Shown in pieces: positions 1 through 34,392 of a DNA stretch of 34,392 nucleotides (position 1 is the stretch's first letter; the number at the start of each line of letters is the position of its first letter). The position numbers were made by a program, and so were the translations under genes. The stretch is from Bacillota bacterium (GTDB lineage: Bacteria > Bacillota > Clostridia > Oscillospirales > Acutalibacteraceae): positions 1 to 34,392 of the forward strand of contig JAQXJH010000050.1 of assembly GCA_029008595.1 (NCBI GenBank), given 5' to 3'. Under the pieces are notes generated by a model. The model saw only the letters and a list, made by a program, of their open reading frames with translations. It did not search any database and was not told the DNA's origin.

Positions 1-256
1 TCTGAAGGAAAACGGACTGGTCGAATTCGAAAAATACGGCGTCATCCGCCTGACAGATGAGGGAAAGCAGCACGGAGAACGGCTTCTGCACCGGCATCAG
101 ATCCTGGTGCGATTTTTCGGCGCTCTCGGCGATCAGGAGCACGCGCTCGACCTTGCCGAACAGGTGGAGCACTTTTTGCCCGGACAGACGGTCGCCCGGC
201 TGGAACAGCTGATCGGCTTCATGGAACAGAACGGATGGCAGCCGGACACCCCATAA
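1..256 (+). CDS. DtxR/MntR-family metal-dependent repressor, C-terminal part
   Basis: This is the 3' end of a gene that starts left of the window; the frame begins at base 2 and gives 84 residues before TAA at 254. The first residues (LKENGLVEFEKYGVIRLTDE) match the recognition-helix/wing end of the DtxR DNA-binding domain. They are followed by the G-x-x-x-A/G-E-R-x-L-x-R-H-x-x-L-x-R-F-F pattern that opens the metal-binding dimerisation domain. The HRHQIL and D-x-E-H segments supply typical Fe/Mn-binding His and Glu residues. Family members repress iron- or manganese-uptake genes when metal is plentiful. Only about 70 residues follow the wing and no SH3-like third domain is present, so it resembles the short MntR-type proteins. 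The metal and targets cannot be told from this fragment. Confidence 0.8.
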   Translation, partial: LKENGLVEFEKYGVIRLTDEGKQHGERLLHRHQILVRFFGALGDQEHALDLAEQVEHFLPGQTVARLEQLIGFMEQNGWQPDTP

Positions 257-258
257 AA

Positions 259-318
259 AGATCCCCATGGCGCAGTCCCGAAGCGTTTGCCGTTTCGGAC
301 TCTGTTCCATGGGGATTC
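259..318. terminator. large bidirectional hairpin terminator
   Basis: GATCCCCATGG at 260-270 pairs with CCATGGGGATTC at 307-318, and an inner stem (CCCGAAGCG with CGTTTCGG) sits between them. On the - strand the stem is followed by TTTTTAT, and on the + strand by CTTCCGTTTT. It lies between the convergent ends of the DtxR-type gene and pepT and probably serves both. Confidence 0.8.
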
Positions 319-379
319 TTCCGTTTTCAGCCGGATAGCTGATTTTTTATATCCGGGAACCAATCGCACATTATGCCGG

Positions 380-1597
380 TTACCGGACCGCCAGTTCCAG
401 AATGCTGAGCAGGATCTCCTTCACCTTTTCCATTTCTTCTGTAACGGTGAATTCAAAGCGGCCGTGACCGTTCTGGCCTCCGGTGCAAAGGTTCGGGCAC
501 GGCAGCCCCATAAACGAAAGCTTTGCGCCGTCGGTTCCGCCGCGGATCGGGATCACCTTCGGTTCCACCCCGACTGCACGCATCGCGTTTTTCGCCAGTT
601 CAATGATCTCGGGGTGCGGCAGAAGCTGCTCCTTCATATTGAAGTAGCTGTCGGTCAGCCCGACCTCAACCGTTCCCGCTCCGTATTTTTCATTCAGAAA
701 GGCAGCTGCGGCCGTCATCAGGCGCTTGCGGCGTGCCATTCCGTCCTTTGAAAAATCGCGCAGCAGATAGTCCATCGTCGTCTGCTCCACCTCTCCGGAA
801 AGTCCGCCGAGGTGGAAAAAGCCCTCGTAGCCCTCGGTAGCGGCCGGAACCTCCTGCTTTGGCAGCAGAGAATCAAATTCCATGGCGATATGCAGCGAAT
901 TCTTCATCTGATTTTTTGCCGAACCCGGGTGAATATTTTCCCCGTTCACCGTAACAACGGCCGAAGCGGCATTGAAATTTTCATATTCCAGCTCACCGAC
1001 GGCGCCTCCGTCTACCGTATAGGCAAAATCGGCGCCGAACGCGGCAACATCAAAATGATCGGCGCCGCGGCCGATCTCTTCGTCCGGCGTAAACGCAATT
1101 TTCACCGCGCCGTGCGGGCGGCCGCTCTGCAGCAATTCCTCCGCTGCCGCCAGGATCTCTGCCACGCCGGCTTTGTCGTCCGCCCCCAAAAGCGTTGTGC
1201 CGTCGGTGACGATCAGCCGTTTTCCCGTAAAATTCTTCATCTGCGGAAACTGCTCCGTGCGCAGCACAATGCCAAGCGGCTCGTTCAGCACAACGTCGCC
1301 GCCGTCATAATCGGGGACGACACGCGCCCGGACATTCTCGCCGGAAAGCTCCGTCGCCGTATCCATGTGCGCGATCAGCCCGATCGCCGGCGCCTCTGCG
1401 CCGTCTGTTGCGGGAATGCTGCCGTAAACGTATCCGAATTCATCCACACGCGCATCCCTGATCCCGATCTGCTGCATCATACGCACCAGCTCCTTCGCCA
1501 GAACGAGCTGTCCGGGCGTGGAAGGCGCTGCATCGGAGCTTTCGTCCGACTGTGTTCCGAAGCTGACCAGGTGCAAAAAGATTTCTTCCGTTCTCAT
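380..1597 (-). CDS. pepT: Peptidase T (tripeptide aminopeptidase)
   Basis: A 405-residue cytosolic M20-family zinc aminopeptidase that removes the N-terminal residue of tripeptides. The two-zinc ligand set is intact and at the positions known for E. coli PepT: His77 and Asp79 in AHMDT, Asp140/Asp141 in GADDKAG, catalytic Glu173 and ligand Glu174 in PDEEIGRG, Asp196 in TVDGG, and His378 in GGQNGHGRFE. The dimerisation (lid) domain lies between about residues 205 and 320. Length is typical for the family. The ATG has GAAAGGAAG upstream. It is the last gene of a long - strand run, 69 bp after the galactosidase gene, and ends before the large hairpin at 259-318. A role in recycling peptides as amino acids is inferred from the family. 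Confidence 0.95.
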   Translation of the reverse strand: MRTEEIFLHLVSFGTQSDESSDAAPSTPGQLVLAKELVRMMQQIGIRDARVDEFGYVYGSIPATDGAEAPAIGLIAHMDTATELSGENVRARVVPDYDGGDVVLNEPLGIVLRTEQFPQMKNFTGKRLIVTDGTTLLGADDKAGVAEILAAAEELLQSGRPHGAVKIAFTPDEEIGRGADHFDVAAFGADFAYTVDGGAVGELEYENFNAASAVVTVNGENIHPGSAKNQMKNSLHIAMEFDSLLPKQEVPAATEGYEGFFHLGGLSGEVEQTTMDYLLRDFSKDGMARRKRLMTAAAAFLNEKYGAGTVEVGLTDSYFNMKEQLLPHPEIIELAKNAMRAVGVEPKVIPIRGGTDGAKLSFMGLPCPNLCTGGQNGHGRFEFTVTEEMEKVKEILLSILELAVR

Positions 1598-1666
1598 ATT
1601 TTCTTCTTCCTTTCGGTTCAGGCCGCCCTGCAGCGGTCGCGCCCGAACATCTGTTTTGGAATGCGG

Positions 1667-3613
1667 TCAGGAAAGTACCCGGTATTCCGCAAAAAGATAC
1701 TGGTCTGGGCGCGAAAAATGTACGTTCACTGTGCCGTCGGAATTGACCTCCGGTCCGACTCCGCCTGCACCGTTTGCCGCAATCGTTTTGACCTGCAGCA
1801 TTCTGCCTGCCAACGCAGGGATCCGGTAAACCGCCGCTGTGCAGTCATTTTTTTCGCGCAGGAAAATAAAATAACCGTGATCCGTTCCGCACGACGCCCA
1901 GAATCCGGTACAGCTTCTGCCGCTCGGTTCTTCCCCCACCGGGCAGACGTCCGCCTGAAACAATGCGGTGCGATGCGGCCGCCACGCTGCGATGATCTTC
2001 CGCAGGGCCGCCGCATCCCGCGGTTCCAGACGGCTCAGCTCACACCACAGCAGCGGATTGGCAGCCATGACCGACGCAAACAGATAATCCATTTCATAGG
2101 TTCCGGGAGCAAACGGATCGTCCGGATAATTTTCCGGATGGCGGCGCGGATTCAGCACTTCAAACTGCAGCATACGCGTCGGGATCCAGCGGCTGAGCAT
2201 CCAGAGGCTGCGAAGCGTTCGATACGGAAAATAATTTCCCCAATCGGAATACCGATTTTCGACAAACAGCACTCCGTACTGCGGTTTATAATGATAACCA
2301 AACCGGTCACCGGCTGTCACGTCCAGCTGCAGGGAGATCCCGCTGCGAGCCGCCGTCTGCAGCAGGGCGGAAAAATTCCGGTCGCCGGTTTTGGAACGGA
2401 CATTCACACCGTCTAGTTTGAAATAGCGGATGCCCAGCCTGCGGTGAAAATCGGCAAGGATCCCGGCGTCGGCACTCCAGTTTTCAAAATCACCGGCCGA
2501 GTCCGGCGAAAACCAGAGTCCCAACGCAACGCCGCGGCGCTTTGCTTCCTCTGCGACCGGCTCCAGCCCGCGCGGAAAACGCCTGGCGTCCACGCTCCAA
2601 TAATTTTCCGCCGCACGATGGTAGCCTTCCCAAACGTGCTCCATGTAGCGTTCCGGGTCGGCGATCGCTCCGGTTTCCCAACCGTCGTCGATCTGCAGCA
2701 CATCAACACCGGCCGTTTGTGCCGCGCGCAGTTCGTCCTGCAGAAACACTTCGCAGAGGGATTTTTCGCAGTTCCGGTCGCCCCAGGTATTCACCATGGT
2801 AAACAGGCGCCCCTCGCCGGTTCTCCGGCAGCGAAGCAGACGCCGGTACTGCGCCGGCAGTTCCTCTGCCTTTCCCACGCCGACCGTGACCCCATAGGCC
2901 TCTGTTTCCGCCTCTGCCGTCAGAGCCGAAAAATCGATTCCGCCGCCAAGGACGGAGATCCGCCCCCGTTCAATTTCCAGATCCGCCTCCGGGCGCAGCA
3001 GATGCGATGTTCCGACCGGCGCATCCTTTGCCAGCAGAAGAGCAGGGCCTTCCTCCTGCAGCAGCAGAAAAATATCTCCACGGTAACCGTTTTTCATTGC
3101 CGGAGCAGGAGAATCCTCCGACACACGGACAAGCGTATCGTTCCGGTCGGTTTTGTCAAACAGTTCGACCGCAGCGGCGCGGCAGTGGACAGAGCGCAGC
3201 GCCAGCTGCTCCAGCACATGGCGTTCCTGCGCCTGCTCTGCGGCGTGCGCTCCCCGTTTGGGCCGCATCAGAAACTGCGACGAGCAGAACGGCAGACCGG
3301 GAAACAACTCCAACCGCAGCTTCTGTACGGCACAGGCATTCTCCATCTGAACGGTAACTGCAAAAAACGGTTCGCTCAGGCCGTCTTCATTCCCCGCCGC
3401 GCATTCCACCGAGCAGTTTTCAAAAGCGCCGAACGGCAGCGGTATCGCCGCACATGGCTCCTCCGCTGCCGTTGTCCCGCTCGCTTTGTCGTATAGTCTC
3501 CCGGGATACAGCGCTCCCGCCTTCATCCGGTACGAACGCTCCAGCGCGTCGTTGCCGATGACCAGCTCCCCGCCGTTCCAGCTTGCGTAGCAGTCCCGAA
3601 AATGCTTCATCAT
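1667..3613 (-). CDS. GH36-like alpha-galactosidase (melibiase family)
   Basis: 648 residues starting at the ATG-ATG pair 3613/3610, which follows AGGGTGG by five bases. The open frame runs further upstream, but that extension overlaps the Rrf2 gene and has no ribosome site. An N-terminal beta-sandwich of about 270 residues precedes a TIM barrel. Barrel motifs seen: TWGDRN, LQIDDGWETG (Asp309), LGLWFSPDSAG, RYFKLDGVN with the likely nucleophile Asp401, and ENRYSDWGNYFPYR with the likely acid/base Asp457. The order matches clan GH-D enzymes (GH36/GH27) that release alpha-linked galactose. There is no signal peptide, so it should act on imported oligosaccharides. The motifs are not the textbook GH36 K-W-D-x-N and S-D-x-S-D forms, so this is a divergent subfamily and the substrate is uncertain. 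No sugar transporter lies beside it. Confidence 0.75.
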   Translation of the reverse strand: MMKHFRDCYASWNGGELVIGNDALERSYRMKAGALYPGRLYDKASGTTAAEEPCAAIPLPFGAFENCSVECAAGNEDGLSEPFFAVTVQMENACAVQKLRLELFPGLPFCSSQFLMRPKRGAHAAEQAQERHVLEQLALRSVHCRAAAVELFDKTDRNDTLVRVSEDSPAPAMKNGYRGDIFLLLQEEGPALLLAKDAPVGTSHLLRPEADLEIERGRISVLGGGIDFSALTAEAETEAYGVTVGVGKAEELPAQYRRLLRCRRTGEGRLFTMVNTWGDRNCEKSLCEVFLQDELRAAQTAGVDVLQIDDGWETGAIADPERYMEHVWEGYHRAAENYWSVDARRFPRGLEPVAEEAKRRGVALGLWFSPDSAGDFENWSADAGILADFHRRLGIRYFKLDGVNVRSKTGDRNFSALLQTAARSGISLQLDVTAGDRFGYHYKPQYGVLFVENRYSDWGNYFPYRTLRSLWMLSRWIPTRMLQFEVLNPRRHPENYPDDPFAPGTYEMDYLFASVMAANPLLWCELSRLEPRDAAALRKIIAAWRPHRTALFQADVCPVGEEPSGRSCTGFWASCGTDHGYFIFLREKNDCTAAVYRIPALAGRMLQVKTIAANGAGGVGPEVNSDGTVNVHFSRPDQYLFAEYRVLS

Positions 3614-3683
3614 AGCGACCACCCTTTTCTCGTTTTTCCGTTTCAGAAGGAATGAACGGTCTGATTTGAGAAGAATTCTTCCT

Positions 3684-4139
3684 TCAGATCTTATTCTGCG
3701 GAATGTCCCGCTCTTTTTTTTCCGGCTTAAGTACGGCAGGCTGTGCAAAGGTCACCGAATCCAGCTTTTCGCGCACCATCTGCGAAATTTCGCGGTAGAC
3801 CGGCTGAAACCGGCAGTCACACGCGAATTCCCGCGAGCAGCTTCCGGCGCAGTCGTGCTCTCTGCCGACGCACCGGCTGAGCTGATACGGCCCTTCCACC
3901 GCTTCGATCACCTGACGCAGCGTGACCTGTTCCGGCGGCGCGGCAAGCTCATAACCGCCCCGGGAACCCTTATAGCTTTTTACGATCCCGGCTGCAGCCA
4001 GATTGCGCAGGATCTTCAGGCAGAAGCGCTGCGGAACATTCGTGTTTTCGGCGATGGTGCCTGCATCCTGACGGCTTTGCAGCGCGGCCAGAAATTCCAC
4101 CATGCGCACTGCGTAATCGGCTTCCAGTGTAATATGCAT
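3684..4139 (-). CDS. Rrf2/IscR-family transcriptional regulator
   Basis: 151 residues. The start MHITLEADYAVRMVEFLA and the winged helix with KGSRGGYELA (about residues 57-66) are diagnostic of Rrf2. A cysteine-rich stretch follows (Cys90, 97, 101, 107, 109); family members such as IscR and NsrR use three cysteines here to hold an Fe-S cluster and sense iron-sulfur status or nitric oxide. Five cysteines is more than the minimum, so which ones bind a cluster is open. The ATG has AAGAGGTT six bases upstream. It lies 55 bp after rpoD and 70 bp before the galactosidase gene with no terminator on either side, so co-transcription with rpoD is possible. Targets are unknown; a cysteine desulfurase gene is in the window but 19 kb away. 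Confidence 0.85.
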   Translation of the reverse strand: MHITLEADYAVRMVEFLAALQSRQDAGTIAENTNVPQRFCLKILRNLAAAGIVKSYKGSRGGYELAAPPEQVTLRQVIEAVEGPYQLSRCVGREHDCAGSCSREFACDCRFQPVYREISQMVREKLDSVTFAQPAVLKPEKKERDIPQNKI

Positions 4140-4194
4140 GAAATCAACCTCTTTTATTGCGGAACGCTTTTTCTGCCGGAGCAGCGGAAAGAAC

Positions 4195-5295
4195 TCAGTC
4201 CAGAAAGTCCTTCAGCTTTTTGCTGCGGCTCGGATGGCGCAGCTTGCGGAGCGCCTTTGCTTCGATCTGGCGGATGCGTTCGCGCGTGACCTTGAATTCG
4301 CGGCCGACTTCCTCCAGAGTACGGGAACGGCCGTCCTCCAGCCCAAAGCGCAGGCTGAGCACCTTTTCCTCCCGCGGGGTCAGCGTGCTGAGCACCTCGG
4401 TCAGCTGCTCCTTCAGCAGCGTATGCGAAGCCGCATCGGCCGGCGCGGGCGCATCGTCGTCCGGGATAAAATCGCCGAGGTGGCTGTCCTCTTCCTCGCC
4501 GATTGGCGTTTCCAGCGAAACCGGCTCCTGCGCCACACGCATGATCTCACGGACCTTATCCACCGGCAGATCAAGTTCATCGGCAATATCTTCGGCGGTC
4601 GGCTCGTGGCCGGTGGTATGCAGCAGCTGTGAGCTGACTTTTTTGACCTTGTTGATCGTTTCCACCATGTGCACCGGGATCCGGATGGTGCGCGCCTGGT
4701 CGGCAATGGCCCGGGTGATCGCCTGACGGATCCACCAGGTGGCATACGTCGAAAATTTAAAGCCTTTGGTGTAATCAAACTTTTCGACCGCTTTGATCAG
4801 GCCGAGATTTCCCTCCTGAATCAGATCGAGAAACTGCATGCCGCGGCCGAGGTAGCGCTTTGCAATGGAAACGACCAGACGGAGGTTCGCCTCCGAAAGG
4901 CGCTTTTTGGCGGCCTCGTCTCCGTCGGAAATGCGGATGGCAAGGTCGATCTCCTCCTCCGGCGTCAACAGCGGCACACGACCGATCTCCTTGAGGTACA
5001 CCTTGACCGGATCGTCGATGGCGATCGCTTCGGTCGCGCCGATATCGTCCTCATCAGCCGCGTCGCCGGTAATATCCAGCGCAAATTCCAGATCATCCAG
5101 ATTCGGCGTGTCCCCGAAATCCTCGACGATCTCAACGCCCTGGCTTTCGAGCGAATCGTAGAATTTTTCGATCTGCTCCGCATCAAAATCCAGATCGCCG
5201 ATCGCATCCAGAATTTCCTTCGTGCTCAGCTGGCCCTTTGCTTTTCCGATCTCGGTCAGTTCCTTGATCACAGATTTTTTGTCCTGTACTCCCAT
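4195..5295 (-). CDS. rpoD: RNA polymerase primary sigma factor (sigma-70/SigA)
   Basis: 366 residues, normal for the Firmicutes housekeeping sigma factor. Seen in order: a short region 1.1 (residues 1-60), an acidic linker, region 1.2 ([20 protein letters not shown], about 94-113), region 2 with [27 protein letters not shown] and the -10-melting block [18 protein letters not shown] (about 180-197), region 3 ([11 protein letters not shown] onward), and region 4 with the -35-reading helix-turn-helix [21 protein letters not shown] (325-345). ATG 5295 follows AAAGGAT. It is the third gene of dgt-dnaG-rpoD, the conserved macromolecular-synthesis arrangement of clostridia, and directs transcription of most genes here. 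The good TTGnnn-17-TATAAT promoters seen elsewhere in the window fit such a factor. Confidence 0.98.
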
Positions 5296-5395
5296 GATAT
5301 TTCATCCTTTCGTCGGTGCAAAACGTCGTTTCCGTAAGCGCGCAGCCGCATAAAATCAGGCTGAAACGCGGCGGACGTACCATGCCCGCCTTTTG

Positions 5396-7159
5396 TTATT
5401 GTTTCTGCATCCGCAGTTGTTCCATCATTTTCAGCAGATCTTCGTCGCTGCTCTGCACAGCCTGCTGCACCGTGGGCTTGTCGTGCTCTTCTGCGATCAC
5501 CGAAATATAATCGCGCTCCGCCTGCAGCAGATTGACGCTTTGCGCGCTTTTGGCCAGCATTTGTGCTATTCTGCCCATTTCTTCCACAGAATAATATTCC
5601 GCAAAATCGGAAAGCGATACCTGACGGCCTTCGCACAGCCATCCGGTCAGCTTATCATAAACGCCGCGGTTGAACGCCGTGCAGAATTTTTCCGGCGGAA
5701 GAGCCTGCCGTACGGCCGCCGCACGGTCCGGATTGCGCATCAGATAGGCGATCAGCGCTTCTTCCGCCAGCGCAGCGCGCATATTGCGGGCGCGATCGGG
5801 ATTGATCTCGTCGCGCGCAGTGCCCGAAAATTGCCGCTGGATCTGCCGCTGTTCGCTCTGGCGGCCGTCCCGCTGCTGCCGCTTGCGCGCCTGCGCGATC
5901 TGGTGCAGCAGCGTAGCTTTTTCCACCTTCAGCTCTGCAGCCAGCCGGCCGGCGTAAACATCCTGCTCAATGGAGCTGTCCAGCCCGGCAAGCATTCCAA
6001 CTGCCTCCCGCAGCATATTGACGCGGCCGTCTGCCGTCTCCATATTATATTTCTCCCGGATCTTCTGCATTCGGTATTCAACGTCATTTCCCGAATCCTC
6101 AATCAGCTGGCGAAAGCGTTCCGCGCCTTTTGTTTTGATAAACTCGTCCGGATCTTTTCCCTCCGGGATCGTCAGCACGCGTACCCGCAGTCCTGCATTC
6201 TTCAGGATCGGGATGGCGCGGGCCGTCGCCTTTTGCCCGGCGGCGTCGGCGTCATAACAGAGAATGACCTCCTGCGCATAGCGGGCAATCAGCAGCGCGT
6301 GCTTCGGCGTCAGCGCGGTGCCCTGCGTGGCAACTGCGTTTGTAAAACCGGCCTGATGCAGCGAGATCACATCCATCGGCCCTTCGGCAAGGATCAGATT
6401 CGGCTGACCGGAGTTTTTGGCAAAATTCAGCGCGAACAGCACGCTGCTTTTTTCAAACACCAGCGTTTCGGAGGAGTTCAGGTATTTCGGCTCCGCTTTT
6501 TCCAGAACACGGCCGGAAAAGGCGATCACATTGCCGCGAACATCGATGATCGGGAAGATCACGCGGTTGCGGAAGCGGTCATAAACACCGTTGTTCCTTC
6601 CCTGCGAGGCAAGGTTCGCCATTACAAGCTCCTGCTGGGAAAAACCCGCGCGCTTCATATGGTCGCACAGCGCCGACCATCCTTCCGGCGCAAAGCCCAA
6701 GCCGAAATGGTTGATCGTGGAATTGGAAAGCTTTCGCCCGCGCAAATATTCCAGTGCCTTTGCGCCGCACGGCGCATTGAGCTGCGCATGGAAAAAGCGC
6801 GCGGCCTCCCGGTTTGCTTCCAAAATTCTCAGCTTCAGTTTTGCGGTTCCGTCGTCACGCCGGACATCCTCCGGCATCTCAAGCCCCGCCCGCTGCGCAA
6901 GCAGCTTGACGGCTTCTATGTAATCCAGATTCTCGATCTTGCGGATAAAGGTGATCGTATCGCCGCCCGCCCCGCAGCCGAAACAGTAAAACGAATCGTT
7001 TTCGGGATACAGAACGAACGAGGGTGTTTTTTCGCCGTGAAACGGGCAAAGCCCGACCAGATTCCGCCCGGTCCGGCGCAGCTTGACGTAACCGGATACG
7101 ACGGACTCGATTGGATTTGCACTTTTCAGCCGCTGCAGAAATTCCTCCGGCAATGCCAT
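5396..7159 (-). CDS. dnaG: DNA primase
   Basis: 587 residues from ATG 7159, which has AAGGAGG nine bases upstream; an in-frame GTG at 7168 abuts that site and is too close to be used. The protein makes the RNA primers for replication. Seen: an N-terminal CHC2 zinc ribbon (Cys38-x2-His41 and Cys59-x2-Cys62 in CPFHGEK...FYCFGCGAGGD), the RNAP-basic region, and the TOPRIM catalytic domain with LILAEGPMDVISL (metal-binding Glu) and the DADAAG motif. A helical C-terminal part, expected to contact the DnaB helicase, ends at the stop. Length matches the family. It lies between dgt (55 bp upstream) and rpoD (100 bp downstream), so co-expression of priming and transcription-initiation factors is likely. 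Confidence 0.97.
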   Translation of the reverse strand: MALPEEFLQRLKSANPIESVVSGYVKLRRTGRNLVGLCPFHGEKTPSFVLYPENDSFYCFGCGAGGDTITFIRKIENLDYIEAVKLLAQRAGLEMPEDVRRDDGTAKLKLRILEANREAARFFHAQLNAPCGAKALEYLRGRKLSNSTINHFGLGFAPEGWSALCDHMKRAGFSQQELVMANLASQGRNNGVYDRFRNRVIFPIIDVRGNVIAFSGRVLEKAEPKYLNSSETLVFEKSSVLFALNFAKNSGQPNLILAEGPMDVISLHQAGFTNAVATQGTALTPKHALLIARYAQEVILCYDADAAGQKATARAIPILKNAGLRVRVLTIPEGKDPDEFIKTKGAERFRQLIEDSGNDVEYRMQKIREKYNMETADGRVNMLREAVGMLAGLDSSIEQDVYAGRLAAELKVEKATLLHQIAQARKRQQRDGRQSEQRQIQRQFSGTARDEINPDRARNMRAALAEEALIAYLMRNPDRAAAVRQALPPEKFCTAFNRGVYDKLTGWLCEGRQVSLSDFAEYYSVEEMGRIAQMLAKSAQSVNLLQAERDYISVIAEEHDKPTVQQAVQSSDEDLLKMMEQLRMQKQ

Positions 7160-7214
7160 CTGCTTCACCCTCCTTCAGTCCTGTTTGTATATTCGACAAA
7201 TAATATTACTTTTC

Positions 7215-8216
7215 TTAATATCTCGACCACGCTTTCGGCACCGTGATCGTTTCGAACATCTGCGTTGCAAAACCGTCGCTCATCCCGGCGATATAATCGC
7301 AGACGGCGCGCTCCGCTCCTTCGCGTTCCCTGACAATGCGCATTTCATCGGGAAGCTTGTCCGCGTGCATCAGGCAGTAGCGGTACAGCGTTTCGACCAG
7401 ACCGGGAACCTTTTGTTCCTCTCCCTTTGCCACCGGGTTGCAGTAGACATTCCGGTACATAAACCGGTGCAGTTCGTCAAACGCTTCCTGAACATCGGGC
7501 GCCATTGCGAGCCGCTCCGGCGTGGAATTTGCCACCAGCGAGCTGACCAGCGTATTGATCCGCGTTGTACGCCGGTCGCCGAGCGTCTGAATGATATCCC
7601 ACGGGATCTCCTCCGGTTCCAGCACGCCGGCGCGCTGCGCATCGTCAATATCGTGATTGATATAGGCAATGCGGTCTGCGATGCGGACAATACGGCCTTC
7701 GGCGGTAAATGCTTCGGTACCTGTGGTGTGGCAGAGGATCCCGTTGCGCACCTCGGCGGTCAGGTTCAGCCCAAGCCCTTCGTTTTCCAGCCGCTCCACC
7801 ACGCGGACGCTTTGCTCATAATGGCGGAACCCGCCCGGCGCGATCGCGTTCAGGGCGCGTTCCCCGGCATGACCGAACGGCGTATGGCCCAGGTCGTGCC
7901 CCAGAGAGATCGCTTCCGTCAGATCCTCATTGAGCCGCAGACAGCGCGCAATAGTACGGGCGATCTGCGCCACCTCCAGCGTATGCGTCAGCCGCGTGCG
8001 GTAATGGTCGCCCTCCGGCGAAAGAAATACCTGCGTTTTGTGCTTCAGCCGCCGGAACGACTTGCAGTGCAGGATCCTGTCCCGGTCGCGCTGGAACGCC
8101 GTCCGCAGATCGCATTCCGGCTCCGGCCGCTGCCGGCCGCGGGTGGTTCGTGCTTTGGCTGCCTCTGCCGCCAGAAACTGAAGCTCCTGTTCTTCGGTTC
8201 GCTCCCGGATCGTCAT
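7215..8216 (-). CDS. dgt: Deoxyguanosinetriphosphate triphosphohydrolase-like protein
   Basis: 333 residues of the HD superfamily. These enzymes split dNTPs to deoxynucleosides and triphosphate and so help set the dNTP pool. Seen: the substrate-side motif DRDRILHCKSFRRLKHKTQVF (about 44-64), the first metal His in TRLTHTLEVAQIAR (His78), the HD pair in LGHDLGHTPFGHAGE (His107, Asp108), and the last Asp ligand in RIADRIAYINHDIDD. The ATG follows AAAGGAGG with nine bases between. Its place directly upstream of dnaG and rpoD is conserved in clostridia and fits a link to replication. The length is that of the shorter 'dGTPase-like' group, whose exact nucleotide preference varies. Confidence 0.93.
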   Translation of the reverse strand: MTIRERTEEQELQFLAAEAAKARTTRGRQRPEPECDLRTAFQRDRDRILHCKSFRRLKHKTQVFLSPEGDHYRTRLTHTLEVAQIARTIARCLRLNEDLTEAISLGHDLGHTPFGHAGERALNAIAPGGFRHYEQSVRVVERLENEGLGLNLTAEVRNGILCHTTGTEAFTAEGRIVRIADRIAYINHDIDDAQRAGVLEPEEIPWDIIQTLGDRRTTRINTLVSSLVANSTPERLAMAPDVQEAFDELHRFMYRNVYCNPVAKGEEQKVPGLVETLYRYCLMHADKLPDEMRIVREREGAERAVCDYIAGMSDGFATQMFETITVPKAWSRY

Positions 8217-8306
8217 CGCCGGTTCCCTCCTTTACTGCCGGATCGTTCCGTGCAGCGCACAAAGATCCTTCTATAAAAGTAATACGACAAAACTTTCGGT
8301 TTCCCT

Positions 8307-8969
8307 TTATTTTTTCTGTCCCGTTTCCGGATCTTTTTCCTCCCGGGGATAATATTCCTCTCCGCAAAGTTCGATTTCGACCGCGCCGTTTGTTGCATCG
8401 GCCAGTTTTTGCTGCAGCAGCGGGAGCGCACCGGGCAGCAGGTGAAAACAAAGCTCAACATCCTGCCCGAAAACCGTATCGTCCAGCACCGCGCCGCACT
8501 GCGGCAAAAGTTTTGCCACCGCGCCGTGCTGGTGATATTCACACAACAGCCTGCCCTGCAGGCACCGCTGCATCGTGACCACACCGGCCGCCTGCAGCGC
8601 CAGCTGCGCCGCTCTGGCATACGCCCGCACAAGCCCCCCGGTACCGAGCAGAATCCCGCCGAAATACCGTGTGGTCACGAGGATCACATCCGTAATATCC
8701 GCTTTGGTCAATGCCTCCAGGGTGGGCAGCCCGGCGGTTCCCTGCGGTTCTCCCGCGTCGGAATACCGCATCAGTCCGCCGCTGCGCAGCCGGTAGGCAT
8801 AAACGTTATGGCGCGCGTCCCACCGCTTTGCACGGATCTCTTCCAGAAAAGCGAGCGCTTCTTCCTCCGTCTGCACCGGCTTTGCATAGCCGATAAAACG
8901 GGAGCGCTTTTCGGTAAATTCATCTTCCCCATACGCCCGGACGGTGCGATAGCTTTTTTCTTCCGTCAA
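8307..8969 (-). CDS. YigZ/IMPACT-family protein
   Basis: A 220-residue UPF0029/YigZ protein. The N-terminal domain carries the whole family signature: RSRFIGYAKPV, ARHNVYAYR, SDAGEPQGTAGLP, VTTRYFGGILLGTGGLVRAYARAA. A short C-terminal domain of about 80 residues with an elongation-factor-like fold (DUF1949) follows. The start is chosen as TTG 8969, because GGGGGAG lies six bases before it and the resulting N-terminus matches family length. An in-frame ATG at 8984 has no ribosome site at a usable distance. Bacterial members are conserved but their biochemical role is not firmly known; eukaryotic IMPACT regulates the Gcn2 translation-stress kinase. It sits 90 bp upstream of dgt and downstream of the rpmE terminator. 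Confidence 0.9.
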   Translation of the reverse strand: MTEEKSYRTVRAYGEDEFTEKRSRFIGYAKPVQTEEEALAFLEEIRAKRWDARHNVYAYRLRSGGLMRYSDAGEPQGTAGLPTLEALTKADITDVILVTTRYFGGILLGTGGLVRAYARAAQLALQAAGVVTMQRCLQGRLLCEYHQHGAVAKLLPQCGAVLDDTVFGQDVELCFHLLPGALPLLQQKLADATNGAVEIELCGEEYYPREEKDPETGQKK

Positions 8970-9050
8970 AATGGACTCCCCCATCCTGCCTGATCGTGAT
9001 TCCGCTGAAAACACCGGAGAATACCGGAACCGCAGCGCCGCAGAAATAAA

Positions 9051-9111
9051 GCAAGAGGGCTGCTGCAGAACCTGCCGTTCCCGGCGGATCGTTTTGCAAC
9101 AGCCCCTCTTG
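9051..9111 (-). terminator. rho-independent terminator of rpmE
   Basis: On the - strand CAAGAGGGGCTGTTGCA pairs with TGCAGCAGCCCTCTTG around an internal loop, and CTTTATTTCT follows. It starts about 12 bases after the rpmE stop codon. Confidence 0.85.
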
Positions 9112-9123
9112 TATGACAACAGA

Positions 9124-9330
9124 TTATTTGTCCTGCATTCCAAAACGCTTCTTAAAGCGATCGACACGGCCGCCCGTGTCTACCAACTTCTGCTTTCCGG
9201 TGAAGAACGGATGGCACTTTGAGCAAATTTCCACGCGGATATCTTTCTTCGTGGAACGCGTGTGGATCACATTGCCGCAGGCGCAGGTAATGGTTGTCTC
9301 TTCGTATTTCGGATGAATTGCTTCCTTCAT
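9124..9330 (-). CDS. rpmE: 50S ribosomal protein L31, zinc-binding form
   Basis: 68 residues beginning [11 protein letters not shown] at ATG 9330, with AAAGAGGTG about six bases upstream; an in-frame GTG at 9339 overlaps that site and is rejected. Cys16, Cys18, Cys36 and Cys39 (CACG and CSKC) are the four zinc ligands of the C+ type of L31, as opposed to the zinc-free paralogue made under zinc starvation. The C-terminal block [17 protein letters not shown] is typical. L31 sits at the central protuberance and bridges the subunits. The gene forms its own transcription unit, with a promoter at 9373-9401 and a terminator at 9051-9111. No zinc-responsive operator was recognised. Confidence 0.97.
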
Positions 9331-9372
9331 TCTTTTCACCTCTTTCGGCGCAACCGCATCATTAACATTGGA

Positions 9373-9401
9373 ATTATATCATATCGGAGTTCAAATTGCA
9401 A
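9373..9401 (-). promoter_or_regulatory. promoter of rpmE
   Basis: Read on the - strand: -35 TTGCAA (9396-9401), a 17-bp spacer, and -10 TATAAT (9373-9378) preceded by TGA, which gives an extended -10. The predicted start is about 36 bases upstream of the rpmE ATG. Confidence 0.75.
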
Positions 9402-9496
9402 GCAGTTTTCTGCGGTTTTTTCCGGCCGTTCTTCATTTTCATTCCGCAAAACCATCCGGGGCAGAATGACCCGGAAAAATTCCGCCTGCCGGCGAA

Positions 9497-9529
9497 AACT
9501 TCCCGCCCTTCAGAAAAGGCGGGAAGTTT
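9497..9529 (-). terminator. terminator after the lipoprotein gene
   Basis: AACTTCCCGCC (9497-9507) pairs perfectly with GGCGGGAAGTT (9518-9528), leaving a 10-base loop; on the - strand the stem is followed by TTCGCC. It lies about 92 bases past the lipoprotein stop. The rest of 9402-9620 shows no gene. Confidence 0.7.
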
Positions 9530-9620
9530 ATCATAGCATATTTTTTCGCAGTTCGCAAGATTTTTTTGCAGAAAAACTTATTGTACACCGCTGATGCTGC
9601 CGGAGCAGCCTGTTTTCCTC

Positions 9621-10178
9621 TCAGGAAAATTCTTTCACCGGAGAATCCGGGCATTTTACCTGCAATACAACGGAAACCTGACCGGACGGCAGATTTTCGA
9701 TCTCGTTAAATTGAAGCTCAAAGGTGCTTCCGTCCGCCGCTTCCCACGTCATGGAGGTATTTTCCTTCCATTCCTGCTTGGGTTCCGGCATACAGGTGAG
9801 CGCCATTTTGTTTACCTTGTTCCAGATTTCCGACGCATCGCCCTCAAGAGGGAAGTAATAGCGGCCGGTACAAAGCGGCTGTTCTCCGTCGATAAAAACA
9901 TAGGTCGCCCAGCCGTCAGCCGCCAGCTCGTCGGAATGCACCTTCACGGTAAAGCGGTCTTCCAGATCAGCCTCAACGGAACCGGCGTCAACGCCCAGCT
10001 TTTTCATAACTTCTTCCTTGGTCATCGTCCAGTCCGTTCCGGCAAAGGTATAGCCGTTCTCCGTTCCGGTCACGACTTCCTGAAAAAGAGGGCTTTTTTC
10101 CTGTTTTACGGCAGTTCCAGTGCAACCACTTGACAAAACTATCAGCAAAAACAAAAATGCAGAAACCAATTTTTTCAT
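9621..10178 (-). CDS. predicted lipoprotein of unknown function
   Basis: 185 residues starting MKKLVSAFLFLLIVLSSGC: a lysine pair, a hydrophobic core and the lipobox LSSG|C with Cys19 as the lipidated residue. The protein should therefore be anchored on the outer face of the membrane. The mature part is acidic and Trp-containing, with AGTDWTMTKEEVMKKLGV near its start, a pattern common in small clostridial lipoproteins but not assignable to a named family here. The ATG has GAGGAG seven bases upstream. It begins 24 bp after the secreted-protein gene, so the two form an operon from the promoter at 11152-11180. Base composition is intermediate between the AT-rich first gene and the surrounding GC-rich core. 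Function is unknown; an accessory or protective partner of the secreted protein is only a guess. Confidence 0.75.
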   Translation of the reverse strand: MKKLVSAFLFLLIVLSSGCTGTAVKQEKSPLFQEVVTGTENGYTFAGTDWTMTKEEVMKKLGVDAGSVEADLEDRFTVKVHSDELAADGWATYVFIDGEQPLCTGRYYFPLEGDASEIWNKVNKMALTCMPEPKQEWKENTSMTWEAADGSTFELQFNEIENLPSGQVSVVLQVKCPDSPVKEFS

Positions 10179-10202
10179 AATAATTCTCCTCTGGTTCAGA
10201 AA

Positions 10203-11063
10203 TTATTTGCCGTAAATCTTATATGTTTTTTCAGCTGATTTAGATTGCCCGGTAGATCGATTATAATAGTTAACCTTTACATATACAAACCCACCATCTT
10301 CGTAATAATCAGCCATATGCACCGCACGATTATACGGCATTGTGTGATTTCCATCAAGATAAACTGTACCCATGGTCGGGTTTGCCTGGTTAATTAAGCT
10401 TTCAATACTGTAATCATACTGAAGCACCGGAGATGACACTTGATTTACACAATCAGGATATGCTTTTAAATCTCCTTGTGTGATATAACTTGCATACAGA
10501 CGAGTCATCTGGAACGGTCCCGAACTTCCTGTCCACGCGCTCTCCAAGCCTGCATGCCGATAGTAATAAATCGTACCCAAACTATCAGAAAGTTTCGCAT
10601 AATATGCGGTGGTCTTAACAACCACATCAACGAACTGAGACGAGATTTCCTGCGTATTCCTTGGAGATACTGTTCCTGATTCAGTGACCATCGAAGCATA
10701 AACAAAGCTATTCACGAGTTCTCCAGTAACAGAGTCTATCGCATAAGGAATATATGTGCTCACAGCAACATTATTCCCGTTCTGTGATGTAATTTGCAGT
10801 GCCTTTTCAGTAAGTTCTCCTGCATTAGTTAACTGCATTTCCTCTTCACACATTGCTCCAGTTTGGTTCAGTACAATTAACTGTGATTGAGTTGCGGAAT
10901 TTTGGGGGATATCGCTACGTTCGATAATCTGCGACACAATTTGTTCTTCAAGAGTGACCTGTTGCACAACTGAGTTTTCAATCGTTGTAGTACCCATAAA
11001 CAATGAAAGTACCAGAACTAACGCAATTATGGAACCAAATAACTTTGACAACCTTTTCATCAC
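10203..11063 (-). CDS. secreted protein of unknown function (AT-rich gene)
   Basis: 286 residues from GTG 11063, seven bases after GGGGAGG; ATG 11060 is the alternative, ten bases away. Residues 1-25 form a signal peptide (MMKRLSKLFGSIIALVLVLSLFMG), with cleavage probably just after. The mature part is rich in Ser, Thr, Gln, Asn and Tyr. It has one central Cys in GAMCEEEM, another in YPDCVNQ, and an aromatic C-terminal half (TTAYYAKLSDSLGTIYYYRHAG, YVKVNYYNRS). No known domain was recognised. The gene is far more AT-rich than the flanking addA and rpmE regions and uses AT-ending codons, suggesting recent acquisition. It is the first gene of a two-gene unit with the lipoprotein. Export is well supported; the role is unknown. 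Confidence 0.75.
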   Translation of the reverse strand: MMKRLSKLFGSIIALVLVLSLFMGTTTIENSVVQQVTLEEQIVSQIIERSDIPQNSATQSQLIVLNQTGAMCEEEMQLTNAGELTEKALQITSQNGNNVAVSTYIPYAIDSVTGELVNSFVYASMVTESGTVSPRNTQEISSQFVDVVVKTTAYYAKLSDSLGTIYYYRHAGLESAWTGSSGPFQMTRLYASYITQGDLKAYPDCVNQVSSPVLQYDYSIESLINQANPTMGTVYLDGNHTMPYNRAVHMADYYEDGGFVYVKVNYYNRSTGQSKSAEKTYKIYGK

Positions 11064-11111
11064 AAAATAACCTCCCCTAAAATTTTAATTATTAAGTTTT
11101 TCTTCTGAATC

Positions 11112-11134
11112 TTACTGCATTGGAATCTCCTCCT
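11112..11134 (-). other. two-codon leader ORF with strong ribosome site
   Basis: In the leader of the secreted-protein gene, AGGAGGAG (11127-11134) is followed six bases later by ATG CAG TAA (11112-11120, - strand), encoding Met-Gln-stop. The ribosome site is better than that of the main gene. It may be a minimal upstream ORF that affects translation or mRNA stability, or chance. Confidence 0.4.
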
Positions 11135-11151
11135 GTTTTTAGTGTGTCTAA

Positions 11152-11180
11152 ATCATACCATATATAAATGGATTTGTAAA
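11152..11180 (-). promoter_or_regulatory. promoter of the secreted-protein/lipoprotein operon
   Basis: On the - strand: -35 TTTACA (11175-11180), a 17-bp spacer, and -10 TATGAT (11152-11157) with TGG directly before it (extended -10). It lies just past the end of addA and gives a leader of about 80 bases. Confidence 0.75.
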
Positions 11181-11238
11181 TAGGTTATTGGTTTTTTGTC
11201 GTATTTTTGCAATTTTTCGTTCTTGCGCAGCGGCCGCG

Positions 11239-14200
11239 TTACGGCAGCAGCACCGTCTGAGAAAGCCAGAGCGAATACAGCAGCTTTTCCCGCACGGGTT
11301 TGCCGAAGGTCTTTTCCAGCGCTTCGGCGTAAAAACCGAGCTGCTCCGCGTAACGCGCGGCCAGCTCGCCGCCGGTTTTGACGCGGTCTGTTTTGTAATC
11401 GATCAGGATCAGATGATCCGCTTCCTCCAGCACGCAATCCGCAACGCCCTGCAGCAGAACGGTTTCTTCTCCGTCTTTTCCGGAAAGCCCGGGAGCAATC
11501 CGGGAAGCAGGGATTTCCTCAAAGAACCGAACCTCGCGGTGGACTTTTCCGGCGGTAAAGATCCGTTTGCCGAGTGCGCCGCAAAACAATGCGTCAACGC
11601 GTCTCAGATCGATCGAAGCGCTTTCCTCCGCAGTCAGGAAACCGGCGTCGGTCAGCCGGGCAAGCTCGGCTGCAGAATCGTCCCTTGCCGCCGAATAATC
11701 CGCAAACTGCAGGAAATGATGCATTGCCGTGCCGCGCTCTGCCGGCGTCAATCCGCCCGCGGTCAAAAACCTCGGTCTGCGTTCCCCAAGATGCTTCTGC
11801 TGCTCCCGCTCCTCTGCCAGCTGCGAGATCGCCGCCTTTACCGGGACGGCGGAAAGCGCCGTTGCCGCCGGCTTTGCGGCAAAGACCTCCTGCATTCGCC
11901 GGAGCAGCGCTTCGTCCGGCGCACAGGGCTGCGTTTCCGCGGCAGGGGCAAAATCCTCGCGGTGCGGGATCGAGCATTCGATCTTCCACGCGCTTCCCGG
12001 CAGGACGGCCTGCTCTTCCGCGCCGGCCAGCTTTCTCAGCGCGCCGCCGTCCCTGTGCCGGAGCAGAGCCGAAAGAATCCAATCCGCAAAGCTGCCTGCG
12101 CTGCGGACATCAAACGGCAGAAGCCTGCCGTTTTCCGTCTGCTGGGCCGCCAACGCCGACAGCCGCTTTTCGGGAGCCGGAAAGCTCGCCAGCAAAAACA
12201 GCTTTTCGCGCGCGCGCGTTACGGCGACATACAGCACGCGCAGCTGTTCCGAAAGCTCATCCCGCGCCGTTTCCAGCCGGACAGCGTCATATGCGGCCGT
12301 CGAAAAACGCGCCCCGCTGACCGGATCGCGCTGTTTCAGCCCGACGCCCAGCTCCGGGTGGATCAGCAGGTCGCCGGTCTGGGAGCTTGTATTGAATCTG
12401 CGGGCGGTATCCGCCAGAAAAACAAACGGAAATTCCAGCCCCTTGGAATGGTGGATGCTCATGATCCGCACCACATTGGCCGATTCGGAAAGAACCGCCG
12501 CCGGGGCAAGATCGGAACGCTGCTCCTGCAGCCGGTCGATATACCGGATAAAACCGGAAAGTCCGCGGTAGCCCGCCCGCTCATACGTCCGGGCATATTC
12601 CAGCAGCAGGCGCAGATTCGCCAGCTGAGCGCCGCCGTCCCGCATGGCAAGCACCATTTCTTCCATGTGCAGTTCTTCAAAGATGCACCGCAGCAGCCGG
12701 TCGCTCGGCATCGTGGCCGCCAGCCTGCGGAAACGCGCCGTCATGTTCAGGAATCCGGCGCAGCGCGTGTCTTCCTCCGCAGCAAGCTGCAGCGCCTGAT
12801 ACAACTGTCCCTTCGGCAGACGGAGACGAAGCTTTGCCAGATCGTCGGCCGAAAAACCGCAGACCGGAGAAAGCAGCACCGCCAGCAGCGGAACATCCTG
12901 CAGCGGATTGTCGATCACCCGCAGCAGCGAAAGCGTGACCGAGATCTCCCGCGCGGCAAAAAAACCTCCCTGCGCGCTGGTCCAGACCGGAATCCTCCTT
13001 GCCGCAAGCGCCTTTGCATACGGCGCTGTATGCTTCGCCGCGCTGCGCAGCAGGATGCAGAAATCGCGGTATTCCGCTGGGCGCTGCTCCCCGTTTTTGC
13101 TGACAGGCGCGCCGGAATCCACCATGGCGCGGATCTTCTGCGCGATCCATTCCGCTTCGGCCTCTTCGCTTTCGCCGTCATACTGCGACGTATCGAACAG
13201 CCGCAGCTCTGCGGCAGGCTCTTCTTCCGCCGGATACTGCGCAGCCGGTACAAGCTCTTCTTCCTCCGTATAATCCAGATCACCCACCGAACGGCTCATC
13301 AGCAAACGGAACAGAAAGTTGCATGCGCCCGTTACGCCCGGACGGCTGCGGAAATTCTGTCCCAGAATCACGGTGGCGGGATATTCGTCCTTTTCGCGGC
13401 TGTAGCGCGGATAGCGCACACGGCGCTGCAGGAAAAGCTCGGGGCTGGCCTGCCGGAAACGGTAAATACTCTGCTTGACGTCTCCGACAAGAAAAAGATT
13501 TTCTTCTCCGCGTGAAACGGCCGAAAAAATCAGATCCTGCGCGCCGTTGGTGTCCTGATATTCGTCCACCATCACTTCCTCGAACCGTGCGCTCAGCTCT
13601 CTGGCGGCCGCCGTGCGTTCAAAGCCGGTATCCGTCGGCCGGACCAGCAGTTCGATCGCAAAATGCTCCAGATCGCCGAAATCCAGCAGATTCCGTTCCT
13701 TTTTCAGCGCGTCCAGTCTGCTCCCGTATTGTTTGCAGAGCGCCGTCAGGGATCGGACGACCGGCAGCTGCGCCGAAAGCTCCCGACGAACCTCCGCCTC
13801 CGGCCGGTCAAAGTATTCTCCCAGCTTTGTGAACTGTTCTTTGTACCGCTTGCGGGCGGCCTGCACCCGTTCCTTGACCGATTCGCTGCCCGCGCCGCGC
13901 TTTACCGCACCGAGCCGCGCAAAGCTGAGCGCACCGAGCGCCCGCGCCAGCGCATCCCAATCCTGCCGGGCTGCGCAGTCCTCCAGCATACGGCATTGCG
14001 CCGCATCGTCGGCCAGTGCCGTATGATAAGCCGCTTCCACCGCATCGTCCTGTTCCGCAAGGCGAATCGTCTGCAGGATCTCCTGCTGCGCGGCCTGCAG
14101 CTGCTCTGCGGCATATTCAAACAGGATCTTCCCCCACGGCGTTTCGCCGGGAGCGGCGCCGGATTCGAACAGTGCCGTTTTTTCGTCGAGCCATTGTTCC

Positions 14201-14766
14201 GGAAACGGATGCGACCGGACAAAATCGTACAGCCGGATCACCGTTTCCGTGAGCCGCCGGTCGTCGCGGTCTCCCGCGAACAGTTCGACCAGTTCCCGGA
14301 AGCCCTCGTCCTCTCTTGCGGTTGCGTAAGCTTCCTCCGCCGTCTCCTGCGCGGCGCGGTCACAAAGCAGCACCATTTCGTCCTCGGTCGCGATCCGAAA
14401 GGTCGGCGAAACACCGAGCTGTGAAAAATTTTCGCGGATCAGGTCTGCGCAGAAGCTGTGCACCGTGGATATCCTCGCCCGTTCCAGCAGCAGTTTCTGC
14501 CGCTGCAGGCGCAGGTCGTCGGGGCGTTCCGACAGAAGCTCCGAGATCCGCGCGGCGATCCGCTGTTTCATCTCCGCTGCCGCCGCTTTTGTAAAGGTGA
14601 CCACCAGCAGCCGGTCTGCGTCGCAGCCGTCCGGCGCGGTGATTCGTTCGATCACGCGCTGCACCAGCACCGCCGTTTTGCCCGAACCGGCCGCTGCCGA
14701 CACCAGCAGCGTTCCGCCGCGTGCATGGATCGCATCCTGTTGGTCAGGCGTCCAATTTGTCGCCAT
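11239..14766 (-). CDS. addA: ATP-dependent helicase/nuclease subunit A
   Basis: 1175 residues, the usual AddA size. With AddB it forms the Firmicutes counterpart of RecBCD, which unwinds and trims double-strand DNA ends up to a Chi-type site and loads RecA. Seen: a UvrD/Rep superfamily-1 helicase with Walker A in SAAAGSGKTAVL (about 23-34), an early TFTKAAAAEMKQRI motif, motif II VMVDEYQDT, QSIYRFRQA, and motif VI VLYVAVTRAREKLFL. At the C-terminus is a RecB-type nuclease with GVADCVL, LILIDYKTDRV (Asp1123, Lys1125) and a Q-x3-Y segment (QLGFYAEAL). All catalytic motifs appear intact. ATG 14766 follows AAAGGAGAG by six bases. It starts 23 bp after the addB stop, so the two are co-transcribed. 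Confidence 0.97.
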   Translation of the reverse strand: MATNWTPDQQDAIHARGGTLLVSAAAGSGKTAVLVQRVIERITAPDGCDADRLLVVTFTKAAAAEMKQRIAARISELLSERPDDLRLQRQKLLLERARISTVHSFCADLIRENFSQLGVSPTFRIATEDEMVLLCDRAAQETAEEAYATAREDEGFRELVELFAGDRDDRRLTETVIRLYDFVRSHPFPEQWLDEKTALFESGAAPGETPWGKILFEYAAEQLQAAQQEILQTIRLAEQDDAVEAAYHTALADDAAQCRMLEDCAARQDWDALARALGALSFARLGAVKRGAGSESVKERVQAARKRYKEQFTKLGEYFDRPEAEVRRELSAQLPVVRSLTALCKQYGSRLDALKKERNLLDFGDLEHFAIELLVRPTDTGFERTAAARELSARFEEVMVDEYQDTNGAQDLIFSAVSRGEENLFLVGDVKQSIYRFRQASPELFLQRRVRYPRYSREKDEYPATVILGQNFRSRPGVTGACNFLFRLLMSRSVGDLDYTEEEELVPAAQYPAEEEPAAELRLFDTSQYDGESEEAEAEWIAQKIRAMVDSGAPVSKNGEQRPAEYRDFCILLRSAAKHTAPYAKALAARRIPVWTSAQGGFFAAREISVTLSLLRVIDNPLQDVPLLAVLLSPVCGFSADDLAKLRLRLPKGQLYQALQLAAEEDTRCAGFLNMTARFRRLAATMPSDRLLRCIFEELHMEEMVLAMRDGGAQLANLRLLLEYARTYERAGYRGLSGFIRYIDRLQEQRSDLAPAAVLSESANVVRIMSIHHSKGLEFPFVFLADTARRFNTSSQTGDLLIHPELGVGLKQRDPVSGARFSTAAYDAVRLETARDELSEQLRVLYVAVTRAREKLFLLASFPAPEKRLSALAAQQTENGRLLPFDVRSAGSFADWILSALLRHRDGGALRKLAGAEEQAVLPGSAWKIECSIPHREDFAPAAETQPCAPDEALLRRMQEVFAAKPAATALSAVPVKAAISQLAEEREQQKHLGERRPRFLTAGGLTPAERGTAMHHFLQFADYSAARDDSAAELARLTDAGFLTAEESASIDLRRVDALFCGALGKRIFTAGKVHREVRFFEEIPASRIAPGLSGKDGEETVLLQGVADCVLEEADHLILIDYKTDRVKTGGELAARYAEQLGFYAEALEKTFGKPVREKLLYSLWLSQTVLLP

Positions 14767-14789
14767 TCCGATCTCTCCTTTCGGTCGTG

Positions 14790-17700
14790 TTATCCTTCTT
14801 CTCCGCGCTCCAGCAGTTCAAACACCTGCTGATTCGAAAGCTGCGGCAGCTCCCGCGGCGGCTCATCCTCTCCCCGGCCGCAGACGCCTGCAAAGCTGCA
14901 CCAGCTGCACGCTTTTTCCACCGGATCGGCTTTCACGTTTCCGCTGTGCAGCTGCGTTCCCATCTGCCGCAGCAGCTTTTCGATTTTTTGCGAAAGCCGG
15001 CCCAGCCGCGCCAGGGAGATCACCTGAGAGCGCGCGTCCGGCGTACCGTCCGTTTTGATGCGGACAGGAATAAAAATGCCCTTTCCGTCCGGTTCCATGC
15101 CGCTGAGCACACGGGAGTCGTCCAGCACGATCCCGCTCATGCACATGGCCGAGAGCCTGCGCCGGGCGGCATCCCCGGCTTTTTCGCCGCGGACGCCGTC
15201 GATCCTCGGCGAGCGCGCCGGCATATACAGCACACCGGCGGGAATCACTCCTCCCGACCGGGCACCGTAGCGCGCCCCGCCGTTTTTCCAGATCGTCAGC
15301 AAATAGATCAGCATCTGCATGTTGATCCCGTAAAGAACGTCGCGCAAAGCAAACTTTTTTGCGCCGGTCTTATAATCAATGACGCGCACGAAGGTTTCGT
15401 TTCCGCTCTCCATCACATCCACGCGATCCACCTTGCCGTAGACCTCAACGCTTCCGCCGTCCGGCAGGGGAAGCCGCAGTGCAGGGATTCCCTCGCTTTC
15501 CGCTCCGATCGGCAGCTCAAAATCGGTCGGAACAAAAGCGCTTTGCTCCAGCTCGGCCAGGATTGCCTGCAGCAGCAGCGCCGCAACGGCCTCGAACCGC
15601 TCGTACAGACAAAGGAACCGTTCGCTTTTTCCTTCTCTGCCGCCAAGGCGCGTATTCAGATATTCCTCCAGAATATCGTGTACCCGGCGGTTCAGCGCTT
15701 TTCCGGAAAGCTCCGGAGCTTCTTCCCGGCTGCGCAGTACCTGCTCCAGCACATAATGGATCATGGTGCCGTATTCCAGAGAATCGATCTTTGCCTGACG
15801 CCGCGGCTGGGCGCCGAGGCCATACTGACAGAAATACTGAAACGGGCACTGATAAAATTTTTCTACCCGGGAAGGAGAAAGCCGCATCCGCCTGCCGAAC
15901 AGCTCCTGCGCCGTTTTCCGATCCGTGATCTGCTGCGAAACGCCTTCGGAGGCGCGCTGCATCGCGTTGAGCAGGGGCTTTGTTCTGTCATCCCCGGCAA
16001 GCGCCTGCTGCAGAGCCGACCGGCGGGGCGTATTGCGGAAATATTCGGCCGCAAGCGTCTGAGCTGCCTCGCCGGCCGTTGCCGGAAAATCCGGATCGGC
16101 AGCGCAGGACTGCACGGTCAGCTGCGGAAAATGCGTCCGCAGCTGCATGACGATCTCGCCGGGCACCATCGCTTCGCCGCCGACCGTTGCCTGCACCCAG
16201 CTGACCATCAGCTGTTCCGAAGCGCAGCACAGCGCCGTATACGCCAGAAAACGCTCGTCAACGGCATCTTCTTCGGCTCCCTGCGCCAAAGTGATGCCGA
16301 GGGCATCCAGCTGTTTTCGCTCTTCTTCACTGAAAACGGAGCCGCTGCCGGGTGGCGCCGGAAAAACGCCCTGATTGGCACCCGCTACAAAAACCACGCG
16401 CGGCCCGGCCGGACGCATCCGTTCGGCGCCGCCCACCGTTACTTCGTCCAGACTCTGCGGCAGATGCCCCAGCTCTGCGGCGGAAACGGCCAGCTGCAGC
16501 AGCCGCAGCACGCGCGTCGGCTCCAGTTGATCCTCTGCCAGCACCGCGGCCAGCTGATCGAGCAGATCCATCAGCAGATCCCACGCACGCAGCTGGTCAT
16601 CTGCCAGCTCTCCGCAGCCGTCCCCGCGCAGCTGGCAAGCCGCTTCCGCAAGATGTTCCTGTGCTCCGGTCTGCTTCAGAAAGGTATAGATCGCCTCTGC
16701 TGCGGTTCTGCCGTTTGCCCCGCGCAGACTTTCCCGCAGCGCAAGCAGCGGCGCACAGATCTTTTCCCGCAGCGCGTTCAGCACATCGAGCCGCAATTGA
16801 TCCTCCTCCGAAACGGCATCCGAAAAACCGTCCGGCGGGTTTTTCCACTCTTCCAGCCACCCGGCGCGGTCAACACCCCAGACAAAGGCATAATTTTCAA
16901 GCGCGGCGATCTCTTCGGCAGAAATGCCCCAAAGCCCTGTTTTCAGGCAGCGGAACAGGCTGTCGCTTTCCAGCCCGCCGCAAACGGATTCCAGCGCCGA
17001 AAGCACAAACGCCATCAGCGGGGAGTCGTCCACCGGGCGCGGCATATCCATAAAGTACGGAATGCCGTACCGGTGCAGCATTTCGTCCAGAATGCCGGCA
17101 TAATCCTCCTCCCGCCGCACAATAACCGCAAAATCGCGGCAGCGGTATTGCCCCGACTGCACCATGCGCAGAATGGTGCGGGCGATCCACTGCGATTCCT
17201 CATAAGGGTTCAGCGCCGAAGCGAGCGTGATGCTGCCGTCCGGCTGCTGCGTTTCCGCTTTTCCGACGCGGAACAGCGTCCGCTCGGCAGCAGCCAGATT
17301 TTCTGTGCGGAACCGCGCGCCCGGGGTCAGCGTAACCGGCGGCGCAACGGCAGCGCTGTGCCGTCTTGCCAGCTCGATCAGCCTGCGGGCCGTTTTCTTT
17401 ACGCCGGAAAACAGCCCCGTGCCATGTTCGGGATCGTCGAGCGAATCGGTGCAGAGCGTGACTGCACAATCTGCCGACTGTGCGATGATCTGTTCCAGCA
17501 CGGCGAATTCCTGCGCGGTAAATCCCTTGAACGAATCCAGCACCACGGTCGCCCCTGCAAAGAACGGGTGCGCCGTCAGCTGATTGGCCAGGCGCGTCAG
17601 ATCGTCCAGCGGGTCGAGGAAGCTTTTGCTCACCAGCGCCTCGTACTCCGTCAGCACCAGTCCGGTCTCCTGCGTTTTGCTTTTCAGCGTTCCCTCCGCC

Positions 17701-18128
17701 ATCGTCTGCGCTGCGGTCAGCAGCCGGGCCGGTTCTACGCCGCACATCTTGCATTCCTGCGCCATGTGCAGCATCAATTCGATAAACTCGCTGTTTTCCG
17801 TCTGCCGCCGGTAAAGCTCCAGCGAATCGGCTACACGGGCCAGGGCCTGACTCATCAGCAGCACGCGGCCGCTTTCATTCAGCCTGCGCCCGGCCATTCC
17901 GCCGTATTCGCGCTGTACCCGGTCGACCAGCCGCGTAAAGCTCAGAACCTCAACGCCGAGGCTTTTTGCCCCCAGTTCACGCTGCAGCGCTTTTTCGCTT
18001 TCAAATGAATACTGTTCCGGCACCAGAAAATAAAGCGGTCCTTCGCCGGATCGTGCTTTTTCCGCCAGCAGCGCGCGCGCGTATTCGGTTTTTCCGCTGC
18101 CTGCGCGGCCAAAAATCAGGTGCAGCAT
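14790..18128 (-). CDS. addB: ATP-dependent helicase/nuclease subunit B
   Basis: 1112 residues, normal for AddB. The N-terminus carries a Walker A (GRAGSGKTEYARALL, about 7-21) on an otherwise inactive helicase fold that recognises Chi. The C-terminal RecB-type nuclease has VRVIDYKTGAKKF (Asp918, Lys920). Four cysteines, Cys761 (FYQCPFQYFCQYG) and Cys1074, Cys1077 and Cys1083 (CSWCSFAGVC), match the iron-sulfur staple known in this family, which brackets the nuclease domain. ATG 18128 has AAAGGAGG seven bases upstream. It is the first gene of the addB-addA operon, with a likely promoter at about 18173. Confidence 0.97.
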   Translation of the reverse strand: MLHLIFGRAGSGKTEYARALLAEKARSGEGPLYFLVPEQYSFESEKALQRELGAKSLGVEVLSFTRLVDRVQREYGGMAGRRLNESGRVLLMSQALARVADSLELYRRQTENSEFIELMLHMAQECKMCGVEPARLLTAAQTMAEGTLKSKTQETGLVLTEYEALVSKSFLDPLDDLTRLANQLTAHPFFAGATVVLDSFKGFTAQEFAVLEQIIAQSADCAVTLCTDSLDDPEHGTGLFSGVKKTARRLIELARRHSAAVAPPVTLTPGARFRTENLAAAERTLFRVGKAETQQPDGSITLASALNPYEESQWIARTILRMVQSGQYRCRDFAVIVRREEDYAGILDEMLHRYGIPYFMDMPRPVDDSPLMAFVLSALESVCGGLESDSLFRCLKTGLWGISAEEIAALENYAFVWGVDRAGWLEEWKNPPDGFSDAVSEEDQLRLDVLNALREKICAPLLALRESLRGANGRTAAEAIYTFLKQTGAQEHLAEAACQLRGDGCGELADDQLRAWDLLMDLLDQLAAVLAEDQLEPTRVLRLLQLAVSAAELGHLPQSLDEVTVGGAERMRPAGPRVVFVAGANQGVFPAPPGSGSVFSEEERKQLDALGITLAQGAEEDAVDERFLAYTALCCASEQLMVSWVQATVGGEAMVPGEIVMQLRTHFPQLTVQSCAADPDFPATAGEAAQTLAAEYFRNTPRRSALQQALAGDDRTKPLLNAMQRASEGVSQQITDRKTAQELFGRRMRLSPSRVEKFYQCPFQYFCQYGLGAQPRRQAKIDSLEYGTMIHYVLEQVLRSREEAPELSGKALNRRVHDILEEYLNTRLGGREGKSERFLCLYERFEAVAALLLQAILAELEQSAFVPTDFELPIGAESEGIPALRLPLPDGGSVEVYGKVDRVDVMESGNETFVRVIDYKTGAKKFALRDVLYGINMQMLIYLLTIWKNGGARYGARSGGVIPAGVLYMPARSPRIDGVRGEKAGDAARRRLSAMCMSGIVLDDSRVLSGMEPDGKGIFIPVRIKTDGTPDARSQVISLARLGRLSQKIEKLLRQMGTQLHSGNVKADPVEKACSWCSFAGVCGRGEDEPPRELPQLSNQQVFELLERGEEG

Positions 18129-18172
18129 GGTGTTTCCTCCTTTTGCCTGTCAACGGGCTTTTCCGTCTTTTC

Positions 18173-18181
18173 ATTCTACCA
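18173..18181 (-). promoter_or_regulatory. probable extended -10 promoter of addB
   Basis: On the - strand TGG is followed by TAGAAT (18173-18178), an extended -10. No good -35 box lies 17 bp upstream. The site is about 45 bases before the addB ATG and after the msmX terminator. Confidence 0.5.
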
Positions 18182-18220
18182 CAGCTTCTGTCCCGAAATC
18201 GGTACAGAATCGCCGCACTG

Positions 18221-18257
18221 AAAAAGGACGGCACCGCAAACGCAGTACCGTCCTTGC
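18221..18257 (-). terminator. terminator of the MsmX-type ATPase gene
   Basis: On the - strand GGACGGTACTGC pairs with GCGGTGCCGTCC (one mismatch) around a short loop, followed by TTTTT. It starts about 20 bases after the stop codon at 18276. Confidence 0.9.
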
Positions 18258-18275
18258 TTATACTTTCAGGAAAAC

Positions 18276-19388
18276 TCAGTTGGTCAGGCAGCTTTCGGTT
18301 TCCTTGTCGAACACATGGATGTTCTTGGTGTTGATGGCGATCTTGATCTCTTCGCCGGCCTGAGTCTGGGAGGTCGGATCAACGCGGGCGGTGATCTGGT
18401 TTTCGCCGCAGGCGAGATACAGGAAGATTTCGGCGCCCATCAGTTCGGTAACCTCAACCTTTGCGGAAATAACGCCATCGGCGTATTTCGCCATGCTCTC
18501 TTCATCGTCGTAGATATCTTCCGGACGAACACCGATGACAACATCCTTGCCGACATACTCGTCAAGCTTGCCGTCAACGTTCTTTTCAGCCGGAACCGTG
18601 ATAGCGAAATCGTTGAATTTGGCAACGATCTTGTCGCCGTCCTTGTCAAGCGTTGCGTTGATGAAGTTCATCTGCGGAGAGCCGATGAATCCGGCAACGA
18701 ACATATTGACCGGCTTGCTGTACAGGTTCTGAGGAGTATCGACCTGCTGAATGAAGCCGTCCTTCATAACCACGATGCGGTCGCCCATGGTCATAGCTTC
18801 GGTCTGGTCATGCGTAACATAGATGAAGGTGGTGCCCAGTTTCTTGTGCAGCTTGGCAAGCTCGGTACGCATCTGTGCACGCAGCTTTGCGTCGAGGTTG
18901 GAAAGCGGTTCGTCGAGCAGGAAGACCTTCGGCTCACGGACGATAGCACGGCCGAGAGCAACACGCTGACGCTGACCGCCGGACAGAGCCTTCGGCTTAC
19001 GGTCGAGCAGATGGGTGATATCAAGGATCTTGGCAGCTTCTTCAACGCGGCGCTTGATCTCCGCCTTCGGGGTCTTGCGGAGCTTCAGGCCGAACGCCAT
19101 GTTATCAAACACGGTCATGTGCGGATACAGAGCGTAGTTCTGGAACACCATGGCGATATCGCGGTCTTTCGGGGCAACTTCGTTCACGAGCTTGTCGTCA
19201 ATGTACAGTTCGCCTTCGCTGATCTCTTCCAGACCGGCGATCATACGCAGGGTAGTGGATTTACCGCAGCCGGAAGGGCCAACCAGAATGATAAATTCCT
19301 TATCCTGAATTTCCAGGTTGAAGTCGGAAACCGCAACAACGCCGCCTGCATATTTCTTGTAGATATTCTTCAGGGTAACGCTAGACAT
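18276..19388 (-). CDS. MsmX/UgpC-type sugar ABC transporter ATPase
   Basis: 370 residues. Seen: Walker A GPSGCGKS (37-44), Q-loop FQNYALYP (about 82-89), signature LSGGQ (135-139), Walker B FLLDEP (156-161), and the switch His193 in YVTHDQ. A C-terminal OB-fold regulatory domain runs from about 240 to the end, with GVRPEDI near residue 290. These are the hallmarks of the MalK/MsmX/UgpC branch, which in Firmicutes can energise several oligosaccharide permeases. No permease or intact binding protein lies beside it, so it is probably a shared ATPase. It is monocistronic, with a promoter at 19449-19477 and a strong terminator. The gene also has a plainer codon pattern than its neighbours, as expected for a highly expressed protein. 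The ATG follows AGGAGG. Confidence 0.93.
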
Positions 19389-19448
19389 CTTTCAATTCCT
19401 CCTGATCTTTCCGGCGCAGATACACGCCGAAGTATTGACTACGTGAAC

Positions 19449-19477
19449 ATTATAACAGAAAAAGTTTCAAAATGGAA
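19449..19477 (-). promoter_or_regulatory. promoter of the MsmX-type ATPase gene
   Basis: On the - strand -10 TATAAT (19449-19454) is preceded by TGT (extended -10). A weak -35, TTCCAT (19472-19477), lies 17 bp upstream. It leaves a leader of roughly 55 bases. Confidence 0.65.
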
Positions 19478-19560
19478 TCCTTTGATTTACCCAAACTTAA
19501 AATTGATGATTTAGGTAATATTTATAAAATAAAACCGCTTGGTCAAGATTTCGCGGAATT

Positions 19561-20292
19561 TTAATCGGCTTTTTGTACTTCAAACACAAATTTTTTCTCT
19601 TCCTCCGTCAGTTCGCGGCATTCCCCCTCCTGCAAGGCCGGGTCGAGCTTCAATGCACCGATCTGAACACGCCGCAGCGCCAAAACCGTTCTTCCGACGG
19701 CACGGAACATTTTCTTCACCTGATGAAATTTTCCCTCCCGGATGCGCACCTGAACGAGCGGATTTTCTCCTTCGCGCAGCACGCAAAGCCCGGCAGGCAG
19801 GCAGACGGTCCCGTCGGCAAACACAATGCCCCGCCGGAACGCCTCGGCCTCCGCCTGACCCACAGGCCCGTCGAGCACCGCCTCATAAAGCTTATCCACG
19901 CCTTTTTTCGGCGAAAGCATCCGGTGGGCAAAATCGCCGTCGTCCGTCAGGATCAGCAGGCCGGTCGTGTCCTTGTCCAGCCGTCCGGCCGGAAAAATCC
20001 CGCGCCTGCGCAGCGCGGGCGGCACCAGATCCACCACGGTCTCTGCCTTCGGGTCATTGGAAGCGGAGATCACCCCGGCCGGCTTGTTCATCATCAGATA
20101 GATAAATTCTTTATAGCAGATCACCTTGCCGTCTACCGCGACGGTCTGCCGCTCTGCGTCTGCCTTGGTCTCTCCGCTGCGCACCGCCGTTCCGTCCACC
20201 GTTACTCTTCCGGCGCGCAGCAGCGCACCAACCTCTTTGCGGCTGCCGAACCCCTGAGAGGCCAGCAATTTATCGATTCGCTGCATTGCCAT
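19561..20292 (-). CDS. RsuA/RluB-family rRNA pseudouridine synthase
   Basis: 243 residues from ATG 20292, seven bases after AAAGGA; a longer frame upstream overlaps the preceding gene and is rejected. An N-terminal S4 RNA-binding domain (MQRIDKLLASQGFGSRKEV, with RAGRVTVDG) is followed by the synthase domain with MMNKPAGVISA. The catalytic motif is PAGRLDKDTTGLLILTDDG, where Asp106 is the nucleophile. KLYEAVLDG and the late EGKFHQVKKMF block place it in the RsuA/RluB/RluE/RluF group. It converts a uridine of rRNA to pseudouridine; length and Firmicutes context favour the 16S rRNA U516 type, but the target base cannot be read from sequence. It follows the DUF4830 gene by 73 bp. Confidence 0.9.
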   Translation of the reverse strand: MAMQRIDKLLASQGFGSRKEVGALLRAGRVTVDGTAVRSGETKADAERQTVAVDGKVICYKEFIYLMMNKPAGVISASNDPKAETVVDLVPPALRRRGIFPAGRLDKDTTGLLILTDDGDFAHRMLSPKKGVDKLYEAVLDGPVGQAEAEAFRRGIVFADGTVCLPAGLCVLREGENPLVQVRIREGKFHQVKKMFRAVGRTVLALRRVQIGALKLDPALQEGECRELTEEEKKFVFEVQKAD

Positions 20293-20365
20293 GAAAAAAT
20301 CCTTTCTGCAAAGGCGGCCCCTGTTCCGAAGTGCCGGACGCAGACCATCCGGATCGCGGGCCGCT

Positions 20366-20950
20366 TTATCCGGAAGACAGTGCTGCGGCGTCAGACGAAG
20401 CCGGCGCGGCGGCGCTTTCTGCTGCGGAAACGGCACCGCTCTCCGCAGAGGGCACGCTTTCCGGGGGCAGCCGGATCGGCTCCGAATTGCGGCGGAACCC
20501 CTGCATGAATCCGTTCAGCGCGTTGGACGCAATATCTCCGCCGATGACCGTATCGTTGCAGATCAGCAGATTTGCAACCACGGTGCCCTCATAATCGGGA
20601 TAGTTTTTGACCTCATACGTCCAGCGTTTGACCCTTCTGCCCTGGTAGCGCATCAGATCAAACTCCTGTGACCGCTGCAGCTCATTGTATTGCTGATACA
20701 CCGAATCAAAGGTGTCGGGAATGATCACCTCGCAGATCTCGGTCGGTTCTTCGGATACTTCCCACCCGAACTGCGCCAGAAACGCCCTGCGCTGCGCGTT
20801 GTCCCGGGCCTGCAGCTGATATCCCGCCGCCGTCTGCACCGCGCGTCCGCGCGACGCAGCCAGCACGACGATCAGCACCGCCAGAATGACGGCGCCGCAT
20901 ACGACCCACAAAAGCTTTTTCCTGTCTGCTTTCACCGAAAAAACAAACAT
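20366..20950 (-). CDS. DUF4830 membrane-anchored protein
   Basis: 194 residues from ATG 20950, with AAAGGGATGG upstream; an in-frame upstream ATG at 20998 lacks such a site. The N-terminus MFVFSVKADRKKLLWVVCGAV and the next 15 residues form a single membrane anchor. The outside part has AFLAQFGWEVSEEPTEI, VIIPDTFDSVYQQYNELQ, FDLMRYQGRRVKRWTYEV and GGDIASNALNGFMQGF, the conserved pattern of DUF4830, a clostridial family of unknown function. The last 35 residues are Ala/Ser-rich and look disordered. It lies between the sortase gene and the pseudouridine synthase gene. The role is unknown. Confidence 0.85.
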   Translation of the reverse strand: MFVFSVKADRKKLLWVVCGAVILAVLIVVLAASRGRAVQTAAGYQLQARDNAQRRAFLAQFGWEVSEEPTEICEVIIPDTFDSVYQQYNELQRSQEFDLMRYQGRRVKRWTYEVKNYPDYEGTVVANLLICNDTVIGGDIASNALNGFMQGFRRNSEPIRLPPESVPSAESGAVSAAESAAAPASSDAAALSSG

Positions 20951-21025
20951 CTTCCGACCATCCCTTTCCGCGCGCCATGAATTTGCATTCCGGAACATAG
21001 TTATGCGGAGCAGGAGGTGTTTAGA

Positions 21026-22069
21026 CTATTCTGCCGAAGAAGCTTCGCCGCCGTAGAATTTTTCATAGGCTGCGTCGATCGCTTCCTGTGAAGGTGCTGT
21101 CTCCTTGATATAGCTCAGATCATAATAGGAATCCGGCATCAGAACCACCGGGTTCGTTTCATAGTTCCCGGTGGAAACATCGGCGGATTCCCCTCCGCGC
21201 AGCTTCCGCGCGATCACCACCAGCCGGTCGCCCCAAAAGCTGTATTCACAGGTGGAAAACACAAGAAGCGAATCGCCGTAATGCACATCGTCGTCAATGT
21301 GGAACAGGGAACGGGTGCGCGCATTGCGGATAAATGCATCGAACGACTCTTCATCGCTGTATTCGGTATGGTAATACACAAACGAACCTTCATCCTTTGC
21401 CGCAACGCTGCCCCGGCACACGGCAATGATCTTCCATTCCCCGCGCCGGTACTTCGTATCGAATGTAAAAGTCGGATTCGCCTTCAGAAAATCCAGCTTT
21501 TTGAATTTGAGAAGCTGGCCGAACATCTCGTCATTATCTTCCATATTATGGCCGTACATCACCATCACCTGCGCCTGCGGCTGCAGCGTACTGCCGGCCG
21601 AAAGAAACAGGCTGCCCAGCTTGTTGTCGTTGCCGTCGGCATCGCGGCGAAGATAATAATTCTGATCCTCCGGCGTCCAGAACACCGGGTAATCGATCGT
21701 TGTGTTCGGAATGGTCAGCCATCCGGCCGTATCGGCGTTTTTATCCAGCAGGGGCAAAAACTCCGGCAGAACCGAAGGATCGCCCGGCTCTTCCGTTTTG
21801 TCCGGCTCCGCCGAAGACACGGCGCTCGGTCTGCTGTAAACGCTTTGATATCCCTGGATCGATTTATGGCTTTGCCCCGGGATGATCACCAGCTCATAGA
21901 GCAGCACGCCGCCGGAAACAATCATCACCGCCAGCGCCAGCCAGAAAATGACCGTCAGGACGATCCGTTTCGCAGAACGCTTCTTTTTCGGTTTCTGCGG
22001 TTCTGCGGCATTCTTTGCCGCGTTCTGTCCGCTGTGTTTTCCCACCGGTTTTCTGTCAAATCCGTCCAT
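21026..22069 (-). CDS. Class B sortase
   Basis: 347 residues from ATG 22069, eight bases after AAAGGTGG; upstream GTG 22081 and ATG 22075 overlap or crowd that site. A short basic cytoplasmic tail precedes one membrane segment (about residues 35-62) and a sortase beta-barrel. His174 (MYGHNMED), Cys274 (FSTCEYSFWGDRL) and Arg282 form the catalytic triad. NTTIDYPVFW and the helix insert before the Cys are class B features. Such enzymes cleave a sorting motif of exported proteins and join them to the cell wall or into pili. No substrate gene is adjacent; the only sorting signal in the window (IPATG, near 31,000) belongs to a truncated protein 9 kb away. The C-terminal 55-residue tail beyond the barrel is not part of the core fold. 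Confidence 0.92.
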   Translation of the reverse strand: MDGFDRKPVGKHSGQNAAKNAAEPQKPKKKRSAKRIVLTVIFWLALAVMIVSGGVLLYELVIIPGQSHKSIQGYQSVYSRPSAVSSAEPDKTEEPGDPSVLPEFLPLLDKNADTAGWLTIPNTTIDYPVFWTPEDQNYYLRRDADGNDNKLGSLFLSAGSTLQPQAQVMVMYGHNMEDNDEMFGQLLKFKKLDFLKANPTFTFDTKYRRGEWKIIAVCRGSVAAKDEGSFVYYHTEYSDEESFDAFIRNARTRSLFHIDDDVHYGDSLLVFSTCEYSFWGDRLVVIARKLRGGESADVSTGNYETNPVVLMPDSYYDLSYIKETAPSQEAIDAAYEKFYGGEASSAE

Positions 22070-22113
22070 TCCCATAACCACCTTTCAACGCAGGCCGCCG
22101 CCCGCTCCGTGTT

Positions 22114-23283
22114 TCAGATCCTGACCCAGCGGATCCCCGCCAGAGCGCGTTCGGTCAGTCCTTCTTCGTCCAGCTTCTCTTCGGCTTCCAATACGTACTT
22201 CAGAACAGGCCTGGTACGGGGATGCTTTGGCGTAAACACCGTGCAGCAATCCTCATACGGCTCGATGGAGGTCTCGAACGTATCGATCCTGCGGGCGATG
22301 CGGACGATCTCCTCCTTGTCCATCCCGATCAGCGGCCGCAGAACCGGCATAGACGTCACCGCCGCGTCTGTGCAGCCGATCGCCTGCAGCGTCTGGCTGG
22401 CCACCTGCCCCAGGCTTTCGCCGGTCGCCAGCGCCATGCAGCCGCACTGCTGCGCGACCCGTTCGGCCAGCTTCATCATATAGCGCCGCATGATAATGGT
22501 AAACAGCTCTTCCGGGCAGTTTTTCACGATCTGCTCCTGAATTTCGGTAAACGGAACGATGTGCAGCGTCATTCCGCCGGAATAGAGCGAAACCTTCTTC
22601 AGCAGCTCGATCACCTTCTGCTCGGCGCGCTCGCTGGTGTAGGGCGGGCTGGCAAAATGGATCGGATACAGCTCTACGCCGCGTTTGGCGATCATCCAGC
22701 CTGCGACCGGGCTGTCGATTCCGCCGGAGATCAGCAGACCGGCTTTTCCTCCCGTTCCGACCGGGATCCCGCCGGCGCCCGCCAGCGCCTGTCCGTGAAT
22801 ATACGCGCCGAAATCGCGCACCTCTACGATCACGGTCAGATCCGGCTGATGCACGTCCACATGCAGGTGCGGGAACTGCTGCAGCAGGTAACCGCCCAGT
22901 TCGCTGCAGATCGCCGGGGAATTGAGCGGGAAGGTTTTATCCGACCGTTTTGCTTCCACTTTGAAGCTCTGGCAGCATTCCAGCTGCGGTGCAAGATACT
23001 CCGCCGCCGCGCGGCAGACGGCATCCATATCCTTTTCCGTTTCACAGGCGCGCGAAAACCGGGAGATCCCGAACACCTTTCCCACCCGCTCCGCGGCAAG
23101 ATCCATATCAAAGGAATCCTCCTGCGGGAAAATATAAATCGTGGACTGTGCCGTCTGAATCCTGCATTCGCCCAGCGGTTTGAGCGTCCGGCGCAGATTG
23201 CACACCAGAATATCTTCAAACGTGTGCTTGTTCAACCCCTTCAGAGCCAGCTCGCCGACCTTGACGAGAATCAATTCTTTCAT
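22114..23283 (-). CDS. thiI: tRNA 4-thiouridine synthase
   Basis: 389 residues from ATG 23283 (MKELILVKVGELALKGLNK, the family start). An alternative ATG at 23334 would add 17 residues; neither has an ideal ribosome site. The order is an N-terminal ferredoxin-like domain, a THUMP RNA-binding domain (about 60-150), and a PP-loop ATP-pyrophosphatase with SGGIDSPVAGW (about 186-196). ThiI adenylates U8 of tRNA and inserts sulfur to give 4-thiouridine, a near-UV sensor, and in some organisms also feeds thiamine thiazole synthesis. The C-terminal rhodanese domain of E. coli ThiI is absent, as usual in Firmicutes, so sulfur should come directly from the desulfurase encoded 63 bp upstream. Confidence 0.95.
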   Translation of the reverse strand: MKELILVKVGELALKGLNKHTFEDILVCNLRRTLKPLGECRIQTAQSTIYIFPQEDSFDMDLAAERVGKVFGISRFSRACETEKDMDAVCRAAAEYLAPQLECCQSFKVEAKRSDKTFPLNSPAICSELGGYLLQQFPHLHVDVHQPDLTVIVEVRDFGAYIHGQALAGAGGIPVGTGGKAGLLISGGIDSPVAGWMIAKRGVELYPIHFASPPYTSERAEQKVIELLKKVSLYSGGMTLHIVPFTEIQEQIVKNCPEELFTIIMRRYMMKLAERVAQQCGCMALATGESLGQVASQTLQAIGCTDAAVTSMPVLRPLIGMDKEEIVRIARRIDTFETSIEPYEDCCTVFTPKHPRTRPVLKYVLEAEEKLDEEGLTERALAGIRWVRI

Positions 23284-23346
23284 TCTGTTTTCAACCAGCC
23301 TTTCTGTTTTTCCTGAGTTTTGCCGGAAATTCAAAATAAGCAGCCT

Positions 23347-24483
23347 TTACGCTTTGCGGATGATGCTTTGCAGCCCGTCCTGCAGCGCCTCCAGCAGCTG
23401 ATCGACGTCCTCGCGGGTATTTTCGTGGCCGAAGCTGACCCGGACGGCAGAATCGATGCGGGCGGGTTCCAGCCCCATTGCGGAAAGCACATGGCTTTTT
23501 TTGCCCTTTGCGCAGGCCGAGCCGCTGGAAACAAAAACGCCGCGCGACGCAAGAAAATGCAGCATCGTTTCCGAACGAATGCCGAGGGCGGAAAAATTCA
23601 GAATATACGGCAGGGCGTTCTCCCCGGAATTCATCACAATACCCGGCAGCTGCAGCAGCCGCTGCACACAGTAATCCCGCAGCGCGCGCACCCGCGTCAT
23701 TTCTTCCTCCACCGGCGGCAGGCAGGCCGCCGCAGCGCCGAAACCGGCAATCAGCGGGACAGCCTCCGTTCCGGGGCGCAGCTTTTTTTCCTGCTCGCCG
23801 CCGAACTGCCGCGGCAGAATGCGGCTCCCTTTGGAAACGTAAAGCGCGCCGACGCCCTTCGGGCCGCAGATTTTGTGGGAGCTGACCGTCAGCAGATTGG
23901 CGCCGAGCTTCTGCGGGAAAACGTTCATCTTGCCGAACGCCTGAACCGCATCGATATGAACCAGCGCCGGCGCCTTTGCCCGCTGCACGGCGCGCGCCAA
24001 CACCTCTGCCGGTTCGATCGCGCCGACCTCGTTGTTGACCATCTGCATCGAAACCAGAACGGTTTCCGCATTCACCGCCTGAAACACCCGTTCCTCGGGG
24101 ATCCGGCCAAACCGGTCCGGCTGCAGACGCACGACCTCAAAGCCCTGTTTTTCCAGCTGCGCCGCGCTTTCCATCACGGAAGAATGCTCCACCGCAGAAA
24201 TCACCACGCGCCTTCCCAGTCTGCGCCGGGCGGCAGCTGCGCCCAGCACGGCAAGATTATTGGCTTCCGTTCCGCCGGAGGTAAATGTCAGTTCGTCCGC
24301 CCGGCAATGCAGAAGCCCGGCAAGCTCGCCGCGGGCCAGCATGATCTCTCGCTGCGCCTCCTGCCCCTTTGTATGCAGCGAAGACGGATTGCCGTAGTTC
24401 TCTGTCATCACCTGCAGCACCTTCTGCGCTGCCTGCGCGCACACTCTGGTCGTCGCGCTGTTATCCAGATATGCCTCCCGCAT
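23347..24483 (-). CDS. Cysteine desulfurase (NifS/IscS family)
   Basis: 378 residues from ATG 24483, with GGGGGAA six bases upstream; an in-frame TTG at 24498 has no such site. It is a PLP enzyme that removes sulfur from cysteine as an enzyme persulfide. Seen: YLDNSATTRV at the start, SGGTEANNLA, AVEHSSV with the PLP-stacking His, SSHKICGPKGVGALY with PLP Lys204, and the catalytic loop SSGSACAKGKKSHV with Cys324. The long mobile Cys loop is of the type I NifS/IscS kind. Conserved pairing with thiI in Firmicutes (as in B. subtilis NifZ-ThiI) suggests its main job is supplying sulfur for tRNA 4-thiouridine, not general Fe-S assembly. No iscU or sufU is nearby. Confidence 0.93.
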   Translation of the reverse strand: MREAYLDNSATTRVCAQAAQKVLQVMTENYGNPSSLHTKGQEAQREIMLARGELAGLLHCRADELTFTSGGTEANNLAVLGAAAARRRLGRRVVISAVEHSSVMESAAQLEKQGFEVVRLQPDRFGRIPEERVFQAVNAETVLVSMQMVNNEVGAIEPAEVLARAVQRAKAPALVHIDAVQAFGKMNVFPQKLGANLLTVSSHKICGPKGVGALYVSKGSRILPRQFGGEQEKKLRPGTEAVPLIAGFGAAAACLPPVEEEMTRVRALRDYCVQRLLQLPGIVMNSGENALPYILNFSALGIRSETMLHFLASRGVFVSSGSACAKGKKSHVLSAMGLEPARIDSAVRVSFGHENTREDVDQLLEALQDGLQSIIRKA

Positions 24484-24546
24484 ACGATCTTCCCCCAAAT
24501 ACCATTGAAATCAACCGCCGCTCAGGGCGGTGCTGCGCACTTTCCC

Positions 24547-24804
24547 TCAGCCGTATTGCTTCTCCAGTGCTTCGGGATCCGGCTGTATCTTTTCCAGCCA
24601 ATAAGATGCGCCGCTTTTTTCCCGGTCGATGAACCGGCATTGATACAGTTCTCTGCGGAGCGTTGCCGGATCGCCGAAGGTGTGCCAGCATCCGAGCAAT
24701 TCATTGACTTCCTTCTCCGTGTAGATCTTTCCCGGTTCAAATTTGCCGGCAAGGTAACACAGCGCGTAAAGCTTCATTTTTCTTTTGGCCGGGAACGCTT
24801 TCAG
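24547..24804 (-). CDS. DUF2087-domain protein (start uncertain)
   Basis: The domain runs from LKAFPAKRKMKLYALCYLA to the stop, with YTEKEVNELLG, HTFGDPATLRRELYQCRFIDRE and YWLE. This is the DUF2087 pattern, a small winged-helix-like domain often fused to or near regulators. The start cannot be settled. The frame is open to a TTG at 24903, but that TTG is the -35 box of a good promoter (24875-24903). Downstream of that promoter no ATG, GTG or TTG occurs in frame before ATG 24777, which would cut into the domain. The coordinates given begin at an in-frame CTG (24804) that keeps the whole domain. It is the first gene of the run leading to the cysteine desulfurase gene. Function is unknown; a DNA-binding role is inferred from the family. 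Confidence 0.65.
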   Translation of the reverse strand: MKAFPAKRKMKLYALCYLAGKFEPGKIYTEKEVNELLGCWHTFGDPATLRRELYQCRFIDREKSGASYWLEKIQPDPEALEKQYG

Positions 24805-24874
24805 CCGCCCGTTTTCGTCTTCTGATCCGGCACTGCCTTCTGTTTTCGTCCGCTCCGAAAGGAAATACTTTTTT

Positions 24875-24903
24875 ATTATACGCCAAATGCGGCAAATTGG
24901 CAA
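24875..24903 (-). promoter_or_regulatory. promoter for DUF2087-nifS-thiI-sortase run
   Basis: On the - strand -35 TTGCCA (24898-24903), a 17-bp spacer and -10 TATAAT (24875-24880): five of six and six of six matches to the sigma-A consensus. Confidence 0.8.
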
Positions 24904-24980
24904 CAGTCGGCCCGAAATCGGCGCTGCCCCGACCGTTCGGAGTTTTTCGGCGGACAGCGGCGGGTTTTGCGCGAATGCGA

Positions 24981-25009
24981 TTGTTATTCCGGCAATTTTC
25001 CTGTATAAT
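24981..25009 (+). promoter_or_regulatory. promoter of polA
   Basis: -35 TTGTTA (24981-24986), a 17-bp spacer and -10 TATAAT (25004-25009). The predicted start near 25016 leaves a leader of about 110 bases before polA. It points away from the - strand promoter at 24875-24903, 77 bp to its left. Confidence 0.8.
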
Positions 25010-25125
25010 AATAGAAAAAGAACGCCATGAAGCGGGGCGTCTGCAGCGTTTCATTCCGGACACGGCGCCCGCCCCAAAATACAGATCACGAACCATCTGA
25101 TCTCCGAAAGGATCTGACGACAACC

Positions 25126-27720
25126 ATGAAGCTTTTGATTCTGGACGGCAACAGCATTCTGAACCGCGCCTTTTACGGCATCAAGCTGCTGACCACACGC
25201 GACGGACAATTCACCAATGCCGTATACGGCTTTTTCACCATGCTGCAGAGGCTTCTGGACGAAACGAAGCCCGACCACGTTGCCGCCGCCTTCGACCTGA
25301 AGGCTCCCACCTTCCGTCACAAGGCGTATGCGGGCTACAAGGCGCAGCGGAAGGGGATGCCGCCCGAGCTTGCCCAGCAGCTGCCGGTCGTCAAGGAGCT
25401 TCTGCAGCTGCTCGGCTACCGCATTGTGGAATGCGAAGGCTATGAGGCAGACGATATTCTGGGAACTCTGGCGCGCGCCTGCCGGGAGCAGGGCTGCGAA
25501 TGCGTGATCGCGACCGGAGACCGCGACAGTCTGCAGCTGGTCGCTCCCGGCGTGACCGTCCGCATTGCCGCCACCAAAATGGGCAGGCCGGAGGTCACGC
25601 TCTACGACGGCGACGCCATCCGCGAGACATACGGTCTGGAACCGAAGCAGCTGATCGACGTCAAGGCGCTGCAGGGGGATTCCAGCGACAATATTCCCGG
25701 CGTTCCCGGCATCGGCCAGAAGGGCGCGCTCGCTCTGGTGCAGCAGTTCGGTTCGCTGGACGAAATTTATGCACACCTCGATTCGCCCGACCTGCGCGAC
25801 AGTATGCGCAAAAAACTGACCGAGGGCAGGGAAAGCGCTTACCTGAGCCGCATGCTCGGAACCATCTGCACCGAAGCCCCCATCGATACCGAAATTACAC
25901 ATTACGCCGTTGCACCGGCGCATTCCGGCGAAGCCGCGCGGCTGCTTGCAAAGCTGGAATGCTTTTCGCTGATCGACCGGCTCGGCCTGCACGGCGCTGC
26001 AGCTGCGGAGGCTCCCGCTGCGGAAGCTCCGGCTGCACATTGGAAAACCGAAATCTGCAAGGATCTGCCGGCGCTGCTCAAAGCGCTGCGCAGCGAACAA
26101 AAGATCTGCTTTCTGGCGGAGTTTTCCGGCGGCCGCATCTCCCTGCTCCGGATTGCGCAGGGGAACACCGTCTGGCAGATTCCTGCCGGTTCCGCCGGCT
26201 TTGACGGCTTTCTGGCCGAATGGACGGCAGACGGTTCCCTGACAAAGATCACGCACGACATCAAACCGTTTTACGCCGCGCTGGAAACGGCCGGGCTGCC
26301 CTGCGCCGGCCGTGTATTCGACACCGCGCTGGCGGCGTATCTTCTGAATCCTTCGGCCAGCGGATACGAGCTTCTGAAGCTTGCCGAACAGGAGAATCTG
26401 CTGCCCGCGCTGCCGGAGGACGCTTCTCCCGCCGACCGTTCGGCCGCCGCGCTGCCTGCGCTGAGCGAAAAACTGGCGTCCGGGATCGCGCAGAACGACC
26501 AGCAGGAGCTGCTGGAAAAAATCGAGCTTCCTCTGGCGCGTGTTCTCGCGGAGATGGAGCTTGCCGGGTTCGAGGTGGACGGCGACGGCGTTGCGCAGTA
26601 CGGCGAAGTGCTCGCGCTGCAGATCGACCTTCTGCAGAAACAGATCTATGAAAGCGTCGGCTATGAATTCAATATCAATTCTCCCAAACAGCTCGGCGAA
26701 GCGCTGTTTGAAAAGCTTGCCCTGCCCTGCGGGAAAAAAACAAAAACCGGCTATTCCACCAGCGCCGAAATTCTGGAAAACCTTCGCGATGAGCATCCCG
26801 CCGTGGCGGCGATTCTGGAATACCGCACGCTTTCCAAGCTGAAATCGACCTACTGCGACGGCCTGACGAAGGTGATCGCCGCCGACGGACGGATCCATTC
26901 CAGCTTTAACCAGACCGAGACACGCACCGGGCGCATCAGTTCCACGGAGCCGAACCTGCAGAACATTCCAACCCGCACCGACGTGGGACGGGAGCTTCGC
27001 CGCTTTTTCTGTGCTCAGCGCGGCTGGACGCTGATCGACGCCGACTACTCACAGATCGAGCTGCGCGTTCTGGCGCATGTGGCGAACGACAAAGCCATGA
27101 TCGACGCGTTTCTCAATCATGAGGATATCCACCGCACCACGGCTTCGCAGGTGTTCAATCTGCCGCCGGAGCTGATCACGCCGCTGCTGCGCTCCCGCGC
27201 CAAAGCGGTCAATTTCGGCATCGTTTACGGGATCGGCGCGTTTTCGCTCGCCAAGGACATTCACGTTTCCCGCGCGGAGGCCGATGCCTATATCAAAGGT
27301 TACATGGCGCATTACACCGGCGTTGCGGAATATATGCAGCGCGTTGTGGAGGACGCAAAAGAGAAAGGCTACGCCGAAACCATGTTCGGGCGGCGGCGCT
27401 ACCTTCCGGAGCTTGCCTCCTCCAATTTCAATCTGCGCAGCTTCGGCGAGCGGGTCGCGCGCAATATGCCGATCCAGGGAACCGCGGCCGATATCATCAA
27501 GATCGCCATGATCCGCGTCAGCGACCGTCTCCGGGAAGAAAAGCTCCGTTCCCGCCTGATCCTGCAGGTGCACGACGAACTGATCGTGGAAGCGCCGGAG
27601 GAAGAAGCCGTTCATGCGGCGGAGATCCTGCAGACGGAGATGGAACACGCCGTGGAGCTTGCCGTTCCGCTTACCGTGGACGTTCATCTCGGAAAAACAT
27701 GGTTTGAAACCAAAGAATAA
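25126..27720 (+). CDS. polA: DNA polymerase I
   Basis: 864 residues from ATG 25126 (MKLLILDGNSILNRAFYGI); the frame is open further upstream but through the promoter leader. AAAGGA lies 13 bases upstream, a long spacing. The order is: a 5' nuclease domain (1-about 288) with YEADDILGTLA and GDSSDNIPGVPGIGQKGA; an Ala/Glu/Pro linker (about 290-304); a degenerate 3'-5' exonuclease-like domain; and a family-A polymerase domain. That domain has motif A DADYSQIELR (638-647), motif B RSRAKAVNFGIVYG, and motif C VHDE (815-818). The exonuclease Asp-x-Glu motif reads LAEF and the Asn-x3-Phe-Asp motif reads HDIKPFY, so proofreading is probably lost, as in Bacillus Pol I. It fills gaps and removes Okazaki primers. 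Confidence 0.97.
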   Translation: MKLLILDGNSILNRAFYGIKLLTTRDGQFTNAVYGFFTMLQRLLDETKPDHVAAAFDLKAPTFRHKAYAGYKAQRKGMPPELAQQLPVVKELLQLLGYRIVECEGYEADDILGTLARACREQGCECVIATGDRDSLQLVAPGVTVRIAATKMGRPEVTLYDGDAIRETYGLEPKQLIDVKALQGDSSDNIPGVPGIGQKGALALVQQFGSLDEIYAHLDSPDLRDSMRKKLTEGRESAYLSRMLGTICTEAPIDTEITHYAVAPAHSGEAARLLAKLECFSLIDRLGLHGAAAAEAPAAEAPAAHWKTEICKDLPALLKALRSEQKICFLAEFSGGRISLLRIAQGNTVWQIPAGSAGFDGFLAEWTADGSLTKITHDIKPFYAALETAGLPCAGRVFDTALAAYLLNPSASGYELLKLAEQENLLPALPEDASPADRSAAALPALSEKLASGIAQNDQQELLEKIELPLARVLAEMELAGFEVDGDGVAQYGEVLALQIDLLQKQIYESVGYEFNINSPKQLGEALFEKLALPCGKKTKTGYSTSAEILENLRDEHPAVAAILEYRTLSKLKSTYCDGLTKVIAADGRIHSSFNQTETRTGRISSTEPNLQNIPTRTDVGRELRRFFCAQRGWTLIDADYSQIELRVLAHVANDKAMIDAFLNHEDIHRTTASQVFNLPPELITPLLRSRAKAVNFGIVYGIGAFSLAKDIHVSRAEADAYIKGYMAHYTGVAEYMQRVVEDAKEKGYAETMFGRRRYLPELASSNFNLRSFGERVARNMPIQGTAADIIKIAMIRVSDRLREEKLRSRLILQVHDELIVEAPEEEAVHAAEILQTEMEHAVELAVPLTVDVHLGKTWFETKE

Positions 27721-27828
27721 CCGATTATTTTTTTCGCCGGCGGATAGACGCGGCCTTTTCGGCATATACTACCACCGCACAGGCAGAATATTTTTCTCTG
27801 TGCGCACAGAACCTGCAGGAAAGGACGC

Positions 27829-28047
27829 TTGAATGCCATGCTGGATAAAATTGTGCTGGTGCTTCTGATCATCGGCGGGATCAACTGGGGATCGATCGGA
27901 CTGTTTCAATTTGATATCGTGGCCTGGATCTGCGGCGGTTCCGGCAATATTGTCGCCCGCATTATCTACACGATCGTCGGTCTGGCAGCGGTGTGGTGCA
28001 TTTCGTTTCTGTTCCGTTCCAACAGCCCTGTCAACGACGACAAATAG
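27829..28047 (+). CDS. DUF378 small membrane protein
   Basis: 72 residues, starting at TTG 27829 (AGGA eight bases upstream) or at ATG 27838, which leaves 69. Two membrane helices are visible: IVLVLLIIGGINWGSIGLFQF and an IVARIIYTIVGLAAVWCISFLF segment, joined by a Gly-rich turn. NWGSIGLF is the signature of the DUF378/YuzA family, small bacterial membrane proteins of unknown function. It follows polA by 108 bp with a possible weak -10 (TATACT at 27765) between them, and is closed by the terminator at 28061-28108. Confidence 0.85.
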   Translation: MNAMLDKIVLVLLIIGGINWGSIGLFQFDIVAWICGGSGNIVARIIYTIVGLAAVWCISFLFRSNSPVNDDK

Positions 28048-28060
28048 GATCCCCTGCAGC

Positions 28061-28108
28061 AAAAAAGCAGCCTCCGGTCATCCGGAAGCTGCTTTCTGTT
28101 ATTTTTTC
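28061..28108. terminator. bidirectional terminator between DUF378 gene and ackA
   Basis: AAAGCAGCCTCCGG pairs with CCGGAAGCTGCTTT (one bulge/mismatch) around a four-base loop. TTTTTT follows on the - strand (for ackA) and CTGTTATTTTTTC on the + strand. The two genes converge here. Confidence 0.9.
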
Positions 28109-28119
28109 ATTTCTGCCGC

Positions 28120-29334
28120 TTATTTCTGCAGAACTTCCTGAGCCAGCGCCATCGTATCGCGCGCGATCAGCAGTTCTTCGTTGGTCGGGATCACAAAGAC
28201 CCTGACGGTGGAATCCGGGGTGGAAACCTCGGCTTCCTTGCCGTGAACCGTCGCGTTGTTCTTCTCCGTATCGATTTTCACACCCATGTACGAAAGATGC
28301 TCGCACACCTTTTCGCGGTAAAGCGGCTGGTTTTCGCCCACGCCGGCGGTGAAAACGATCGCATCGCAGCCGTCCAGCTCGGCAATATATCCGCCGACAA
28401 ACTTGGTCAGCTCCTGCGAAAGCATTCTCTGCGTCAGAATGGCGCGGGGATTGCCCGCGTGCGCCGCGTCGTCAATGTCGCGGTCGTCGCTGGAAAAGCC
28501 GGAAATACCAAGCATACCGGACTTTTTGTTCAGCAGATCGCTCATTTGCTTAGGGGACAGGCCCTCTTTTTCCGCAATAAAGGTAACGACCGACGGGTCG
28601 AGCGTACCGGTGCGGGTACCCATCATGAAGCCGTCAAGCGGCGTCAGACCCATGGAGGTATCGATTACCTTGCCGTGATCGATCGCCGTAACGGAAGAAC
28701 CGTTGCCCAGATGGCAGGTGATCATTTTCAGTTCGGAAAGCGGGCGCCCCATCAATTCCGCGCAGCGGGCGCTGACAAACCGGTGAGAGGTACCGTGGAA
28801 GCCGTAGCGGCGGACATGATATTTTTCATAATACTCGTACGGAACCGGATACAGGTATGCATAATCCGGCATCGTGGAATGGAACGCCGTATCGAACACC
28901 GCGACCTCCGGCACCTTTTCGCCGAAAACAGCGCGGCAGGCACGCAGACCCTGCGCGTTGGCCGGATTGTGCAGGGGCGCAAGATCGGAAAGCTCCTCGA
29001 TCTGTTCGATCACTTTGTCGTCAACCAGAACCGACTGGCTGAAGACCGAGCCGCCCTGCACCACGCGGTGACCGACGGCCGAGATCTCGGAGAAATCCTT
29101 GATGACGCCGTATTCGGGATCGAGCAGCGCATTCTTGATCTGCTCAAAAGCGACCATATGATCCTTCATCGGAACCTCTTTTTTCAGCACGCGGCCGTCC
29201 GCCGTCTTGTGCGTAAAGCGCCCGTCGATGCCGATGCGCTCACAGAGTCCCTTCGCCATCATTTTTTCACCGTTCATATCGATGAGCTGGTACTTCATCG
29301 AAGAACTGCCTGCGTTGATAACCAGAATCTTCAT
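28120..29334 (-). CDS. ackA: Acetate kinase
   Basis: 404 residues from ATG 29334, seven bases after AAGGAG. It interconverts acetyl phosphate plus ADP and acetate plus ATP, the substrate-level phosphorylation step of acetate fermentation. Seen: ILVINAGSSSMKYQL (phosphate-binding), HRVVQGG, VFDTAFHSTMPDYAY with the catalytic Asp, RRYGFHGTSHRFVS, the ATP-site HLGNGSSVTAI, DTSMGLTPLDGFMMGTRTGTLDP, VFTAGVGENQP and IPTNEELLIARDT. Length is typical. The usual partner pta is not adjacent. Divergent tmcAL is 146 bp away and the two promoters overlap (29413-29465). Confidence 0.98.
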   Translation of the reverse strand: MKILVINAGSSSMKYQLIDMNGEKMMAKGLCERIGIDGRFTHKTADGRVLKKEVPMKDHMVAFEQIKNALLDPEYGVIKDFSEISAVGHRVVQGGSVFSQSVLVDDKVIEQIEELSDLAPLHNPANAQGLRACRAVFGEKVPEVAVFDTAFHSTMPDYAYLYPVPYEYYEKYHVRRYGFHGTSHRFVSARCAELMGRPLSELKMITCHLGNGSSVTAIDHGKVIDTSMGLTPLDGFMMGTRTGTLDPSVVTFIAEKEGLSPKQMSDLLNKKSGMLGISGFSSDDRDIDDAAHAGNPRAILTQRMLSQELTKFVGGYIAELDGCDAIVFTAGVGENQPLYREKVCEHLSYMGVKIDTEKNNATVHGKEAEVSTPDSTVRVFVIPTNEELLIARDTMALAQEVLQK

Positions 29335-29412
29335 GATTTTTCTCCTTCTTTTTGAGAGCGTGCGCCTTGCCGGACGCACGCAGCCCTATCCTTGGTGATT
29401 TCCCGAATTCAG

Positions 29413-29441
29413 TTGAGAACACACCGTTATAGTATTATAAT
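29413..29441 (+). promoter_or_regulatory. promoter of tmcAL
   Basis: -35 TTGAGA (29413-29418), a 17-bp spacer and -10 TATAAT (29436-29441). The predicted start is near 29448, about 33 bases before the ATG. Confidence 0.85.
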
Positions 29442-29465
29442 AATATATGAAATCGGTATTTTCAA
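29437..29465 (-). promoter_or_regulatory. promoter of ackA
   Basis: On the - strand -35 TTGAAA (29460-29465), a 17-bp spacer and -10 TATTAT (29437-29442), with a predicted start near 29430. Its -10 covers the tmcAL -10 on the other strand. Confidence 0.7.
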
Positions 29466-29480
29466 GGAGTTTGAGTCGAA

Positions 29481-30710
29481 ATGTCACGTTTTGTGCATGT
29501 TTTCGGGGTAATCTGCGAATATAATCCGTTTCACAGCGGCCACCGGTTTCATCTGGAACAGACGAAACGGCAGGCGACCCACGTTGCCGCCGTGATGAGC
29601 GGCAGTTTTGTTCAGCGGGGGGAACCGGCTCTGCTGGACAAATGGACCCGCGCGCGCATGGCGCTGCAGAACGGGGCCGATCTCGTACTGGAGCTGCCGC
29701 TGCCCTGGGCAATGGCCGGCGCCGAGCGCTTTGCTGCCGGCGGAACGGCGATGGTTTCGGCGATGGGCTGTGCGGAAGCACTCAGCTTCGGCTGTGAACA
29801 CGGCAGCGCCGGTGATCTGCAGAAGACTGCGGCGGCGCTGCTTTCTCCCGGTTTCCGGGAAACGCTCCGCCCGCTGCTGGACGCCGGTCTTCCGTTCGCC
29901 GCCGCGCGCGAGGAAGCGGTCCGCCGCCGGTTCGGCGAAGAATGCGCCGCGCTGCTGCAGAATCCGAACGATATTCTGGCCGTGGAATACGCAAAGGCGA
30001 TCCTCCGTTCCGGCGCGAAGCTCGCCCTGTTCCCGGTGCGCAGATCCGGCTGCCCGCACGACGGCAGCGGACTGCATCCCGAAAACCGCCTGCCCACGGG
30101 AGAACCCGCCGCTTCCGCCTCTGCCCTGCGCGAGGCGCTGCGAAACAATGAGGATGTTTCCGAATTTGTGCCGCCGGGCTGCCGTGCTCCGCTGCAGCAG
30201 GCCGCAGAAGAGCTTCGCCTTTCCGGCGGAATGGAACCGCTGACGCGCGCGGTTCTGGCAAGGCTCCGCACCATGCCGGAAGCGGAAGCCGCCGCTCTGC
30301 CGGACGTCAGCGAAGGGCTGCACAACCGGCTGCTTGCCGCAGCGCGCTGCGCCGATTCGCTCCCGGCGCTTTACGCCGCCGCAAAAACCAAGCGCTACAG
30401 CCACGCCCGCATCCGCCGCGCCGCAGCAGCCGCTCTGCTTGGCCTGCACGAAGAGGACTGCACCGGCACACCGCCCTATCTGCGCGTTCTCGGGCTGAAC
30501 CGCCGCGGGCAGGAGATCCTTCGCCGGATGAAGCAGACCGCCTCGCTGCCGGTCATCCTTCGTCCAACGGAAATTCTGCGTCTGGATCAACGCGCACAGC
30601 GCGTCTTTTCTCTGGAATGCGCCGCGACCGACCTCTGGGCGCTTTCCACCGGCAGGATCCTGCCCGCCGGGCTGGATCTTTCCACGCCGGTGGTCACAGA
30701 GAATCTCTGA
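29481..30710 (+). CDS. tmcAL: tRNA(Met) cytidine acetate ligase
   Basis: 409 residues. The start VFGVICEYNPFHSGHRFHLE holds the HxGH-type nucleotidyltransferase motif (His18, His21). MSGSFVQRGEPALLDKWTRA, GADLVLELPLPWA and NDILAVEYAKAI complete the TmcAL (YlbM) pattern, and the C-terminal half is helical. TmcAL activates acetate with ATP and transfers it to C34 of elongator tRNA(Met), making N4-acetylcytidine so that AUG, not AUA, is read. The ATG follows AAGGAG by 11 bases. It diverges from ackA, whose reaction yields the acetate that TmcAL consumes; the shared promoter makes the link of interest but proves nothing. A hairpin terminator follows at 30828. Confidence 0.95.
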   Translation: MSRFVHVFGVICEYNPFHSGHRFHLEQTKRQATHVAAVMSGSFVQRGEPALLDKWTRARMALQNGADLVLELPLPWAMAGAERFAAGGTAMVSAMGCAEALSFGCEHGSAGDLQKTAAALLSPGFRETLRPLLDAGLPFAAAREEAVRRRFGEECAALLQNPNDILAVEYAKAILRSGAKLALFPVRRSGCPHDGSGLHPENRLPTGEPAASASALREALRNNEDVSEFVPPGCRAPLQQAAEELRLSGGMEPLTRAVLARLRTMPEAEAAALPDVSEGLHNRLLAAARCADSLPALYAAAKTKRYSHARIRRAAAAALLGLHEEDCTGTPPYLRVLGLNRRGQEILRRMKQTASLPVILRPTEILRLDQRAQRVFSLECAATDLWALSTGRILPAGLDLSTPVVTENL

Positions 30711-30827
30711 CGTTCATTCCTGCACGACCTGCATTGCGATCTCCCCCCAGCGGGTCAGCCGGGAGGGATCGTGCCGGACGCAGCAGCCGTAACCTGCATC
30801 ACCGGACAATAAAATCAGGATAAAAAT

Positions 30828-30863
30828 CAAAGGGAAAGGCAAGGCGTACTTGTCTTTCCCTTT
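30828..30863. terminator. terminator after tmcAL
   Basis: AAAGGGAAAGGCAAG pairs with CTTGTCTTTCCCTTT (one mismatch) around a short loop. ATCGTGTGTTT follows on the + strand and GATTTTTATCC on the - strand, so it may also serve the surface-protein fragment. The rest of 30711-30907 holds no convincing gene. Confidence 0.75.
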
Positions 30864-30907
30864 ATCGTGTGTTTCAGACAGGCAAGAGCTTTAGGACCTT
30901 TCCGGGG

Positions 30908-31342
30908 TTACTCGCTGCGTCTGCGCTGCTCAATCATAACGCTGCCGGCTGCAGCAAACGCAAGCACAAGGAACGCGATCATAAGCCATATCGAAGAATT
31001 TGCACCGGTTGCCGGTATATTCTGGCCGCCGGAAGCCGTTCCGGGCTGACCGCCCTGCGAAGGCGTTTCAGAAGAACCGCTTTCCGGAGGAGGTGTCTCT
31101 GACCCGCCGCCCGTGCGGACTGTAACTGTAAAGGAGCCCTGTACGCCGGTATCGTCACCGGAGACTGCAATAACAGTCAGAGAAGCAGCTGTTTCATCTC
31201 TTCCCACAGACAGCAGACCGTTTTCAGAGATGGTTGTATTCGTTGAAGCGGCACCTTCTACACGCCAGAAAACATGCTGGGTAACATTGCTTCCGGTAAC
31301 CTCTGCACTCATCTGCAGAGTCTCTCCCGGTTTCACTTGCAA
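30908..31342 (-). pseudogene. cell-wall-anchored surface protein, 5'-truncated
   Basis: About 144 residues that look like only the C-terminal end of a surface protein. LQVKPGETLQMSAEVTG through SFTVTVRT is one bacterial Ig-like (Big_2-like) domain, with VFWRVEG, TTISENGLLSV and LTVIAVS. A Pro/Ser/Gly-rich linker follows, then the sorting signal IPATG, a hydrophobic segment (WLMIAFLVLAFAAAGSVMI) and the charged tail EQRRRSE. There is no signal peptide or ribosome site; the nominal TTG start is inside the Ig strand and an in-frame stop lies eight codons upstream. The gene is therefore cut at about 31,343, exactly where the fragment on the other strand begins. The sorting motif could be read by a sortase such as the class B enzyme at 21026-22069, but that is inference. 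Confidence 0.75.
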
Positions 31343-31983
31343 AGGTCTTCCCCGACAAAAACTTTACAGATTGTGTGACGTATCTGAAGCCCTGGAAAGC
31401 TGAAAACGGCAAAACCTATCGTTTTTCGACCCTGACGCATTGGGCGGAAAGCTATATCAGCGGCAATTGTGACGATGCCAAGCGCGACCGCATTCTGGCA
31501 TTTTACGATTACATGCTTGGCGATGGCCTGACTGCTATGCGTTTTGGCGAAGAAGGCAAGGATTACACGAAAAACGGCGACCAGATCACCATCACCCGTC
31601 CGAAGGACGAAACCGGCAACTTTGTTCCGATCCAGTCTCTGCATCCGCAGCTTGTTAACCTGAAAAATGTGTTCACATGGGACGGCGACTTCCATGTGGT
31701 AGACCCCTCTGCGAACCAGACAGCTCAGGCGATGGAGCGGGAGTATGTTGATTGGCTGCGCGCCAATACCGAAACCGTAGAAACCAATTTTGCTCTTACC
31801 TATATGACGTATGACAACCGCGACAAAACGATTTCGGATCCCTCCGATGAAATGATCAAGGTTGTTATGAGTGATGACGCCGAGCAGGCTTATGATACCA
31901 TGATCGCTACATTAAAGGCTAACGGTTATGACGACGCGATCGCAAGCTTTAACGCTGCCGCGAAAGAAGCCGGAATTGAATAA
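31339..31983 (+). pseudogene. ABC-transporter extracellular solute-binding protein, 5'-truncated
   Basis: About 214 residues, the C-terminal part of a family-1 (sugar-type) extracellular binding protein. Seen: KVFPDKNFTDCVTYLKPW, ILAFYDYMLGDGLTAMRFGEEGKDYTKNGDQITI and a helical end with QAYDTMIATLKANGYDDAIASFNAAAKEAGIE. Homologous proteins are 500 residues or more and are lipoproteins; here no start, signal peptide or N-lobe exists, and the frame is closed at 31297. A GTG at 31375 is the first possible start but has no ribosome site. The homology begins at about 31,340, head to head with the truncated surface-protein gene. Base composition is lower in GC than the region to the left. A good terminator follows, so the 3' end is original. 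Confidence 0.75.
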
Positions 31984-32010
31984 TTTTTAAGACCCGTTTC
32001 CAAATTTATA

Positions 32011-32060
32011 AAAGCCCGCGGTATTCAGGCAATTCAACGCCTGGATATCGCGGGCTTTTT
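32011..32060. terminator. bidirectional terminator
   Basis: AAAGCCCGCGGTATTCAGGC pairs with GCCTGGATATCGCGGGCTTT (two mismatches), with TTTTTG following on the + strand and TTTTATAAATTT on the - strand. It lies between the binding-protein fragment and the convergent Fe-S protein gene. Confidence 0.9.
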
Positions 32061-32124
32061 GACGGATGCTTTTTGTAATCCGAAAAATCATTCGGCCAGA
32101 ACAAAAAAACTGAAGATCCAATCT

Positions 32125-32817
32125 TTAATTGAATACTCTTCCGTCGGTTGAAATGGTAACCACCTGCCACGGAATGTATTTTCCACTTATCTGAAGCGCA
32201 CGCCTGACGGCATTTTCAAGACCGCCGCAGCATGGCACCTCCATACGGACAACGGTTACACTTTTGATATCGTTCGCCGAAATGATTTGTGCCAGCTTGT
32301 CGGCATAGTCTCCCTCATCCAGCTTCGGGCAGCCGATCAGCGTGATGTGATCCCGGATAAATTCCTGATGGAAATTTCCGTAGGCAAACGCCGTACAGTC
32401 GGCGGCAATGAGAAGATTGGAGCCGGAAAAATACGGCGCGTTGACCGGCACAAGCTTAATTTGGACGGGCCACTGCGAAAGCTGACTGGCAGCCGCCCCG
32501 GCACGACGGGCCGGAGCTTCGCGGCGGATCGCTTTTGACTGCATTCCGGGGCATCCGCAAGGAAGCGCTCCGTGAGCTTTTACGACTTTTGCCGCACGGA
32601 CCGCTGCTTCATTGTAGGCAGGCGCCTCCCGTTCCTCAAAAGAAATCGCATGTGTCGGACAAGCGGGAAGGCAATCGCCGAGTCCATCGCAGTAATCCTC
32701 GCGCATCAGCTTTGCCTTGCCGTCGATCATTTCAATGGCGCCCTCGTGGCAGGCTGCGGCACATGCACCACAGCCGCTGCATTTTTCCTCATCGATCTTA
32801 ATTATTTTTCTGAACAT
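32125..32817 (-). CDS. 4Fe-4S ferredoxin-domain protein
   Basis: 230 residues; the ATG has GGAGG eight bases upstream. The N-terminus is a two-cluster ferredoxin domain. The first site, Cys13-x2-Cys16-x2-Cys19-x3-Cys23 (CSGCGACAAACHEGAI), is complete. The second, Cys43-x5-Cys49-x3-Cys53-Pro (CDGLGDCLPACP), has only three cysteines. More cysteines follow: PCGCPG (87, 89), AADCTAF, IGCPKLDEG and PCCGGLE. The C-terminal 120 residues (LLIAADCTAFAYGNFHQEF, VTVVRMEVPCCGGLE) form a domain of unknown role. Such proteins occur in anaerobes beside a Crp/Fnr regulator and often the hybrid-cluster protein Hcp, suggesting a redox or nitrosative-stress task; hcp is not in view. It diverges from the Crp/Fnr gene across the 275-bp element, which supplies its promoter. 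Confidence 0.88.
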   Translation of the reverse strand: MFRKIIKIDEEKCSGCGACAAACHEGAIEMIDGKAKLMREDYCDGLGDCLPACPTHAISFEEREAPAYNEAAVRAAKVVKAHGALPCGCPGMQSKAIRREAPARRAGAAASQLSQWPVQIKLVPVNAPYFSGSNLLIAADCTAFAYGNFHQEFIRDHITLIGCPKLDEGDYADKLAQIISANDIKSVTVVRMEVPCCGGLENAVRRALQISGKYIPWQVVTISTDGRVFN

Positions 32818-32856
32818 TGTTTGTTCCTCCGGTTTGTTTATTGATATGATAAGCCG

Positions 32857-32885
32857 ATTATACTATAATCGACCCAGGCTGTCGA
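32857..32885 (-). promoter_or_regulatory. outward promoter, left end of element, for the Fe-S protein gene
   Basis: On the - strand -35 TCGACA (32880-32885), a 17-bp spacer and -10 TATAAT (32857-32862). The predicted start near 32850 leaves a 33-base leader before ATG 32817. Confidence 0.75.
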
Positions 32886-33074
32886 AAAAGTCCGCTTTGG
32901 CGCCCCTTGTCAGGGGAGCTGTCTGCGCAGCAGACTGAGGGGTAGTCAGAAAAGGCTTTATTACAGCATTTTCTCTCCCTCCGTCACGGCTACCGTCTCG
33001 GTCGGTGCTGTTGCTTTGCAACGGTGTCCACCGGACACCCGCGCCCTCGTCAGAAGGAGGCAAAATACGGTTTA

Positions 33075-33103
33075 TCGACACTCTCAGCCGATTATACTAT
33101 AAT
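33075..33103 (+). promoter_or_regulatory. outward promoter, right end of element, for the Crp/Fnr gene
   Basis: -35 TCGACA (33075-33080), a 17-bp spacer and -10 TATAAT (33098-33103): the mirror image of the promoter at the left end. The predicted start is near 33110. Confidence 0.75.
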
Positions 33104-33117
33104 CGACCTGTCATATC

Positions 33118-33133
33118 TGTTGAAATTTCAACA
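33118..33133. promoter_or_regulatory. perfect palindrome, candidate Crp/Fnr operator
   Basis: TGTTGAAATTTCAACA is a perfect 16-base palindrome at about +8 to +23 of the predicted Crp/Fnr-gene transcript, just before its ribosome site. The TTGA...TCAA half-sites resemble Crp/Fnr-family operators, though with four bases between them instead of six. Autorepression is plausible. Confidence 0.5.
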
Positions 33134-33146
33134 AATGGAGAAAAAG

Positions 33147-33806
33147 ATGAAAAATTATTTTGATGTTCTTCGCAAATGTCCGCTTTTTCATGAGATCGGA
33201 GACGAAAGTTTAAGCGAGCTGCTCCGTTGTCTCGGTGCAAAAGAAAGCAGCTATCAGAAAGGTGAGATCGTCCTTGCCGAAGGAGACAAAGCAAAGTATT
33301 TAGGGATTGTATTGAAAGGGAGCGTGCAGCTCGTCCGGGTAGATTATTACGGCAACCGCAGTATTCTGGCAAGCATCGAACCGCCGCAGCTATTCGGCGA
33401 AGCCTTCGCCTGCGCCGGACTGAAATCGCTGCCTGTCGATGTTGTTGCCGCCGAGGATACGGAGATCCTTTTAATAGACGCACTGCACATCACCCATCCG
33501 TGCGGAAATGCCTGTGCGTTCCATCGTCAGATGATTTTAAATCTTCTTCATATCGTTGCAAGAAAAAATCTTGTTCTGCACCGGAAAATTGAGATTACTT
33601 CCAAGCGCAGCACCAGGGAAAAGCTGATGACATACCTGCTCTTACAGGCTCAAAAGGCGAAAAGCAGCACCTTCACCATTCCGTACGATCGTCAGGAGCT
33701 TGCCGATTATCTTGGGGTGGAGCGAAGCGGACTTTCGGCAGAAATCAGCAAGCTGCGCAGCGAAAAAGTGCTGGAATGCAAACGAAGCACGTTTACCCTG
33801 CTGTAA
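33147..33806 (+). CDS. Crp/Fnr-family transcriptional regulator
   Basis: 219 residues from ATG 33147, six bases after GGAG; an in-frame ATG at 33135 precedes that site and is rejected. The cyclic-nucleotide-binding-type beta-roll (about 10-115) has YQKGEIVLAEGDKAKYLGIVLKGSVQLV and PPQLFGEAFACAG. A long dimer helix follows (RQMILNLLHIVARKNLVLHRKIEI), then a winged helix with DRQELADYLGVERSGLSAEISKLR (about 181-204). The Arg/Ser pattern for cAMP binding in the beta-roll is not present, so another signal is likely. Cys119 and Cys123 (HPCGNACAFH) lie just before the dimer helix and could take part in redox, heme or cluster sensing. It diverges from the Fe-S protein gene, its likely target, and has a candidate operator in its own leader. 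Confidence 0.9.
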   Translation: MKNYFDVLRKCPLFHEIGDESLSELLRCLGAKESSYQKGEIVLAEGDKAKYLGIVLKGSVQLVRVDYYGNRSILASIEPPQLFGEAFACAGLKSLPVDVVAAEDTEILLIDALHITHPCGNACAFHRQMILNLLHIVARKNLVLHRKIEITSKRSTREKLMTYLLLQAQKAKSSTFTIPYDRQELADYLGVERSGLSAEISKLRSEKVLECKRSTFTLL

Positions 33807-33960
33807 ATTGGGTCTCAAAAAATATGCGTCTATCCTTGAAGCCCGGGATTTCATCGATTTGGAAGCTGTTTCACCGTTTCACATCGGTGTACAGGCAATC
33901 AAACAGCACTTCAATAATCATTTAATACTGCGATCCCGCAGAAATTATATGTCACTTTTT

Positions 33961-34113
33961 TTACCGCCGATCCATCAAAACCATCATACATTTTTTAAAT
34001 TTCCTGATTGCCTGCTTTTTTGTCCGGGCTCTGCATACAGCGCAATCGTCATAACCATTTTTATGGTCGGAAGGATTACTGCTGTCAGGAATGTAAAGGG
34101 AAAATAAAAACAT
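33961..34113 (-). CDS. small hypothetical protein (50 aa)
   Basis: 50 residues from ATG 34113, seven bases after a perfect GGAGG, ending at TAA 33961. The protein is MFLFSLYIPDS... followed by HKNGYDDCAVCRARTKKQ, a basic stretch IRKFKKC and MMVLMDRR. Cys24 and Cys27 form a Cys-x2-Cys pair and a third Cys is at 42; a small metal-binding knuckle is possible. It begins 30 bp after the Cys-rich gene upstream on the same strand, so the two are probably one operon. The DNA is AT-rich compared with the rest of the window. No family was recognised, and it could be a fragment of something larger. The gap 33807-33960 holds no clear gene. Confidence 0.55.
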   Translation of the reverse strand: MFLFSLYIPDSSNPSDHKNGYDDCAVCRARTKKQAIRKFKKCMMVLMDRR

Positions 34114-34143
34114 ATGCCAGCCTCCAAAAGTTCATATTTGATT

Positions 34144-34392
34144 TCACAATCTGTCCTTTCTGAATCTGCCGCTTCCATGATATGTAACGCAACTGCAAGT
34201 GAAGCACTGACCACAATTTTTGCATTTAATCGTATGGCTTATAACATCGCCAATCCAACAACCGTTTTCATTCATTACTTTATCAGTATCACAGTCTTTT
34301 GCTTTAAATAAAAAATCCCCGCGATCTACCAAAGCCTGTATGTACTTGAGGCACTCAAGATACTCTTCAGGCGTATAAAAACGATCTGTTGT
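34144..34392 (-). CDS. Cys-rich hypothetical protein, N-terminus outside window
   Basis: The last 82 residues of a - strand gene that begins beyond the right edge. The visible part starts RFYTPEEYLECLKYIQALVD, a helix, then GDFLFKAKDCDTDKVMNENGCW and GDVISHTIKCKNCGQCFTCS, ending YHGSGRFRKDRL. Cysteines in CKNCGQCFTCSC look like a metal-binding ribbon, though some spacings are tight. The coding pattern is convincing: a single long open frame, well-spread residues, and the next small ORF starting 30 bp later with a good ribosome site. I do not recognise the family. AT-rich composition suggests accessory DNA. Confidence 0.65.
   Translation of the reverse strand, partial: TTDRFYTPEEYLECLKYIQALVDRGDFLFKAKDCDTDKVMNENGCWIGDVISHTIKCKNCGQCFTCSCVTYHGSGRFRKDRL

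Follow-up and report, generated by a model that had tools for sequence, protein, structure and literature searches.

Evidence for insertion of an IS1182-type MITE at, and duplication of, a predicted symmetrical bidirectional promoter core between Fe-S protein and Crp/Fnr-type regulator genes

Overall structure of the insertion

The window (the whole 34,392-nucleotide stretch analysed, from a bacterium of the Acutalibacteraceae) contains a divergent gene pair, encoding a 4Fe-4S ferredoxin-domain protein (here the Fe-S gene) and a Crp/Fnr-type regulator. We conclude with high confidence that an IS1182-type MITE has inserted at, and duplicated, the symmetrical core of a predicted bidirectional promoter between these two genes. 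The sequence features described in a first-pass annotation are present in the window, with the coordinates of the element in need of correction; of the two interpretations offered there, insertion into a palindromic promoter is retained and a portable promoter cassette is abandoned. The element, previously placed at 32843–33117 (275 bp), is 211 bp long when bounded by the direct repeat that flanks it (Table 1).

The perfect dyad CGATTATA-C-TATAATCG, 17 bp long, is indeed directly repeated, at 32855 and 33089, with a spacing of 234 bp. Its centre is the exact middle of the perfect 23-bp direct repeat, the duplication extending 3 bp past the perfect dyad. These two repeat copies are the only 23-mers in the window with at least 8 central pairs, against a chance expectation of about 0.5. 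The ends, taken as imperfect inverted repeats, agree at 37 of 48 positions, in line with the first-pass annotation: 26 of the matches are in the 32 outer positions, which are target DNA, and 11 in the 16 positions inside the element. TCGACA-17-TATAAT sites point outward at both ends, each matching the consensus at 11 of 12 positions; in total, four promoter-like sites were found versus 0.5 expected from shuffles. In both hybrid sites, TCGACA is contributed by the element and TATAAT by the duplicated target, with the 17 bp in between.

Table 1. Coordinates of the insertion and its surroundings in the window.
Feature	Position	Strand	Basis
Mobile element, IS1182-type MITE, 211 bp, without transposase gene	32875..33085		Bounded by direct repeat; copies L002, L003 and L164 have the same body and right end, with other flanks
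Left target duplication copy, AGCCGATTATACTATAATCGACC, 23 bp	32852..32874		Identical to right copy; single in empty site of relatives
Right target duplication copy, 23 bp	33086..33108		Dyad centred exactly
Left end, CAGGCTGTCGAAAAAGTCC, IS1182-type terminal repeat	32875..32893	+	18 of 19 positions match left end of complete G125 IS
Right end, inward GAGAGTGTCGATAAAC, IS1182-type terminal repeat	33070..33085	-	TGTCGA core as in IS right ends
Hybrid promoter-like site towards Fe-S gene	32857..32885	-	Consensus match; predicted start near 32850
Hybrid promoter-like site towards Crp/Fnr gene	33075..33103	+	Consensus match; predicted start near 33110
Putative ancestral Crp/Fnr-gene promoter, TTGATA-17-TATAAT, now behind element	32841..32869	+	Collinear with TTGACT-17-TATACT of L099
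Putative ancestral Fe-S-direction -10, TATAAT, now behind element	33091..33096	-	Geometry of 26 relatives
Probable Crp/Fnr operator, TGTTGAAATTTCAACA	33118..33133		At fixed spacing in relatives, perfect or nearly so
4Fe-4S ferredoxin-domain protein gene, 230 aa	32125..32817	-	Pfam Fer4, Fer4_7
Crp/Fnr-type regulator gene, 219 aa	33147..33806	+	Pfam cNMP_binding, HTH_Crp_2

Empty site in related genomes

The proposal that the element is MITE-like and mobile was borne out when the genome and its relatives were searched, as both further copies and empty sites were found. Orthologues of the Crp/Fnr gene were collected across the family, the empty-site comparison being with other genera. In 18 relatives, the Fe-S and Crp/Fnr genes are directly adjacent and divergent; the gap between them is 84–115 bp and contains a single symmetrical -10 region. 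In 8 others, another gene is located in between and the distance from the Crp/Fnr gene to the Fe-S gene is about 1.1 kb. This intervening divergent gene is about 1 kb long (L100, L101, L103–L106, L112 and L113) and the promoter and operator geometry before it is unchanged; it may therefore be part of the regulated unit.

When the element and one repeat are subtracted from the 329-bp gap in the window, 95 bp remain. Once rejoined, the site forms a near palindrome of 41 bp, with 17 of 20 pairs matching, and aligns with L099, of which the Crp/Fnr protein is 73 percent identical, from TTGATA (TTGACT in L099) through GATTATACTATA to TGTTGAAATTTCAACA. Insertion into one palindromic promoter with duplication of its 23-bp core, which had been put forward as the alternative reading, is strongly supported, and copying a palindrome whole is habitual in this transposon family. 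Sequence comparison shows the insertion, the duplicated target, the empty site of the relatives and this family habit.

Other copies and family membership

Three copies of the element are present in this genome, including that of the window, and one in the Ruminococcaceae MAG RUG10806. The body of the L002 copy is 91 percent identical to the window copy and is flanked by a 37-bp direct repeat, GAACCGATACCCGGTAAGCTGAACCGGATATCGGTTT, a terminator-like hairpin that differs from the window repeat. The L003 copy is cut by a contig end; its right end adjoins the hairpin AAGTCCCCATCTGC-loop-GCAGATGGGGACTT. The copy in RUG10806 (L164) adjoins AAACGGTCAGC-loop-GCTGACCGTTT and its left end is degraded. 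Since the flanks of these three copies differ from those in the window, the -10 boxes lie outside the element. The right end of the element had no exact match in the viral contigs searched.

An IS1182 transposase-encoding related element was found in relatives, with a complete IS in genome G125 present in eight copies. The encoded protein scores 400 bits against the NCBIfam IS1182 transposase model NF033551 (cut-off 270) and contains the domains DUF772 and DDE_Tnp_1_6. The right end of our element has TGTCGA in common with the IS right ends, matching at best at 17 of 22 positions, which is poorer than the left end. Exact duplications of 20–33 bp, each a hairpin, flank six of the eight identical G125 copies. 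The remaining two (L141 and L163) have unmatched flanking hairpins; the hairpin to the left of L163 also stands to the right of L141, suggesting that exchange or rearrangement has taken place between IS copies. With more distant copies added, the comparison covers 11 full-length IS1182-type elements in five genomes, each from a different genus. Their duplications are 19–33 bp long and all palindromic; ten are centred exactly on the dyad and the eleventh is half a base off. Palindrome insertion is seen at the window, L002, L003 and L164 and in 11 full-length IS copies, and short elements with related ends likewise duplicate or adjoin hairpins. At L079–L090 (genomes G401, G350 and G294), another set of short elements, with GGGTTTATCGACAGTCTGA or GGGTTTATCGACACACTGA at their ends, adjoins terminator-like hairpins at many loci; these are apparently further MITEs of the same kind.

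The end matches and the palindromic duplications together identify our element as an IS1182-type MITE that copies palindromes whole. The rule for the family, as read from these copies, is insertion at a palindrome and duplication of the whole palindrome, and recognition of an extruded cruciform may be envisaged. Among the folded targets, the window hairpin is the weakest, at -4.2 kcal/mol versus -7 to -20 kcal/mol, and is not a terminator. An intact transposase with these ends was not found in this fragmented assembly (161 contigs), in which profile searches gave no matches to PF13751, a single match to PF05598, interrupted by an internal stop, and no close transposase.

The interior of the MITE (window 32897–33065) consists of GGCTCCCCTTGTNAGGGGAGCTGTC...GACTGAGGGG and ...CTCCCTCCGTC...CCTCGTCAGAGGGAGG, and is also found in many genomes across the family and the order, where it stands alone and lacks IS1182 ends (for instance at L004 1480–1615, L007, L011, L013, L014, L018 and L025). 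The MITE looks like a chimera, by sequence resemblance, of IS1182 ends and a dispersed palindromic repeat. An origin by internal deletion of the G125 IS was considered and rejected, as the interiors are unlike and that of the MITE resembles the independently occurring repeats.

Promoter and operator geometry

In the relatives, a single -10 region carries a -10-like sequence on each strand, with TGTTGAAATTTCAACA or a close variant nearby. The mean -10 match at fixed spacing in 26 relatives is 4.85 in the forward and 4.77 in the reverse direction. The forward match is highest where the palindrome is at +16.5 of the Crp/Fnr gene; that in the reverse direction is highest where it is at -41.5 of the divergent gene. 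The forward -35 starts with TTG in most relatives; in the reverse direction the operator is at -41.5 in most of the 26, with a -35 match of at most 3 out of 6. For Crp/Fnr regulators, -41.5 is the class II activator position, and a site at +16.5 fits autorepression. With its putative operator at about -41.5 and its poor -35, the Fe-S direction has the predicted geometry of class II Crp/Fnr activation.

Within 2 mismatches, TGTTGAAATTTCAACA has a sole match in this genome. The 17-bp dyad was also considered as Crp/Fnr operator and was dropped in favour of TGTTGAAATTTCAACA, which is conserved beside the single -10 in relatives. A second Crp/Fnr-type gene is present in the same genome (G000:C29:2245-2862, 44 percent identical). 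In the window, the operator stays centred at -41.5 from the start of the ancestral Fe-S-direction promoter and is now 234 bp farther from the near Fe-S start, at a predicted -275.5 versus -41.5 in the relatives.

Alternative explanations

Many insertion sequences form hybrid promoters via an outward -35. The element might similarly be a portable -35 donor, the TCGACA of its terminal repeats being kept for making hybrid promoters at landing sites, and in the window TCGACA is present in both ends at the correct distance. We consider this unlikely: a -10 is present beyond the end in only one of the copies seen, and TGTCGA is the conserved terminal-repeat core across IS1182-type elements that target terminators, so that transposase binding explains TCGACA.

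Ordinary recombination or an assembly artefact, in which the repeat would come from mis-joined repeated sequence and not from transposition, could be suspected from the 161 contigs of the assembly and from the element copy at a contig end. It is very improbable, given that the flanks on either side correspond to the gene pair conserved in the relatives, that about 9 percent divergence separates the window copy from L002 and that the repeat has the same form at other copies, including those in the two-contig genome G125.

Virtually no weight can be given to a portable divergent cassette, which would install a complete outward promoter from each end at any landing site and to which the outward TCGACA-17-TATAAT sites and the suitable distances to both downstream gene starts had pointed: the TATAAT boxes fall within the target duplication and are host DNA, present once in element-free relatives, and both other copies in the same genome (L002 and L003) adjoin terminator-like hairpins, lack a -10 at the matching distance beyond the element ends and have no outward promoter.

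Discussion

The palindrome-duplicating IS1182-type MITE described here is a variant within a known family, with an unusual target. Like IS1182-family insertion sequences and MITEs, it has terminal repeats with a CAGNCTGTCGA core; it differs from the insertion sequences in being without a transposase and in having an interior like independent repeats, not like the IS interior. The IS1182-linked MITEs of Methanosarcina (160–169 bp, ISMac2) are listed with direct repeats of either 0 or 4 bp (PMC3852290), whereas the window element duplicates a whole palindrome.

Palindromic targets are reported for some IS1182 members, as cited in PMC4923244 and PMC5678879. IS1272 and TnSha1 of the staphylococci, also of the IS1182 family, resemble our element in using inverted-repeat targets, often terminators, without a sequence consensus. 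For IS1272, the palindrome-targeting relative studied in detail, the stem-loop is deleted or replaced, with no duplication (PMC4923244, PMC5678879). Such replacement is not matched here, as the duplications are perfect: 23 and 37 bp long in this genome and 19–33 bp in relatives. They correspond instead, for the window element, to alternative pathway b of the model in PMC5678879, in which the stem-loop is duplicated through joining of its 5' feet to the 3' ends of the element. The literature found on IS1182 at terminators, stem-loops or other palindromes was essentially this staphylococcal work (PMC4923244, PMC5678879), to which broader searching added none.

The target, in which -10s on opposite strands stand one base apart in the space between divergent genes and a regulator site is found on one side, resembles the symmetrical -10 bidirectional promoters of PMC12825309 and of earlier work cited in that paper. 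It differs in that the common -10 has been doubled by a transposon, and transcription in both directions is predicted. In bidirectional promoters, polymerases compete once one direction is activated (PMC12825309), and doubling could therefore relieve competition.

We propose that a transposase supplied in trans moved the 211-bp non-autonomous element. The IS1182-type family inserts into dyad-symmetric DNA, usually terminator hairpins, leaving the whole palindrome as flanking direct repeats; here its target was the symmetrical -10 region of the putative Fe-S and Crp/Fnr bidirectional promoter. Each gene would keep its old promoter farther away, with transcription passing through the element, and would have gained a new near promoter, made up of the TCGACA of the element and a duplicated -10, so that one -10 would no longer be common to both. 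The near Fe-S promoter would escape the operator that is placed at -41.5 in the relatives. These regulatory consequences are predicted from the geometry of the sites.

Duplication of the whole palindrome, centred on its dyad, recurs in five genera, and in the published model it was an alternative pathway only. If a terminator is duplicated whole, the host gene would be spared, and this could be why such insertions persist. The window is a natural case of a transposon doubling a bidirectional promoter core, and such doubling is a simple way to uncouple two genes with a common -10 and operator. As a tentative generalisation, which we think somewhat less probable than its failure, this IS1182 branch may sense the structure, and not the sequence, of a palindrome and duplicate it whole; terminators would then be kept, and a bidirectional promoter that is hit would be split, with one gene freed from its regulator.
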